Below are positions 1 to 64,000 of a DNA stretch of 64,000 bases, piece by piece. Position numbers and translations under genes: made by a program. Under the pieces are notes generated by a model that saw only the letters and a program-made list of their open reading frames with translations, did not search any database and was not told the DNA's origin. The stretch spans positions 62,001-126,000 of the forward strand of contig NZ_OBEF01000009.1 in NCBI RefSeq assembly GCF_900215375.1. The letters run 5' to 3'. This DNA comes from Enterobacter sp. CC120223-11. Lineage in GTDB: Bacteria > Pseudomonadota > Gammaproteobacteria > Enterobacterales > Enterobacteriaceae. Numbering within the stretch: the first letter of the stretch is position 1; every line of letters begins with the position of its first letter.

Positions 1-2
1 GG

Positions 3-416
3 TGTGCGTCGGTTCCTCTGGCCAGTACTGCAGAAAATGCGACTGCTAAATCATTCCCGGTCCCGGAAAATGGCAAGGCAGGCCTCTATGTGTACAGAGA
101 TAGCTTCGTCGGGAAAGCGTTAAAAAAGGATGTCTATCTTGACGGACGTTGCCTTGGTGAAACGTCCGACAGAGTCTTTTTCTATCAGCAAATATCAACC
201 GACCAGCCACACACGCTGGGCACTGAATCCGAGTTCTCACCCAATAATCTGACCCTCAATGCGATGCCCGGGAAGAACTATTTTGTTCGCCAGTACATCA
301 AAATGGGCGTGTTTGTAGGCGGGGCTGGGCTGCAGCAGGTTTCTGACATCGAAGGGATGCGTGTCGTTTCTAAATCTGAAGTAAAGTTAGCTGTGCCAGG
401 ACATTGCGATAACTGA
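3..416 (+). CDS. DUF2846-type lipoprotein, 5' end outside the window
   Basis: The reading frame is open from the left edge, so the gene begins before the window. The first visible codon is a cysteine followed by Ala-Ser-Val-Pro. This could be the lipidated cysteine of a lipoprotein, with the rest of the signal peptide lying upstream, but the lipobox itself cannot be seen. The remaining 137 codons carry a small beta-rich domain with the pattern G-x-Y-V-Y-R-D near the start and a V-Y-L-D-G segment, which recall the DUF2846 family of enterobacterial lipoproteins. Its function is unknown. An internal ATG at 90 lacks a good ribosome site and falls inside the domain, so it is not the start. It ends at a TGA just before a hairpin. 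The family assignment is from memory of the pattern. Confidence 0.6.
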   Translation, partial: CASVPLASTAENATAKSFPVPENGKAGLYVYRDSFVGKALKKDVYLDGRCLGETSDRVFFYQQISTDQPHTLGTESEFSPNNLTLNAMPGKNYFVRQYIKMGVFVGGAGLQQVSDIEGMRVVSKSEVKLAVPGHCDN

Positions 417-717
417 TCGCGGCAAAGATATCACCCAGCCCATATTGGGGCTGGGTATCACAGGCCAATGACAAGTTCATATTTAAGCCGTACTTAACAA
501 CGCTTTTTCCATTAGCTGCTTCAGCGTCATTTGAGCCGCATGAATCACCTCATTTCCCGCCCCTTGCTGTAGCGTAATACCGAGATTCCCCAGGGGTGGC
601 AAAATAGCATCAGACATCGATACAAAATTCAGATTGCATACACACTCATTCGTTTTCCTTCTACAAATAAACTGACTATAGTGGAATAACCAATTGAATT
701 AAGAAGGAATAGGTACG
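417..717. other. Gene-free stretch with a possible gene remnant on the minus strand
   Basis: Besides the hairpin at 433-456, the only coding-like signal is a minus-strand frame at 483-617. It has an ATG (complement 615-617), 44 codons and a TAA, and its composition looks protein-like (Leu/Gln/Ala rich, ending in K-A-L-L-S-T-A). I do not recognise it, and no clear ribosome site precedes it. It may be the broken 3' end of an older gene. The last 60 bases supply the promoter and ribosome site (AAGAAGGAA) of the DUF1398 gene. Confidence 0.35.
433..456. terminator. GC-rich hairpin after the lipoprotein gene
   Basis: A 9-bp perfect stem (ACCCAGCCC pairing with GGGCTGGGT) encloses a 6-base loop, 16 bases after the stop codon. 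There is no T run behind it, so it is a weak candidate for an intrinsic terminator, or simply an mRNA-end hairpin. Confidence 0.35.
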
Positions 718-1134
718 ATGAGTGAAGCGATTAATAATCTCAACGCCGCAATGCAAAAAGCTATCGCAGGTCGCCCTGCTGTAGGTGGATTTCCCTATCT
801 GGCAGAAACCCTCCGAAAGGCCGGAGTCATAAAGAATGAATGGGAGCTCCCTTCATGCCAAAGTCTGTATATCACTACGCTCGGGCCGGTAATGATGCCG
901 GGTCAGTATCTCACGACAAATCCAGCGGATATTCCGACATTTGATGAGCGCGCGCTTATCCACGCATTAAGGGAAGATCAGGCAGGTAAAACCACCTTCC
1001 CCGAATTTCTGTCCGCGGTTTGGAAAGCAGGGATTGTTCGATATAGCGTCGATTTCTCCGCTCGTGAAGTCTCTTATTATGGCTGCAATGGCGAAAGTTA
1101 TATTGAGGCCTATCCGGAAGTTCGTATTTGTTAA
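718..1134 (+). CDS. DUF1398 family protein (YbcV-like)
   Basis: This 138-residue soluble protein resembles the DUF1398 family, known from E. coli YbcV of the DLP12 prophage and from many short stand-alone genes. The recognisable features are the early aromatic segment G-G-F-P-Y-L, the middle T-F-P-E-F-L and the closing block around Y-S-V-D-F and V-S-Y-Y-G, typical of the family's C-terminal half. It has no signal peptide or membrane segment. The ATG follows a purine-rich ribosome site (AAGAAGGAAT) at normal spacing. No biochemical function is established for the family. It stands alone between two gene-poor stretches in an accessory region, which fits recent acquisition. The family call is made by pattern recognition only. 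Confidence 0.65.
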   Translation: MSEAINNLNAAMQKAIAGRPAVGGFPYLAETLRKAGVIKNEWELPSCQSLYITTLGPVMMPGQYLTTNPADIPTFDERALIHALREDQAGKTTFPEFLSAVWKAGIVRYSVDFSAREVSYYGCNGESYIEAYPEVRIC

Positions 1135-1436
1135 TCAAGCCGTCCGTTGACAGACATACACCAGAAAGTGTCAGCATAGTTGGCCGACAACGACTGCTTT
1201 GGCACCCAGCAGCCATTCTGACCCAACCTCGTCATAAGAAGGGAGTTATGAGCAAATCTTGTCGACGAGAGTGATGTGATTTGCAACCGGTCGCTATATT
1301 TTGCGGGATGACAATACCCAGCAGAAATGGCTGGAGCCGTATTATGCGCTGTCTCACTGCGAAGCTAAGACCGCGCGACTCCAGCCATCTATTGAAAAAC
1401 CGTCGCCTCGAAGGATTTGACGGTGTGATATCAGAT
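1135..1436. other. Gene-poor stretch between the DUF1398 and SDR genes
   Basis: No complete gene is seen. A plus-strand frame between stops near 1274 and 1417 reads as plausible protein of about 45 codons without a start, so it may be a decayed gene fragment. It contains a perfect 10-bp inverted repeat, ATGGCTGGAG at 1327-1336 and its complement at 1379-1388, separated by 42 bases. No transposase or attachment-site function could be assigned. Confidence 0.3.
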
Positions 1437-2186
1437 TTAAATCTGCGCCATACCGCCGTCAACAAACAGCTCTATGGCATTGATAAAACTGGCAGCATCA
1501 GACGCCAGAAACGCAACGGCTTTGCCGACTTCCGCGGGCTCACCAATCCGGCCCAACGGAACCTGCGCCGCCAGTGCATCAAACAGGCCCTGACGCTGGT
1601 CCTCGGCAACCAGCCCCCCTAATCCAGGCGTTTTGACCGGGCCCGGGCTCACGACATTCACCCGAATACCACGCCCCTGCAAGTCCAGCGCCCATGAGCG
1701 AGCAAAGTTTCTCACTGCGGCTTTACTGGCGCTATACACGCTAAAGTTAGCAGTCCCTTTTACCGAAACGGTGGAAGCGGTGAGGATAATGGATGAACCG
1801 GCACTTAGCAGTGGCAGTGCTTTCTGGACGGTGAATAAGACTCCGCGCACATTAGTCCCGAAAATTCGGTCAAAATGTTCTTCGGTTATGGCACCCAGCG
1901 GCAGCATATCTCCGCCACCGGCGTTAGCAAACAGAATGTCCAGACGCCCTGACTCTTCTGCAATTTGCGCGTAAACCTTATCCAGGTCGTCAAGACGTGA
2001 AGCATCGGCCCGAATCCCCTTAGCCGACGAGCCGATCAGCACGATGGCCGCATCCAGTTCCTCCTGACGACGTCCGGTGATGTAGACTTTTGCCCCCTGC
2101 GCCGCCAGTTCCTGAGCGCTGGCAAGACCGATTCCTGTGCTGCCGCCCGTGACCAGTGCAATTTTGTCTGAAAGTGGTTTGCTCAT
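1437..2186 (-). CDS. Short-chain dehydrogenase/reductase (SDR family)
   Basis: This 249-residue classical SDR is expected to be a cytosolic NAD(P)(H)-dependent oxidoreductase. The cofactor motif T-G-G-S-T-G-I-G lies near residue 13, the structural N-A-G motif near residue 89, and the catalytic Ser, Tyr-x-x-x-Lys set is present (I-L-T-A-S, then Y-S-A-S-K). The P-G-P-V-K-T-P-G segment and the C-terminal F-V-D-G-G complete the fold. An Arg (G-R-R) at the end of the second strand suggests a preference for NADP(H). The ATG is preceded by GAGG with 9-base spacing. The gene is divergent from a LysR gene, the usual arrangement for a LysR activator and its target. The substrate cannot be read from sequence. 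Confidence 0.85.
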   Translation of the reverse strand: MSKPLSDKIALVTGGSTGIGLASAQELAAQGAKVYITGRRQEELDAAIVLIGSSAKGIRADASRLDDLDKVYAQIAEESGRLDILFANAGGGDMLPLGAITEEHFDRIFGTNVRGVLFTVQKALPLLSAGSSIILTASTVSVKGTANFSVYSASKAAVRNFARSWALDLQGRGIRVNVVSPGPVKTPGLGGLVAEDQRQGLFDALAAQVPLGRIGEPAEVGKAVAFLASDAASFINAIELFVDGGMAQI

Positions 2187-2333
2187 TATTCATGTCCTCG
2201 GTTGTTGTTTCGAATTGGCCGTCATTCAGCCTGTGAACCAACTTTAGCCGCAGAGGAATTATTGATAAATTAGCATAAATAGAAAACACTATTTCCATTG
2301 GTGAATAATCAGATATCTCACGGAGAACAGAAC
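2187..2333. promoter_or_regulatory. Shared divergent promoter region of the SDR and LysR genes
   Basis: The 147 bases between the two divergent start codons are AT-rich (TTGATAAATTAGCATAAAT near 2262-2280). This is where a LysR protein would be expected to bind in order to control the SDR gene and itself. No single operator could be defined with confidence. Confidence 0.45.
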
Positions 2334-3245
2334 GTGGATCAGTTAATGGCTATGCGCGCGTTTACGCGGGTGGTGGAAACGGGCAATTTTACGCGGGCTG
2401 CGGATTCACTGAACCTGCCGAATGCCACATTAAGTAAGCTGGTTAAATCCCTGGAGGCCCATCTCGGCGTGCGGCTTTTACATCGCACGACCCGGCGCGT
2501 CGTCGCAACCCCAGAGGGTCAGGACTATTATGAAAAAGCCTCGCGGGTGCTCATTGAAATTGAGGAGATAGACACTTCGTTTAGCGCCTTGCAGAGCAGA
2601 CCTAAAGGGTATTTGCGTATTGATGTCGGCGGCTCTACCGCACGTGATGTCCTGATCCCGGCATTACCCGATTTTTTGCAGCGCTATCCGGAAATCAAAA
2701 TCGATTTAGGCGTGTCCGATAGACCGGTGGATCTTATTAGCGGCAATGTGGACTGCGTCATCCGCGGTGGCGCTCTCGATGACTCGTCGTTGATCGCCCG
2801 CCATATTGGTGATGCCTCGATGGTGACCTGCGCTACGCCTGGATATCTGAAAGCCGCTGGCGTGCCTGCGTATCCGGATGAATTAAGAAATGGGCATAAG
2901 CTGGTGAGCTATCTGTCTCCGCTGACGGGCAGAGCCTTTCCTTTTCGCTTTATCGTAGAAGGTGAAGTGCGGGAGATGAAGACGCAGCATCACATCGGGA
3001 TTAACGAAAGTAATGCGCATTTGGCGGCGGCCGTGGCCGGGATGGGCATTATCCAGACCTTTTACTATGCGGCTAAAGATGAACTGAACAACGGCACGCT
3101 GGTTGAGATCCTGCAGGCATGGCGTCCCGCGAGTTATCCTTTTTATGTCGTCTATCCCCAAAACAGGCACATGACGCACCGGTTACGCGTGTTTATTGAC
3201 TGGCTAACCGAGGTATTCCCAGCGGCACTGCGCACTGACCGATAA
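2334..3245 (+). CDS. LysR family transcriptional regulator
   Basis: This 303-residue LysR-type regulator has an N-terminal winged helix-turn-helix (residues about 1-60, including F-T-R-A-A-D-S-L-N and L-E-A-H-L-G-V-R-L-L-H-R-T-T-R). A periplasmic-binding-protein-like effector domain follows from about residue 90. It belongs to the CrgA-like subgroup, whose effector domain begins K-G-Y-L-R-I-D. The GTG at 2334 was chosen because GGAG sits 8 bases before it and M-D-Q-L-M-A-M-R-A-F is the normal N-terminus of this subgroup; the frame is open further upstream to a TTG at 2298 without support. It is divergent from the SDR gene, which is the likely target. Confidence 0.88.
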   Translation: MDQLMAMRAFTRVVETGNFTRAADSLNLPNATLSKLVKSLEAHLGVRLLHRTTRRVVATPEGQDYYEKASRVLIEIEEIDTSFSALQSRPKGYLRIDVGGSTARDVLIPALPDFLQRYPEIKIDLGVSDRPVDLISGNVDCVIRGGALDDSSLIARHIGDASMVTCATPGYLKAAGVPAYPDELRNGHKLVSYLSPLTGRAFPFRFIVEGEVREMKTQHHIGINESNAHLAAAVAGMGIIQTFYYAAKDELNNGTLVEILQAWRPASYPFYVVYPQNRHMTHRLRVFIDWLTEVFPAALRTDR

Positions 3246-3412
3246 TCATATCTCTTACGCTCCAGAAGGGCGCAAAAGATTCGCCAATTGCGCTTCTGTT
3301 GGGCCCTTCACTGATACCTGCCCTTGGGGTTATCCGCTCTGAACGGGGAGCGGACATCAGTCAGATCTAAACCGATGTCCTCATTAGGGCCGCAAGCAAC
3401 CGTCTTTTTTAA

Positions 3413-4588
3413 TCAGCAAGAACCGACATTTAACACATATCCTTTGCGAGAACTGAGCCAGGCAAAATAAGCCAGACCCAGCGCAATGAAGGATAAAATT
3501 GCGCCCGCCCAGTTCGGTGAATCCAGACCAAAACCTGCGGCAATGGTTACCCCGCCAGCCCATGCCCCCAGCGCATTTCCCAGATTAAACATACCAATAT
3601 TGACCGATGCCGCCATAGTGGGGGCACCCGCATGGCTGGCACGCTCCATTACCAGCTTCTGAATCGGAGAGACTGTCGCAAAACCGAATGCCGCCATCAG
3701 GAATACAGAGATGCCGGCAACCCACTGGCTTTCAACACCAGCCCAGAATACCAGCAACACCAGTCCCTGAGCCGCAAGGGTAACGAAAAGCGTGCCAAAC
3801 AGGGAACGATCGGCGAAGCGTCCGCCAATCCAGTTGCCGACGGCGAGCCCCAGACCAAACAGCACCATTAACCCTGCCACGCCGCCTGCGGAGAAACCGG
3901 CCTCCTGAACCATCATTGGTGCAATGTACGTGATGGACGTGAAAAAGGCCGCCGGACCGAAAATAGTGATCCCCATGACAAGCAGCACCTGCGGGTCAAT
4001 AAAGGCTCTCAGTTCGTTACGTAAAGCAATCGCTTTGCCTTTCGCAATATGTGGAACCAGTAGGGCTACGCTGGCCATCGTCAGCAGACCGATACCGGCA
4101 ATGACCCAGAATACCAGTCGCCAGCTAAAGGTTTGCGCAAGCCAGGTACCCGCAGGAACGCCAAGAAGATTGGCTAATGTCAGCCCCGAAAACATAAAGG
4201 CAATGGCACTTGCCTGGCGTCCGGGCGCCACTAGCGATGCGGCAATAATCGAACCGATACCAAAAAAAGCACCGTGGTTAAAGGAGGTGATAATTCGGCC
4301 CACAATCGCTATCTCCATTGTCGGCGCGATGGCCGTAATAATATTACCGACCGTAAAAATACCCGCTAATGCAATCAGCATGGCCTTGCGAGGGATCCTC
4401 GCACCGATAATCGTTAGCAGTGGTGCACCAATAAATACGCCCAGAGCGTAGGACGTAGCCATCATTCCCGCTTTCGGGATGCTGACGCTAAATTCGGCGG
4501 CGATTTGTGGGAGGATCCCGGCAATGACAAACTCAGTCAGGCCGATACCAAATGCCCCCACGGCGAGGGCGAAAAGTGCGATAGGCAT
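3413..4588 (-). CDS. MFS transporter, DHA1 family (YdhP/AraJ-like)
   Basis: This 391-residue inner-membrane protein has twelve predicted hydrophobic segments. It resembles E. coli YdhP throughout, for example the G-A-F-G-I-G-x-T-E-F start, L-T-S-x-N-H-G-A-F-F-G-I-G-S and V-N-I-G-x-F-N-L-G-N-A-L-G-A. The family comprises proton-driven drug or sugar exporters, so the inferred role is efflux of a small molecule. The ATG follows GGAG with 5-base spacing. It is divergent from an Lrp/AsnC-type regulator with 84 bases between, suggesting local control. The substrate is unknown. Confidence 0.85.
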   Translation of the reverse strand: MPIALFALAVGAFGIGLTEFVIAGILPQIAAEFSVSIPKAGMMATSYALGVFIGAPLLTIIGARIPRKAMLIALAGIFTVGNIITAIAPTMEIAIVGRIITSFNHGAFFGIGSIIAASLVAPGRQASAIAFMFSGLTLANLLGVPAGTWLAQTFSWRLVFWVIAGIGLLTMASVALLVPHIAKGKAIALRNELRAFIDPQVLLVMGITIFGPAAFFTSITYIAPMMVQEAGFSAGGVAGLMVLFGLGLAVGNWIGGRFADRSLFGTLFVTLAAQGLVLLVFWAGVESQWVAGISVFLMAAFGFATVSPIQKLVMERASHAGAPTMAASVNIGMFNLGNALGAWAGGVTIAAGFGLDSPNWAGAILSFIALGLAYFAWLSSRKGYVLNVGSC

Positions 4589-4629
4589 TGCAACTCCATT
4601 CTCTGTTTTGTGACTTAATAAAATTAGGT

Positions 4630-4643
4630 ATAATTAATTATAT
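4630..4643. promoter_or_regulatory. Perfect 14-bp AT palindrome containing back-to-back TATAAT elements
   Basis: TATAATTAATTATA lies in the 84-base gap between the divergent MFS and Lrp-type genes and reads TATAAT on both strands. It can serve as two opposed -10 elements or as an AT-rich operator for the Lrp-type regulator, or both. The role is inferred from sequence and position. Confidence 0.5.
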
Positions 4644-4672
4644 TCATACTTTCATTCAGACCGAGAAGCCCA

Positions 4673-5179
4673 ATGAGCGCATTTGATAAAGAAAAAGATG
4701 GCATTCGGCAGACAAAGCACAAACCAGTAGAACTGGATACCATTGACCGAAAAATATTAGGTGCCCTGGCGGAAGATGCAGGTCGCAGTTACACAGAGTT
4801 GAGTGAGATTGTGAACTTATCGGCCCCGGCGGTTCACGATCGCGTAAAACGACTGAAACGCGACGGGGTGATCAAGGGTACTGTGGCGGTGCTGGATGGC
4901 TGCAAGCTGGGACGGACGCTATTAACATTCCTGGTTATCGATACCAGTAGCTATCAAGCGACGCGAGCCCTTTTGCAGTTCACCAGTCGCAAGGAAGTGG
5001 AAGAATTGCATACCGTTGCCGGGGATGGCTGCGTCTTTATCAAAGTACGCGCCGCCGATACCGAATCGCTGGAAAATTTCCTGATGGAGATTCAGAGTCT
5101 TGAAGGTGTTCGCTCTGTTCGCAGCTATATCGCGCTTTCTACGTTCCTGGAACGTGGCCCATCACCTGATTCAGCTTGA
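4673..5179 (+). CDS. Lrp/AsnC family transcriptional regulator
   Basis: This 168-residue regulator has an AsnC-type helix-turn-helix at residues about 22-75 (D-T-I-D-R-K-I-L-G-A-L, then S-A-P-A-V-H-D-R-V-K-R-L). An Lrp/AsnC ligand-binding (RAM) domain follows, with V-A-G-D-G-C-V-F-I-K-V-R matching the usual core strand. The family forms octameric or dimeric DNA-binding proteins that often sense amino acids. It has an extra charged N-terminal stretch of about 20 residues compared with typical members. It is divergent from the MFS exporter gene, which is its probable target. The ATG at 4673 has a modest purine-rich site (GAGAAG) before it. Confidence 0.88.
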   Translation: MSAFDKEKDGIRQTKHKPVELDTIDRKILGALAEDAGRSYTELSEIVNLSAPAVHDRVKRLKRDGVIKGTVAVLDGCKLGRTLLTFLVIDTSSYQATRALLQFTSRKEVEELHTVAGDGCVFIKVRAADTESLENFLMEIQSLEGVRSVRSYIALSTFLERGPSPDSA

Positions 5180-5289
5180 TAAAGGCAGGCTTGTCAAAGA
5201 AACTCAGCTCTCTTACAAATAAGGGTCCGCTCCAGTCACAAACCTCCCCTTCCATAAAACACAGCCACAAACCCAATCCATCATCCGTA

Positions 5290-5318
5290 AAATAAAAAAG
5301 GCGACCCGAAGGTCGCCT
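5290..5318 (-). terminator. Intrinsic terminator of the autotransporter gene
   Basis: An 8-bp stem (AGGCGACC at 5299-5306 with GGTCGCCT at 5311-5318) has a CGAA tetraloop. On the minus strand it is followed by TTTTTTATT. It lies 19 bases past the autotransporter stop codon. Confidence 0.88.
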
Positions 5319-5336
5319 GTCGTACTCAGCGATTAA

Positions 5337-8300
5337 TCAAAAACTGCCCTTAAACCCAATACTCCCTGTCACATCCTTGCTGACCTCGCTTTGTCCACCT
5401 TTGTTGCTCCATTCGCGGCCCACTTCGCCGTAGAACTGCAGGTCAGGTTTCACGCTCCAGGTGGCACCGGCAGCGGCTTCGGTGCTGGAATAGCGCTGGC
5501 CTGCGGTCAGTTTCGTGGTAGCAGTGCTGTTGCTGAAACGGGTGTTGTCCGAACCGCCCATGCCCTGCCACAGATTGACGCGTACATAAGGCGTCACTTC
5601 GCCCTGCCGTGTCTGGTAGTGGCCCACCAGACGAGTGCCGATGCGTCCGGTCACAGAGTCCCCGGCGTTGATGCTCGCTTTGGTTTTGGTATCGCCTTTC
5701 ACGTCGATGTCGTCAAAGCTGCTGTGCTGCCAGATAAACTGCGCCTGCGGCTCCAGCTGCCAGCGGCTGTCGCCGAGCTGGTACGGTTTGCCGATTTCCA
5801 CCGAGGCAGCGAAGCTGTTGCCGTTCGGTTTGTAAGATTTGCCCTCGGTTTTCAGGCGCAAATCGTGGCGACCGTACTGCAACACGTTATCGACCCAGAA
5901 ACCGTTGTCCGCCGTCCAGGTGGCATAGCCGCCGAGGTACAGGGCGTGATCTTTGATATCACCCACATAGCCGTGGCTACCGCCCGCCTCGCCATAGATG
6001 GACGAACGGTTATCCAGCAGGCTGGCGTAGAGCCCGGTTTTCCATTGTTTGTTGGTCCAGATGTCGCTGCCCACCTGCACGCCGTTCATATGCGTATCGA
6101 GCGAAGTGCTGGCCGCATCGTTCAGCCGCGTTTTGCCCGCTTCACCCAGGTAGCGCGCCCAGACGCGTTTGTCGTCGTCGTTACCTTTGGCGAAGCTGTT
6201 CTCATCCCCCATGCGTTTATGCAGGTTACTCAGCACCGCCAGATCGCCGGTGCGCACGGCCTGCGCAATGCCGTTGAACAGTGGCACTTCTGAACGGTAA
6301 TCGGTTCGCAGATACCAGTTCTCGCCCTGCGCTTTCAGGTCACCCGCGAAGAGGTGATATTCAAACGCACCTGCTTCCAGGTGATCCGCGCCAAGGGTGA
6401 ACGCATCACGTGTCGATTGCGCGGTGGTCGTTGCGCCATTCAGGGCTTCCACCACTTCAATGCCGTTGCCGTGAGTCGGCGCGCCGAGACGGGTGATATC
6501 AATATTCAGCGTCGTCTGGCCGGAAGCCTTGCCGCCGTCGATCACCAGTTTATCCGCCGTGCCTTCGCTGCCTTTTTGCTGCGCGGCAAGATTGATGGTG
6601 CCGTTATCACCGACGTAATTGCCTTTTACCGTCAGTCGCGAACCGATATGCCCGCTGGTCAGGTTCACCGTCCCGGCGTTGTTCAGCCCGGCGATCTGCT
6701 GATTGTAGCCCTGCGTATCCAGCTTCGCGCCCTGGTAAACGGTATGAACGGAGTTTTCACTCAGGGTCTGCGTGCCGCCCGCCTGCAAGATACCGTTCAC
6801 GACACGGGTTATGCCGCTGTAGCTGTTATCGCCCGTCAGCACCGTGCTGCCGCTACCGATTTGCTGCACGTCCCCTTTGCCGCTGATGTTTCCACTCAGC
6901 GTCAGAGTATTGCTGCGGTTCACCACCAGCGCGGTATTATCTTCAACATTACCGATAATCGCCCCGGTGGTGCCACCGTTGCCCAGTTGCAGCACTCCGC
7001 CGTTAATCGTCGTGCCGCCCGTGGCTTTGCTGTCGGCGGTGAGCGTCAGCGTGCCTTTGCCGAGTTTGGTCAGCCTGCCGCTGCCGGTCAGCGCGGTGGA
7101 CAACGTGGCCTGATTGCCGTTGGTGTCGATGCCGCCGCCGTGTTCGCCGAGCGTTACCTGACGATCGGTGTCGAAGCCTTTGCCATACTGCAATGCCCCA
7201 CCGTTCAACGTCAGAGTGGTGTCATGCACGCCAAGATTGTTGTCGGCGCTGACGTTCAACACCCCGCCGCTGACTGTCGTGCCGCCGCTGTAGGTATTGT
7301 TGCCGTTCAGTACCAGAGTACCGACGTCGGTTTTGTCGATGCCGCCAGAGCCCTGGATAATGCTGTTGATGGTTGTGGTCATATCCACGCCGTCGACGGT
7401 GCCGTCGCCCACGCGCAGAATAGTGTCTGCGGTGTGAGTGTTGATCGCATCGCCCTGCACCACGTAGCCGTCGGTGGCGAACTGCGCGCCGCTGATCCAC
7501 ACGTCGCCGAGAGATTTATCAACGGTGACGGTGCCTTTGTCACCTTCGAACACCGCAAAGGCATCATCATCAAACTGCGCGTTCAGCGCGCCCGATGGAT
7601 TGGTGCCGTCGGTGGTCCAGTTGTCGTTCCCGGCCCCGCTCTGCCAGACGCCGTCACCGCCGTCGATGACGTTATTGTTTTTCTTCACGCCATCCTTGCC
7701 GCCCGCGCCGTCCCAGAAGCGCAGCTGCAGGCCTGCACGGTTCACCAGGTTCACCTGATGGTTGACCGATGTCTGCACGTAGAGGCTGTCCGCCGCTTCC
7801 GGCGCGTTCGCGATATCCAGAACGTTATTGTTCAGGCTGCCGGTGTAGTTGATCAGGCGGTACACCCCGACACCGAAGCTGCCGCCGCTGGTTTCGGTGA
7901 TGTTCAGCTTGCCGTCGAGGTTCAGGTCGCCGTTGACGTCGATTAAGTCGTTGAGCTTACCGCCAACGATGTACGCCTCACCTAACTGGTAATCGAGCTG
8001 CGAGTTCTGACTGAACGTCAGGCTGCCGGTGGTGAGTTTACCGACGCTGTTCAGATCCCGGCCTGCCGCAATGTGGCCGTTGTCGGCAACGCTTACCGCG
8101 CCACCGATGATGCCGTCCCCGCCGAGCGTGGTACCCGCATCAACGGTTACATCACCGGTCGCCGCGTGCTGATCGCCGTTTACCAGCAGCACGCCCTGTT
8201 CAACGTGAGTTGTGCCAGTGTATGTGTTAGCGCCTGTCAGGGTCAGCGTACCGTCGCCCTCTTTCACCAGGCTGCCGTTAGCGCCGCTGATGATGCCGCT

Positions 8301-11300
8301 GATGGCATCGTTACGGTTCAGCGCCCCCTCGTGCAGCGTATTCGCACCGAGTTCGACGTTACCCGCGCCGGACAGTGAACCGATATCAGTGTCACTGTCG
8401 GCGCCCGCGATACTCACCACGCCACCCTGCTGGTTGCTGACCGTCGCACTGCGGCCCTGCGCGTTATTGCTGAAGTTCACCCGACCGCTATTGCGGATCT
8501 GCGCCTGGCCTGCGTCGGCGCTGTCGTTCATCGCAAGCGTTGCGCCTGCGCCGACGTTGATCTGCGCGTTGTCACCCTGCGCGCTGTCGTTGAACTGCAC
8601 CTCACCTTTGTTAGTAATGTCGATAACAGAATCTGCGGCTTCGCTGGTCTCATTCAGCGTCAGCAGGCTGTCGTCAACGGTGAAGTGGTGCGTCAGCGTC
8701 GAACTGGCGTTATTCACGTTCAGCGTTGCGCCGTGGCTTAGATCGACCTTACTGCTGCCCAGGCCAAGCGCGGCGCTGGTTTCTGCATCCACAACCACGT
8801 CTGAACGATGATCGGTGCCGATAATCGCCGTGCCGCCCTGATAGCTGTTACCCCCGAGCAGCGTCAGCAGGCTGTCGGCGTCTGCCGTGCTGCTGCGCAC
8901 GGTGAGCTTGCCGTTACCGCTAATCACGCCGTCGTCTTTCAGCGCGTGGCTGTTCAGATCGAGCTGCCCGCCTGCATCTCCTAAAATAATGCCGCGTGAG
9001 GTTTCCCAGTCCGCGCCGTTTTGCAGGGTCGAATTGTTGTTGATAGCGACGGTCGTACCCGCCGCGCCCAGGTTCTGATTGCCCTGAACCTGCAAGGTAC
9101 CGCCTTCAATGCGGGTGCCGCCCAGGTAGTCGTTGTTGCCCTTGAGGATCAGCACACCGGTGTTGCCTTTCACCAGTTCGATCGAATCGCTGGCGTTGGC
9201 CTGCACGATATTCGACTCAATGGTCGCTTTCCAGTTTGCCGAGCCTGCGGTGCCGTCGCCCACACTCAGCCACAAATCGCCTTTTTTCAGTGAGGAATCT
9301 GACGGCACCGAGCTGTCGCTGGCCGCCGCAGAAAGCGTATCCACCGCATGCAGCGCATCGCCTTTGACCACGTAGCCGTCACTGGCGAACTGCGCCCCGG
9401 CGAAATGCACGTCTCCGGTTTTATCATCAACGGTCACCGTGCCCGGGGTACTCTGGAAAATAGCGTAGGCGTACTGAGCCCACGGCGCATTGCCTTTCCC
9501 GGAGGCGTTAGTCCAGTTGTTATCCCCGGCGTCGCCGCGCGACATCCAGACGCCGTCGCCGCCGTCGACGCGGTTATCCCCTTCAATGCCAGAGGCGCCG
9601 TGGTTGCGGGTCGCGATGTTTTCCGCACCGTCCCAGAACTGCAAATACAGGCCGCCGTCATTGACCAGGTTCACCTCATGGTCGATGTTGGTCTGTACGT
9701 AATAATCGTCTTCCGTGCCCGCCGGAAGCGAGCCGAGCTGCAGCTGCCCGTCGTTGTGCAGGCTGCCGCCGTAGTTGTAAACGCGATAGACGCCCGGCCC
9801 GAAGCTGCCGCCGGAGGATGTGCTGACGTTGAGCGTGCCGCCGAGGGTCAGGTCGCCCGCCACGTCGACCAGGTCATTGAGGTTGCCGCCCGGCCTGTAG
9901 GCTTCGCCGAATTCGAAATCGGAAAGCGTGTTTTTGCCAAGCGTCAGCGATTTACTGTTGACGATAAACAGCGTGCCGGTGCCGCCGTCGCCCGGTTGCA
10001 GGGTGGCGTTATCGCCCATCACGACGTTGCCGCCGAGTGTGCCGTGACCACCGAGCAAGGTGTTGTCCGCCACGGTGACATCGCCGCCCGCCGCGCTCTG
10101 GTTGCCGTTGATAATCAGCGAGCCCTGATTCACCCTGGTTTCGCCCGCGTAGCTGTTGTCACCGTTGAGGCGCGTCAGGCCGCTGCCGTCCTGGTGGAAG
10201 CTGCCGCTGCCGCTGATGATGCCGCCGAGGGTCAGCACTTTGCTGAGATTGATGGTGAACAGGCCGTTGTCGAGAATGCGCGTTGCTTCTGAGAGCGCCC
10301 CGGCGATGCCGCCGTTGCCCACCTGCACCGCTGCGCCGGTATCAATGGTCGTTTGCCCGGTGTAGGTGTTGTCGCCAAGCAGAACCGTGGTGCCGGAGCC
10401 TGCGCGTTCCATCTGGCCGTCGCCGCTAATGACGCCGCTGTAAACGGTATCGCTGTCGCCGTCGAGCACCAGTTTGCTGTTAGCGCCTGCCGTTTTAACA
10501 TCCAGGTTGTTGATGCTGTGCGAGCCTGCCGTCGCGGCATTGTCGCCAGAGCGCAGCGTCGCGCCGTTGCTGATGTTCAGGTCGCTCACGCCCAGCAGAT
10601 TATCTACCACGCGCATATCGGCTTTCGTGCCAGTCACGGTCAGCGCGTTCCAGCCGCTGCCGATGTTGGTGCCTTTGCTGAGATCGTCGCTGCCGAAGCT
10701 GCCGATTTTCGCCGCGTCGCCGTGGGTGTCGGTGAAGGTCAGCGCGTTGCCGCTGTTCGAGGCGGTCTGCACATGCGTCACCTTGCTCAGATCGACGTCG
10801 GCGATGCTGGCTTTGTCGTTGCCCTCAGCGCCGCTAAAATCAACGCTGCCCGCAAGCGTGCCCGCATTCCAGGCAAAGGTATCGCTGCCGTTGCCCAGAT
10901 CGATTCGGCTGGCGACATTACCGCCGTTGATCCGCAGCGTATCATTTCCGTTACCCGCCATGACGTTACCGGTAACATTTCCAGATTCAAAAATTATGCT
11001 GTCGCTGCCTGCGCCGCTTAAAAGTGCGGTGCCACCGTTCGCCGCGATCAGATCGCCGCGGTTGGTGATGGTGTTGTTGGTGTCACTGCTGACGTTCAGC
11101 ACCACGGAGTTCTGACTGGCGGTTTTCAGCGCTCCGCTGTTGGTGACGGTTTTGCTGCTGCCGGTGTCATCATCGGTGCCCGAGAGATCGATCAGCGATG
11201 CCGTGCTGCTGGTGCTGGTGGATTCCACATCGCCGGTGTTGGTGAAGGTTGTGGCAGATTTCGCATTGATCGCCGCAGCCGCGTCGCTGGCGGTGGTGAT

Positions 11301-14300
11301 TTTTCCGCTGTTGCTCACCGACTTCGCATTCTCCGCCAGCAGCGCACTGCCGCCGGTTTTGTCGAGAATATTTACGGTGGTCGATGTGCTCACGTTGCCG
11401 GTGGTTCTGGCGCGAATACCGCTGCCGGTTGCATCCCCCGCCGCATTGCCGACGTTGATGGTGTAGCTGCCGTCGATGGTCAGATCCTTGCCCTGAATCA
11501 GGTCGCTGGAATCTTTATTCTCAAACGCAAAGCCCGCGCCGCTGCCCGCCAAATCGTTACCGGTAACATTTAAGACGTTATTAGAGCCGCCTGCGGTGAG
11601 AGAAACAGACGTCCTGATCGCCGGGCCGTCACCTGCGTTGATCGTGACGTTATTCAGCTGAATATCGGAGTTGTTAGCGTCGTTCTGGATACCGGCCCCG
11701 GTGCCCGCCACGTCAATTTCCGTGTTGGACGCGGTGAGCTGTTTTGCGCCGTCGGCCAGCAGGATGGCGTCGGCGCCGTCTGCCGCAGAGATGTGGTTGC
11801 CGGTCCCGGCGATATTCAGCGTCGCGCCGTTTTGCAGTTTAACCGCCGCTTCCCCGCCGTTCGCCGTTACGGTGCCGAGCTGTTTGACCTTCGCGTTCGC
11901 GCCGTTCACCAGCACGCCGATGTTACCGGACTGACGACCGTTGCCGCTGACGGTCAGCGCCGATGAGGACTGATTGTCGAGGGTGCCGTCGGTGTCGAGA
12001 TTTACGCCGATATTGTTCTGACCGCGAATATCGAGGCCCGAGCTGCCGCTGAGGGTCAGCACGCCCTGGTTGCTGACATGATAGCCCGTGACGTTGCTCT
12101 GGCTGTCGAGGGTGGCGATGTTCGCATTCGAGGTGACGGAGGTGGCGAAGGTTTTGCTGTTGTCAGCGCCGTCCAGGCCGTGGCCTTTTCCGTCGACCAC
12201 CACAGCCGTGGTGTTGTCGTGCTCAAGGCTGATTGCGCCGTCGGCAATGGTGCCGCTGGCCCCGCCGCTCACTTCGACGCCCACGCCGCCCTCATTGGCA
12301 ACGTGGATTTTCGCTTTCCCGGTGCTGACGGTAGTGCCGCTGCCGTTCGCCAGTACCCCAACGGAGTTATCCCCTGTGAGGGTTAAATCGTACCCAACGC
12401 TGTCGCCATCAAAGCTTGCGCCGTGATCGAGCAGGAACAGCGTGGTATTGGTCTGCTGGTTGTCGTCGAGGGTCAAATTAGAGAGATTGACTTGTGCCTT
12501 ATCGCCGTAGGCGTAGTAGCCAATCTGATCGCTGTTGTTGAATGTCACCGTAGTGTTCTGGCCGAGTTCTGCCTGCGCGTTGTTCCGCACGTGAACACCG
12601 ATCGCCCCCTGCGCATTCAGCGTAATGGCCGAATCGACATTCGCGGTGGCCTGATGCTGTTCGTCTTTGCTGGCCACATAGACCGCATAGTTGCGGTATT
12701 TCAGGTCATCGCTGCCGTCGCTGTTTTTGATGACAGTAATCGTGCCTGTCGCCGTGGAATCCGCGTGAGCATCGCTGTTTTCAGCGTAAACCCGCAGACC
12801 GTTATTGCCCGCACCGCCCACGTTAATTTGACCGTTGTTGGTGACGCCTGCTGAGTCATGCGCGTACAAGCCAAAGTTGCCCGCCATGTTACTGGAGCCC
12901 GGCAGGGTCGTGCCCATCACGTCAATCTGCCCATTGTTGATGACCTGGCCTTGCCCGCCGTCAGAGAGCATCCCGATGGCGTTGCGAACGTATTTCCCCA
13001 GCAGGATCTTGCCTTCGTTAATGACATCGCCCGTGCTCTGACTGCGCACGGCGGCGCTTTGCGTCGAACCGCCCGCCATTACCGCTTCATCACTTTGAGC
13101 GCTGCTGCCGTCCAGCTGTACGCCAATCTTAATGGTGCCGCTGCTGGCATTCGTGAAGGTGGAATTGCCAAGCACGTTCACGCCGTAAGCTGCGGCGCTG
13201 CCGAGCGTATTGCGCGGGTTGTTCACCACGTTAATGGCGCTACTGTTGGTTGCTGCGGTATTGCCTTCGGCGTGGATCCCTTCCGCCACCGCATTGCCGT
13301 TATCGGCCAGGGCGACGTTCAGGATGCCTTTGTTAGTAACGCGGCTGGTGTTGCTGCCGGTGGTGGTGGCGAAGATGCCGATGGAGCCCTGGTTGATGAT
13401 ATCGACATTGCTGACCACGATATGATTGACGCGGGAGCCATCTTTTTCGATAAACAGCCCGGCGTTCAGCGTGCCGTTGTTGGTTGCCGTCGCGTCGCTG
13501 GCGTACATCCCGTCGGCGCGTGCCCCGGTTTCATTCCAGGTATTCAGCGCCCCGTTATTGACGATTTCCGCGCCCGCTTCCGCATGCATTACGCCCTGGT
13601 GACTGCCGGACACCGCCAGACTGCCCTCTTTGGTTATTTCGCCCAATGCGTCTTTGCCGGTGGCAAAGATCACGCTGACGTTACCCGCGCCCTGCGTGGC
13701 ATTGCCGCTGTGGCTTTGATCGTCAGACCAGAGGTTGTAGGTCCAGTCAACGTTCTGCGACTGCCTGGCATCAAGCAGCTCCTGGATGATCGCCTGATAG
13801 GCGCTCTGCGCGCCGGTGGCATCTTTTACCTGCACGCCGTTGATGGTTTCTTCCCCAACCAGCCAGAGCTGGAGCTGCGTCGGCTGCCCTTTCTCAGACT
13901 GGGTCAAGAAGTCGTTCACCTGCGCGATATCACTGAGCGAATTGACGGTGAAGGTCCTGGCAGGCCCCGCGACCACATTGCCCTCGGCATCCATCGAGAA
14001 CGTCGGGACCTCAATGGTTTTATTCCAGCTGTGTAAAGCGCCGCTGCCGGAGTTGGTATCCGATGGCAGCGTAATCGCCCCGCCAAACTGAATGTAGTTG
14101 TCAGACTGCCAGTGGGTCTGGCTGCTGTTGCCCTGTGCGCCTTCCGCGCGGGTCAGTTCGGTATTTTTGGTATAGAGACGCAGCGTATTTTGCGCATCGG
14201 CAATGGCGGTTGCGCCGTTGGTATCCGCGCCAATATCCACGGTGACGTCACCGCCGTCATCGGTAATGTGGCTGATGCCAAAATGGTTGTACTGGTAGAT

Positions 14301-14939
14301 GCTGTCGAAGTCATACACGGCCACGGTAATATCGCCGAGGGTGCGGGTTCCGGCATTCTGGAAATCGTCGGAGTTGTAAATCGTGATTTGTTCAACGCTG
14401 CCATCGGTGCCTGGAATGATCAGATCCATCCCCGTTCCAGGGGCCGGGTTGTTAAAACCTGAAGAGACAACATACTGGTCAATATTATCGATCGTGATCG
14501 CATTGCCCTGGCTGTCGGTGATGGATTTCATCGACCCGGAAGCGAGCAGCTCTTTTAAGGTTTTATTTTCAGAAGTGCCGTTTGTGCCCATGGTGATATC
14601 TGGCACCGGGCCGTTAATCGTCAAATTCGTGCCGCCGACCCAGGTCGTGTGCTGCACATCCGGCTGCGCGGCGATGGCATCGCTGAGCGTGGCAAAATAG
14701 CCAAAATCGTCATACACCCCGTCTTTGTCCGGCGCCGGCAGATAGACGCCTGCCTGAGACCAGTTCACCGTTTCATCCGCCGCCAAGGCGGGAGAGAGCA
14801 GCACGCTGCTCAGGGCTGCAGCGGCAGCAGCTCGCAAGGCGCGGCGGACGCGACCTTTCTTGCGGCTGCGGGTCGTTTCTGAGGCGACAACCCATAACCC
14901 TAATGCTGAACTCCAGACAACACGATAGATTTTGTTCAT
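5337..14939 (-). CDS. Giant type V autotransporter, about 3200 residues
   Basis: The protein should cross the inner membrane by Sec and expose a long beta-helical passenger on the cell surface. The ATG at 14939 opens an extended signal peptide (M-N-K-I-Y-R-V-V-W start, then a Lys/Arg-rich stretch and an Ala/Leu core) with cleavage expected after about residue 53 (A-L-A). An ATG 24 bases upstream lacks a ribosome site, whereas GAAGG lies 9 bases before 14939. The passenger holds many autotransporter-associated beta-strand repeats (G-D-N-T-Y-T-G type), a Gly/Asp/Asn-rich RTX-like patch (about 10860-11040), and a duplicated module carrying F-W-D-G and G-G-D-G-V-W. The last 280 residues are the beta-barrel, ending in phenylalanine. 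I saw no cysteine anywhere. Adhesion or biofilm roles are inferred from the family. Confidence 0.92.
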   Translation of the reverse strand: MNKIYRVVWSSALGLWVVASETTRSRKKGRVRRALRAAAAAALSSVLLSPALAADETVNWSQAGVYLPAPDKDGVYDDFGYFATLSDAIAAQPDVQHTTWVGGTNLTINGPVPDITMGTNGTSENKTLKELLASGSMKSITDSQGNAITIDNIDQYVVSSGFNNPAPGTGMDLIIPGTDGSVEQITIYNSDDFQNAGTRTLGDITVAVYDFDSIYQYNHFGISHITDDGGDVTVDIGADTNGATAIADAQNTLRLYTKNTELTRAEGAQGNSSQTHWQSDNYIQFGGAITLPSDTNSGSGALHSWNKTIEVPTFSMDAEGNVVAGPARTFTVNSLSDIAQVNDFLTQSEKGQPTQLQLWLVGEETINGVQVKDATGAQSAYQAIIQELLDARQSQNVDWTYNLWSDDQSHSGNATQGAGNVSVIFATGKDALGEITKEGSLAVSGSHQGVMHAEAGAEIVNNGALNTWNETGARADGMYASDATATNNGTLNAGLFIEKDGSRVNHIVVSNVDIINQGSIGIFATTTGSNTSRVTNKGILNVALADNGNAVAEGIHAEGNTAATNSSAINVVNNPRNTLGSAAAYGVNVLGNSTFTNASSGTIKIGVQLDGSSAQSDEAVMAGGSTQSAAVRSQSTGDVINEGKILLGKYVRNAIGMLSDGGQGQVINNGQIDVMGTTLPGSSNMAGNFGLYAHDSAGVTNNGQINVGGAGNNGLRVYAENSDAHADSTATGTITVIKNSDGSDDLKYRNYAVYVASKDEQHQATANVDSAITLNAQGAIGVHVRNNAQAELGQNTTVTFNNSDQIGYYAYGDKAQVNLSNLTLDDNQQTNTTLFLLDHGASFDGDSVGYDLTLTGDNSVGVLANGSGTTVSTGKAKIHVANEGGVGVEVSGGASGTIADGAISLEHDNTTAVVVDGKGHGLDGADNSKTFATSVTSNANIATLDSQSNVTGYHVSNQGVLTLSGSSGLDIRGQNNIGVNLDTDGTLDNQSSSALTVSGNGRQSGNIGVLVNGANAKVKQLGTVTANGGEAAVKLQNGATLNIAGTGNHISAADGADAILLADGAKQLTASNTEIDVAGTGAGIQNDANNSDIQLNNVTINAGDGPAIRTSVSLTAGGSNNVLNVTGNDLAGSGAGFAFENKDSSDLIQGKDLTIDGSYTINVGNAAGDATGSGIRARTTGNVSTSTTVNILDKTGGSALLAENAKSVSNSGKITTASDAAAAINAKSATTFTNTGDVESTSTSSTASLIDLSGTDDDTGSSKTVTNSGALKTASQNSVVLNVSSDTNNTITNRGDLIAANGGTALLSGAGSDSIIFESGNVTGNVMAGNGNDTLRINGGNVASRIDLGNGSDTFAWNAGTLAGSVDFSGAEGNDKASIADVDLSKVTHVQTASNSGNALTFTDTHGDAAKIGSFGSDDLSKGTNIGSGWNALTVTGTKADMRVVDNLLGVSDLNISNGATLRSGDNAATAGSHSINNLDVKTAGANSKLVLDGDSDTVYSGVISGDGQMERAGSGTTVLLGDNTYTGQTTIDTGAAVQVGNGGIAGALSEATRILDNGLFTINLSKVLTLGGIISGSGSFHQDGSGLTRLNGDNSYAGETRVNQGSLIINGNQSAAGGDVTVADNTLLGGHGTLGGNVVMGDNATLQPGDGGTGTLFIVNSKSLTLGKNTLSDFEFGEAYRPGGNLNDLVDVAGDLTLGGTLNVSTSSGGSFGPGVYRVYNYGGSLHNDGQLQLGSLPAGTEDDYYVQTNIDHEVNLVNDGGLYLQFWDGAENIATRNHGASGIEGDNRVDGGDGVWMSRGDAGDNNWTNASGKGNAPWAQYAYAIFQSTPGTVTVDDKTGDVHFAGAQFASDGYVVKGDALHAVDTLSAAASDSSVPSDSSLKKGDLWLSVGDGTAGSANWKATIESNIVQANASDSIELVKGNTGVLILKGNNDYLGGTRIEGGTLQVQGNQNLGAAGTTVAINNNSTLQNGADWETSRGIILGDAGGQLDLNSHALKDDGVISGNGKLTVRSSTADADSLLTLLGGNSYQGGTAIIGTDHRSDVVVDAETSAALGLGSSKVDLSHGATLNVNNASSTLTHHFTVDDSLLTLNETSEAADSVIDITNKGEVQFNDSAQGDNAQINVGAGATLAMNDSADAGQAQIRNSGRVNFSNNAQGRSATVSNQQGGVVSIAGADSDTDIGSLSGAGNVELGANTLHEGALNRNDAISGIISGANGSLVKEGDGTLTLTGANTYTGTTHVEQGVLLVNGDQHAATGDVTVDAGTTLGGDGIIGGAVSVADNGHIAAGRDLNSVGKLTTGSLTFSQNSQLDYQLGEAYIVGGKLNDLIDVNGDLNLDGKLNITETSGGSFGVGVYRLINYTGSLNNNVLDIANAPEAADSLYVQTSVNHQVNLVNRAGLQLRFWDGAGGKDGVKKNNNVIDGGDGVWQSGAGNDNWTTDGTNPSGALNAQFDDDAFAVFEGDKGTVTVDKSLGDVWISGAQFATDGYVVQGDAINTHTADTILRVGDGTVDGVDMTTTINSIIQGSGGIDKTDVGTLVLNGNNTYSGGTTVSGGVLNVSADNNLGVHDTTLTLNGGALQYGKGFDTDRQVTLGEHGGGIDTNGNQATLSTALTGSGRLTKLGKGTLTLTADSKATGGTTINGGVLQLGNGGTTGAIIGNVEDNTALVVNRSNTLTLSGNISGKGDVQQIGSGSTVLTGDNSYSGITRVVNGILQAGGTQTLSENSVHTVYQGAKLDTQGYNQQIAGLNNAGTVNLTSGHIGSRLTVKGNYVGDNGTINLAAQQKGSEGTADKLVIDGGKASGQTTLNIDITRLGAPTHGNGIEVVEALNGATTTAQSTRDAFTLGADHLEAGAFEYHLFAGDLKAQGENWYLRTDYRSEVPLFNGIAQAVRTGDLAVLSNLHKRMGDENSFAKGNDDDKRVWARYLGEAGKTRLNDAASTSLDTHMNGVQVGSDIWTNKQWKTGLYASLLDNRSSIYGEAGGSHGYVGDIKDHALYLGGYATWTADNGFWVDNVLQYGRHDLRLKTEGKSYKPNGNSFAASVEIGKPYQLGDSRWQLEPQAQFIWQHSSFDDIDVKGDTKTKASINAGDSVTGRIGTRLVGHYQTRQGEVTPYVRVNLWQGMGGSDNTRFSNSTATTKLTAGQRYSSTEAAAGATWSVKPDLQFYGEVGREWSNKGGQSEVSKDVTGSIGFKGSF
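7440..8195 (-). repeat. Second copy of an internal passenger module of the autotransporter
   Basis: This coding segment (from N-G-D-Q-H-A-A-T-G-D-V-T-V to T-D-G-Y-V-V-Q-G-D-A) parallels the segment at 9350-10125 motif by motif. The shared motifs are G-G-S-F-G-x-G-V-Y-R, Y-V-Q-T, N-L-V-N, F-W-D-G, G-G-D-G-V-W and D-G-Y-V-V. The copies lie about 1.9 kb apart and have diverged. Confidence 0.75.
9350..10125 (-). repeat. First copy of an internal passenger module of the autotransporter
   Basis: This partner of the 7440-8195 segment encodes N-G-N-Q-S-A-A-G-G-D-V-T-V through S-D-G-Y-V-V-K-G-D-A with the same motif order. It is consistent with an ancient tandem duplication within the passenger. Confidence 0.75.
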
Positions 14940-15112
14940 AGCGGCGGACCTTCTGCCTGCCATTTAACAGGACGAAGCGAGATTAAACGGGCAGTGAAAA
15001 ATGAAATATCGCCCCGGCAAAAATCCGCAGGATCCTTCAGGGCGATGTAAGTAGTTGTAAGGGCGTTGTAAGATTTTGTTTCTGACACATACTATTTTTG
15101 ATTCTTTAAAAT

Positions 15113-15134
15113 CTTTTTGACCATTATCAAAAAG
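15113..15134. promoter_or_regulatory. Inverted repeat upstream of the autotransporter gene, possible operator
   Basis: CTTTTTGA and TCAAAAAG form a perfect 8-bp inverted repeat around CCATTA. It lies about 175 bases upstream of the autotransporter start in an AT-rich block. The arrangement would suit a dimeric regulator. No regulator is identified. Confidence 0.4.
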
Positions 15135-15333
15135 CGAGAATCGTCCTAAAACAACCAGGAAAATTCCTATAGGGGATGTGAACGATTTAACCAGGGCGGA
15201 ACATTTCTTTCCCATTGCGCGACGAAGGGAAACACCGGGGGAAAACTATTTTCCGGGTAATGGTCAGATAGAGGAAACTATGAGGCGGGGAATAATGAAG
15301 ATGAAAAAGCTTTCTTGATGCATAGAAGAAGAC

Positions 15334-15369
15334 AAAAACGCCGCGATACCACCGCATCGAGGCGTTTTT
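15334..15369 (-). terminator. Intrinsic terminator of ypfH
   Basis: AAAAACGCC pairs with GGCGTTTTT around an 18-base loop that can itself pair partly. On the minus strand it ends in a T run, 12 bases after the ypfH stop. The symmetric A/T flanks make it usable in both directions. Confidence 0.8.
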
Positions 15370-15381
15370 AAACTTAAGCGA

Positions 15382-16077
15382 TTACAAAAACTCAATAATA
15401 TCGTCGTCCTGAGGCTTGCTGCCGCTCAGCGCTTCGTCGAAGTAGTGCTTCGGCACGGTGAAACGCAGATGATCGAGCGCGAACTGCATGCTGCGGTCGT
15501 CGATGGCGTGACCTAGCTCATCCACGATGTCCAGCGTGACGTCGCCGCCTGCCTGGATCAGTGCTTCCTGGGCCGATACCGCGTACGCCAGATCAATGAC
15601 TCTGTCTTCGCCGCCGTGAATCAAATGCACGGTGGTGGCGGTGGTGGCTTCGGTTGGCAGCGTTGCGAAGCGTCCGCTGAAAGCGATGATGCGTGACGCC
15701 AGGCCCGGTGCTGCTTTGGTGCTTTCCAGCGCCATGATCGAGCCCTGTGAGAAGCCAATCAGCGCGGTGGCCAGTGGGCTGACGCCGCTCTCTTTCTGCC
15801 AGTGCCGTACCGTCTCGATGAACGTTGGCATGATGGCGTCGACCCGGCCCTGACGGTTTTCTTCCGTCACGCCCTGCACCGAAAACCACTGTCGGCCCGT
15901 CGGGCCGCAGGGTTCCACGCCGCCGACGCTGACGATCAGCGCTTCAGGGAACAGCGGCGCAAACCAGCTGCCAATCTGCCCCATCGCCACCGGGTTATCG
16001 CCCACGCCATGAAACAGCAGCAGCAGTTGCTTCGCCGGGGCGGAAGGGCTCTGGACAACAAAATGGTCGTGTTTCAT
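15382..16077 (-). CDS. ypfH: YpfH esterase (alpha/beta hydrolase)
   Basis: This 231-residue cytosolic alpha/beta hydrolase matches E. coli YpfH in length and motifs. The oxyanion segment is L-L-F-H-G-V-G-D-N. The nucleophile elbow is G-F-S-Q-G-S near residue 111. The acid Asp lies in G-G-E-D-R-V-I and the catalytic His in E-L-G-H-A-I-D. It belongs to the phospholipase/carboxylesterase family, and E. coli YpfH has been described as hydrolysing short-chain and aryl esters. The physiological substrate is unclear. The ATG follows AAGGAG at good spacing. It lies downstream of tmcA and ypfJ on the same strand, as in E. coli, with its own terminator. Confidence 0.93.
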   Translation of the reverse strand: MKHDHFVVQSPSAPAKQLLLLFHGVGDNPVAMGQIGSWFAPLFPEALIVSVGGVEPCGPTGRQWFSVQGVTEENRQGRVDAIMPTFIETVRHWQKESGVSPLATALIGFSQGSIMALESTKAAPGLASRIIAFSGRFATLPTEATTATTVHLIHGGEDRVIDLAYAVSAQEALIQAGGDVTLDIVDELGHAIDDRSMQFALDHLRFTVPKHYFDEALSGSKPQDDDIIEFL

Positions 16078-16155
16078 GGCTTTCTCCTTAGTCTGTTGCA
16101 GGGGAGTCTACGCCGTTGGGCGGCAATGACCATGACATTTAACTGAATGACTTAG

Positions 16156-18156
16156 TTAAAAAAATTGCAGGTTTTTGACCTTGTCCGCCAGACGCTGAGT
16201 CCGCTGTGGGTCGAGCGATATCAGCGCATGAGCCGTTTCTTCACGCAGCTGCGCCAGCAAGGCTTTTCGTCCACCGTGCGCCTGTGCAGCCGGGCTTTGA
16301 GGCTGAAGCGCACTGCGCAGCGCGGGCGACGGCAGCGCGACCGTGGCGACAAGCCGGTTAAGGCTCCCCACCGCCGCCATCAGCGGGCGATGGGCAAAGG
16401 CAAACCCTGCCAGCTCCTGCCAGTCATCTTCTGTAAGGATAGTCTCTGACGGCGGATTCGCCGTGGGCGTGGACTCATCGCGCCAGGCCGCCAGCCAGGC
16501 TTCGTCGCGAGCGAAGCGTTGCTGTTCGCGCTCTGCCAGCGCCTGCCCTGCCGCATTCAGCGGATAAATCGCCATGGCGCTGTAGCAGCCGCTGCTGGCC
16601 TCGCGGTGGGTGCCAAGCCGCAACAGCCGGAAGCCACATTTTTGCCAGAAGCGCCACAGCTCATCAGTAAAGCCAAAGCTCACGGAGAGATAATCGCAGC
16701 CGTCCGCGCTGGCGATGGCTTGCTCAATCATTCTCTGCCCGATGCCCTGCCGCTGACGCTGCGGGTGGATGGCAATACGGCTGACGCGTCGGCTTCGCAG
16801 CGTGGCGGCCTGCGGGCTACCGCCGTGTGCGGCTAATGACTGCGCCACCAGGTTGCCACGCGGGCGGCGGAATCCGGCCCAGACGGCTTCGCTCAGCGCT
16901 TTGCTCAGGCCGCCCTCTTCGACCAGCCACAGTGCGCCAACCCGATCCTGGGCTTCCTGTGCGCTGACAAAGTGCTGGCCCGGCGCGTCCATCATGCGTC
17001 GCAAATCCAGCGGCGAGGTGCGGTAATGCGCGGCACAGAGCAGTCGGTACATCGACGCAGGTAAATCAGGCTCCTGTTGCCAGGCGCTTTGCTCCACTGG
17101 CCTCAGGGATAGTGGCCCGGGTACTGATAATTCGGGCAGTGCGTCGTCAAACAGTAACGCCTGAGCCACAAAAATCTCCAGCGGGCAGCCGCTGGCCCAG
17201 CGCACGGGCTGATGCAAAGAATAAGTTTTCAGATGTGAAAAGCGCGCGCAAAACTTGAGTAAGAAACCGCGCCCCGTACCTTCATAGCCCTGAACCGTGG
17301 TGGTTAACAGCGCGCGCTGGAAACGCTTAACCAGCTTCTCCAGCAGCGGGCCGGGAATGGCGGCGGCTTCATCGACTATCAGCCAGTCGGCCTGTTCTGA
17401 TGAGGCCAGCAGTGCATCGGGAGCCATAAAGCGGAAGCGTTCCCCGGCGAAGTGAGCGAGCACGTCGGTGGCGGCTCTGGCCGGGGCGGTAACAATAGCG
17501 GTGCCTGGAAGCGTTCGTAAGTGCATTCCCGCCAGGGCGGATTTGCCGCGTCCACGCTCCGCCGTTACCACCGCCACGCCGGGTGGCATACTTTTCAACG
17601 CCGTCAAAATGTCGGCCTGTTCTGCCTGCGGTTCGCCGTTAGCGGCATGCCACGCCGGGCGGGCAGCAAATTCAGGCAGCGCGAAAGGCTGAGGCTGTTG
17701 CCAGATCAGGGCCTCGGCATCGTTTTGCAACGTTCGACAGAAATGATGGACAAAGTGCGGCGTGAGGATCGGTTCAGGGCTGTCGCTCCAGCGGATGGAA
17801 TCGGCATCCGCCCTCTCGTGCCAGCGGTTTAAATCGGGCGTCAGCAACACCAGCCAGCTTCCGGCTTTCAGCGTTCCGGCCAGCGCCGCGAAGGCGGCAA
17901 CGTCAAACCCGTCGCGGGCATCAAAAAGGGCGTGTTCGAACTCACGCCCGAGCAGCGTTTTCACGGCCGAAGGCGCACACCAGGGTTCAGGTTGCGAGTG
18001 AGGGCTGATAAACAGGCCGTCGCCGCCGAGAGTTTCTCTCAGCCACTGCGCCTGCTGTTCAGCCCAGTCGACTTCGCCGCTCAGCACCAGCAGGCGGCGA
18101 ATGCCCTGCGCCTTCATGGTCGCGGTTAACGCGAGAATGGCTTCCCTGTCGGTCAT
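16156..18156 (-). CDS. tmcA: tRNA(Met) cytidine acetyltransferase
   Basis: TmcA forms N4-acetylcytidine at the wobble position of elongator tRNA-Met using acetyl-CoA and ATP. The 666-residue protein has an N-terminal helicase-like domain with Walker A E-R-G-R-G-K-S-A-L-A-G near residue 205 and Walker B V-D-E-A-A-A-I-P. A GNAT acetyltransferase domain follows (V-S-R-I-A-I-H-P then Q-R-Q-G-I-G), and then a tRNA-binding tail. The block Y-R-T-S-P-L-D-L-R-R-M-M-D-A-P-G-Q-H-F is typical. The ATG at 18156 directly follows a TTG codon; ypfJ's stop codon lies just upstream, so the two genes are translationally close. The length agrees with E. coli TmcA (671). Confidence 0.95.
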   Translation of the reverse strand: MTDREAILALTATMKAQGIRRLLVLSGEVDWAEQQAQWLRETLGGDGLFISPHSQPEPWCAPSAVKTLLGREFEHALFDARDGFDVAAFAALAGTLKAGSWLVLLTPDLNRWHERADADSIRWSDSPEPILTPHFVHHFCRTLQNDAEALIWQQPQPFALPEFAARPAWHAANGEPQAEQADILTALKSMPPGVAVVTAERGRGKSALAGMHLRTLPGTAIVTAPARAATDVLAHFAGERFRFMAPDALLASSEQADWLIVDEAAAIPGPLLEKLVKRFQRALLTTTVQGYEGTGRGFLLKFCARFSHLKTYSLHQPVRWASGCPLEIFVAQALLFDDALPELSVPGPLSLRPVEQSAWQQEPDLPASMYRLLCAAHYRTSPLDLRRMMDAPGQHFVSAQEAQDRVGALWLVEEGGLSKALSEAVWAGFRRPRGNLVAQSLAAHGGSPQAATLRSRRVSRIAIHPQRQRQGIGQRMIEQAIASADGCDYLSVSFGFTDELWRFWQKCGFRLLRLGTHREASSGCYSAMAIYPLNAAGQALAEREQQRFARDEAWLAAWRDESTPTANPPSETILTEDDWQELAGFAFAHRPLMAAVGSLNRLVATVALPSPALRSALQPQSPAAQAHGGRKALLAQLREETAHALISLDPQRTQRLADKVKNLQFF

Positions 18157-18159
18157 CAA

Positions 18160-19041
18160 TCAGTTCAGCGCAGTTTTACCGAAGGTGTTGCACTGGGACG
18201 GATCGCCGCTGTCAAAGCCGCGTTTGAACCAGGTGTAACGCTGCTCGGAGGTGCCGTGGGTGAAGCTGTCCGGCACCACGCGGCCCTGGCTCTGCTGCTG
18301 CAGACGGTCGTCGCCAATCGCCTCGGCGGCATTCAGCGCTTCCTGCACGTCACCCGCTTCCAGCACGCCCTGCTGCTGCATGCTGTGGCCCCAGACGCCC
18401 GCGAAGCAGTCGGCCTGCAGTTCCATTTTCACCGAGAGCTGATTGACCTGCGTCTGGGAAGCATTCTGCTGCATCTGACGCACTTTCGGCTCGATGCCGA
18501 GCAGCTTCTGCACATGGTGGCCGACCTCATGGGCAATCACGTAGCCCTGGGCGAAGTCGCCGTCGGCGCCGAGCTTGCTTTTCATGTCATCGTAGAAGGA
18601 GAGATCGATATAGACTGTGCTGTCCGCCGGGCAGTAGAACGGGCCCATCACGGACTGGCCGGTGCCGCATCCGGTGCGGGTTGCGCCGCGATACATCACC
18701 AGTTTCGGTTGCTGATACTGGCGGCCCATTTTCTGGAAAATCTGCCCCCAGGTGTCTTCGGTGGTAGCAAGAATCACGGAGGTGAATTTGGCCGCTTCTT
18801 CATCGTTCGGGCTGATAGAGCGCTGAGTGCTCTGCTGCTGCACCATCGGCTGGCCGGTGAGCATGCCGGTGAGATCGACGCCGTAATAGCCAGCGACCAC
18901 CACAACAATCAGCAGAATAATGCCGCCTTTACCGCTCGGCAGACGAAAACCGCCGCGCCCACCGCCCATTGGCGGCATGCCGCCGGAATCGTTCCGCCTG
19001 TCTTCCACATTGTCGCTTTCGCGACGACCTTGCCAACGCAT
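18160..19041 (-). CDS. ypfJ: YpfJ, putative neutral zinc metallopeptidase
   Basis: This 293-residue protein belongs to the YpfJ/zinc-metallopeptidase family (Pfam Zn_peptidase). A charged N-terminus with a Gly-rich segment precedes one membrane anchor at residues about 40-52. A large exported domain follows, carrying the zinc motif H-E-V-G-H at 171-175. Two cysteines in T-G-C-G and F-Y-C-P-A-D may form a disulfide. The closing H-G-T-S-E-Q-R-Y-x-W-F-x-R-G-F block is the family signature. No substrate is known. It overlaps tightly with tmcA downstream and likely shares its mRNA. Confidence 0.93.
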
Positions 19042-19124
19042 AGGAACCTCTGAATTTTATGTTTCTGATACAGAGATCGTAGGCGGTTAAGCGTGGAATT
19101 ACCATAGTAAACAAGGCAGATAGC

Positions 19125-19148
19125 AAAAGAGGATGCTAAGCATCCTCT
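19125..19148 (-). terminator. Intrinsic terminator of purC
   Basis: A 10-bp perfect stem, AGAGGATGCT (19128-19137) with AGCATCCTCT (19139-19148), is followed on the minus strand by TTTTGC. It lies 21 bases after the purC stop. Confidence 0.85.
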
Positions 19149-19168
19149 CATTTTATAAGGAGTTAGGA

Positions 19169-19882
19169 TTAATCGAGGTTCACGCCCAGACGACGAGCCA
19201 CTTCTTCGTAGGCTTCAATCAGGCCACCGAGGCTCTGGCGGAAGCGGTCTTTGTCCATTTTATCCATGGTGTTTTTGTCCCACAGGCGGCTGCCGTCCGG
19301 GGAGAACTCGTCGCCGAGAACCACTTTACCGTTGAACAGACCAAACTCAAGCTTGAAGTCGACCAGGATCAGACCGGCATCGTCGAACAGCTTTTTCAGC
19401 ACGTCGTTAGCTTTGAAAGTCAGCTCTTGCATGGTTGCCAGATTTTCTTTACTGACCCAGCCGAAAGTTTCGCAGTAGGATTCGTTGACCATTGGATCGT
19501 GCATGGCGTCGTTTTTCAGGAACAGGTCGAACAGCGGTGGATTCAGCTCGATACCTTCTTCGATGCCCAGACGCTTCACCAGCGAGCCTGCCGCGCGGTT
19601 ACGCACCACGCACTCCACAGGGACCATATCCAGTTTTTTCACCAGACATTCGGTATCGGAGAGCAGCTGCTCCATTTGGGTCGGAATGCCTGCTTCTTCC
19701 AGCTTGCTCATAATGAAATGGTTGAACTTGTTGTTCACCATGCCTTTACGGTCGAACTGTTCAATACGCGCTCCGTCACCTGCTGACGTATCGTTGCGGA
19801 ATTCGAGCACCAACAGGTCCGGGTTTTCCGTGCTGTAAACGGTTTTCGCTTTGCCGCGATACAACTCAGCTTGCTTTTGCAT
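19169..19882 (-). CDS. purC: Phosphoribosylaminoimidazole-succinocarboxamide synthase
   Basis: PurC (SAICAR synthetase) joins aspartate to CAIR with ATP in de novo purine synthesis. The 237-residue length equals that of E. coli PurC. Recognisable blocks are the N-terminal [10 protein letters not shown], then F-R-N-D-T-S-A, the substrate-binding [12 protein letters not shown], and L-V-D-F-K-L-E-F-G, followed by G-D-E[10 protein letters not shown]. It is cytosolic and transcribed alone, between the bamC terminator and its own terminator. A PurR box lies 52-67 bases upstream of the start. Confidence 0.97.
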
Positions 19883-19933
19883 CTTTCAATACTCCGGTCA
19901 GGAAAATGAACAAAAAATCAGGTTTTCTGCGCT

Positions 19934-19955
19934 ACGCACACGTTTGCGTATCATA
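19934..19955 (-). promoter_or_regulatory. purC promoter -10 with adjoining PurR box
   Basis: On the minus strand TATGAT (19950-19955) is followed at once by ACGCAAACGTGTGCGT (19934-19949). The latter fits the PurR consensus ANGCAANCGNTTNCNT except at one position. The operator begins right after the -10, so a bound PurR-hypoxanthine complex would block initiation. Confidence 0.85.
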
Positions 19956-19959
19956 TCAG

Positions 19960-19990
19960 AAAAAAGGGCCGGATTGCGCCAGCCCTTTAA
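19960..19990 (-). terminator. Intrinsic terminator of dapA-bamC
   Basis: AAAGGGC (minus strand, complement 19982-19988) pairs with GCCCTTT (complement 19963-19969) and is followed by further T residues. It sits directly after the bamC stop and before the purC promoter. Confidence 0.8.
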
Positions 19991-19994
19991 AATC

Positions 19995-21026
19995 TTACTT
20001 AAATGCCGCCTGGAACACCGCCACCAGCGCGTCGTTCTGCGACTGGGTCAGGGTGTGTCCTTTCGGATCGATAAACTGCATGCTGCTGCGGTTATCGAGG
20101 TCGCCGACCTGCAGCTTGTAGTCACCAGAGGTCAGGCCCGGGTCACGAGCGCCCAGATCGCGCCAGCTGCTGTCCGACAGCGGTTTGTAGGTAACGGTCA
20201 CGCTACCGGTAGAACGGGTGCTGTCGGTCACTTTCATGCCCACTTTTTCAAGCGTGGCCGGAAGCTTCTGCCACACCTGGTTGAACGGTGCACGCACCAC
20301 CAGCATTGGCAGGCCGGTGTCATCTGCGGCGCTCTGCACGTCGAAGGTGGCACCGTCGCGGCTTTGTGCGGCGTTCTGCGCGGTGGTCGCGTTCTTGTCC
20401 AGACCGGCGGAAATCACGTTCAGCATTTCGGCGCTGTAGCGCTGCATGGAAGCGGCATCGGCAACCGGTTTACCCGCCTGCTCAAGATTCAGCAGTTTCA
20501 CCACTACGGCCTGTTGATAGCCCTGCGGTTTCACGGAGACCTGATAGCGACCGCGGTACTGCTGGTCTTCGTCCAGACGGTTCCACTGTACCCAGTCGGT
20601 GGTCAGAGACTGCGAAGCATCGTCACGCTTGTCGATGGTGTAGTTTTTGCCCTGAATAATGCTCACTACCTGCGGCCACAGGTTGCCGCTACGGCCGCTT
20701 TCGACCAGCAGCTGAGCGGTGTCACCGGTGAACTGGGTGCGCGCACCGGACACCAGCGCTAACGGCTGTGCAGGCGGACGAATATCCAGCGCTTTCCCCG
20801 TGGCACCGTCGCCGCGAGCAACCGGGATGTTGTAGTCGCCGTTCTGAATCGGCAGGATCATCCCGGCAGGCGCGTGAAGTTCAGAAAGCGGCGCCGCTTC
20901 CAGGTAGGATTCATCACCACTTACCTGGCGCTTGTAGCGCGAATCGGAACTGCAGGCTGCAAGAAGCAGAACAAGCGAAACACCCGCAACTTTTGCCAGC
21001 TGCGACTTCTGTACTGAGTAAGCCAT
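19995..21026 (-). CDS. bamC: Outer membrane protein assembly factor BamC
   Basis: BamC is a lipoprotein of the BAM complex that folds beta-barrel proteins into the outer membrane. This 343-residue copy has a signal peptide with lipobox L-L-A-A-C and Cys25 as the lipidated residue. The unstructured N-terminal segment that binds BamD follows ([13 protein letters not shown]), then two helix-grip domains. Its sequence closely tracks E. coli BamC (344). The ATG at 21026 was chosen because GGAG precedes it; a TTG one codon earlier is less likely. It is 16 bases downstream of dapA, forming the standard dapA-bamC operon. It is relevant here because the window also encodes a giant autotransporter whose barrel needs BAM. 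Confidence 0.97.
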
Positions 21027-21042
21027 CAAATCTCCCTAAACT

Positions 21043-21921
21043 TTACAGCAAACCGGCATGCTTCAGCGCGGAAGCCACCACGTCACGGCCATGGGCGGTG
21101 ATCGGGGTCATTGGCAGGCGCAGCGTATCGGTCGCCACAAGACCCAACTCCATACAGGCCCATTTCACCGGGATAGGATTGGGTTCGACAAATAATTTAT
21201 TGTGCAACGGCATCAGACGCTGGTTAATCGCACGGGCTTCAGCAAAGCGCCCGTCGGCGGCCAGTTTACACATTTCCGCCATGTCGCGCGCGGCAACGTT
21301 AGTGGTCACGGAAATCACACCGTGGCCGCCGAGCTGCATGAAGTCCAGCGCAGTAGCGTCATCGCCGCTCAGCAGAATGAAGTCGTCTGAAACCAGCTCT
21401 TTGATCTGGTGAACGCGACTTAAGTTCCCTGTGGCTTCCTTAATACCGATAATATTTTTGATTTCGGCAAGGCGGCCCACGGTTTCCGGCAGCATATCGC
21501 AGCCGGTACGGGACGGCACATTATACAGAATTTGTGGTAAATCAGTATGTTCGGCAATCGCTTTGAAGTGCTGGAACAGCCCTTCCTGGGTCGGGCGATT
21601 GTAGTAAGGGGTGACGGTCAGACAACCGACAATGCCGCTGTTATTGAAGCGCTGGGTCAGGCTGATTGCTTCGGCGGTGGCGTTCGCGCCTGTACCGGCA
21701 ATGACAGGAATACGGCCATCGGCAAGCTCTACGGTCATCAGCACTACGTCGCCGTGCTCGTCGTGGCTCAGGGTGGCAGACTCCCCGGTCGTCCCTACCG
21801 ACACAATCGCCGAGGTTCCGTTGGCGACATGGTAATCAATCAGTTTTTTCAGGCTGGAACGGTCGACCTGACCTTTTTCATCCATCGGCGTGACAAGCGC
21901 TACAATACTTCCCGTGAACAT
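21043..21921 (-). CDS. dapA: 4-hydroxy-tetrahydrodipicolinate synthase
   Basis: DapA condenses pyruvate with aspartate semialdehyde in the lysine/diaminopimelate pathway. The 292-residue length and sequence match E. coli DapA. The Schiff-base lysine is Lys161 in G-I-K-E-A-T-G, Tyr133 lies in L-Y-N-V-P-S-R-T-G, and Arg138 binds the carboxylate. The G-T-T-G-E-S motif near residue 43 is present. It forms a cytosolic tetramer inhibited by lysine. It is the first gene of the dapA-bamC operon and is divergent from gcvR. Confidence 0.98.
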
Positions 21922-22073
21922 GGGCCATCCTCGGTGCGGGTGCGGACAAGAGCCTCAATGGTACGTTTGGTCCTGTTATAAAAGCAAGAGAGCAGAGACA
22001 CTCAGGATGTTGTATGCATGTTTTTTTTATGCTTTCCTAGTCACAACCTCCCCTTTTCACAGGAAGAACAGGT

Positions 22074-22643
22074 TTGACAGCCTCCCTGCATCACTATCTG
22101 GTGATTACCGCCCTGGGTGCCGACCGCCCCGGCATCGTAAACACCATCACTCGTCACGTCAGTAGCTGTGGCTGTAATATTGAGGACAGCCGCCTGGCGA
22201 TGCTCGGCGATGAGTTTACGTTTATTATGCTGCTCTCCGGCTCCTGGAACGCCATTACGCTGATTGAATCGACCCTGCCGCTGAAAGGGGCGGAGCTGGA
22301 TCTGCTGATTGTGATGAAGCGCACCTCGGCTCAGCCGCGCCCGGCGCAGCCGTCAACCGTCTGGCTGCAGGTGGAAGTGCCTGATTCACCGCACATCATC
22401 GAGCGTTTTACCGGTTTGCTGGACGCCAATGAGATGAACATCGCCGAGCTGGTGTCACGCACTCAGCCTGGCAATAACGCCTCTGCGCCGCAGCTGTTTA
22501 TTCAGGTGACAGCGCACAGTCCGGCGTCGCAAAATGCGGCGAAGATCGAACAAGCGTTTAAAGACCTGTGTACAGAACTGAAAGCGCAAGGCAGTATAAA
22601 CATCGTCAATTATTCACAGCATGATGAACAAGATGGAGTTTAG
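22074..22643 (+). CDS. gcvR: Glycine cleavage system transcriptional repressor GcvR
   Basis: GcvR binds the activator GcvA and, without glycine, turns it into a repressor of gcvTHP. The 189-residue protein consists of two ACT domains: the first starts H-Y-L-V-I-T-A-L-G-A-D-R-P-G-I-V, the second V-P-D-S-P-H-I-I-E-R-F. There is no DNA-binding domain, as expected. The start is a TTG at 22074 giving M-T-A-S-L-H-H-Y-L-V, with AGGAAG upstream; no ATG or GTG lies at the right place. It sits two bases upstream of bcp and is likely cotranscribed with it. Confidence 0.93.
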   Translation: MTASLHHYLVITALGADRPGIVNTITRHVSSCGCNIEDSRLAMLGDEFTFIMLLSGSWNAITLIESTLPLKGAELDLLIVMKRTSAQPRPAQPSTVWLQVEVPDSPHIIERFTGLLDANEMNIAELVSRTQPGNNASAPQLFIQVTAHSPASQNAAKIEQAFKDLCTELKAQGSINIVNYSQHDEQDGV

Positions 22644-22645
22644 TA

Positions 22646-23116
22646 ATGACCCCACTGAAAGCCGGTGACATCGCACCGAAATTTAGCCTGCCCGATCAAG
22701 ACGGCGAGCAAGTAAATTTGACCGACTTCCAGGGACAGCGTGTTCTGGTTTATTTCTACCCGAAAGCCATGACCCCGGGCTGTACCGTCCAGGCCTGCGG
22801 CTTGCGCGACAATATGGATGAGTTGAAGAAAGCGGGCGTTGAAGTGCTGGGTATCAGCACCGACAAACCGGAAAAGCTCTCCCGTTTCGCCGAAAAAGAG
22901 CTGCTGAATTTCACTCTGCTTTCTGACGAAGACCACCAGGTCTGCGAACAGTTTGGTATCTGGGGCGAGAAGTCCTTCATGGGCAAAACCTATGACGGCA
23001 TTCACCGCATCAGCTTCCTCATCGACGGCGACGGCAAAGTTCAGCACGTCTTCGACGACTTCAAAACCAGCAATCACCACGACGTGGTGCTGAACTGGCT
23101 GAAAGAGAACGCCTGA
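22646..23116 (+). CDS. bcp: Thioredoxin-dependent thiol peroxidase Bcp (atypical 2-Cys peroxiredoxin)
   Basis: Bcp reduces hydrogen peroxide and organic hydroperoxides with electrons from thioredoxin. The 156-residue protein has the peroxidatic Cys46 in T-P-G-C-T and the resolving Cys51 five residues later (V-Q-A-C-G-L-R-D), the hallmark of this subgroup. The remaining sequence is nearly identical to E. coli Bcp. It is cytosolic. The ATG lies two bases after the gcvR stop. Confidence 0.97.
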   Translation: MTPLKAGDIAPKFSLPDQDGEQVNLTDFQGQRVLVYFYPKAMTPGCTVQACGLRDNMDELKKAGVEVLGISTDKPEKLSRFAEKELLNFTLLSDEDHQVCEQFGIWGEKSFMGKTYDGIHRISFLIDGDGKVQHVFDDFKTSNHHDVVLNWLKENA

Positions 23117-23134
23117 TAACGAACCTTAAGAAAG

Positions 23135-23177
23135 AAAAGGCCCGTTTGCATCTCATTGCTGACGGGCCTTTTTTTGC
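23135..23177. terminator. Terminator after bcp, probably bidirectional
   Basis: AAAAGGCCCGT (23135-23145) pairs with ACGGGCCTTTT (23162-23172) and is followed by more T residues on the plus strand. The A-rich left flank gives a T run on the minus strand as well, which could serve perM. Confidence 0.87.
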
Positions 23178-23183
23178 TTCATT

Positions 23184-23263
23184 GCCCGGCGGCGCTCCCG
23201 CTTGCCTGGCCTACAAATTCTCTATGTATCGTAGGCCGGCGTCAGGCGTGGCCGCCACCCGGC
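23184..23263. repeat. Pair of REP elements in inverted orientation (BIME)
   Basis: Two palindromic units, about 23184-23214 (ending C-C-T-A-C) and 23231-23263 (starting G-T-A-G-G-C-C), face each other across a short spacer between bcp and perM. They have the GC-rich form usual for enterobacterial REP sequences. Confidence 0.75.
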
Positions 23264-23278
23264 AGTGTTGTCGCTATT

Positions 23279-24340
23279 TTACTCTGCCGCCGCCGGGCTG
23301 TCCGGCCAGGCGTGTACCACCGCTTTAATCAGCGTCGCCAGTGGAATGGCGAAGAAGACGCCCCAGAAGCCCCACAGGCCGCCGAAAATTACCACTGATA
23401 GGATGATCACCAGCGGGTGCAGGTTCACCGCCTCGGAGAACAGCACCGGCACCAGCAGGTTGCCGTCGAGTCCCTGAATAATCAGGTACACGGCAAACAG
23501 GCTCCAGAACTCCGTTCCCAGGCCAAACTGGAACAGCGCCACAAACACCACAGGAATGGTCACTACGAACGCGCCGATATAAGGGATCAGCACCGAGACG
23601 CCCACCAGCACCGACAGCAGCAGCGAATAATTCAGTCCGAAAAGCAGGAAGCCAATCCAGGTCGCCACGCCAACCACGATCATTTCCAGCACCTTACCGC
23701 GAATGTAGTTGGTGATTTGCTGGTTCATCTCCTTCCACACCTGCCCCGCCAGCCCGCGGTTTCGTGGCAGCACGCGGCGCACGGCGTTGAGCATCTGCTC
23801 TTTGTCCTTCACCAGGAAGAACACCATCAGCGGCACTAATACCAGATAGACGGCAAGGGTCAGCAGCCCGACCAGCGAAGCAAGTGAGTATTTCACCACT
23901 GAATCACCCATGGTCGTCATTCGCCCGCGCAGGTTCTCCGCCATCGCATCGATGATCCCCGCATCCATCAGGGCCGGATAGCGGCGCGGCAGCGTGGCGG
24001 CAAAATCAGAGAGCTTATTGAGCATGCCGGGCATGTCGCGGATTAAATTAATGCCCTGTTGCCAGGCAACCGGCATCACTACGAACGCCATTAGCAGCAT
24101 CGCGCCGACGAACAGCACCAGCACAATGGAGGTCGCCCAGCGTCGTGAGCAGCCGATGCGCTCCAGGCGTACGGTCGGCCACTCCAGAAGATAGGCCAGT
24201 ACCAGCGCCACCAGTAACGGTGCCAGCAGGCCGCTGAAGAAGAAGAGAATGCCGAAACCGGCAAGCAGAATGACCAGCAGCGCTATCGCTTCCGGGTCGC
24301 TAAAACGACGACGATACCACTGCATTAACATTTCGAGCAT
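23279..24340 (-). CDS. perM: AI-2E family inner-membrane transporter PerM
   Basis: PerM is a polytopic inner-membrane protein of the AI-2E transporter (TqsA/PerM) family; its substrate is not established. This 353-residue copy equals E. coli PerM in length and begins M-L-E-M-L-M-Q-W-Y-R-R-R. Eight or so hydrophobic segments are visible, including L-L-V-I-L-L-A-G-F-G-I-L-F-F-F near the N-terminus. The typical block L-I-P-Y-I-G-A-F-V-V-T-I-P and the late G-G-L-W-G-F-W-G-V-F-F-A-I-P motif follow. The ATG at 24340 was chosen by this N-terminus although the frame is open for another 31 codons. It is divergent from bepA. Confidence 0.95.
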   Translation of the reverse strand: MLEMLMQWYRRRFSDPEAIALLVILLAGFGILFFFSGLLAPLLVALVLAYLLEWPTVRLERIGCSRRWATSIVLVLFVGAMLLMAFVVMPVAWQQGINLIRDMPGMLNKLSDFAATLPRRYPALMDAGIIDAMAENLRGRMTTMGDSVVKYSLASLVGLLTLAVYLVLVPLMVFFLVKDKEQMLNAVRRVLPRNRGLAGQVWKEMNQQITNYIRGKVLEMIVVGVATWIGFLLFGLNYSLLLSVLVGVSVLIPYIGAFVVTIPVVFVALFQFGLGTEFWSLFAVYLIIQGLDGNLLVPVLFSEAVNLHPLVIILSVVIFGGLWGFWGVFFAIPLATLIKAVVHAWPDSPAAAE

Positions 24341-24563
24341 GACTACACCGTTCCCTGAATGGCGGGCAAAAGGCCCGCGTGAATTGTATCGAAATGTCAC
24401 GAAATTGCCTGTGCTTTTTGCCCTGCGCCGCACTGTACAGCAAAAGTCGCCCGCGGCTATTTCCAGGCGTGCCTCAGCCAGCTAAACTGCCAGGGCAGCC
24501 GACAGTGGAACGTTACGCCGCGTCGTCGGTCAAACTGGCACACCCTACAGACAGGACCGAGTT

Positions 24564-26027
24564 ATGTTCAGGCAGTTAAAGAAAACGCTGGTTGCGACTC
24601 TCATCGCGTCGTTGACCCTGGGCCAGGCCCTGCCCGCCTTTGCGGACACCGCCGATTCCCTGCCGGATATGGGCACCACCGCAGGCAGCACGCTCTCTAT
24701 CGGACAAGAGATGCAGATGGGTGATTACTACGTGCGCCAGCTGCGCGGCAGCGCGCCGCTGATAAACGATCCTTTGCTGGTGCAGTACATCAACGGTCTC
24801 GGGATGCGCCTGGTTTCCCACGCCAACTCTGTGCGCACGCCGTTCCACTTCTTTTTAATTAACAACGACGAGCTGAACGCCTTCGCCTTCTTCGGCGGCA
24901 ACGTGGTCCTGCACTCGGCGCTGTTCCGCTATGCCGATACCGAAAGCCAGCTGGCTTCAGTTATGGCGCACGAAATTTCACACGTGACTCAGCGCCACCT
25001 GGCGCGTGCCATGGAGGATCAGAAGCGTAACGCCCCGCTGACATGGGTTGGCGCGCTCGGCTCCATTCTGTTAGCGATGGCAAGCCCGCAGGCAGGGATG
25101 GCCGCGCTGACGGGCACCCTGGCAGGAACCCAACAGGGGCTTATCAGCTTCACGCGCCAGAATGAAGAGGAAGCGGACCGCATCGGGATCCAGGTCCTGC
25201 AACGCTCCGGCTTCGACCCGCAGGGCATGCCGCAGTTTATGGACAAGCTGATGGATCAGTCCCGCTACTCCTCACGCCCTCCGGAGATGCTGCTGACGCA
25301 CCCGCTGCCGGAAAGCCGTCTGTCTGATGCGCGTAACCGCGCCAACCAGATGCGCCCGGTCGTCGTGCAATCCTCAGAAGATTTCTACATGGCCAAGGCG
25401 CGTACGCTCGGCATGTATAACAACGGGCAAAACCAGCTCGGCAGCGACCTGCTCGACAACTGGTCGAAGGGCAATATCCGCGAGCAGCACGCCGCGCAGT
25501 ACGGGCGCGCACTCCAGGCCATGGAAGCCAGCAACTATGCCGAAGCCAGCAAGCAGCTACAGCCGCTGCTGACGGCAAACCCGCAGAATGCCTGGTATCT
25601 CGACCTCGCCACGGACATTTCGCTGGGGCAGAAAAAGAACGCCGAGGCGGTCAACCGCCTGAAAGCGGCGAAGGATCTGCGCACCAATCCAGTGCTGCAA
25701 CTGAACCTCGCCAACGCCCTGCTGCAGTCCGGCAATCCGGGCGAAGCGGCCACCCTGCTCAACCGTTATACGTTTACCTATAAAGACGATACCAACGGCT
25801 GGGATCTGCTGGCGCAGGCGGAAGGCCAGCTTGGCAACCGCGATCAGGAACTTGCCGCGCGGGCGGAAGGCATGGCGCTGGTTGGCCGACTCGATCAGGC
25901 GATTTCCCTGCTCAGCAGCGCCAGCTCGCAGGTCAAGCTTGGCAGTCTGCAACAGGCCCGCTATGACGCGCGCATCGATCAGTTCCGCCAGCTGCAGGAC
26001 ACCTTTAAACCCTATATGAAAATGTAA
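24564..26027 (+). CDS. bepA: Beta-barrel assembly-enhancing protease BepA
   Basis: BepA is a periplasmic M48 zinc metalloprotease and chaperone that helps mature LptD and degrades misassembled outer-membrane proteins. The 487-residue length equals that of E. coli BepA (YfgC). A cleavable signal peptide ends near residue 27 (A-F-A-D). The protease domain carries H-E-I-S-H at 136-140, with the third zinc ligand in the following N-E-E-E-A-D-R block. The C-terminal 170 residues form TPR repeats. It is followed by yfgD after 9 bases. Confidence 0.97.
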
Positions 26028-26036
26028 GGACACCCG

Positions 26037-26393
26037 ATGAGTCACCCGGTCTCGATTTACCACAACCCGCGCTGTTCCAAAAGCCGCGAAACCCTGGCGC
26101 TGCTGAAAGAGAAAGGCGTTGAGCCAGACGTGGTGCTGTACCTTGACACGCCGCCGGATGCCGCCACGCTGAAAAGCCTGCTGAAAATGCTCGGCATGAA
26201 AAGCGCCCGCGAGCTGATGCGCCAGAAGGAAGATCTCTACAAAGAGCTGAACCTGGCGGACAGCGCGCTCAGCGAAGCCGATCTGATTAAAGCGATGATT
26301 GCCAATCCGAAGCTGATTGAGCGCCCGATTGTGGTGAAAAACGGCCAGGCGCGCATCGGTCGCCCGCCGGAGTCGGTGCTGGAAATTCTGTAA
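26037..26393 (+). CDS. yfgD: ArsC-family reductase YfgD
   Basis: This 118-residue thioredoxin-fold protein belongs to the ArsC (glutaredoxin-linked arsenate reductase) family. The nucleophilic Cys13 lies in Y-H-N-P-R-C-S-K-S-R, as in ArsC, and I-E-R-P-I-V forms the later substrate loop. E. coli YfgD is a chromosomal member without a proven arsenate role, and there is no ars operon here. Translation is probably coupled to bepA, 9 bases upstream. In E. coli the next gene rightward is hda; here a four-gene insert separates them. Confidence 0.92.
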   Translation: MSHPVSIYHNPRCSKSRETLALLKEKGVEPDVVLYLDTPPDAATLKSLLKMLGMKSARELMRQKEDLYKELNLADSALSEADLIKAMIANPKLIERPIVVKNGQARIGRPPESVLEIL

Positions 26394-26396
26394 TCT

Positions 26397-27212
26397 CTAA
26401 CGCCGCAGCGCTTCCAGAAAAGCCTGCGGCGTGCGCTCACCTAGCTTCTTCTGCACTTTCCCCGTGTTCCACAATTCACACAGCCGCTGCGCCAGTGCGT
26501 CAGGCTCGCTAGCCGCCGGGATCAGCGTGCTCAGGTTTTCCGTGAGGGTTATCGCCGTGCCACTTGCTTCCGGCTGGCGGGTAACGGTCAGCCCCGGCAT
26601 CTCAATTGAGAGCCATTTTATGGCTTCAGTCTCAAGACATTGAATATCAGCCGGACAGCGTGCCAGCATTTCAGTCAGCCAGTTTTTGACCAGCGGGAGC
26701 GACACCCCGGAAAACACACGCGCCGAGCACCAGCCGCTGACAGGCTCACGCGCCCACAGCAAATGATGTTCGCCGCCGTCGTCCATAGTCATCGACAATC
26801 TGCGGTAGTGCAGCGTCAGCGTATCAGGCAGATGACCGCCCTTCAGCGCCCGGACGCCCTGCGGCCCCGACCTTTCCCGCTGGTGCGCCGGGCGAAGATA
26901 GCGGTTAAGAGTTGCTCTGGAAACCGCAATCCCCAACCCTTCGGTCACCATAAACAGCAGTTCATCCAGCGGGGCGTGCAGCGTGTCGCGCAGGGCATTC
27001 ACCACCGCTATTTGTTCAAGTCTCATCGCTTTGTGTACCACATCAGGCGTGGTCGGGCGATCGCCTGTCTGCTCGCGATTACGCCAGCGCCGCACGGTAG
27101 TCACCGAAATCCCCAGCTCTTTAGCCAGCTCACGGTCGCTTTTATCGGACTCCTGCAAATAGCGGCGAACTCGCGGTGTGGTGGTGGCATTGGCGTGCAG
27201 CTTAATTTCCAT
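26397..27212 (-). CDS. Transposase-derived helix-turn-helix protein (IS481-like, degenerate DDE)
   Basis: This 271-residue protein has an N-terminal helix-turn-helix (S-D-R-E-L-A-K-E-L-G-I-S-V-T-T-V-R-R-W-R, residues about 25-45) and a second helical region ending A-T-L-N-R-Y-L. This is the two-part DNA-binding layout of IS481-type transposases. The rest resembles a DDE domain, ending in L-G-E-R-T-P-Q-A-F-L-E-A-L, but the expected catalytic T-D-N-G is absent; the corresponding place reads about L-E-T-E-A. The ATG at 27212 follows AGGA at 7 bases. No terminal inverted repeats are seen around it. It is divergent from the EIIC operon, so it may be a domesticated regulator. Function is inferred only. 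Confidence 0.6.
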   Translation of the reverse strand: MEIKLHANATTTPRVRRYLQESDKSDRELAKELGISVTTVRRWRNREQTGDRPTTPDVVHKAMRLEQIAVVNALRDTLHAPLDELLFMVTEGLGIAVSRATLNRYLRPAHQRERSGPQGVRALKGGHLPDTLTLHYRRLSMTMDDGGEHHLLWAREPVSGWCSARVFSGVSLPLVKNWLTEMLARCPADIQCLETEAIKWLSIEMPGLTVTRQPEASGTAITLTENLSTLIPAASEPDALAQRLCELWNTGKVQKKLGERTPQAFLEALRR

Positions 27213-27368
27213 CGTCAATTCCTGGTGGCTTCATAGAACCAATCATATGAGACTTACATTATCAACGCGCTGGCATTGTGACCGAATTCACCTTTCACCG
27301 CCTGGCTTTCATTGATAATCCGCAGTCATAACACACAACCCGACTCTCAGTCTCGTGCGGAGCTCACA

Positions 27369-28688
27369 ATGAACAATGTTCTGGGATTTTTAGAAGCCAA
27401 GCTGATGCCGCTGGCGGCAAAGGCTTCGCAGCAGCGCCACCTGTGCGCCATTCGCGGTGCCTATGTTTCATTCATGCCGTTTATTATTGTCGGCTCGATC
27501 CTGCTGGTGATTTCCTCGTTCCCGAATCAGGGGTATCAGCAGTTCATGTCTCACACCTTTGGTGACAGCTGGAGCAGCATCGTCGAGATCCCGTTCAACG
27601 CGGTGTTCTCCACCATGTCGCTGTTTATCAGCTTCCTCGTCGCCTATCGCCTGGCGGAACACTACAAAGAAGACCGCCTTTCCTGCGGGATCCTGGCGCT
27701 GGTCAGCTTCCTGATCCTCACCCCTTTCATTAAGGTGGCGGAAAACGGCGGCATCACCGTGATGCCCGTCGAATGGATCGGCACCAAGGGGCTGTTCGTG
27801 TCGATGATCGGTTCCCTGCTATGGACCGAGCTATTCTGCTGGCTGAAGCGCAAGAAGTTGGTCATCAAAATGCCGGACGGCGTGCCGCCTGCGGTGCAGG
27901 AGTCTTTCGCAGCACTCATCCCGGCGCTGCTGGTAATGATCCTGGTGCTGGTTATCCGTATCGGCTTTGAAAATACGCATTACAGGACTATTCACCAGTT
28001 CATTTATGAAGTGGTCGCCACGCCGGTGCGCCACTACGGCACCTCCTACTTTGGCGCGCTGATGACGGTGTTCAGCATCACTATTCTGTGGTCCGTCGGC
28101 ATTAACTCCGGCTCGATGATCAACGGCATCATTCGCCCGCTGTGGATGGAGAACCAGACCGACAACATCGCCGCCATTCAGGCAGGCGTGACGCCGCCGC
28201 ACATCATTACCGAGCAGTTCTTCGACATGATCTGGATGGGCGGCGCGGGGGCCACGCTGTCGCTGGTTATCGCGATGCTGATTTTCGCCCGCAGTAAAAA
28301 CATGCGCGAAGTGGCACGCCTCGGTGCAGGCGCGTCCATTTTCAATATTAACGAACCGGTGCTGTTCGGCCTGCCGGTGATCATGAACCCGATCATGCTG
28401 ATCCCGTTCAACCTTGTGCCGCTGGTGCTGGTGACCATCCAGTATGTGGCCATGAAAATTGGCGCGGTCGCCGTCACCACCGGGGTGTTTATTCCGTGGA
28501 CGCTGCCGCCGGTGCTGAGCGGGTTTATCGTCACCGGGCACCTCTCCGGCAGCGTGATGCAAATCCTCAACCTGCTGATTGGCGCGATGCTCTACCTGCC
28601 GTTTATGCGCATTCTCGACAAGCAGTACCGCGCCGCGGAAATCATCACCGAAACAGAAACCAGCAAGCTTGCAAAACAGGAGTCGTAA
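27369..28688 (+). CDS. PTS transporter subunit EIIC, lactose/cellobiose family
   Basis: EIIC forms the sugar-translocating membrane channel of a phosphotransferase system. This 439-residue protein has about ten hydrophobic segments and the family signatures F-I-I-V-G-S-I-L-L-V-I near residue 50 and N-I-N-E-P-V-L-F-G-L-P near residue 325, as in CelB/ChbC-type subunits. The ATG at 27369 follows CGGAG at 6 bases. No EIIA or EIIB gene is in the window, so phosphate would have to come from components elsewhere, or the protein may act without coupling. It heads an operon with a glycosylasparaginase (2-base gap) and an M17 peptidase. Substrate is inferred to be a GlcNAc- or glycan-containing amino acid. 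Confidence 0.88.
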   Translation: MNNVLGFLEAKLMPLAAKASQQRHLCAIRGAYVSFMPFIIVGSILLVISSFPNQGYQQFMSHTFGDSWSSIVEIPFNAVFSTMSLFISFLVAYRLAEHYKEDRLSCGILALVSFLILTPFIKVAENGGITVMPVEWIGTKGLFVSMIGSLLWTELFCWLKRKKLVIKMPDGVPPAVQESFAALIPALLVMILVLVIRIGFENTHYRTIHQFIYEVVATPVRHYGTSYFGALMTVFSITILWSVGINSGSMINGIIRPLWMENQTDNIAAIQAGVTPPHIITEQFFDMIWMGGAGATLSLVIAMLIFARSKNMREVARLGAGASIFNINEPVLFGLPVIMNPIMLIPFNLVPLVLVTIQYVAMKIGAVAVTTGVFIPWTLPPVLSGFIVTGHLSGSVMQILNLLIGAMLYLPFMRILDKQYRAAEIITETETSKLAKQES

Positions 28689-28690
28689 CG

Positions 28691-29644
28691 ATGTGGGGAA
28701 TTATTGCAACCTGGCGTATGGCGCTGGAAGGGGTTACCGAGGCCGCCACTCAGCTTGCCGCAGGGAGCGGTGCATCGGCGAGTATCGTCGATGCCGTTGC
28801 CGCCGTTGAAGATTTTCCGTACTACAAATCCGTGGGCTACGGCGGATTGCCGACGGAGAACGGCGAAGTGGAGCTGGATGCCGCCTTTATGGATGGCGAT
28901 ACGCTGGCATTTGGCGCGGTGGGCAATCTGATTGATATCGCCAACCCGGTGCGCGTGGCGCAAGCGCTGAGCCGCCAGCGTTACAACTCGCTACTGGTTG
29001 GCCAGGGCGCGCGCGAATGGGCGCTGGAGCAGGGCTTCGCCGAAAAAACTATGCTCACCGACCGCGCGATGCAGCATTACCGCAAGCGCTGCCGAGAAAC
29101 GCTGGATAAAGGCCTGAGTCCCTATGACGGCCACGACACCGTCGGTATTATCGGCCTCGACAAGCAAGGCTCGATGAGCGTCGCGACCTCCACCAGCGGC
29201 CTGTTTATGAAAAAGCGCGGGCGCATCGGTGACTCCCCAATTATGGGCTCCGGTTTCTACTGTGACAGCGAAACTGGCGCGGCCACCGCCACGGGCGTGG
29301 GTGAAGATTTGATGAAGGGCTGTACCAGCTATGAAATCGTTCGCCGCATGGCGGGCGGCATGACGCCGCAGCAGGCCGCCGATTCGGTGGTGTTTGAACT
29401 GGAAGACAAGCTGATGTCGCGATTTGGCCGCGCAGGCGATCTCTCGGTGGTGTGCATGAACCGCAAGGGCGAGTTTGGCGCGGCGACCAACATCAAAACC
29501 TTCTCGTTTGTGGTGGCGACGGAGAAACAGCCGCTGACCGTGTTCCGTGCGGAACGCCGCGCAGAAAAAACCCATTATCAGCCAGTCGACGATGAATGGA
29601 TGCAGGCCTACGCCGCACGCATTCGCGCCCCGATTGAGGAGTAA
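28691..29644 (+). CDS. N4-(beta-N-acetylglucosaminyl)-L-asparaginase (glycosylasparaginase) family
   Basis: The family cleaves the GlcNAc-asparagine bond of N-linked glycans, releasing aspartate and the sugar amine. The 317-residue protein follows the human lysosomal enzyme through its length: Trp8 in A-T-W-R, V-G-Y-G-G-L-P near residue 48, L-D-A-A-F-M-D-G, the autocleavage site G-H-D|T with Thr150 as the new N-terminal nucleophile, and R-G-R-I-G-D-S-P-I (Arg178, Asp181 bind the substrate amino acid). This fits glycosylasparaginase better than IaaA-type isoaspartyl peptidases. It has no signal peptide, so the substrate must be imported. It sits 2 bases after the EIIC gene and 4 bases before the peptidase gene. 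Confidence 0.85.
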   Translation: MWGIIATWRMALEGVTEAATQLAAGSGASASIVDAVAAVEDFPYYKSVGYGGLPTENGEVELDAAFMDGDTLAFGAVGNLIDIANPVRVAQALSRQRYNSLLVGQGAREWALEQGFAEKTMLTDRAMQHYRKRCRETLDKGLSPYDGHDTVGIIGLDKQGSMSVATSTSGLFMKKRGRIGDSPIMGSGFYCDSETGAATATGVGEDLMKGCTSYEIVRRMAGGMTPQQAADSVVFELEDKLMSRFGRAGDLSVVCMNRKGEFGAATNIKTFSFVVATEKQPLTVFRAERRAEKTHYQPVDDEWMQAYAARIRAPIEE

Positions 29645-29648
29645 AGGA

Positions 29649-31088
29649 ATGGAATACCGCATTATCGCTGAGGCTGCTGCTCTTGCCGAAGGCAGCCATT
29701 TAATCACCTCGCCGCGCAGCCCGCTGCTGGCCTCTCTCGACCTGTCCGCTATGGGCGAAATGCTCGCGCTGACTGAAAAAGGTGAAGTGGCAGACTGCCG
29801 CTTTGCCTGTGCGCCTTTTTCACGCGTGACGCTAATCCCGGAATCAGCCTGGCACGATACTTTGACGGACGAGTTGCTGGCCCATCTGCGTCCGCTATTC
29901 AAAGCCCCCGTAAGCGAAAACGTGGCGCTGGATTTCTCCGTCATGACCGAACCTCGCGTGCGTGATTCAGCGCTGCGCTGGTTCTTCAACCTCGATCATC
30001 AACTCGACGATCTGGGTCTGAAAACGACGGCTGGTCGCAGCGTGCGGGTCAAAACGCTGACCGTTTTCTGCCAGCCCTCACAGCAGGAAGCCTTGCAGAA
30101 TGCCTGTCGCCAGCAGTCAGCCATCGCCAGCGGGATGCTCGCGGCTCGCCGTCTGGCAGATATTCCCTCGGAGACCTGCACGCCGCAGTTTGTTGTGGAG
30201 GAAGCTCAGAAGCTTTGCGCCACATTCCCGGCGCTGCGCTGCGAAGTGCTGGATGAACACGCCATTCAGGAGCAAGGACTTGGGCTGCTGCATGCCGTCG
30301 GTAAAGGTTCCACGCGTCCTCCTCGTCTGCTGGCTATTCACTATGATGGCGCGGCAAACGGCCCGGTTCGCACCTACGTCGGCAAAGGCATTACCTTCGA
30401 TACCGGCGGCCTGTGGCTGAAGGAAGGCGCGGGTATGTACACCATGAAGTACGACATGTGCGGCGCGGCGAACGTGCTGGGGCTGATGCTGAGCATCGCC
30501 GAACTGGTGCTGCCGGTGCGAGTGATGGGCGTGCTGGCGCTGGCAGAAAATGCCATTGGCCCGGATGCAATGCAGCCCGGAAGCGTGGCGCGAGCCTGCA
30601 ACGGCATGACGGTGGAAATCAACAACACCGACGCCGAAGGCCGCCTGGTGCTGGCGGACGCCATTGCCTGGGCCAGCCAGCGCCATAAGCAGACGCATTT
30701 CATTATCGATATGGCGACATTAACGGGTGCGGTAGTGAAAGCGCTGGGCTATGAGCTGAGCGGGCTGATGACGCAAAGTGAAACCCTTCGGGAGCAGCTC
30801 ACAAGCGCCGGGAGGAAAAGCGGCGATGAAGTGTGGTCGCTGCCGCTGGATAATCGCCTGAAAAAGCAGACCGAAAGCGCGATTGCCGATCTGTGCAACA
30901 CGCCGACCAATAACGCCGCGATAAGCGCCTCAGCGGCTTGGCTGCTGCAATACTTCTGCCCCCCGGAAATCCCCTGGGCGCATCTGGACGTCAGCGGCAC
31001 GGCATTGTGGCGCGAAGGAGGAAGAAGCGTGGCCTCCGGCAGGCCGATTCCGCTGCTGGTGCAGCATCTGTTGGACGATCTTAAGTAG
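29649..31088 (+). CDS. M17 leucyl aminopeptidase family protein
   Basis: M17 enzymes are dimetal aminopeptidases that remove N-terminal residues in the cytosol. The C-terminal domain of this 479-residue protein carries the signature N-T-D-A-E-G-R-L near residue 325. It also has the metal-binding strand V-G-K-G-I-T-F-D-T-G-G and the following M-K-Y-D-M-C-G-A-A. It is not PepA or PepB: the N-terminal 150 residues are divergent and cysteine-bearing. The ATG at 29649 has GAGGAG 7 bases upstream. As the last gene of the EIIC/glycosylasparaginase operon it may trim the peptide part of imported glycopeptides. That role is inference. Confidence 0.85.
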   Translation: MEYRIIAEAAALAEGSHLITSPRSPLLASLDLSAMGEMLALTEKGEVADCRFACAPFSRVTLIPESAWHDTLTDELLAHLRPLFKAPVSENVALDFSVMTEPRVRDSALRWFFNLDHQLDDLGLKTTAGRSVRVKTLTVFCQPSQQEALQNACRQQSAIASGMLAARRLADIPSETCTPQFVVEEAQKLCATFPALRCEVLDEHAIQEQGLGLLHAVGKGSTRPPRLLAIHYDGAANGPVRTYVGKGITFDTGGLWLKEGAGMYTMKYDMCGAANVLGLMLSIAELVLPVRVMGVLALAENAIGPDAMQPGSVARACNGMTVEINNTDAEGRLVLADAIAWASQRHKQTHFIIDMATLTGAVVKALGYELSGLMTQSETLREQLTSAGRKSGDEVWSLPLDNRLKKQTESAIADLCNTPTNNAAISASAAWLLQYFCPPEIPWAHLDVSGTALWREGGRSVASGRPIPLLVQHLLDDLK

Positions 31089-31109
31089 CGGAGTTCCCCC
31101 TCTCCCCGG

Positions 31110-31130
31110 CCCTCTCCCAGTGGGAGAGGG
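31110..31130. repeat. Intergenic hairpin repeat, copy 1
   Basis: CCCTCTCCC and GGGAGAGGG form a perfect 9-bp stem with a 3-base loop, 21 bases after the M17 peptidase stop. The motif is a common dispersed intergenic repeat in enterobacteria and may also end the transcript. Confidence 0.7.
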
Positions 31131-31197
31131 AGAAAAGCGCACGTGGCCATTTCCTCAGTCCTTCAGGAGAGGGGGAAGAAGACAGTACAGAACAGTT

Positions 31198-31230
31198 CCC
31201 TCTCCCTGTGGGAGAGGGTTAGGGAGAGGG
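31198..31230. repeat. Intergenic hairpin repeat, copy 2
   Basis: The same 9-bp stem (31198-31206 with 31210-31218, loop TGT) recurs, followed by TTAGGGAGAGGG. It lies just past the hda stop codon. A partial third copy (GGAGAGGGGGAAG) lies between the two near 31166. Confidence 0.7.
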
Positions 31231-31236
31231 ACAGCT

Positions 31237-31938
31237 CTACAGCTTGAGGATCTCTTTCACAAAAGGAATCGTCAGCTTACGCTGGGCGGTGATTGACGCA
31301 TGATCGAGCTGATCCAGCGTCATAAACAGGGTGCGGGTTTCGCGATCGAGGCGCTTCATCAGGAAGCGGCACACGTCTTCCGGCATTTCAAAGCCGCGCA
31401 TTTTCGCGCGCAGCTGCAACGCCTGAAGTTTGTCTTCATCCGACAGCGGCTGCAGCTTGTAGATTTGTCCCCAGTCGAGGCGCGAGGCCAGATCCGGCAA
31501 GCCCAGATTGAGCTGACGCGGCGGACGATCGCCGGTGATCAGCAGACGCGTTTTGCCGGATTCCAGAATGCGATTGTAGAGATTAAAAATCGCCATTTCC
31601 CACAGATCATCCCCGGCAATGCACTCGATATTGTCGATGCAGACCAGCGCCAGCTGCTCCATTCCCTCCAGCACTTCCGGCACAAACCAGGTGCGCTTAT
31701 CAAGCGGAACGTAGCCCACGGCATCGCCGCGCTGTGACAGTTCGGCGCACGCTGCGTGCAGCAAATGGCTGCGGCCAGCGCCTTCACGTGACCAGACGTA
31801 GATATATCCGCTGTGTTCCTGACGCAGCATGGTTTGCACTGCGGCAAGGAGAGAAGAGTTATCGCCCGGCCAGAAACTCGCGAAGGTTTCGTCGTCGGGA
31901 AGATAGAGTGGCAGAGAGAGCTGAGCCGGAGCGTTCAG
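31237..31938 (-). CDS. hda: DnaA inactivator Hda, with a CTG start codon
   Basis: Hda binds the DNA-loaded beta clamp and stimulates ATP hydrolysis by DnaA (RIDA), limiting replication initiation. Starting at CTG (complement 31936-31938) gives 233 residues, the length of E. coli Hda, which is known to start at CTG. It also restores the clamp-binding motif Q-L-S-L-P-L at residues 5-10. GAGG lies 5 bases before the CTG. The first ATG in frame (31839) would remove the clamp motif. The AAA+ core shows a modified Walker A ([10 protein letters not shown]) and Walker B (L-V-C-I-D-N-I-E). In E. coli it lies downstream of uraA, as here. Confidence 0.95.
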
Positions 31939-32003
31939 AGTGACCTCAACATGGAACTGCTAAAAACGCGGTGAGTGTAACACAAAAGCCATCAAGGAGA
32001 GAA

Positions 32004-32024
32004 CCGGGCGGATCGTCCGCCCGG
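32004..32024 (-). terminator. Hairpin between uraA and hda
   Basis: CCGGGCGGA and TCCGCCCGG form a 9-bp perfect stem with a 3-base loop, 9 bases after the uraA stop. The minus-strand tail (GGTTCTCTCC) is only moderately T-rich, so termination may be partial. Confidence 0.5.
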
Positions 32025-32032
32025 CTGAAGGA

Positions 32033-33322
32033 TCAATGCGACGCTGCGTCGCTTTCCTCGGCATCCAGCACTTCTTCTTCCGGGCGCAGGACGCTGATCA
32101 GCTTGAAGATCAGGCTCAGCGCGATGCCGACGATGGTCGCCAGCGCCATGCCTTTCAGCTCCGCCGCGCCAATGTGCACTTTCGCACCGCTGACGCCGAT
32201 GATCAGGATAACGGAGGTCAGGATCAGGTTCTGCGCTTTGCTGTAATCCACTTTGGATTCAATCAGCACGCGAATACCGGAGGCACCGATTACTCCATAC
32301 AGCAGCAGGGAAACGCCGCCCATCACCGGGACCGGAATGATCTGGATGGCCGCCGCCAGTTTACCCACGCAGGAGAGCAGAATCGCAATGATCGCCGCGC
32401 CGCCGATAACCCAGGTGCTGTACACGCGGGTGATCGCCATAACGCCGATGTTTTCGCCGTAGGTGGTGTTAGGCGTGGAGCCGAAGAAACCGGAGATCAC
32501 GGTGGACAAACCGTTGGCGAACATGGAGCGGTGCAGGCCCGGATCCTTAATCAGGTCCTTTTTCACGATGTTCGCGGTCACCACCAGGTGGCCAACGTGT
32601 TCCGCAATGACCACCAGCGCCGCAGGCAGAATGGTGAGAATAGCGAACCACTCAAAACGTGGGGTATAGAACGTTGGCAGCGCAAACCAGTGCGCCTGGC
32701 TGATGGCGGTGGTATCCACCATGCCCAGCGCGAAGGAAAGACCGTAGCCCACCAGCACGCCAATCAGGATTGGGATAATCGCCATAAAGCCGCGGAACAG
32801 CACGGAGCCAAACACCGTCACCGCCAGCGTCACCATCGACACGATGATCACTTTGCTGTCGACGCTCTGGCCGTCGGCAGGCAGCAGACCCGCCATGTTC
32901 GCCGCAACGCCCGCCAGTTCCAGACCGATAACGGCCACGATGGCCCCCATCGCCGCAGGCGGGAACATCACATCGAGCCAGCCGGTACCCGCTTTCTTAA
33001 CGATGAACGACACCAGGCAGAACAGCACGCCACACATAATGAAGCCACCGAGCGCCACTTCATATCCCAGCGGCAGAAGGAGCAGCACCGGAGAAATAAA
33101 CGCAAAGCTTGAGCCGAGATACGCCGGAATTTTGCCTTTGCATATGAACAGATACAGCAGCGTGCCGATGCCGTTAAACAGCAGGACCGTTGCCGGGTTA
33201 ATATGAAAAAGCACAGGCACCAGCACGGTTGCGCCAAACATGGCGAACAAGTGCTGCAAACTAAGCGGGATGGTCTGCAAAAGCGGTGGTCTTTCACTAA
33301 CCCCGATAGCGCGGCGCGTCAT
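32033..33322 (-). CDS. uraA: Uracil:proton symporter UraA
   Basis: UraA imports uracil with a proton (NCS2 family, 14 membrane segments). The 429-residue length equals that of E. coli UraA, and it begins M-T-R-R-A-I-G-V-S-E-R-P-P. The substrate-binding glutamates lie in V-I-A-E-H-V-G-H-L (Glu241) and N-T-T-Y-G-E-N-I-G (Glu290). The ATG follows AGAGGA at 7 bases. It is downstream of upp in the standard upp-uraA pair, so imported uracil is trapped at once as UMP by Upp. A hairpin in the gap may lower its expression relative to upp. Confidence 0.98.
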   Translation of the reverse strand: MTRRAIGVSERPPLLQTIPLSLQHLFAMFGATVLVPVLFHINPATVLLFNGIGTLLYLFICKGKIPAYLGSSFAFISPVLLLLPLGYEVALGGFIMCGVLFCLVSFIVKKAGTGWLDVMFPPAAMGAIVAVIGLELAGVAANMAGLLPADGQSVDSKVIIVSMVTLAVTVFGSVLFRGFMAIIPILIGVLVGYGLSFALGMVDTTAISQAHWFALPTFYTPRFEWFAILTILPAALVVIAEHVGHLVVTANIVKKDLIKDPGLHRSMFANGLSTVISGFFGSTPNTTYGENIGVMAITRVYSTWVIGGAAIIAILLSCVGKLAAAIQIIPVPVMGGVSLLLYGVIGASGIRVLIESKVDYSKAQNLILTSVILIIGVSGAKVHIGAAELKGMALATIVGIALSLIFKLISVLRPEEEVLDAEESDAASH

Positions 33323-33360
33323 AGTAATATCCTCTGAGTGGGTTGTTGTTGTGTTTTAAT

Positions 33361-33395
33361 CAAAAAAAAGCCGACTCTCAAAGTCGGCTCTTTTT
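33361..33395 (-). terminator. Terminator or attenuator between upp and uraA
   Basis: AGCCGACT (33369-33376) pairs with AGTCGGCT (33382-33389) over a 5-base loop. On the minus strand a run of seven T residues follows. It is a strong intrinsic terminator within the upp-uraA operon, suggesting that only part of the transcripts reach uraA. Confidence 0.82.
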
Positions 33396-33405
33396 AGTGA
33401 ATCAC

Positions 33406-34032
33406 TTACTTGGTACCAAAGATCTTGTCGCCGGCATCGCCGAGGCCCGGGATGATGTACCCGTGCTCGTTGAGGCCCTGGTCAATGGAGGCGGTGTACA
33501 GCTCGACGTCCGGGTGCGCTTTCTCCAGCGCGGCGATACCTTCCGGTGCGGCAACCAGTACCAGCACTTTAATGCTGCTACAGCCCGCGTTTTTCAGCAG
33601 GTCGATGGTGGCGATCATAGAGCCACCGGTTGCCAGCATTGGGTCAACCACCAGCGCCATACGCTCGTCGATGTTGGAGACAAGCTTCTGGAAATAAGGA
33701 ACCGGCTCGAGGGTTTCTTCATTACGGTAGATGCCGACCACGCTGATACGCGCGCTCGGAACGTGCTCCAGCACGCCTTCCATCATGCCGAGGCCTGCAC
33801 GCAGGATTGGCACAACGGTGATTTTCTTGCCTTTGATCTGCTCAACCTGCACCGGGCCATTCCAGCCTTCGATGGTGACGGTTTCGGTTTCCAGATCGGA
33901 GGTCGCTTCGTAGGTCAGTAAGCTGCCAACTTCTGAGGCGAGTTCACGGAAGCGTTTGGTGCTAATGTCATTCTCACGCATCAGTCCCAGCTTGTGTTTG
34001 ACGAGTGGGTGTTTCACTTCCACAATCTTCAT
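33406..34032 (-). CDS. upp: Uracil phosphoribosyltransferase
   Basis: Upp converts uracil and PRPP to UMP for pyrimidine salvage. The 208-residue product beginning M-K-I-V-E-V-K-H-P matches E. coli Upp in length and sequence. The PRPP-binding loop [10 protein letters not shown] and the uracil-binding tail [11 protein letters not shown] are present. The frame is open nine codons further upstream, but the ATG at 34032 with AGAGGAG before it is the standard start. The promoter shows the layout known for UTP-sensitive control. Confidence 0.98.
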
Positions 34033-34056
34033 TCTCTTTCTCCTCTGAGGGGCAGC

Positions 34057-34079
34057 CACAAAAAAATCGCGGGATTATA
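34057..34079 (-). promoter_or_regulatory. upp promoter -10 and UTP-sensitive initiation region
   Basis: On the minus strand TATAAT (34074-34079) is followed by CCCGC and then GATTTTTTTG (seven T residues). E. coli upp has the same arrangement with GATTTTTTTTG, where start choice at G or A and slippage on the T run couple expression to UTP levels. The motif is seen directly; the mechanism here is inferred by homology. Confidence 0.75.
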
Positions 34080-34159
34080 CCGCTTTTTTTCCGAAGCGCC
34101 ATACCTGTTCGATCAAGTCAGACGATTAACACTCTGTTACTGATTATAAAATAAGGACA

Positions 34160-34190
34160 AAAATAAACCCCGCCGAAGCGAGGTTTTTGA
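34160..34190 (-). terminator. Terminator downstream of the beta-glucoside genes
   Basis: AAACCNCGC and GCGNGGTTT form a stem with one mismatch and a CGAA loop (34165-34186). The minus-strand side continues into ATTTTTG. A REP pair lies between it and the glucosidase stop. Confidence 0.65.
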
Positions 34191-34201
34191 TTTCATTGAC
34201 C

Positions 34202-34269
34202 GTCGGATGCGCTAACGCTTATCCGACCTACGGATTTCGTAGGCCCGTGTAAGCGAAGCGCCACCTGGC
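34202..34269. repeat. REP pair (BIME) after the 6-phospho-beta-glucosidase gene
   Basis: GTCGGAT...ATCCGAC (34202-34227) is followed by CCTACG, a short spacer and CGTAGG, then a second GC-rich palindromic unit (34243-34269). This matches enterobacterial REP architecture. Confidence 0.75.
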
Positions 34270-34271
34270 AA

Positions 34272-36591
<2,320 letters not shown>

Positions 36592-36619
36592 CACACCCAC
36601 TCCTCCTGAAGGCCATTTC

Positions 36620-36708
36620 AGAAACCGGTTTCAGTGCGATATTGTGTGCTGTGGCAATAACCTGCAAGCATTAAACCGCAACCGGTTTCATTTTCGTGAA
36701 CGGGTTCA
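36620..36708. promoter_or_regulatory. Cluster of LacI-family-type operators upstream of bglK
   Basis: A perfect 12-bp palindrome GAAACCGGTTTC lies at 36621-36632. A near copy GCAACCGGTTTC lies at 36678-36689, 57 bp away centre to centre. A third half-like palindrome TGAACGGGTTCA is at 36697-36708. The first two match the TGAAACCGGTTTCA operator of E. coli AscG, a LacI-family repressor of beta-glucoside genes. No LacI-family gene is in the window. Confidence 0.7.
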
Positions 36709-36774
36709 AATTTGCGCCCGGAACCGCCCCTGGCGTGTAAATTTTCGTCAGCAAAAGATATCCCTCGCTCAGGC

Positions 36775-36803
36775 TCGCAAACGTTTGCTTAGGCTGTTAG
36801 AAT
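36775..36803 (+). promoter_or_regulatory. PurR box and -10 of purMN
   Basis: TCGCAAACGTTTGCTT (36775-36790) matches the core of the PurR consensus, and TAGAAT (36798-36803) is a plausible -10. The operator covers the -35 area, consistent with repression by PurR. Confidence 0.87.
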
Positions 36804-36824
36804 GGCGCCGATTTTATTTGCTAA

Positions 36825-37882
<1,058 letters not shown>

Positions 37883-37883
<1 letters not shown>

Positions 37884-38524
37884 TGAAAAACATTGTGGTG
37901 CTGATTTCCGGCAACGGAAGCAACTTGCAGGCGATTATCGATGCCTGCAAGCAGAAGAAAATCAACGGCACCCTGCGTGCAGTGTTCAGCAATAAGGCCG
38001 ACGCGTTCGGCCTGGAACGCGCCCGTGAAGCGGAGATCCCGGCTCATGCGCTCTCCGCCAGTCAGTTTTCCAGCCGCGAAGCCTTTGATCGCGAGCTGAT
38101 GCAGGAAATTGATGCTTATGCACCCGACGTGGTGGTGCTGGCGGGCTATATGCGCATTCTCAGCCCGGCGTTCGTCGCACACTATCAGGGACGTTTGCTG
38201 AACATTCACCCTTCCCTGCTGCCGAAATATCCGGGCCTCAACACTCACCGTCAGGTGCTGGACAATGGCGACGAAGAGCACGGTACCTCTGTGCATTTCG
38301 TGACCGACGAGCTGGACGGCGGCCCTGTTATCCTTCAGGCCAAAGTGCCGGTCTTCGCCGGTGACACGGAAGAAGAAATTACTGACCGGGTGCAGCATCA
38401 GGAGCACGCCATTTATCCCCTGGTCGTCAGCTGGTTTGTTGACGGTCGTCTGGAGATGAAAGGCAACAGCGCCTTGCTCGACGGCGTTCAACTGCCGGCT
38501 CAGGGCTACGCTTCCGAAGAGTAA
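37883..38524 (+). CDS. purN: Phosphoribosylglycinamide formyltransferase 1
   Basis: PurN transfers a formyl group from 10-formyl-THF to GAR. The 213-residue protein opens M-K-N-I-V-V-L-I-S-G-N-G-S-N-L-Q (phosphate loop). It carries the catalytic set Asn, His and Asp: N-I-H-P-S-L-L-P near residue 106 and the late V-H-F-V-T-D-E-L-D-G-G-P block. It is cytosolic. It overlaps purM by one base and ends before a REP hairpin that may stop transcription. Confidence 0.98.
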
Positions 38525-38530
38525 TTTATT

Positions 38531-38556
38531 GTCGGGTGGCGCTCCGCTTACCCGAC
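38531..38556. repeat. Single REP element after purN
   Basis: GTCGGGT and ACCCGAC form a 7-bp stem around a GC-rich centre, the form of an enterobacterial REP unit, 7 bases after the purN stop. Confidence 0.7.
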
Positions 38557-38603
38557 CTCTCCTTCACATCCCAACCTCCTAATATCCCCTGAGAAAAAAT
38601 TTA

Positions 38604-38623
38604 CTGTCATACTTTTCTGGCAC
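38604..38623 (+). promoter_or_regulatory. Weak Pho-box-like site upstream of ppk
   Basis: CTGTCAT (38604-38610) is followed by CTGGCAC (38617-38623). These resemble the two halves of a PhoB box (CTGTCAT-N4-CTGTCAC), but the spacing is 6 rather than 4 bases. Control of ppk by phosphate is plausible, but this site is only suggestive. Confidence 0.3.
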
Positions 38624-38697
38624 AGTTGGACATAACAGGTCAAAGCTCGCCATAATGTGAGAGCTGTCCGCGTCAATCAACCGGAGTGTGAGAAGTA

Positions 38698-40758
38698 ATG
38701 GGTCAGGATAAGCTTTATATCGAAAAAGAACTGAGCTGGTTGTCGTTTAACGAGCGCGTTCTTCAGGAAGCGGCGGATAAAAGCAACCCGTTGATAGAAC
38801 GTATGCGGTTTTTGGGGATCTACTCCAATAACCTGGATGAGTTCTACAAGGTGCGTTTTGCCGAACTCAAGCGCCGCATTATTATCAGTGAAGAACAAGG
38901 CATTACCGCTCATTCCCGTCATTTACTCGGCAAAATTCAGGCCCGAGTGCTGAAGGCCGATCAGGAGTTCGACAGCCTTTATAATGAGCTGCTGCTGGAA
39001 ATGGCCCGCAACCAGATCTTCCTGATTAACGAACGCCAGCTCTCGGTCAACCAGCAAGGCTGGTTACGTCACTACTTCAAACACTATCTTCGCCAGCACA
39101 TCACGCCGATCCTCATTAACCGTGAAACCGATCTGGTGTCGTTCCTGAAGGACGATTACACCTATCTGGCCGTGGAGATTATTCGCGGCGAAGAAATCAG
39201 CTACGCGCTATTGGAAATTCCGTCGGACAAGGTGCCGCGCTTTGTGAACCTGCCGCCGGAAACCCCGCGCCGCCGCAAGCCGATGATCCTGCTGGATAAC
39301 ATTCTGCGCTATTGCCTCGACGATATCTTTAAAGGCTTCTTTGATTACGACGCGCTGAACGCCTACTCGATGAAAATGACCCGTGATGCCGAGTACGACC
39401 TGGTGCACGAGATGGAATCGAGCCTGATGGAGCTGATGTCTTCGAGCCTCAAGCAGCGTCTGACCGCCGAACCGGTGCGCTTTGTTTATCAGCGCGACAT
39501 GCCGGACGCGATGGTCGAAATGCTGCGTAATAAATTTGCCATCACCCGCTATGACTCCATCGTGCCGGGCGGGCGCTACCACAACTTTAAAGACTTTATC
39601 GGCTTCCCGAACGTCGGCAAAGCAAACCTGGTGAACAAGCCGCTGCCGCGCCTGCGTCATATCTGGTTTGATAAATTCCGCAACGGCTTCGACGCCATCC
39701 GCGAACGCGACGTGCTGCTCTACTACCCGTACCACACCTTCGAGCACGTGCTGGAACTGCTGCGTCAGGCATCGTTTGACCCGAGCGTGCTGGCCATCAA
39801 AATCAATATTTACCGCGTGGCGAAAGACTCCCGCATTATTGATTCGATGATCCACGCCGCCCATAACGGTAAGAAAGTCTCCGTGGTGGTTGAACTGCAG
39901 GCGCGCTTCGATGAAGAGGCCAACATCCATTGGGCGAAGCGGCTGACGGAAGCGGGCGTGCACGTTATCTTCTCCGCGCCGGGCCTGAAAATTCACGCCA
40001 AGCTGTTCCTGATTTCCCGTAAAGAAGGCGATGACGTGGTGCGCTACGCGCATATCGGCACCGGCAACTTTAACGAGAAGACCGCCCGTATCTACACAGA
40101 CTACTCGCTGCTGACCGCCGACGCGCGCATCACCAACGAAGTACGTCGGGTGTTTAACTTCATCGAGAATCCGTATCGCCCGGTGAATTTCGATTATCTG
40201 ATGGTGTCGCCGCAGAACTCGCGTCGCCTGTTGTACGAGATGATCGACAACGAAATTGCCAACGCCCAGAAAGGGTTGCCGTCGGGCATTACGCTGAAGC
40301 TGAACAACCTGGTCGACAAAGGCCTGGTGGACAGGCTCTATGCGGCCTCTGGCTCTGGCGTGCCGGTAAACCTGCTGATTCGCGGCATGTGTTCTCTTAT
40401 TCCGCAGTTGGAAGGCATCAGCGAAAATATTAACGTCATCAGCATCGTTGACCGTTACCTGGAGCACGATCGGATCTATATTTTCGAAGATGGTGGCAAT
40501 AAAAAAGTGTGGCTGTCTTCCGCCGACTGGATGACGCGCAACATTGATTACCGTATCGAAGTCGCAACGCCGCTGCTCGATCCACGCCTGAAGCAACAGG
40601 TTCTGGACATCATCGATCTGCTGCTCAGCGACACCGTGAAAGCCCGTTTTATCGACAAAGAACTGAGTAATCGCTATGTGCCCCGCGGCAACCGCCGCAA
40701 AGTCCGGGCCCAGCTGGCGATTTACGACTATATCAAAACCCTAGAGCAACCTGACTAA
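38698..40758 (+). CDS. ppk: Polyphosphate kinase 1
   Basis: Ppk1 reversibly polymerises the terminal phosphate of ATP into inorganic polyphosphate and is membrane-associated in E. coli. The 686-residue protein is close in length to E. coli Ppk (688). The autophosphorylated histidine lies in L-K-I-H-A-K-L-F-L near residue 433, followed by [15 protein letters not shown]. The second conserved histidine is in [10 protein letters not shown]. The N-terminal E-L-S-W-L-S-F-N-x-R-V-L-x-E-A motif is typical. It is followed after 3 bases by ppx, so synthesis and breakdown of polyphosphate are encoded together. Confidence 0.98.
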
Positions 40759-40761
40759 TCT

Positions 40762-42306
40762 ATGCCCATAAAAACCAAAACGTCACGCCCGCAGGAGATT
40801 GCTGCGGTCGACCTGGGATCGAACAGTTTTCATATGGTGATCGCGCGCGTCGTCGACGGTGCGCTGCAGATTATTGGCCGCCTGAAACAGCGCGTCCATC
40901 TGGCCGACGGCCTGAATGAAAACAACATGCTCAGTGAAGAAGCGATGGAACGCGGCCTGAATTGTCTGTCACTGTTTGCCGAGCGCCTTCAGGGGTTCTC
41001 ACCGGCGAACGTGGTTATCGTCGGCACCCATACGCTGCGCCAGGCGCTGAACGCGCCGGAGTTTCTCAAGCGGGCCGAAAAGGTTATCCCCTACCCGATT
41101 GAAATCATTTCGGGGAACGAAGAAGCGCGCCTGATCTTTATGGGCGTGGAGCACACGCAGCCGGAAAAAGGCCGCAAGCTGGTGATTGATATCGGCGGCG
41201 GCTCGACGGAGCTGGTGATTGGCGAAGACTTCACGCCGCAGCTGGTAGAAAGCCGCCGCATGGGCTGCGTCAGCTTCGCCCAGATGTTCTTCCCGGGCGG
41301 CGCTATCAGCAGAGAGAACTTCCAGCGTGCCCGTCTCGCGGCGGTTCAGAAGCTGGAGACGCTCTCCTGGCAGTACCGCATTCAGGGCTGGAACGTGGCG
41401 ATGGGCGCATCCGGCACCATCAAGGCGGTGCATGAAGTGCTGGTCGAAATGGGCGAGAAGGACGGCATTATCACCCCTGAGCGTCTGGAGATGCTGGTGG
41501 CCGAAGTGCTGAAGTTTAAAAACTTCAGCGCGCTCAGCCTGCCGGGGTTATCAGAAGATCGTCAGGCGGTCTTCATGCCTGGCCTCGCTATTCTGTGCGG
41601 CGTGTTCGATTCGCTGGCCATCAAAGAGCTACGCCTCTCTGACGGCGCACTGCGCGAAGGCGTGCTGTACGAAATGGAAGGCCGCTTCCGCCACGATGAT
41701 ATTCGCAGCCGCACCGCCGAGAGCCTGGCCAGCCAGTACAACGTTGACCGCGAACAGGCGCGCCGTGTGCTGGAAACCACGAACAGCATGTATGAACAGT
41801 GGGTGGAGCAGAACGCGAAGCAGGCGCATCCTCAGCTGGCCGCGCTGCTGAAGTGGTCGGCGATGCTGCATGAGGTTGGGTTGAATATCAACCACAGCGG
41901 AATGCATCGCCATTCGGCATACATTCTGCAAAACAGCGACCTGCCGGGCTTTAATCAGGAACAGCAGATGCTTATCGCCACGTTGGTTCGCTATCATCGC
42001 AAAGCGGTAAAGCTCGACGACCTGCCGCGCTTCACGCTGTTTAAGAAAAAGCAGTTCTTGCCGATGATCCAGCTGCTGCGCCTCGGCGTGCTGCTGAACA
42101 ACCAGCGACAGGCGACAACCACGCCGCCGACGTTGAAGCTCACCACCGAAGCCAATCACTGGACGCTGTGCTTCCCGCACGACTGGTTTAGCCAGAATGC
42201 GCTGGTGCTGCTCGACCTGGAAAAAGAGCAGCAGTACTGGCAGGCGGTCACCGGCTGGATGCTGAAAATTACCGAAGAAGAAGCCTCACCAGATATCGCG
42301 GCCTGA
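40762..42306 (+). CDS. ppx: Exopolyphosphatase
   Basis: Ppx removes terminal phosphates from long polyphosphate; the Ppx/GppA family also acts on pppGpp. The 514-residue length is near that of E. coli Ppx (513). The actin-like N-terminal domain carries [12 protein letters not shown], the catalytic-region E-E-A-R-L-I-F-M-G, and the phosphate loop I-G-G-G-S-T-E-L. The C-terminal half is HD-like ([12 protein letters not shown]). It is the second gene of the ppk-ppx operon. Its last 21 bases overlap the 3' end of the convergent pdeF gene. Confidence 0.98.
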
Positions 42307-44541
42307 CGGCTGCGGTTCACTTCCTGCGGCAGCCAGGCCTTCTAAAGGTTCTGGCCTGCCGATATAAAAGCCCTGCACATAGTCAATGCCGAGCGCCATC
42401 ACCGCCTGATGCACCTCTTCCGATTCCACAAACTCTGCCACCACCTGCATGTTCTTCATTCGCGCCAGCTGACAAATGGAAGAGACTATCTGGTAGTCCA
42501 GACTGCTCGAGAGCAGATTCTGGATAAAGCCTCCATCAATCTTCAGGATATCGGCACTCACTTTTTTCAGCCGCGCATAGCTGGCGTAGCCGGCACCGAA
42601 ATCATCAATGGCAATCCGACAACCGAGCGTCTGGAGCTGCTCCATATTTTGCATCGCCTGCTCAGGGTGGTTCAGCGACTGCGTTTCGGTTATCTCAAAC
42701 ACCAGTTGCCAGCCCTGAATATTATAACGCAGGAGCAGGCCAGCGACCGTTTTGGCGAACTGCGAACCGCAGGCCGAAGCAGATGAAATATTGATCGACA
42801 AACGCAGACCCGGCAGCGTTTCGCGACAGCTGTCCATAAAGATAAGCGTATGCTCCAGCACCCACAGATCGATCCGCGAAGAGAGACCAAACTCATGGGC
42901 CACGGGCAAGAAATCATCCGGGAAGATCAATTGATCGTTCTCACCCTGCATACGGAGCAGTACTTCATGATAATTGTCGCCACGGCTCCCAACGATCGGC
43001 TGGGCCATCAGGCAAAAGCCATCATGTTCCAGCGCCAGCTGCAGACGGTTCATCATGGTCACTTTATCTTTCAGCCGCTGCTGCAGGTGCACGGTATTAC
43101 GGTGCTGTAAATTCTCAGGAGAGCCCGTAATCAGAGAAGCATTCGCAATGGTGCTAAGCTCTCCCAGCAGCATCGGCAACTGCTGAACCGGGGAGCGGAC
43201 GTGGCAGTAGCTGACGCCAACGTTGGGCTGCAGCGGCATGCCGTCCCAAATAAAGCGGAATTTTTTGATAAGCGTATCGATGGCAGCAATGCGCGTCTCA
43301 TGGGCGTCCGTATTCAGGCGAATAACCAGATCGTGGCCGGAGAGCTGATAAATGCTTTCTCCCTCCAGGAGGGCAGACTCCACCCATTTCCCCAGATTTT
43401 GCTTGTACTGGATCCTCACCATCATGCCGTAGTGCCGCCCAAGCACTTCCAGCTCCGGAATGCGCAGGAAGCAAAGCACCGACCACGGCGTGGCTGAGAG
43501 CTTACGGCTCAGCGCCCACAGATTAGGCATCTGAACAACGGGGTCGATGTAGGCCATGCGCTTCACCCGGGCATGGATTCTGCGCTGCTGTGTGGCAAGC
43601 ATCGCCATATACATCACGATAAAGGAGAACACCAGATAGCTTGACGAAGTGATCGCCAGCTGGTTGCTGTAGCTCGGGTACAGAGGCAAGTAGCGATAAT
43701 AGAAGTGAATCGTCACAATGAGCACCAGCGTCCACACGATGGACATCAGGCGATAGCCAAAGCGCATTGCCCCCCACAGCATGACCGGCAGCAGCAGGGA
43801 AAGCGTGTAGTTAGTGGTAAAGATAGACGCGGCATTCGCATCCGGGATGAACAGCAATCCGGTTATCACCAATAAGATTAACAACCAGAATGCGATCTCC
43901 GTCTTCGAAGCTTTAGCGTCAATCTGCAGACGAAGCCGGGAGTAAAAAGAGCGTAAATATAACGGATTACGGATAGTCCTGATCGCCAGATAGCAAAGCG
44001 GAACGCCCGTTAAGCACCCCATCAGCATGGACTGATAGTTAATCAGACTGTGCAGCGTCATTGGCCCAGCGCCCGCCAGCGAAATACGGGCTGGAAGAAT
44101 GTTAAAAAAGACGCAGGCCAACAGCAGCAGCTGAAACAGCGTGGCGGGGAAAAATACCTGCCAGAACAGCCGCTGCGGCATCAGCCGCGTGCAGTCGTAG
44201 GCGATAGCGTGTCGGCGGGGGACAAACACCCGATAGCCGCCCCAGCTCAGGATAATCGGAATTAAAAAATGGAAGACGATAACGATACGCTCCGGCATCG
44301 ACATGTCATGCGCGATGATAAACCAGATGCCCAGCGCGATGCCGGGAAGTGCTTCCCAGCCAAAGAAAAGCATCATCGTCAGCAGGAATGCTAACGGGAG
44401 ATAGTAGAGCGAGACGATACCGCCATCGATACGCGCGAAGGTGTCCGCGCTGCGGGCGACAGGTAACAAGACCAGCGGCAGGATAAGCGGAAGTCCCCAC
44501 CATTTATCACGATTATTTTTATAAAACTCAGTAAGGTGCAT
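42286..44541 (-). CDS. pdeF: Cyclic-di-GMP phosphodiesterase PdeF (YfgF)
   Basis: PdeF degrades cyclic-di-GMP and in E. coli acts mainly without oxygen. The 751-residue protein has an N-terminal MASE1-type membrane domain of about eight to ten segments (to residue about 315). A degenerate GGDEF domain lacking the active G-G-D-E-F follows, then a C-terminal EAL domain. In the EAL domain E-V-L-L-R replaces E-A-L-L-R, while the metal-binding residues N-I-S-S-A, E-I-T-E-T, D-D-F-G-A-G, K-I-D-G-G-F and Q-G-F-Y-I-G are kept, so activity is expected. A class II FNR-type promoter lies upstream. The 3' end overlaps ppx on the other strand. Confidence 0.95.
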
Positions 44542-44853
44542 AGTTGCTCAACAGAGGACCCGATTCCCGATGGGCAAGTTCAGACAGGTTTCCAACCTGG
44601 TTTTGAATCCCCGAATAAATCGCAGCCTGGAATGGGGCAAGAGATTATAATCAGCAGCAGTGATGGCGATTTGACTTAAATCAAAATAAATAACGACGGG
44701 GGTGACGGCTTATTCAGCTGATTCTCTCATAAGCCTGTTGTGCCATTCCCACTTGATTTGCGCAATTTTCACCCAATTGTTAATTGACCCGGCTGCCCCG
44801 CTGTGCCTTAATATGCCTGTCGCCCAAATCGGGTATTTTTCAAGGAACCCTCC
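44542..44853. other. Divergent intergenic region between pdeF and yfgG
   Basis: This 312-base gap holds the FNR-type pdeF promoter (44644-44684) and a possible yfgG promoter. For yfgG, TTGACC is at 44784-44789 and TAATAT at 44809-44814, with 19-base spacing, a little long. A short hairpin, CAGGTTTCCAACCTG, lies in the pdeF leader near 44575. No gene is seen. Confidence 0.5.
44644..44684 (-). promoter_or_regulatory. FNR box and -10 of pdeF (class II layout)
   Basis: TTGATTTAAGTCAA (minus strand, 44671-44684) fits the FNR consensus TTGATNNNNATCAA with one mismatch. TATAAT follows (44644-44649). The centre-to-centre distance is about 31 bp, as expected when FNR binds around -41.5. E. coli pdeF is known to be induced anaerobically by FNR. 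Confidence 0.75.
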
Positions 44854-45054
44854 GTGAGCCAGGCAACACCAATGCGCAAACGACACCAGTTCAACAGCCG
44901 CATGACCCGGATCATCATTCTTATCAGCTTCCTCTTTTTCGTTGGCCGCTTTATCTATTCCTCCGTAGGTGCCTGGTATCATCATCAGGACAAGAAAGCC
45001 GCACAACAGTCAAGCCTGGTCACAGAATCTCAGCTGCGTGCAGAAAAAAACTAG
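44854..45054 (+). CDS. yfgG: YfgG family small membrane protein
   Basis: This 66-residue protein has one membrane segment (residues about 19-42: I-I-I-L-I-S-F-L-F-F-V-G-R-F-I-Y) after a basic N-terminus. It matches E. coli YfgG in the S-Q-A-T-P-M-R-K-R-H start and the S-S-V-G-A-W segment. E. coli YfgG (DUF2633) has been linked to nickel and cobalt stress; the mechanism is unknown. The start is a GTG at 44854 with AAGGA upstream at 8 bases. It is divergent from pdeF. Confidence 0.92.
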   Translation: MSQATPMRKRHQFNSRMTRIIILISFLFFVGRFIYSSVGAWYHHQDKKAAQQSSLVTESQLRAEKN

Positions 45055-45153
45055 CGCCCTGCATTCCTCGCTTCTTCCCTGAATTTGCATCCTGCGGCAA
45101 AACCTAGCACGATGAAGGTCAACCCGTAATGAGAAGCCAATACAGGGAAACGT

Positions 45154-46455
45154 ATGAAAAATGTTCTGAATACATTTCTGCCGCTCTATACCACTACCCT
45201 GCTGATGCTGCTCGGCTCTGGCCTGTTGACGACTTACATCTCTCTGCGCCTGGCCCACGACGAAGTGAGTGGCACGCTTATCGGGGCGATTACCGCCGCG
45301 AACTATCTCGGGCTGGTCATTGGCGGTAAAGTCGGTCACAACCTCATTGCCCGCGTTGGGCACATTCGCGCTTACGTCTCCTGTGCCGGGATTATCACCG
45401 CCTCAGTGGTGGGTCATGGCCTCACCGACTACATTCCCCTGTGGATTTTCCTGCGCCTGATTATCGGCCTGTGCATGATGTGTCAGTACATGGTGCTGGA
45501 AAGCTGGCTGAACGACCGGGCAGAATCCTCCCAGCGCGGGACCATCTTTGGGCTGTACATGGTCGCCACCTACCTCGGCCTTTGCGGCGGGCAGATAATC
45601 CTGATGGCCGCCGCCGGAACCGGCCCGTCAATGCTGCTGATTGTCGCACTCTGCTTTGCCCTGTGCCTGGTGCCGATCGCGCTCACCACTCGCACAACAG
45701 CCCAGCCGATGTCGCCTGCGCCGATGGAGCTTGGCTACTTTTTCAAAGCCATCCCGAAGCTGCTGGCCGCTACGCTGGTGATGGGGATGGCAGCAGGTGC
45801 GTTTTATGGCCTCGCGCCCGTATTCGCCATTTCCAAAGGGCTGAGCACGCAGCAGACAGGGCTGTTTATGGGCGTCACGATTTTCGCCGGCATGGTTTCG
45901 CAGTTTCCACTGAGCTGGCTGTCCGACCGCTATGACCGTCAGCACCTGCTGTTCTATACCGCGGTGCTGTTTGCGCTGGCATCGCTGCCGCTGTCCGTCC
46001 TGCCCCATCTGGGGTTTTACTGGCTGCTGGGTATGGCGTTCGTGTCCAGCATGGCGATGTTCTCGCTTTATCCGCTCGGCGTGGCGATTGCTAATGACGC
46101 GGTAGACCCGGAGCGGCGAGTGTCGCTCACCGCCTGTCTGCTGATGGCCTTCGGCGTTGGGGCCTGCGTGGGGCCGCTTATCACCGGCGCCGTGATGCAA
46201 CCCTTTGGCGGCAACGTGCTCTACTTCTGCTTTACGCTTTGCGGCGTCACCATCGGCGCAATCAGCTGGATCAGAAAGCGCAAGCCCGAAATTATCGTCG
46301 ACGCACCGCTGCCGCACGTGGTGATGCCAGACAGCCTGACCTCTTCCCCGCTGGCGGTGGCGCTCAACCCTGGGCTCGACGAAGAGGTGATTCAGGAGGT
46401 CATGGTGGACACACCGGCAGAACCTTCGACAGAGGAGAGCGAAGCCGCGCGGTAA
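45154..46455 (+). CDS. MFS transporter, YcaD-like
   Basis: This 433-residue inner-membrane protein has twelve hydrophobic segments and a hydrophilic, acidic C-terminal tail of about 55 residues (E-E-V-I-Q-E-V and following). The overall pattern, including V-L-E-S-W-L-N-D-R near residue 112 and L-Y-P-L-G-V-A-I-A in the second half, resembles the YcaD subgroup of MFS exporters. The ATG follows AGGGAAA at good spacing. It sits where E. coli has yfgH and yfgI. The substrate is unknown. The long charged tail is unusual for the subgroup. Confidence 0.82.
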   Translation: MKNVLNTFLPLYTTTLLMLLGSGLLTTYISLRLAHDEVSGTLIGAITAANYLGLVIGGKVGHNLIARVGHIRAYVSCAGIITASVVGHGLTDYIPLWIFLRLIIGLCMMCQYMVLESWLNDRAESSQRGTIFGLYMVATYLGLCGGQIILMAAAGTGPSMLLIVALCFALCLVPIALTTRTTAQPMSPAPMELGYFFKAIPKLLAATLVMGMAAGAFYGLAPVFAISKGLSTQQTGLFMGVTIFAGMVSQFPLSWLSDRYDRQHLLFYTAVLFALASLPLSVLPHLGFYWLLGMAFVSSMAMFSLYPLGVAIANDAVDPERRVSLTACLLMAFGVGACVGPLITGAVMQPFGGNVLYFCFTLCGVTIGAISWIRKRKPEIIVDAPLPHVVMPDSLTSSPLAVALNPGLDEEVIQEVMVDTPAEPSTEESEAAR

Positions 46456-46478
46456 TCTGGCAGGTGAACGGGGCCAGT

Positions 46479-47408
46479 TCAGGCCCCCGATTGTTCTGCG
46501 GCCAGCGTCTCTTTCTCTTTTTTGCGTGAATGCCCCGAGCAAAGGGCTATTCCAGCCACAATCAGCAGCGTGCTGACAAGATGGAAAGGATGCAGCGTGA
46601 CGTGAAGAAACAGCACGCTCAGCAATCCGCCACTCAGCGGGATCAGGTGAGAGTAAACTTCGCCCCGCGTCGCGCCGATAGCATCGATCCCTTTGTTCCA
46701 CAGCAGATAAGAGAGCCAGGACGGGAAGACGACCAGATACGCAAGGCCCGCTATAAATTCAGGTGTCGTATAGGCCGTTACGGAAGGTATTCCGTCTTTG
46801 ACCAGCGCGTAGGCTAACACCGGAAGTAAAACCACCGCCCCGATACTGGCGCTGACGGCGACAAACGCATTGCCTTTCACCTCACGCGGTTTTATCCGCA
46901 GAAACGCGCAGTAGATAGCCCAACTGGCCGCCGACCCCATGGTCCAAAGATCGCCCCGGCTCAGGTTTTTCAGGGTATCGAGGTGCCACAAATCACCCTG
47001 CATAATCAGCCACAGCACGCCGAAGGAGCTCAGCACCACTCCGGCAATGTTGTTCCGGGATATCGTTTCTTTAAATACCAGCCGATTAATAAGCAACACC
47101 AGCACCGGCGTGGTGGATAAATATATCGCCGCATTTAACGATGAGGTGTATTGCAAACCAATGTACAGCGTAACGGGAAATAAAACCTGACCAAATAAAG
47201 CTAAAAAAAGGATAACCGGAAAGCATCTCTTCATCGCTCCCCACTGCGCTCTGACCTGCCTGAAATAGAGAACCATCAGCAGCATCGCCGTCAGAATCCA
47301 GCGAAAAGAGGATAATAAAAGCGGGTCGGCATGAGAGACAAGTATATGGCCCACGACATAATTTCCGCCCCAGAAACAGGCGGCAAGGCTGAGCAGTAAA
47401 TAAGGCAT
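46479..47408 (-). CDS. EamA/DMT family transporter
   Basis: This 309-residue protein has ten hydrophobic segments forming two EamA repeats. The first starts L-A-A-C-F-W-G-G-N-Y-V-V-G and the second is recognisable from W-A-I-Y-C-A-F-L-R. Such drug/metabolite transporters usually export amino acids or related metabolites. The ATG follows AGGA at 7 bases. It is divergent from a LysR gene, its probable regulator, and converges on the MFS gene with 23 bases between the stops. The substrate is not readable from sequence. Confidence 0.87.
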   Translation of the reverse strand: MPYLLLSLAACFWGGNYVVGHILVSHADPLLLSSFRWILTAMLLMVLYFRQVRAQWGAMKRCFPVILFLALFGQVLFPVTLYIGLQYTSSLNAAIYLSTTPVLVLLINRLVFKETISRNNIAGVVLSSFGVLWLIMQGDLWHLDTLKNLSRGDLWTMGSAASWAIYCAFLRIKPREVKGNAFVAVSASIGAVVLLPVLAYALVKDGIPSVTAYTTPEFIAGLAYLVVFPSWLSYLLWNKGIDAIGATRGEVYSHLIPLSGGLLSVLFLHVTLHPFHLVSTLLIVAGIALCSGHSRKKEKETLAAEQSGA

Positions 47409-47509
47409 AAGCTGTCCTGAAATAACGATAACGGGATAGGAAGAAGGTTATCGCCAGCACAATCGAGATGCTAATATAATGTTTTACCCATCCGGTATCG
47501 TTTTAAACT

Positions 47510-48424
47510 ATGAAGTTTACACTGCGACAACTTGAGTTCTACATCGCTTTAGCAGAAACGTTACAGGTTTCTAAAGCCGCCAGTCGCTGCCATATCTCTC
47601 AGTCGTCGATGACCGTTGCCCTGCGAAATCTGGAAGAGGCGCTGGGCGCTCAACTCTTCCTGCGTCAGCCGAAAGGCATCAGGCTGACGGTGGAAGGCGA
47701 GCGCTTCCTGGCGCATGCCCGCAAAATTCTCACCGACAGCCAGCTTGCCATTGAAGATCTGCACCGCAAGCCAGAGACCGTGACGGGCGCGGTACGAATA
47801 GGGATCGCTCAGACGCTTTCAGCCTATCTGCTGCCTGAAATAATCAGCGACATTGAAAGCCGCTTTCCGCTCCTGAATATCGACTGGTACGAAGCAACAG
47901 CCCCCCAGCTATTGACCGCACTGCGTGAAAACAAGGTCGATTTTTGCCTGCTGCTGACCTCGAACATTGAGCACGACGGCAGTCTGAACGTCGAAACCTT
48001 CCTCCGTTCCCTGCGTCAGCTGTGGGTTGCGCCGGGCCACCCGCTGCTCAGCCAGCCGGTTGTCCATCTCCGCGACGTAGAAAAGTTGCCGTTTTTGATG
48101 CTCGACACCGACGAATACCCGACGGTTATCGGTGACGTCTGGCAGCATGAGGGCTATCGGCTGAATATCCATTTTCGCAGCAATTCATTCGAAGCCGTTC
48201 GCAGCCTGGTAGCTCAGGGAAAAGGCGTTACGATTTTGTCCGATCTGGTTTACCGCCCGTGGTCGCTCAACGGTCAGCGCGTGGTTCGCCGCACGATCGA
48301 AGACTGCATCACGTATATGGATGTCGGCGTGGTGAAAACCGTCGATCGTCCGCAGAGTGAAGCCGCCCAGCGAATGGTGGATTTTCTGCGCCAGGCGATT
48401 GTGCGTTTTGATCGGCAGGCCTGA
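47510..48424 (+). CDS. LysR family transcriptional regulator
   Basis: This 304-residue LysR-type regulator has a helix-turn-helix at residues about 1-60 (L-R-Q-L-E-F-Y-I-A-L-A-E-T, then S-Q-S-S-M-T-V-A-L-R-N-L-E). An effector-binding domain follows from residue about 90. No strong ribosome site precedes the ATG at 47510, which suggests modest expression. It is divergent from the EamA-family exporter gene with a 101-base gap and probably controls it. A terminator 19 bases after the stop also serves the convergent guaA. Confidence 0.9.
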   Translation: MKFTLRQLEFYIALAETLQVSKAASRCHISQSSMTVALRNLEEALGAQLFLRQPKGIRLTVEGERFLAHARKILTDSQLAIEDLHRKPETVTGAVRIGIAQTLSAYLLPEIISDIESRFPLLNIDWYEATAPQLLTALRENKVDFCLLLTSNIEHDGSLNVETFLRSLRQLWVAPGHPLLSQPVVHLRDVEKLPFLMLDTDEYPTVIGDVWQHEGYRLNIHFRSNSFEAVRSLVAQGKGVTILSDLVYRPWSLNGQRVVRRTIEDCITYMDVGVVKTVDRPQSEAAQRMVDFLRQAIVRFDRQA

Positions 48425-48432
48425 ATTTCAGG

Positions 48433-48461
48433 CAAAAAAAACCCTCTGCGAACAGAGGGTT
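48433..48461. terminator. Intrinsic terminator of guaBA
   Basis: AACCCTCTG (48440-48448) pairs with CAGAGGGTT (48453-48461) with a CGAA tetraloop. The minus-strand side runs into seven T residues. It lies between the convergent guaA and LysR genes. Confidence 0.87.
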
Positions 48462-48481
48462 GATACATTAAGTCAGAAAGA

Positions 48482-50059
48482 TTATTCCCACTCAATCGTC
48501 GCTGGCGGCTTGCCGCTGATGTCATACACCACGCGGGAAATGCCGTTCACTTCGTTGATGATACGGTTGGAGACGCGGCCTAAGAAGTCATATGGCAGGT
48601 GCGCCCAGTGGGCAGTCATAAAGTCGATGGTTTCTACCGCACGCAGGGAAACAACCCAGTCGTATTTACGGCCATCGCCCATCACGCCGACGGAACGAAC
48701 CGGCAGGAACACGGTGAACGCCTGGCTCACTTTGTTGTACAGGTCGGCTTTATGCAGCTCTTCGATGAAGATAGCATCGGCACGGCGCAGCAGGTCGCAG
48801 TACTCTTTTTTCACTTCGCCCAGCACGCGAACACCAAGGCCCGGGCCCGGGAACGGGTGACGGTAGAGCATGTCGTACGGCAGGCCCAGTTCCAGGCCAA
48901 TCTTGCGCACTTCGTCTTTGAACAGCTCACGCAGTGGCTCAACGAGGCCCATCTTCATCTCTTTCGGCAGGCCGCCCACGTTGTGGTGAGATTTGATGAC
49001 GTGCGCTTTACCGGTGGCAGACGCCGCAGATTCGATAACGTCAGGGTAGATAGTGCCCTGCGCCAGCCACTTCACGTCTTCCAGCTTCAGCGCTTCTTCA
49101 TCGAACACTTCCACGAATACGCGACCGATGATCTTACGTTTCGCTTCAGGATCGTTTTCACCCGCCAGCGCGTCGAGGAAGCGCTTTTCACCTTCCACGT
49201 GAACGATGTTCAGGCCGAAATGATCGCCAAACATGTCCATAACCTGTTGGGCTTCGTTCAGGCGCAGCAGGCCGTTGTCGACGAACACGCAGGTCAGGTT
49301 TTCGCCGATGGCGCGGTGCAGCAGCATCGCGGTGACGGAAGAGTCCACGCCGCCGGACAGGCCAAGAATAACTTTGTCGTTACCAACCTGCTCGCGAAGG
49401 CGGACGATCGCGTCTTCGATGATTTTAGCCGGGGTCCACAGCGCTTCGCAGCCGCAGATGTCCAGCACAAAACGCTCCAGCAGACGCTGGCCCTGGCGGG
49501 TGTGCGTCACTTCCGGGTGGAACTGCACGCCGTAGAAGCGTTTTTCTTCGTTTGCCATAATGGCAAATGGGCAGGTTTCGGTGCTGGCAACGGTGACGAA
49601 ATCAGACGGGATCGCGGTGACTTTGTCGCCGTGGCTCATCCACACGTCGAGCAGCGCTTTGCCGTCGGCGGTCAGGGAGTCTTCGATACCGCGAATCAGC
49701 GCGCTGTCGGTTTTCACTTCCACCTGCGCGTAGCCAAACTCGCGCTCGCTGGAGGACTCAACGTGGCCGCCAAGCTGCATTGCCATGGTCTGCATGCCGT
49801 AGCAGACGCCGAACACCGGCACGCCTGCATTAAACACGTACTCTGGCGCGCGCGGGCTGTTGTCTTCAGTGGTGCTTTCCGGGCCGCCGGAAAGGATGAT
49901 ACCGCTCGGATTGAACTCACGAATCTGCGCTTCGGTAACGTCCCAGGCCCACAGTTCGCAGTAAACGCCGAGTTCACGTACGCGACGCGCCACCAGCTGG
50001 GTGTACTGAGAACCAAAATCGAGGATAAGAATGCGATGCTTATGAATATTGTCGGTCAT
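48482..50059 (-). CDS. guaA: GMP synthase (glutamine-hydrolysing)
   Basis: GuaA converts XMP to GMP with ATP and glutamine. The 525-residue length equals that of E. coli GuaA. The class I glutaminase domain has nucleophile Cys86 in G-V-C-Y-G-M-Q and the His/Glu pair in H-P-E-V-T-H. The ATP pyrophosphatase domain has the P-loop G-L-S-G-G-V-D-S-S near residue 235, and the C-terminal dimerisation domain ends P-P-A-T-I-E-W-E. It is the second gene of the guaBA operon, 65 bases after guaB. Confidence 0.98.
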
Positions 50060-50124
50060 TGACGGTAATTCCAGGGCAAGTGAAACAAAATCAAAGCGCC
50101 CGGCGAGAGCCGGGCGCGGAATTA

Positions 50125-51591
50125 TCAGGAACCCATGCGGTAGTTCGGGGATTCTTTGGTGATGGTCACGTCGTGAACGTGACTCTCCTGAATGCCCGCC
50201 CCGCTGATGCGGACGAATTCAGCTTTGGTACGCAGCGCGTCGATGGTACCACAGCCGGTCAGGCCCATACAGGAGCGCAGGCCGCCCATCTGCTGGTGAA
50301 TGATCTCTTTCAGACGGCCCTTGTAAGCCACGCGGCCTTCGATACCTTCCGGCACCAGTTTGTCCGCCGCGTTATCGGTCTGGAAGTAACGGTCAGAAGA
50401 GCCTTTGGACATCGCGCCCAGGGAGCCCATGCCGCGATAGGATTTGTAAGAACGGCCCTGATACAGCTCGATTTCACCCGGAGATTCTTCGGTGCCTGCC
50501 AGCATGGAGCCAACCATCACCGCGCTTGCACCAGCGGCGATAGCTTTCGCCACGTCGCCAGAGAAACGGATCCCGCCATCGGCGATAACCGGAATGCCCA
50601 GACCTTCCAGCGCTTCAACCGCGTCGGCAACGGCGGTGATCTGTGGCACACCCACGCCGGTCACGATACGGGTAGTACAAATGGAGCCAGGGCCGATACC
50701 TACTTTTACTGCGCTGCAACCTGCTTCAGCCAGAGCACGAGCCCCTGCGCCTGTCGCCACGTTGCCGCCGATGATTTGCAGATCAGGGTATTTCGCGCGG
50801 GTATCACGAATACGTTGCAGAACGCCTTCGGAATGGCCGTGGGAGGAGTCGATCAGCAGCACGTCCACGCCTGCAGCAACCAGCGCATCAACGCGCTCTT
50901 CGTTACCCGCACCTGCACCAACAGCCGCGCCAACGCGCAGGCGACCCTGCTCATCTTTACAGGCGTTTGGTTTACGTTCTGCTTTCTGGAAATCTTTTAC
51001 GGTGATCATGCCGCGCAGGTGGAAGCTGGCATCGACAACCAGCGCTTTCTCAACGCGTTTTTCGTGCATTTTCGCGAACACCACGTCGCGGGCTTCGCCT
51101 TCACGCACGGTCACCAGACGCTCTTTCGGCGTCATATAAACGCTGACAGGCTGGTTCAGGTCGGTAACGAAACGCACGTCGCGACCGGTGATGATACCGA
51201 CCAGCTCGTTGCTTTCGGTCACAACCGGATAGCCAGCAAAGCCGTTACGGGCGGTCAGCTCTTTCACTTCAGCCAGGGTGGTGGTTGGCAGCACGGTCTG
51301 CGGGTCGGACACCACGCCAGATTCGTGCTTCTTCACGCGGCGAACTTCTTCCGCCTGGCGCTCGATGGACATGTTTTTATGGATAAAGCCGATGCCGCCT
51401 TCCTGAGCCAGGGCAATGGCCAGACGCGCTTCAGTCACGGTATCCATGGCTGCGGAGAGCATAGGAATGTTAAGACGAATGGTTTTAGTCAGCTGCGTGC
51501 TGAGGTCAGCAGTATTCGGCAGAACGGTGGAATGAGCGGGAACGAGGAGGACGTCGTCAAACGTCAGGGCTTCTTTGGCGATACGTAGCAT
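50125..51591 (-). CDS. guaB: Inosine-5'-monophosphate dehydrogenase
   Basis: GuaB oxidises IMP to XMP with NAD, the first committed step to GMP. Starting at the ATG at 51591 ([14 protein letters not shown]) gives 488 residues, the E. coli length; the open frame continues 37 codons further but into the promoter. A catalytic (beta/alpha)8 barrel is interrupted by two CBS domains (residues about 93-205). The active-site cysteine is in G-P-G-S-I-C-T-T-R (about 305), and the mobile flap contains Y-R-G-M-G-S. It is the first gene of guaBA and divergent from xseA. Confidence 0.98.
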
Positions 51592-51633
51592 GGGCAATAT
51601 CTCTACCTGGAGGTTAATAAATATTGCCGTGGC

Positions 51634-51659
51634 ATTATACAGAGCGTAATCGGTTGCAT
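51634..51659 (-). promoter_or_regulatory. guaBA promoter -10 and PurR box
   Basis: On the minus strand, ATGCAACCGATTACGC (51644-51659) agrees with the PurR consensus ANGCAANCGNTTNCNT at all but the last position. TATAAT follows at 51634-51639. The operator overlaps the promoter core between -35 and -10. Confidence 0.82.
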
Positions 51660-51751
51660 CCACACTTTTTTGCAAAAAATACTTGCACTGGCCTCTGAGC
51701 AAGTTACTATCGACTGAATAACCTGCTGATTTAGAATTTGATCTCGCTCAC

Positions 51752-53128
51752 ATGTTGCCCTCTCAATCTCCCTCAATTTTTACCGTCAGCCGCCTGAATC
51801 AGACGGTAAGACTGCTGCTTGAGCAGGAAATGGGGCAAGTCTGGATCAGCGGCGAAATCTCCAACTTTTCTCAGCCCTCCTCCGGCCACTGGTATTTCAC
51901 GCTTAAAGACGACACCGCTCAGGTGCGCTGCGCGATGTTTCGCAACAGCAATCGCCGCGTCACATTTCGCCCGCAGCACGGCCAGCAGGTTTTAGTCCGC
52001 GCGAATATCACTCTGTATGAACCGCGCGGCGACTATCAGATCATCGTCGAAAGCATGCAGCCCGCCGGTGAAGGCCTGCTTCAGCAGAAATATGAACAGC
52101 TGAAGGCAATGCTGTCGGCGGAAGGTCTGTTTGATCAGCAGTTCAAGCAAGAACTCCCCTCTCCTGCGCACTGCGTGGGTGTCGTTACATCTAAAACAGG
52201 TGCCGCTCTGCACGACATTCTGCACGTGTTGAAACGCCGTGATCCGTCGCTGCCGGTGGTTATTTATCCCACTTCCGTTCAGGGCGAAGATGCGCCCGCG
52301 CAAATTGTTCGCGCGATTGAACTGGCAAACCAGCGCGAAGAATGTGACGTGCTGATCGTGGGCCGCGGCGGCGGTTCGCTGGAAGATTTGTGGAGCTTTA
52401 ACGACGAACGAGTGGCGCGGGCAATTTTCGCCAGCCGCATTCCGGTGGTGAGTGCCGTCGGGCATGAAACCGACGTGACAATTGCCGATTTCGTGGCAGA
52501 CCTACGGGCCCCCACGCCTTCCGCAGCCGCAGAAATGGTCAGCCGTAATCAGCTGGAGCTTCTGCGCCAGGTGCAGTCGGCGCAGCAGCGGCTGGAAATG
52601 GCGATGGATTATTTCATTGCCAACCGCAACCGCCGCTTCAGCCAGCTGCATCATCGCCTGCAACAGCAGCATCCTCAGCTGCGTCTGGCTCGTCAGCAAA
52701 CCGTGCTCGACCGTCTGCGCCAGCGCATGAGCTTTGCGCTCGATAATCAGCTGAAGAAAACGACCCAGCGCCAGCAGCGGCTCACTCAGCGCCTGAACCA
52801 GCAAAACCCACAGCCGCGAATCTATCGCGCTCAGACGCGTATTCAGCAGCTGGAATATCGGCTCGTGCAGACGCTTCGCAGCCAGTTAAGCGCCACGCGT
52901 GAACGTTTTGGCAATGCGGTCACGCACCTGGAAGCCGTCAGCCCGTTATCCACGCTGGCGCGCGGCTATAGCGTCACCACCGCGTCGGATGGCAAGCTGG
53001 TGAAACAGGCGAAGCAGCTGAAAGCGGGAGAAACGCTGACCACGCGTCTGGCTGATGGCGTGGTAGAAAGTAAAGTGACAAAAGTGACACCCGTGAAGAA
53101 AACGCGGGCGCGTAAAGCGCAACCGTAG
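51752..53128 (+). CDS. xseA: Exodeoxyribonuclease VII large subunit
   Basis: XseA with XseB degrades single-stranded DNA to short oligonucleotides from both ends. The 458-residue protein has an N-terminal OB-fold (residues about 18-110, with [10 protein letters not shown] and Y-F-T-L-K-D). The catalytic domain carries [14 protein letters not shown] and [12 protein letters not shown] long Gln/Arg-rich coiled coil (residues about 270-390) that binds XseB follows. It is divergent from guaB and followed by a REP unit. Confidence 0.97.
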
Positions 53129-53157
53129 CCCGGTAAGGCGTAAGCCGCCACCGGGCA
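53129..53157. repeat. REP element between xseA and yfgJ
   Basis: GCCCGGTAAGGCG and its imperfect complement CGCCACCGGGC form the usual REP palindrome, one base after the xseA stop. Confidence 0.75.
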
Positions 53158-53164
53158 TAAGCCA

Positions 53165-53380
53165 TCAGGCAACAACAAACTCCACGCGCTTTTTCGAAAT
53201 CAGCCCATGGCCGTTCTGGCAGAAATAATCCACCGCACCGCAGGCCTTTAGCACTTCCAGCGGCTTATGACACTCCGGGCAAAGCGCCTGTAAAGCAAAA
53301 TCCTGCTGACAGTGCGCGCAGTGTCCCTGTTCGCCCTGCTGTTCCAGCGCGCTATGACAAATCGGACAATTCAGTTCCAT
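53165..53380 (-). CDS. yfgJ: Zinc-ribbon protein YfgJ
   Basis: This 71-residue protein has four Cys-pair motifs: C-P-I-C, C-A-H-C, C-P-E-C, and a final C with H in F-C-Q-N-G-H. These give two zinc-ribbon-like sites. The C-terminal half (K-A-C-G-A-V-D-Y-F-C to K-K-R-V-E-F-V) is almost the same as in E. coli YfgJ, which is also 71 residues. The function is unknown. The ATG at 53380 follows GGAG at 6 bases; a longer frame reading is unlikely. In E. coli it lies next to der; here one gene intervenes. Confidence 0.93.
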   Translation of the reverse strand: MELNCPICHSALEQQGEQGHCAHCQQDFALQALCPECHKPLEVLKACGAVDYFCQNGHGLISKKRVEFVVA

Positions 53381-53409
53381 CGTGATCTCCTGATGCATGT
53401 GATGAGAAG

Positions 53410-54498
53410 TTAATGAGCACCGCGCAGCAGCTGCTGTAATTCCAGCAGCGCAGCCACTTCGGCGATGCGGCGCTGAGTGAACTGGCTGACCTGGTCTGCG
53501 GCTCGCACAAACAGGCTGTTTTCACCGAGGATCCACCGCGCCAGGCAGCGGTCGTAAACCGGGCCGTTCAACGTCCAGCGCTGCACCGTTTCCCCCTGCC
53601 AGATTTCCAGCACGTCATTTGCCCCACGGCGATCCTGGCTGAGAATAGTGCCGTCGAGCAGATGAAGGCGAATTCCTTTCTGGCCACCCGCGGGACCTGC
53701 GTATTTGTTCAGCCACATTTCCAGCGGAATGCCGCAGAGTTGCCCTTGCAGATGCGCGCTGCCTTCCGCGGTCGTAAAATCGCCTTGCGCAATGGCGTTG
53801 CCCAGGCGGTCTTTGGCCTCAACCAAAGTAAGCGCTAACTGATTATTCACCCCGAGCGTCGCCAGCGTCTCATGCATCATCGCCAATACGTGGGTTCCGA
53901 TATCCACAATGACGCCATCAGGGTGTCTGAGCGTGCGCGTGTCCGGCTCGCCGGTGGCGAAATTAAGGGCAACAGGCTCACCCTTGTCGTTAAAGCCGCT
54001 GGGCTCTAACAGATAGCCTTCGATTTTAACGATATCGACAAGCGTGAGCGGCGGCACGGCCAGGGAAACATCAGACTCAGGTAGCCAGTCGCTTTCCACT
54101 TCCCCGCGCACTATCTGCGCCACGCCGTCCCTTGCCATCCAGTGATCGAGCGCGAGAACGCGGCGGGCGTTTTCAGGCTCGGCCAGCAGCGCCTGAAGCT
54201 GATCGAGCTGCTCCAGCGTGGCCGCGACAGGTTTTTCCACCACGATACGCGGCACGTCAGACGCCAGTATCTGTTCCAACACGGGCAAATGCCACAGCGA
54301 AGACGTGGTGATGAAGACAATCTCAGGCTTTTTTGCCAGCAGCGCGTCCAGCGATTCGCAGCGCTGAATCCCAATGGGTGCGCGGGAGGCGTCCACATCA
54401 AAGCCGTAACAGTGCTCAAGTGGAATATTCAGCCGCTTCAATGCCGGCAGGTATGCGGTTTCAACGACTGCGCCGAGACCCATAAATCCAAATTTCAT
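53410..54498 (-). CDS. Gfo/Idh/MocA family oxidoreductase
   Basis: This 362-residue protein has an N-terminal Rossmann domain (F-G-F-M-G-L-G-A-V-V from residue 3) and the family motif V-E-K-P-V-A near residue 87. An alpha/beta C-terminal domain follows, with D-I-G-T-H-V-L-A in the region of the catalytic His. Family members oxidise or reduce sugars, inositols or related compounds with NAD(P). The glycine motif is G-x-G-x-V rather than the commoner G-x-G-x-x-G. The ATG at 54498 (or 54501) follows GAGG. It is inserted between yfgJ and der relative to E. coli. The substrate is unknown. Confidence 0.82.
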   Translation of the reverse strand: MKFGFMGLGAVVETAYLPALKRLNIPLEHCYGFDVDASRAPIGIQRCESLDALLAKKPEIVFITTSSLWHLPVLEQILASDVPRIVVEKPVAATLEQLDQLQALLAEPENARRVLALDHWMARDGVAQIVRGEVESDWLPESDVSLAVPPLTLVDIVKIEGYLLEPSGFNDKGEPVALNFATGEPDTRTLRHPDGVIVDIGTHVLAMMHETLATLGVNNQLALTLVEAKDRLGNAIAQGDFTTAEGSAHLQGQLCGIPLEMWLNKYAGPAGGQKGIRLHLLDGTILSQDRRGANDVLEIWQGETVQRWTLNGPVYDRCLARWILGENSLFVRAADQVSQFTQRRIAEVAALLELQQLLRGAH

Positions 54499-54511
54499 CA
54501 TCAACCTCAGA

Positions 54512-54539
54512 AAGAAAAAACCCGCCATAAAGGCGGGTT
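54512..54539 (-). terminator. Intrinsic terminator of der
   Basis: AACCCGCC (54519-54526) pairs with GGCGGGTT (54532-54539) over a 5-base loop and is followed on the minus strand by TTTTTT. It separates der from the oxidoreductase gene, which therefore needs its own promoter. Confidence 0.85.
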
Positions 54540-54572
54540 AGTATCAGTTCCGCGCCAGCATTGCTGCGGCGG

Positions 54573-56054
54573 TTACTTGCTTTTCTTGATGTGTTTAATC
54601 AAACGCTTACGCTTACGCATCTGATTTGGCGTCAGGGTGTTGCGCTTGTTGGCGAACGGGTTATCCCCTTCCTTGAACTGAATGCGGATAGGCGTGCCCA
54701 TCACATCCAGCGACTTGCGGAAGTAGTTCATCAGGTAGCGCTTGTAGGAATCCGGCAGGTCTTTCACCTGGTTGCCGTGGATGACCACAATCGGTGGGTT
54801 GTAGCCACCGGCGTGCGCATACTTCAGCTTCACGCGACGGCCACGCACCAGCGGCGGCTGGTGATCGTCCTGCGCCATGTTCATGATGCGGGTCAGCATC
54901 GCGGTGCTCTGGCGTTTGGTCGAGCTGTCGTAGGCTTCGCGGACAGATTCGAACAGGTTGCCAACGCCGCTGCCGTGCAGGGCGGAGATGAAATGCACAC
55001 GGGCAAAGTCGATAAAGCCCAGACGGAAGTCGAGGGTCTCTTTCACCTGCTCGCGCACTTCATTGCTCAGGCCATCCCACTTGTTGACGACAATCACCAG
55101 TGAGCGCCCACTATTGAGGATAAAGCCCAGCAGCGAGAGATCCTGGTCGGAAATGCCTTCGCGGGCATCAATGACCAGCATCACCACGTTAGCATCTTCG
55201 ATAGCCTGCAACGTTTTGATTACCGAGAATTTTTCAACGGTGTCGGTGATTTTGCCGCGTTTACGCACGCCCGCGGTGTCGATGAGCACGTATTCACGCT
55301 CGTCGCGTTCCATCGGGATATAGATGCTGTCGCGAGTGGTGCCCGGCATGTCGTAGACCACTACGCGGTCTTCGCCGAGGATACGGTTAGTTAGCGTTGA
55401 CTTACCGACGTTCGGGCGGCCAACGATAGCCAGTTTAATTGGCAGGCTACGCGGGTCGAAATCGTCTTCCGGTTCCTCTTCTGCTTCTTCACCGTTCTGC
55501 TCAGCTTCAAACTGCGCCCAGTACTCGGCGTCTTCGTCTACTTCTTCCGCCGGTGCCAGCTCTTCCATAAACGGCAGAAGTGCTTCTTCAATCAGGCTGG
55601 TTACGCCACGACCGTGGGAAGCCGCAATCGGGTGAATATCGCCGAGGCCCAGGGACCAGAAATCAGCCATGGCCTGATCCGGGTCGATGCCGTCGGTTTT
55701 GTTGGCCACCAGGAAAGTGGCTTTTTCACGAGAGCGCAGATGTTTGGCGATGGCAATGTCCGCAGGCATCAGCCCGGCGCGCGCATCGACCATAAACAGC
55801 ACCACGTCGGCTTCTTCAATCGCCAGCAGCGACTGTTCCGCCATGCGCGTTTCCACGCCTTCTTCCGTGCCGTCGATACCTCCGGTATCGATACAGATAA
55901 ACTCGCGGCCTTCCACTTCAGCACGACCGTACTTACGGTCACGAGTCAGACCCGGGAAATCCGCGACCAGCGCATCTCGCGTGCGCGTCAAACGGTTAAA
56001 CAGCGTGGATTTTCCAACGTTAGGGCGCCCGACAAGCGCGACCACAGGTACCAT
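54573..56054 (-). CDS. der: Ribosome biogenesis GTPase Der (EngA)
   Basis: Der is an essential GTPase that helps mature the 50S subunit. The 493-residue protein has two tandem G domains, each with the P-loop [10 protein letters not shown] (near residues 9 and 211). The switch motifs D-T-G-G-I and D-T-A-G-V and the specificity motifs N-K-T-D and N-K-W-D are present. A KH-like domain and a basic tail (R-K-R-K-R-L-I-K-H) follow. A Glu-rich linker ([10 protein letters not shown]) joins the G domains. It is the last gene of the hisS-yfgM-bamB-der group. Confidence 0.97.
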
Positions 56055-56085
56055 GATAAATGCCTCTTAAAATCTAAAAACAGTA

Positions 56086-56115
56086 AAACGGCCCCTGCTA
56101 AAACAGGAGCCGTTT
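56086..56115 (-). terminator. Hairpin between bamB and der, possible attenuator
   Basis: AAACGGC (56086-56092) and CCTG (56094-56097) pair with CAGG and GCCGTTT (to 56115) with one mismatch. The minus-strand tail is TTTTACTGTTTTTAG, so termination is likely partial and der may be transcribed by read-through. Confidence 0.6.
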
Positions 56116-56137
56116 GCAATGCAGACTGCGAACAGAC

Positions 56138-57316
56138 TTAACGCGTAATGGAGTACAGCGTACCGTCTTTCGCCTGGATCAGCAGTTGACCATCGGCCAC
56201 CACAGGATCGGTCAGGAATCCGGAACTGTCCACTTTTTGCTGAGCAACAAAGCGGCCATCCTGCGGATTCATCCAATGCATGTAACCTTCGCTGTCGCCA
56301 ACCACCAGGCTGCCATTGTACAACACAGGTGAGGTCAGCAGACGGTGCAGCAGATCGCTCTGCGTCCACAGCGTCACGCCGCCATCGGTGCTCAGCGCCA
56401 GTATGCGGTCATTCTGATCGACCAGGTAAATACGATTACCGTCGACCACAAAATCGTTCACCGAGCCCAGCTCACGTTTCCACATGATCTGACCGCTGCG
56501 CAGATCCAGCGCGGTCAGGTTGCCGTTGTACGCCAGAGCATACACGACGCCGTTAACAATCACCGGAGTGGTGTCCACGTCGCTCAGGCGATCGATTTCA
56601 GTCGGACCAGTAGCCTGAGAAATACGCTGCTGCCAAATCAGCTGGCCCTGCTGCATCAGCACGGCGTTCACGCGACCGTTATCACCGCCGACGATAGCCG
56701 CGCCAAACGCGACTGCCGGTGCGGATTCGCCGCGCAGGGAGAGCGCTGGCATGTCGAGGTTAACGGTCCATTTGACGCTACCGTCAGTTTCGTTCAGCGC
56801 CTGCAGCTGGCCGTTGCTGGTGTGAATCAGCACCATGCCGTCGCTGACCACAGGACGAGACAGAGCTTCACCAGCGACGCGGGTCTGCCATGCCACGGTA
56901 CCATCGCTGGTATTCAGGGCATAAACCTGCGCTTTTTCAGAGCCCACGTAGACGTGGCCACCGTTCACCGTCAGGCCGCCGGACAGCAGCGCCGGAGCAC
57001 GTGAGAACCAGCCATCTTTCTCGGCCAGATTGACGGACCAGACTTCTTCCCCGCTATCCGCGTGCAGCGCTTTAACGGTACCTTTACGGTCCGCTGCGTA
57101 CACCACGCTATCGGCGATAGCTGGATGCAGGTTGGAATAGAAATCACCAATACCGCTCCCTACGGATTCGCTCCAGGAGGTCGACGGAGTAAACTGATTT
57201 TCAACCGTTGGCAGCGGGGACATTTTCACAACGTCTTCTTCGCTGTTAAACAGTGAACAACCGCTCAATAACGTAACAGACAGCAGTCCTGGCAAAAGTA
57301 ATTTACGCAATTGCAT
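56138..57316 (-). CDS. bamB: Outer membrane protein assembly factor BamB
   Basis: BamB is a lipoprotein of the BAM complex that binds BamA POTRA domains. The 392-residue length equals that of E. coli BamB. The signal peptide ends with lipobox L-L-S-G-C (Cys20). The mature part forms an eight-bladed propeller of PQQ-like repeats, visible as recurring A-x-D-x-x-x-G-x-x-x-W patterns (for example L-D-L-R-S-G-Q-I-M-W-K). It lies 10 bases after yfgM. Confidence 0.97.
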   Translation of the reverse strand: MQLRKLLLPGLLSVTLLSGCSLFNSEEDVVKMSPLPTVENQFTPSTSWSESVGSGIGDFYSNLHPAIADSVVYAADRKGTVKALHADSGEEVWSVNLAEKDGWFSRAPALLSGGLTVNGGHVYVGSEKAQVYALNTSDGTVAWQTRVAGEALSRPVVSDGMVLIHTSNGQLQALNETDGSVKWTVNLDMPALSLRGESAPAVAFGAAIVGGDNGRVNAVLMQQGQLIWQQRISQATGPTEIDRLSDVDTTPVIVNGVVYALAYNGNLTALDLRSGQIMWKRELGSVNDFVVDGNRIYLVDQNDRILALSTDGGVTLWTQSDLLHRLLTSPVLYNGSLVVGDSEGYMHWMNPQDGRFVAQQKVDSSGFLTDPVVADGQLLIQAKDGTLYSITR

Positions 57317-57326
57317 CGGGTCCCTC

Positions 57327-57947
57327 TCAGATGGACAAATTATTCATTTTCATGCGCATCATTTCGCTGAGCGCAGGGGAAGCATCACTTTTCACACCGG
57401 CTTCCCAGGCGGCACGGGCCCCCTGCTTATCGCCTTTGCTCAACAGGATTTCGCCGCGTAAATCTGCAACGATTGCCGTCCAGCCTTCCCCTTTAATCCC
57501 TTCTAGGGTTTTCAGGGCAGCGTCCGGTTGTTTCATTTGCAGCTGAACGCGCGCCAGACGCATATTGATAACCGATTTCAGGTTGTCATCAGGCGCGGCA
57601 GCGAGGCCCAGCTGCAGCTGTTTTTCTGCTTTATCCAATTCACCGGCATCAACAAACTGCTGAGCCAGCTCGAGGGCCGCAAAGGCACCGTAGGCATTCT
57701 TTTCACCGGCAGCGATTTTCTCTGCTGCGGCATAAGTTTCAGGCTTGCCTGCTTTCAGGCCGGTCACGGCAGTCTGATAAGCCTGTGAACTCTCACGCGA
57801 AGTATCTTCCTGATGAGACGTCCAGTAGCGCCAGCCGACCAGCGCACCAATCCCAAGGATGACGCCAACCGCCAGCGCTTTGCCGTTTTCAGCAAAGAAA
57901 TTTTTGAGCGCGTCGACCTGTTCGTTTTCGTTGTTGTAAACTTCCAC
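57327..57947 (-). CDS. yfgM: YfgM, SecYEG-associated membrane protein
   Basis: YfgM is an inner-membrane protein with a TPR-like periplasmic domain that, in E. coli, works with PpiD near the SecYEG translocon and influences the Rcs response. The 206-residue length equals that of the E. coli protein. A short cytosolic N-terminus is followed by one membrane segment at residues 24-42 (A-L-A-V-G-V-I-L-G-I-G-A-L-V-G-W). Four TPR-like helical pairs follow. It lies between hisS and bamB on one transcript. Confidence 0.95.
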   Translation of the reverse strand: MEVYNNENEQVDALKNFFAENGKALAVGVILGIGALVGWRYWTSHQEDTSRESSQAYQTAVTGLKAGKPETYAAAEKIAAGEKNAYGAFAALELAQQFVDAGELDKAEKQLQLGLAAAPDDNLKSVINMRLARVQLQMKQPDAALKTLEGIKGEGWTAIVADLRGEILLSKGDKQGARAAWEAGVKSDASPALSEMMRMKMNNLSI

Positions 57948-57980
57948 GCAGTTCTTCTCCTGAATAATAATCCTGGGCGA

Positions 57981-59255
57981 TTAGCCCAGCAGTGTGCGCA
58001 AATGCGCGGCAACGCTGTCCTGCGTTACAGTCGTCTGCTCACCAGAGCGCAAATCTTTCACCACCACGTTGCCGTCGGTCACTTCCGATTCACCCAGCAC
58101 CAGCGCGACGCGAGCGCCCCACTTATCGGCACGAGCAAACTGCTTCTTGAAGTTACCGCCGCCGTGGTTAGTCATCAGTTTGATGGCTGGCAGCTGGTCA
58201 CGCAGGGCCTCGGCCAGGCGCAATGCAGCAGACTGAGTACCGGTGCCTGACGCGACCAGGTATATATCGACAACAGGATCGGCCTTAAATTCCGGATTCA
58301 CTGCCTGAACCAGTAAAACTAAACGTTCGAGGCCCATCGCGAAGCCCACGGAAGGCGTAGGACGCCCGCCCAGCTGCTCGACTAAACCGTCGTAACGGCC
58401 GCCCGCACAGACCGTGCCCTGCGAGCCGAGGCTGCTGGTCACCCATTCGAAAACGGTGCGGTTGTAATAGTCAAGACCGCGCACCAGGCGCTGGTTAACC
58501 GTATAGGCGATGCCCGCTTCATCCAGCAGCGCGCAAAGGCCCGCAAAGTGTTCGCGGGAGTCTTCGTCGAGATAATCCCCCAGCGCTGGCGCGTTATCGA
58601 GCAGCGCCTGAACGTCCGGATTCTTGGAATCCAGCACGCGCAGCGGATTGGTATACATGCGACGTTTGCAGTCTTCGTCGAGCTTATCTTTGAACTGTTC
58701 GAGGTACGCAACCAGCGCTTCACGGTAGTTAGCGCGAGCCTCCAGCGAACCGATGGAGTTCAGTTCGAGACGCACATGTTCGGAAATACCCAGTGCACGC
58801 CACCAGCGGGCGGTGAGCAGGATCAGCTCGGCGTCGATGTCCGGGCCCTGCAGGCCAAAGACTTCGCAACCCAGCTGATGGAACTGGCGGTAGCGCCCTT
58901 TTTGCGGACGCTCGTGGCGGAACATCGGGCCAACGTACCACAGACGCTGTTCCTGATTGTACAGAAGACCATGCTCAATGCCGGCGCGTACGCAGCCCGC
59001 AGTGCCTTCAGGCCGCAGCGTCAGGCTGTCGCCGTTGCGGTCCTCAAAGGTATACATCTCTTTTTCAACGACGTCGGTCACTTCGCCGATCGCGCGTTTG
59101 AATAACGGGGTCTGCTCTACAATCGGCAAACGGATTTCGCTGTAACCGTAGCTGCCGAGCACCTGTTTCAGTGTGCCTTCAATGCGCTGCCACAGAGCGG
59201 TTTCGCCCGGCAGGTAATCGTTCATGCCGCGAATGGCTTGAATGTTTTTTGCCAC
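57981..59255 (-). CDS. hisS: Histidine-tRNA ligase
   Basis: HisS charges tRNA-His. It is a class II synthetase and a cytosolic dimer. The GTG at 59255 gives 424 residues beginning [10 protein letters not shown], as in E. coli. Motif 2 ([18 protein letters not shown]), the HisA peptides [12 protein letters not shown] and G-G-R-Y-D-G-L, and motif 3 (G-F-A-M-G-L-E-R-L) are clear. A C-terminal anticodon-binding domain follows. The frame is open 26 codons upstream but without homology. Strong hairpins lie just upstream. Confidence 0.98.
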
Positions 59256-59276
59256 GTTTTTTCTCTTTATAGATAC

Positions 59277-59341
59277 AAAAATGAACCCTGACGCCCGGGG
59301 CGCCGCGGGTTCAATCATACACGGGAAGCGCATGGCTTCCC
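59277..59341 (-). terminator. Two hairpins between ispG and hisS
   Basis: GGGAAGC/GCTTCCC (59323-59341) lies just after the ispG stop. TGAACCC/GGGTTCA (59282-59313) with a GC-rich inner part follows and is succeeded on the minus strand by TTTTTG. The second has the form of an intrinsic terminator, 27 bases before the hisS start, so hisS probably has its own promoter or is attenuated. Confidence 0.6.
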
Positions 59342-59347
59342 AAGTCG

Positions 59348-60469
59348 TTATTTTGCGTCCACTTCCTGAACGTCAATCCGACGGGTTTCGTCGAGGATGC
59401 TGGCCTTGGCACGAATGCGTGCTTCGAGCTGGCTAATCATGTCGTCGTTGTCGAGGCGGTCTTTACGCACGCCGTCTTCATACAGGCCGCTTTTCTTATT
59501 GCCGCCGGTCACGCCGAGCGTGGAGACCAGCGCTTCGCCAGGACCGTTCACCACGCAGCCGATAATGGACACGTCCATCGGCGTGATGATGTCTTCCAGG
59601 CGCTGTTCCAGCGCGTTAACGGTGCCGATAACGTCGAACTCCTGACGCGAACAGGTCGGGCAGGCAATGAAGTTGATCCCGCGGGCGCGGATACGCAGCG
59701 ATTTGAGAATGTCGAAGCCGACTTTGATCTCTTCCACAGGATCCGCCGCCAGCGAAATACGCAGCGTGTCGCCGATCCCTTCCGAAAGGAGCAGGCCGAG
59801 GCCGATCGCCGATTTAACCGATCCGGCACGCGCGCCGCCTGCTTCGGTGATCCCCAGATGCAGAGGCTGATCGATCTGCTTCGCCAGCAGACGATAGGAT
59901 TCCACCGCCAGGAACACATCAGAGGCTTTTACGCTGACTTTAAACTGATCGAAGTTCAGGCGATCGAGATGATCGACGTGACGCATAGCGGATTCGAGCA
60001 GCGCCTGCGGCGTTGGCTCGCCGTACTTTTCCTGCAGATCTTTTTCCAGCGATCCGGCGTTCACGCCGATGCGGATAGGAATATTTTTGTCACGCGCGCA
60101 GTCGACAACCATGCGAATACGCTCTTCGTTGCCGATATTGCCCGGGTTGATGCGCAGGCAATCAACGCCGTATTCGGCCACTTTCAGCGCGATGCGGTAA
60201 TCGAAGTGAATATCGGCAACCAGCGGGACGCTAACCTGCTGCTTAATCAGCTTGAAAGCTTCGGCGGCATCCATGGTCGGCACGGAGACGCGGACGATAT
60301 CCGCACCCACTCGTTCGAGGGCTTTGATCTGATTGACCGTCGCTTCCACATCTGTGGTGCGCGTGTTGGTCATCGACTGTACGGCGATAGGAGCCCCATC
60401 GCCGATTGGCACGTTACCAACGTAAATACGCGTGGATTTTCTACGTTGAATCGGAGCCTGGTTATGCAT
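59348..60469 (-). CDS. ispG: 4-hydroxy-3-methylbut-2-en-1-yl diphosphate synthase (flavodoxin)
   Basis: IspG converts MEcPP to HMBPP in the MEP isoprenoid pathway using a 4Fe-4S cluster. The 373-residue length is one more than in E. coli. Cluster ligands are Cys270 and Cys273 in A-C-P-T-C-S-R, Cys305 in [10 protein letters not shown], and a downstream Glu. The N-terminal TIM barrel carries [11 protein letters not shown]. It lies 26 bases after rodZ on the same strand. Confidence 0.98.
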
Positions 60470-60495
60470 GTAAAATCTCCCGCGTTACGCGTCTG

Positions 60496-61518
60496 TTACT
60501 GAGCCTGGGCCGGTGATTGTTCGGCATTGAGGGTCAGACGTGCAACCTGGTTTGTTCTGATAAAACGGCTGAGATCGACAGGTTTACCCTGGAACTGGAT
60601 CTGCACGGCCGCCGGTGCGCCAATTTTCAGCTTATACGGTGCCTGGCCTTCTAAATTGAGCGTGCCGTCTTTGCGCTGCAGGCCGCTAAACAGCTTTTTG
60701 CCCGTTGAATCGGACACTTCCAGCCAGCAGTCGGCGTTGAAGTTCATCACCAGCGCATTTGGGTTTGCAGACGGTGTGACGGCGGCCTGATCGGTTGGCA
60801 GTGGCGCAGCAGGAGGGGTCGCCGCTGTCGCAGTACTGTCAACGTTCGCCTGAGAAGGAGAAACCACGGCATTGCTTTGCGCATCTGGCGCGGTTGCCGG
60901 AGCCGTTTGCGCAGGCGTGGACTGGGCCGTTGCCGCAGGCGCGTTCGCATCCGCCGGAGCAGGCTGCGAGCTATCCGCCGTCGCGGCTGGTGCCTGATTC
61001 TGTGCCGAACTGGTGTCCAGCGGCACAGACTGGCTGTTGCTGCTGTCGTTGGCATTCAGCTCAGCGCTGGACTGATCCGCCATGGTGGAGATCTCTTCCT
61101 GCTGCGCTTTGTGGTTCTGCCACCACCATGCGCCGGTCAGGCCAATCACCACAAACAGCACCAGCCAGGTAAAGCTCATCAGCCAGCCGTCGCGCTTTTT
61201 ACGGCGCTTGCCCAGGGACATGCTCTGACCCATCGTCACTTTCGCGGCGCGAACAGGCACTTCTTTGGCGAGAATAGGTAAAAGCTCTTCTTCAGGGATA
61301 TGAACAAGACGAGCGTAGGAACGGATATAGCCACGCAGGAACGTTGAAGCAAGATCGGCAGGCGCCTTATCGTCTTCAATATCACGAACCGTGGAAACCT
61401 TCAGGCATAAGCGTTCAGCGACGGCTTGCTGGCTGAGTCCGAGTTGTTCACGGGCCGTACGCAGACGCGTGCCCGTGCTTTGTGCTGCTTTTGGGTCTTG
61501 AGTGGCTTCAGTATTCAT
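60496..61518 (-). CDS. rodZ: Cytoskeleton protein RodZ
   Basis: RodZ anchors MreB to the elongation machinery and keeps the rod shape. The 340-residue protein has a cytosolic helix-turn-helix (residues about 17-85, [12 protein letters not shown]) that binds MreB. One membrane segment lies at residues about 111-133 ([13 protein letters not shown]). A low-complexity Ala/Pro/Gln/Ser periplasmic linker and a C-terminal beta domain ([15 protein letters not shown]) complete it. The length is close to E. coli RodZ (337). It heads the rodZ-ispG pair. Confidence 0.97.
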
Positions 61519-61783
61519 TCGCTACAGCTGCTGGTACGTAAATTTAAGGTTCTGGTGGCGGAAAACACCGCACCGCGAAACATCTGATTGCCCGTCATCT
61601 GACGGGCACTCTTAACAGGTTCGGCTAACCTTTTGTACGACAGGCTAACCCGTTGTTGCCCCGCTACATACTGCCTCAATCCTGGCAGAAACGCACCGTA
61701 ATTATTAACCGGATCAGTGCGTTTCGGTTATTCCTTAAACATTTTAGACCCCGTGCAGAAAAACGTGCGCGGAGTCCGCTCTG

Positions 61784-62950
61784 TCAGACAGCTTTCACCG
61801 TGATCGGTTCACCCTGCATGCGTTTGCGCATGGTGCGTTTGGTTCGGTCGATGACATCGCCCGCCAGCTGACCACAGGCCGCGTCGATGTCGTCCCCGCG
61901 GGTTTTACGCACGATGGTGGTAAAGCCATAGCCCATCAGTACCTTAGAGAAACGATCGATTCGGCTGTTAGAGCTGCGGCCATACGGCGCGCCCGGGAAC
62001 GGGTTCCACGGAATCAGGTTAATCTTACAAGGCGTGTCTTTCAGCAGCTCTGCCAGCTGATGTGCATGCTCGGTACCGTCGTTGACGTGGTCGAGCATCA
62101 CATATTCGATAGTCACGCGGCCCTGATTGGCGTTAGATTTTTCCAGGTAACGACGCACCGCCGCCAGGAAAGTCTCGATATTGTACTTTTTGTTGATCGG
62201 CACAATTTCATCGCGGATTTCATCGTTTGGCGCATGCAGGGAAATTGCCAGCGCGACGTCGATCATGTCACCAAGCTTATCCAGCGCAGGCACAACGCCC
62301 GAAGTAGACAGAGTTACGCGACGTTTAGACAGGCCGAAACCGAAATCGTCGAGCATGATTTCCATCGCCGGCACCACGTTGGTCAGGTTGAGCAGCGGCT
62401 CGCCCATGCCCATCATCACCACGTTGGTGATCGGACGTACGCCGGTTTTTTTCTGCGCGCCGATGATTTTCGCCGCACGCCAGACCTGGCCAATAATTTC
62501 CGAAACGCGCAGGTTACGGTTAAAGCCCTGCTGCGCCGTCGAGCAGAATTTACACTCCAGCGCACAGCCAACCTGAGAAGAGACGCACAGCGTGGCGCGG
62601 TCGTCTTCCGGGATATAAACCGTTTCAACGCGCTGATCGCCCACAGCGATTGCCCATTTGATGGTGCCATCGGAAGAACGCTGCTCTTCCACCACTTCCG
62701 GGGCACGAATTTCAGCCACTTCTTTGAGCTTACCGCGCAGGACTTTGTTGATGTCGGTCATCTCATCAAAGTCATCACAGCAGTAGTGATACAACCACTT
62801 CATCACCTGATCCGCACGGAACGGTTTTTCGTCTAAGTTTTTGAAAAACTCACGCATCTGCTGACGGTTTAAATCCAGCAGGTTGATTTTTCCATTTTTG
62901 TTTGGCACCGCGGGTGTGATGACTTCAGTGGTATTAACTAATTCAGACAT
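61784..62950 (-). CDS. rlmN: Dual-specificity 23S rRNA/tRNA adenine-C2 methyltransferase
   Basis: RlmN methylates C2 of A2503 in 23S rRNA and of A37 in some tRNAs by radical SAM chemistry. The 388-residue protein carries the cluster cysteines C129, C133 and C136 in the pattern C-x3-C-x2-C. The methyl-carrier cysteine lies near residue 359 in D-I-D-A-A-C-G-Q-L. Further blocks are M-G-M-G-E-P-L-L-N and S-T-S-G. The length is four more than E. coli RlmN. It is separated from rodZ by 265 bases in which I see no gene or clear RNA. Confidence 0.97.
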
Positions 62951-62996
62951 AATGTTTTCCGGCCTCGTTATTACACGTTATGGCCCCTGGAGGGTT

Positions 62997-63040
62997 GAAA
63001 AAGAAACGCCCCGGCGAGCAGTGGCTCATCCGGGGGCGTT
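62997..63040 (-). terminator. Intrinsic terminator of ndk
   Basis: AACGCCCCGG (63005-63014) pairs with CCGGGGGCGTT (63030-63040) with a one-base bulge. A T-rich tract (TTTCTTTTTC) follows on the minus strand. It lies between the ndk stop and the rlmN start. Confidence 0.75.
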
Positions 63041-63112
63041 GCATTGTACAAATTCTGGCGCACAGATGCCACGTTTGCACGCGACATCAGCGAAATAAAG
63101 TGTAATGCCCGA

Positions 63113-63544
63113 TTAACGGGTACGCGCGCAAACTTCGCCTTCTGCGAAGAAGTAAGCGATTTCACGCTTCGCAGATTCAACGGAGTCGGAACCGTGGGTG
63201 CCGTTCTCGGTGAAGCTGTCTGCGTAATCCGCGCGCAGGGTACCTGCCAGGGCGTTAGCCGGATTGGTTGCACCCAGCAGATCGCGGTGACGCTGCACTG
63301 CGTTTTCGCATTCCAGGACGGAAACAACGATTGGGCCGGAGGTCATGAACTCAACCAGGCCGTCGAAGAAAGGTTTACCGTCGTGTTCTGCGTAGAAACC
63401 GCGAGCCTGCTCAACGGTCAGGTGCAGCATTTTGGTACCGACAATTTTGAACCCTGCTGCTTCAAAGCGCGCAAAGATGCTGCCAATAACGTTTTTTGCC
63501 ACCGCGTTTGGCTTGATGATGGAAAAAGTACGTTCAATAGCCAT
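63113..63544 (-). CDS. ndk: Nucleoside diphosphate kinase
   Basis: Ndk equalises nucleoside di- and triphosphates by a phosphohistidine intermediate. The 143-residue length equals that of E. coli Ndk. The active His117 lies in N-G-T-H-G-S-D-S. The start [14 protein letters not shown] and the loop [11 protein letters not shown] are typical. It is cytosolic. A TATAAT on the minus strand at 63601-63606 is a likely -10, about 57 bases upstream. Confidence 0.98.
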
Positions 63545-63702
63545 GATAACCTCTGTTCTGTGTTCTGTTGTTGTGCATACGACTGTATGACCTGGCGCGC
63601 ATTATAATGAGCAATAATGCCTCTGCATATGGACGAAGGTAACATTTTGTTAAAATAAGACGAATTTCAGCAACACGCTTCGCTAAGCCACTGAAAGTCA
63701 AT

Positions 63703-64000
63703 TTATTGCAGGGTAAAGCCTGCCGTCACGGCCTGTCCAGCCTCATCCATCACCACTAACTGATACTCACCTGCGCGCTCGAGCATCAGCGTGGTGTTCG
63801 GCCCGCTGTTCTCCAGCGGCTCGCCGTTAACAAACCACCAGCGGCGCCCTTCCCCGCCCTGAGTCTGCAACGCCAAAGACGCCTGCTTCTCGCCCGGAAG
63901 GCGCTTGATGATGGCCCCTTCCCGCACGCCCGTTAGAGTCAGCGGGATCAGATCCTGCTGGTGCATCGGCGGACAGGTTGTGGATGCCGCGGGCAAACGC
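63703..64000 (-). CDS. pbpC: Penicillin-binding protein 1C, C-terminal part (gene runs off the right edge)
   Basis: About 98 codons are visible, and the frame continues past the window end. The segment has the features of the C-terminal BiPBP_C domain of PbpC: I-I-K-R-L-P-G-E near the middle, W-W-F-V-N-G-E-P-L, and a late A-G-E-Y-Q-L-V-V-M-D-E-A-G-Q. This domain follows the transglycosylase and transpeptidase domains of PBP1C in the periplasm. The position next to ndk matches E. coli, which supports the call; the catalytic domains lie outside the window. Confidence 0.87.
   Translation of the reverse strand, partial: RLPAASTTCPPMHQQDLIPLTLTGVREGAIIKRLPGEKQASLALQTQGGEGRRWWFVNGEPLENSGPNTTLMLERAGEYQLVVMDEAGQAVTAGFTLQ

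Follow-up and report, generated by a model that had tools for sequence, protein, structure and literature searches.

A candidate CRP-activated operon for glycosyl-asparagine catabolism, with a divergent transposase-like gene, in Enterobacter

The window analysed here is a stretch of 64,000 nucleotides from Enterobacter sp. CC120223-11 (contig NZ_OBEF01000009.1, positions 62,001 to 126,000). Within it, genes for a PTS EIIC, a glycosylasparaginase and an M17 aminopeptidase lie on the forward strand (Table 1) as a unit spanning 27369-31088, with gaps of 2 bases (EIIC/asparaginase) and 4 bases (asparaginase/M17), which reproduces the arrangement described in the initial annotation. All three products matched their Pfam families above the gathering cut-off, namely PTS_EIIC (E=5.9e-60), Asparaginase_2 (PF01112, E=1.7e-61) and Peptidase_M17 (PF00883, E=1.8e-104), and the EIIC scored 437 bits against the NCBIfam lacE/cellobiose IIC model (TIGR00410, cut-off 236). 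The aminopeptidase retains VGKGITFDTGG, MKYDMCGAANVLG and NTDAEGRLVL, which we take to be the M17 metal-site motifs. A divergent regulator-like gene, a promoter motif and the lack of IIA and IIB genes next to the EIIC had gone unmentioned in the initial annotation.

Table 1. Features of the locus (positions in the window)
Feature	Position	Strand	Remark
Putative regulator resembling IS481 transposases, catalytic residues lost	26397..27212	-	conserved ATG at 27212, MEIKLHANATTTP
CRP-like site TGTGACCGAATTCACC	27277..27292	.	9/10 consensus bases
Inferred -10 element GATAAT, operon promoter	27314..27319	+	
EIIC, lactose/cellobiose (lacE) PTS family	27369..28688	+	
Glycosylasparaginase, AsnA2-like, cytosolic	28691..29644	+	
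M17 (leucyl-type) aminopeptidase	29649..31088	+	catalytic motifs intact

In a survey of 198 Enterobacteriaceae genomes, close relatives of the EIIC, the asparaginase and the M17 protein (ad hoc E thresholds of 1e-40, 1e-150 and 1e-100, respectively) were found in the same 18 genomes and were neighbours in all of them. Furthermore, the three occurred together in all 56 Enterobacterales loci tallied, two of which (L080 and L331) are one record. Since the relatives share the same genomes side by side in both data sets, the three genes form a genuine unit rather than a chance association, and the possibility that they never travel together, raised at the outset, is excluded. A megablast search of 20,395 E. 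coli records gave no match.

The divergent gene encodes a protein that matches the IS481 profile and has a helix-turn-helix and an integrase fold. An alignment of seven operon-linked proteins with four IS481 transposases showed all seven to have substitutions for the HxDVKYLP Asp and the NGMVERFNG Glu, and the Asp of LTDN was replaced by Glu in five and Gln in one and fell in a gap in one; these are presumably the D-D-E catalytic residues of IS481. A relative was linked to the operon in 56 of 56 Enterobacterales loci and was divergent and upstream in 54; L328 and L329 (and also L366) have it on the far side, past the M17 gene. The gene is under purifying selection, with dN/dS of 0.11-0.25 in four pairs, compared with 0.01-0.08 for the asparaginase in the same pairs. 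A decayed IS element was considered and rejected on the basis of this linkage and these ratios. Both the IS481-like gene and the M17 gene are split in L070. Searching solved-structure profiles with the helix-turn-helix protein returned nothing significant (best E 0.12); a fold comparison (VIA-align) was significant, mainly covering residues 114-271. It is likely, judging from the lost residues, the purifying selection and the linkage, that this protein is a domesticated transposase acting as the regulator of the operon.

The CRP-like site is centred 41.5 bases upstream of the inferred transcription start, which would fall near 27326, and a CRP-type site at -41.5 was found in 45 of 48 scored loci, the arrangement being missing in L061, L074 and L075; a further four of the 52 loci were left unscored as the start was not found. 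By itself the CRP pattern is no commoner in the window than expected by chance (2 found vs 1.45 expected), and the weight of the site therefore lies in its position and conservation. The palindrome TCATATGA was rejected as a universal operator, the longer block AATCATATGA being present in only 25 of 52 loci.

The asparaginase has the landmarks of a glycosylasparaginase that the initial annotation had listed, and each could be aligned to the Elizabethkingia (Flavobacterium) enzyme 1P4K. The autocleavage site is His148-Asp149-Thr150, with Thr150 (codon 29138-29140) matching Thr152, while Trp8, Arg178, Asp181 and Thr201/Gly202 match Trp11, Arg180, Asp183 and Thr203/Gly204, residues which we take to function in binding or catalysis. 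Trp8, Arg178, Asp181, Thr201 and Gly202 are each kept in more than 97% of 113 sequences. Judged by eye, no signal peptide is evident, as had been proposed, since the sequence opens with MWGIIATWRM and Trp8 falls opposite Trp11 of the 1P4K chain. In a 99-row tree built without L. casei AsnA2 itself, a 97-row group (98/98) united the asparaginase with those of alf-2-type clusters, leaving outside, on very long branches (6.6 and 10), the secreted 1P4K and the other PF01112 protein of the genome. It is 52-54% identical to the asparaginases of seven Bacillota clusters with a SugK-type kinase; these kinases are 48-100% identical to that of L335, one of the seven, which reads GntR-PepV-AsnA2-ROK-MFS-GH29, that is, the alf-2 set minus asdA. 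The assignment of the enzyme to the cytosolic glycosylasparaginases of alf-2-type clusters is thus supported by its phylogeny. A residue marking PTS clusters off from kinase clusters was sought as a candidate and dropped, no single separating residue being found.

The EIIC departs from its family at one position. Asn246 (28104-28106) stands where lacE-family EIICs usually have the active-site His (His250 of 3QNQ), whereas the active-site Glu329 (28353-28355) is retained. Asn occupied this position in 77 of 77 readable asparaginase-linked EIICs, against 5 of 53 other EIICs, 45 of which had His; one linked piece from a split gene (L109) is gapped at this column, and its other piece has Asn. In a second set Asn was present in 24 of 24 cluster EIICs, a His-type protein of L323 having been set apart as an additional EIIC that lies some 6 kb off and shares 39% identity with that of the window. 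The best EIIC tree (76 of 90 rows, long rows and further Asn rows being omitted by choice) placed the Asn-type proteins in two groups, a (12 rows) and b (17 rows), and clade a grouped with 3QNQ-type proteins (96/90), which presumably belong to a chitobiose substrate class; the His-type proteins nearest to the window's EIIC include 3QNQ. A single Asn clade was not rejected (AU p 0.123, lnL difference 20) and the independent pairs number three, so the tree gives only a weak hint of two origins, and the association of Asn with the asparaginase, although strong by count, rests on few evolutionary events.

At 45 of the 52 named Enterobacterales loci, the window's among them, no genes for IIA and IIB adjoin the EIIC (in L066 the contig stops directly after the M17 gene). 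The initial annotation had regarded the EIIC as the route of import, and a PTS gene is indeed the partner, but a complete PTS is not present at the locus, with IIA/IIB not adjacent and the usual His replaced. Elsewhere the genome encodes an orphan IIB-IIA pair near rpoC, at G000:C35:16209-16839, as well as other IIA/IIB proteins; since 26 of 180 genomes lacking the operon have the orphan pair too, it serves some other purpose or is a relic. In Bacillota an EIIC was found at 49 of 71 asparaginase loci, and ROK genes lay within 7 kb of the asparaginase in 0 of these 49 PTS loci compared with 9 of 22 non-PTS loci (Fisher 7e-6, relatedness being ignored in these tests). Seven of the nine are close SugK relatives, and dropping the two weak matches (27%; L097, 5.9 kb off, and L315) gave 1e-4. 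Phosphorylation of the sugar by the PTS would lead one to expect such mutual exclusion. In Enterobacterales, a ROK gene lay about 7 kb from the asparaginase at 16 of 56 loci.

Taken together, the gene content suggests that the unit probably imports the sugar-asparagine stub of digested glycoproteins and cuts it to an amino sugar and aspartate. We consider a CRP-activated operon for glycosyl-asparagine catabolism to be the best explanation, and a reasonably probable one. CRP would activate the operon, with the transposase-derived protein as specific regulator, and the EIIC, served in most enterobacteria by IIA/IIB in trans, would import GlcNAc-Asn or a very short N-glycopeptide, the sugar being phosphorylated at C6 by the PTS. 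The M17 enzyme would trim flanking amino acids and the glycosylasparaginase would cut the N-glycosidic amide to give aspartate and (6-phospho-)GlcNAc-amine, which would decompose to ammonia and GlcNAc(-6P) for NagA, which is encoded in the genome. The use of GlcNAc-Asn proposed in the initial annotation is thus favoured on comparative grounds, by clade, linkage and peptidases, while its claim of novelty (see below) does not stand.

Alternatively, the EIIC may be uncoupled from phosphorylation and act as a facilitator for plain GlcNAc-Asn, which the asparaginase would cut before a general kinase phosphorylates GlcNAc. Asn in place of His could mean weakened or absent phosphotransfer, and the usual lack of adjoining IIA/IIB fits with this. 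The asparaginase is indistinguishable from those of kinase-linked clusters, with nothing to suggest that it has adapted to phosphorylated substrates, which counts against the PTS reading. However, clusters with IIA and IIB genes of their own still have the Asn (9 of the 56 Enterobacterales loci, with one record counted twice; among the 49 Bacillota PTS loci, IIA in 28 and IIB in 41), the IIBs inspected retain the Cys of CxxGMSTS, and the active-site Glu is retained in all readable linked EIICs. In L165 an Asn-type EIIC adjoins MupG, of a family named for action on 6-phospho-N-acetylmuramyl sugars, and the PTS loci of Bacillota lack the nearby ROK kinase. We therefore regard a facilitator as unlikely. 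L. casei AsnA2 prefers plain GlcNAc-Asn and cleaves the 6-fucosylated form slowly (PMC6960285), and since it takes the latter at all, a substituent at C6 is not excluded.

It is decidedly improbable that the asparaginase is instead an isoaspartyl (beta-aspartyl) dipeptidase in an operon scavenging damaged or beta-linked peptides. Both enzyme types share an Ntn superfamily and, presumably, the residues that bind the aspartyl part, and peptidases of two unrelated families accompany the asparaginase as possible partners (M17 at all 56 Enterobacterales loci and M20 Sapep/PepV at 60 of the 71 Bacillota loci). Against this, the other partner is a sugar PTS EIIC, the best solved-structure match is a glycosylasparaginase (188 bits, compared with 117 bits for the best chains named isoaspartyl peptidase/asparaginase), and the second PF01112 protein of the genome scores higher (384 bits). 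Moreover, the similar L. casei AsnA2 undergoes autocleavage and, when purified, cuts GlcNAc-Asn at 20.9 umol/mg/min (PMC6960285). Least probable of all is that the same cleavage acts on another sugar-amino acid conjugate, be it Asn bearing a different hexosamine or hexose, or a larger glycopeptide. Although the sequence does not specify the sugar and the EIIC site is unlike that of ChbC-type EIICs, the preference of L. casei AsnA2 (PMC6960285) and the position of clade a speak against it.

The initial annotation knew of no described system of this kind, yet the alf-2 operon of Lacticaseibacillus casei BL23 (AlfH, AlfC, AsdA, AlfR2, PepV, AsnA2 and SugK) is a described cytosolic GlcNAc-Asn pathway, although GlcNAc-Asn did not support growth of L. 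casei itself and pepV was dispensable (PMC6960285). Both systems have a cytosolic glycosylasparaginase without a signal peptide, a cytosolic peptidase, a regulator and sugar-asparagine import. They differ in that alf-2 relies on MFS import, a ROK kinase that phosphorylates once cleavage has occurred, and a fucosidase, and has M20 PepV and GntR where the window's operon has M17 and the transposase-like protein. No relatives of AlfH, AlfC, SugK, AlfR2 or PepV (BLAST, 1e-8) were found within 3 kb of the asparaginase in the 56 Enterobacterales loci, and we know of no CRP-type promoter for alf-2. The fra locus of Salmonella is alike in logic, in that a sugar-asparagine is imported and sugar and aspartate are recovered, but uses an unrelated type of asparaginase, a non-PTS transporter and a kinase plus deglycase on an Amadori, not N-glycosidic, substrate. 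The N,N'-diacetylchitobiose PTS (ChbBCA-type; 3QNQ, filed as cellobiose-specific IIC) shares the EIIC family, whereas the window's operon has Asn for His250, no adjoining IIA/IIB and no phospho-glycosidase. Against the open-access literature searched, the new features are the EIIC Asn, the PTS/ROK exclusion, the conserved CRP-like site at -41.5, the likely IS481-type regulator, and the absence of IIA/IIB beside most copies with the orphan pair near rpoC.

If the proposed pathway is correct, Enterobacter, Klebsiella grimontii and relatives, Kluyvera, Hafnia, Serratia and others, together with gut Bacillota, could feed on the sugar-asparagine stub left by proteases and endoglycosidases acting on host and food glycoproteins. 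It would also offer a testable residue signature for EIIC transporters, predict GlcNAc-6P-Asn as an intermediate, and supply a clean example of a transposase turned into a probable local regulator. More tentatively, and as a proposal somewhat likelier to fail than to hold, there may be a class of glycosyl-amino-acid PTS in which Asn-type EIICs import and phosphorylate GlcNAc-Asn and the phospho-glycosylasparagine is cut in the cytosol, with varied peptidases, two EIIC lineages in the favoured tree and domesticated IS481 control in enterobacteria. PTS-linked asnA2 clusters of lactobacilli (a L. curvatus plasmid, L032) share the AsnA2-type asparaginase, the Asn-type lacE-family EIIC and a cytosolic peptidase, but differ in having Sapep/PepV, a GrdB-like protein, the GntR regulator LSA1692 and an EIIC of clade b. 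Related asnA2 clusters, from strains including L. curvatus and L. sakei, appear in the Fig. 7 legend of PMC6960285 with PTS defined among the genes, and in the available text of that paper the PTS is otherwise mentioned only in one reference title.

The three genes of the operon lie where the initial annotation had placed them, and gene positions and profile matches bear out the families that it had named (table). Residues 4-279 of the 317 of the asparaginase align to the Elizabethkingia glycosylasparaginase (188 bits, E 2.5e-54), with each of the residues remarked on earlier (Trp, the Thr nucleophile, Arg, Asp) conserved; chains named isoaspartyl peptidase/asparaginase scored 117 bits at best. 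NagA is encoded in the window's genome (4.69 Mb). The operon is a real, coherent unit and probably performs the chemistry first proposed, namely import of GlcNAc-Asn or short glycopeptides and their cytosolic cleavage to aspartate and an amino sugar. The CRP-like site is centred 41.5 bases before the inferred transcription start, which is the spacing of a class II CRP promoter, and its arrangement with the -10 element is kept in 45 of 48 scored loci (nine of ten consensus bases in 41).

Features of the operon and its upstream region in the window
Feature	Position	Strand	Remarks
Divergent gene	26397-27212	-	IS481-transposase-like, without catalytic residues; putative regulator
CRP-like site TGTGACCGAATTCACC	27277-27292		upstream of EIIC
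Predicted -10 element GATAAT	27314-27319		upstream of EIIC
EIIC	27369-28688	+	PTS EIIC family by profile match
Asparaginase	28691-29644	+	family match and alignment to Elizabethkingia glycosylasparaginase
M17 aminopeptidase	29649-31088	+	family match, metal-site motifs kept

A survey of co-occurrence, as suggested in the initial annotation, found close relatives of the asparaginase, EIIC and M17 genes in the identical 18 of 198 Enterobacteriaceae genomes, where they are adjacent. All three, together with the divergent gene, are present in 52 of 52 named Enterobacterales loci (L034-L085) and, with four further loci added, in 56 of 56, a tally in which L080 and L331 derive from one record and L084 bears a Chryseobacterium label. 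The nearest named locus is that of Pluralibacter sp. UBA7423 (asparaginase identity 99%). In the window the operon and divergent gene are flanked by hda and an ArsC-family gene, which we take to be yfgD. Since no relative of either flanks the operon in Klebsiella spallanzanii (L045), grimontii (L054) or michiganensis (L068), nor in the seven loci with IIB and IIA genes described below, the operon has moved as a block. A megablast search of 20,395 E. coli records gave no match to it. In three loci (L328, L329, L366) the transposase-like gene, though still linked, sits past the M17 gene and on the other strand rather than upstream of EIIC. L084 is filed as Chryseobacterium sp. 18061, yet its contig has the operon in its enterobacterial form, together with hda and the ArsC-family gene; a mixed culture or a wrong label is the probable explanation.

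Relatives of the asparaginase at 50-62% identity occur in Clostridia, Erysipelotrichia and Lactobacillales. Among 71 Bacillota loci, scored for partner genes within 7 kb of the asparaginase, we found EIIC in 49, IIB in 42, IIA in 29, a Sapep/PepV peptidase in 60, a GrdB-like protein in 37, CutC in 29, GntR in 29, a ROK kinase in 9 and an M17 gene in none. In a 99-row asparaginase tree a single clade (100/99) holds the 17 enterobacterial rows, amid Bacillota rows, while the Elizabethkingia enzyme (1P4K) and the other PF01112 protein encoded in the window's genome separate, both on very long branches. This topology is consistent with acquisition by Enterobacterales from Bacillota, although the deepest nodes are poorly supported. 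The CutC-family genes (L089-L113 and others; e.g. L097:10076-10816) include 5 in the 22 loci without a PTS, and CutC may serve the sugar-asparagine pathway, for example on a sugar amine, rather than copper handling. The selenium-free GrdB-like protein (NF041545) is found in 37 of 49 PTS-type clusters versus 0 of 22 others (e.g. L032:9695-10216), and the NCBI model for it is numbered close to the one for the GntR_LSA1692 family (NF041547), which these clusters also contain.

The cytosolic use of sugar-asparagine is an already known core idea, given the alf-2 pathway of Lacticaseibacillus casei. According to PMC6960285, purified, self-cleaving AsnA2 freed GlcNAc from GlcNAc-Asn at 20.91 umol/mg/min and acted more slowly on the 6-fucosylated form (0.26 umol/mg/min); growth required asnA2 and sugK, pepV being dispensable. 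The Lactobacillales cluster L335 (consecutive genes for GntR, Sapep/PepV, asparaginase, ROK kinase, MFS permease and GH29 fucosidase) equals the alf-2 gene set, as given there, minus asdA. The window's asparaginase shares 52-54% identity with those of seven kinase-linked clusters (L335, L336, L337, L345, L352, L308, L309), the comparison covering these seven, with the L. casei AsnA2 sequence itself outside the data set. The Fig. 7 legend of PMC6960285 includes L. curvatus and L. sakei among its strains and defines the abbreviation PTS, for which the one other match was a reference title; the L. curvatus plasmid cluster carries EIIC. A review states that meat induces the homologue in L. sakei and that the mutant fares worse in sausage. 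The operon is a PTS-fed variant of a known pathway type, and the initial remark that no described system was known is not supported; no published account that works out the PTS version or the enterobacterial operon was found in the open-access literature searched.

In alf-2, SugK phosphorylates the sugar after cleavage (PMC6960285). A PTS phosphorylating the sugar on entry would make SugK superfluous. No Bacillota locus with EIIC (0 of 49) had a ROK gene within 7 kb of the asparaginase, versus 9 of 22 without EIIC (Fisher 7e-6, kinship ignored). Of these nine genes, seven are closely related to SugK (49-100% identity, within 2.1 kb), and taken by themselves they gave 1e-4. Of 56 Enterobacterales loci, 16 have a ROK gene about 7 kb off and on the opposite strand, and none has one within 3 kb. 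The sources searched gave no description of this PTS/kinase exclusion, of the Asn-type EIIC (below) or of the domesticated transposase, the last point being judged from literature listings.

IIB and IIA genes follow the M17 gene in 7 of the 52 named loci (Serratia, Hafnia, Klebsiella sp. BIGb0407, Cedecea, Atlantibacter, Izhakiella, Providencia) and are absent from 45, among them L066, whose contig stops directly 3' of M17. The CRP-like site in these seven keeps nine bases in one and 7-8 in four, is absent in one and was unscored in one. An orphan IIB-IIA pair (G000:C35:16209-16839, equal to L216:6209-6839) is encoded in the window's genome between a GGDEF gene and rpoC (identified by eye), with one small gene before the latter, and no EIIC lies beside the pair there or in three relatives. 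An IIA at least 80% identical to the orphan IIA occurs in 42 of 198 Enterobacteriaceae genomes, as counted from the match listing, including 26 of 180 without the operon and neither of the two with a local pair (G126, G171). Since it is present in 16 of 16 operon genomes without a local IIA+IIB pair, supply to the EIIC in trans is possible, and other IIA/IIB sets of the genome could be alternative partners. That the pair is missing locally was verified in loci of 17 kb for G041, G084, G009, G134, G144 and G192, and in the loci of G071 and G019, the last having a local IIB only; it was judged from named loci of the same contigs for the remaining operon genomes, and in G074 the check is bounded by a contig that stops after M17.

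In the solved lacE-family EIIC (3QNQ), His250 and Glu334 sit at the sugar. The Glu334 equivalent is kept in all asparaginase-linked EIICs with a readable position, and the His250 position is Asn in 77 of 77 with a readable column. Ten Bacillota genomes together with the window's genome supplied 53 comparison EIICs, in which this position was His in 45, Asn in 5, Ser in 2 and Thr in 1. In a second set, outside the discovery of the rule, all 24 cluster EIICs had Asn, and L323 has Asn in its cluster EIIC and His in a second EIIC about 6 kb away. A maximum-likelihood tree, with motif columns removed, splits the linked EIICs into group a (Enterobacterales with Neobacillus, Thermosediminibacter and Tepidanaerobacter), which joins His-type proteins including 3QNQ (96/90), and group b (the remaining Bacillota). 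The Asn count is striking, but the independent events are few, because a single origin is not rejected (AU p 0.123) and the pair test had 3 pairs. Many clusters encode IIA and IIB along with an Asn-type EIIC, and in L165 such an EIIC accompanies a 6-phospho-sugar enzyme family; we therefore read the Asn as a changed substrate and not lost phosphorylation. L165, one of the five unlinked Asn types, adjoins a GrdB-like gene and MupG; the other four had no recognised neighbour of either kind. The L165 cluster (Clostridium neonatale, L165:2922-7908) comprises EIIC, MupG (6-phospho-N-acetylmuramidase), a PRD regulator and the GrdB-like gene, and no asparaginase was found within the locus. The Asn-type EIICs at L202:2249-4233 and L195:5328-7245 each have a small protein upstream, that of L202 matching the MgsA AAA+ C-terminal domain and that of L195 being similar by eye.
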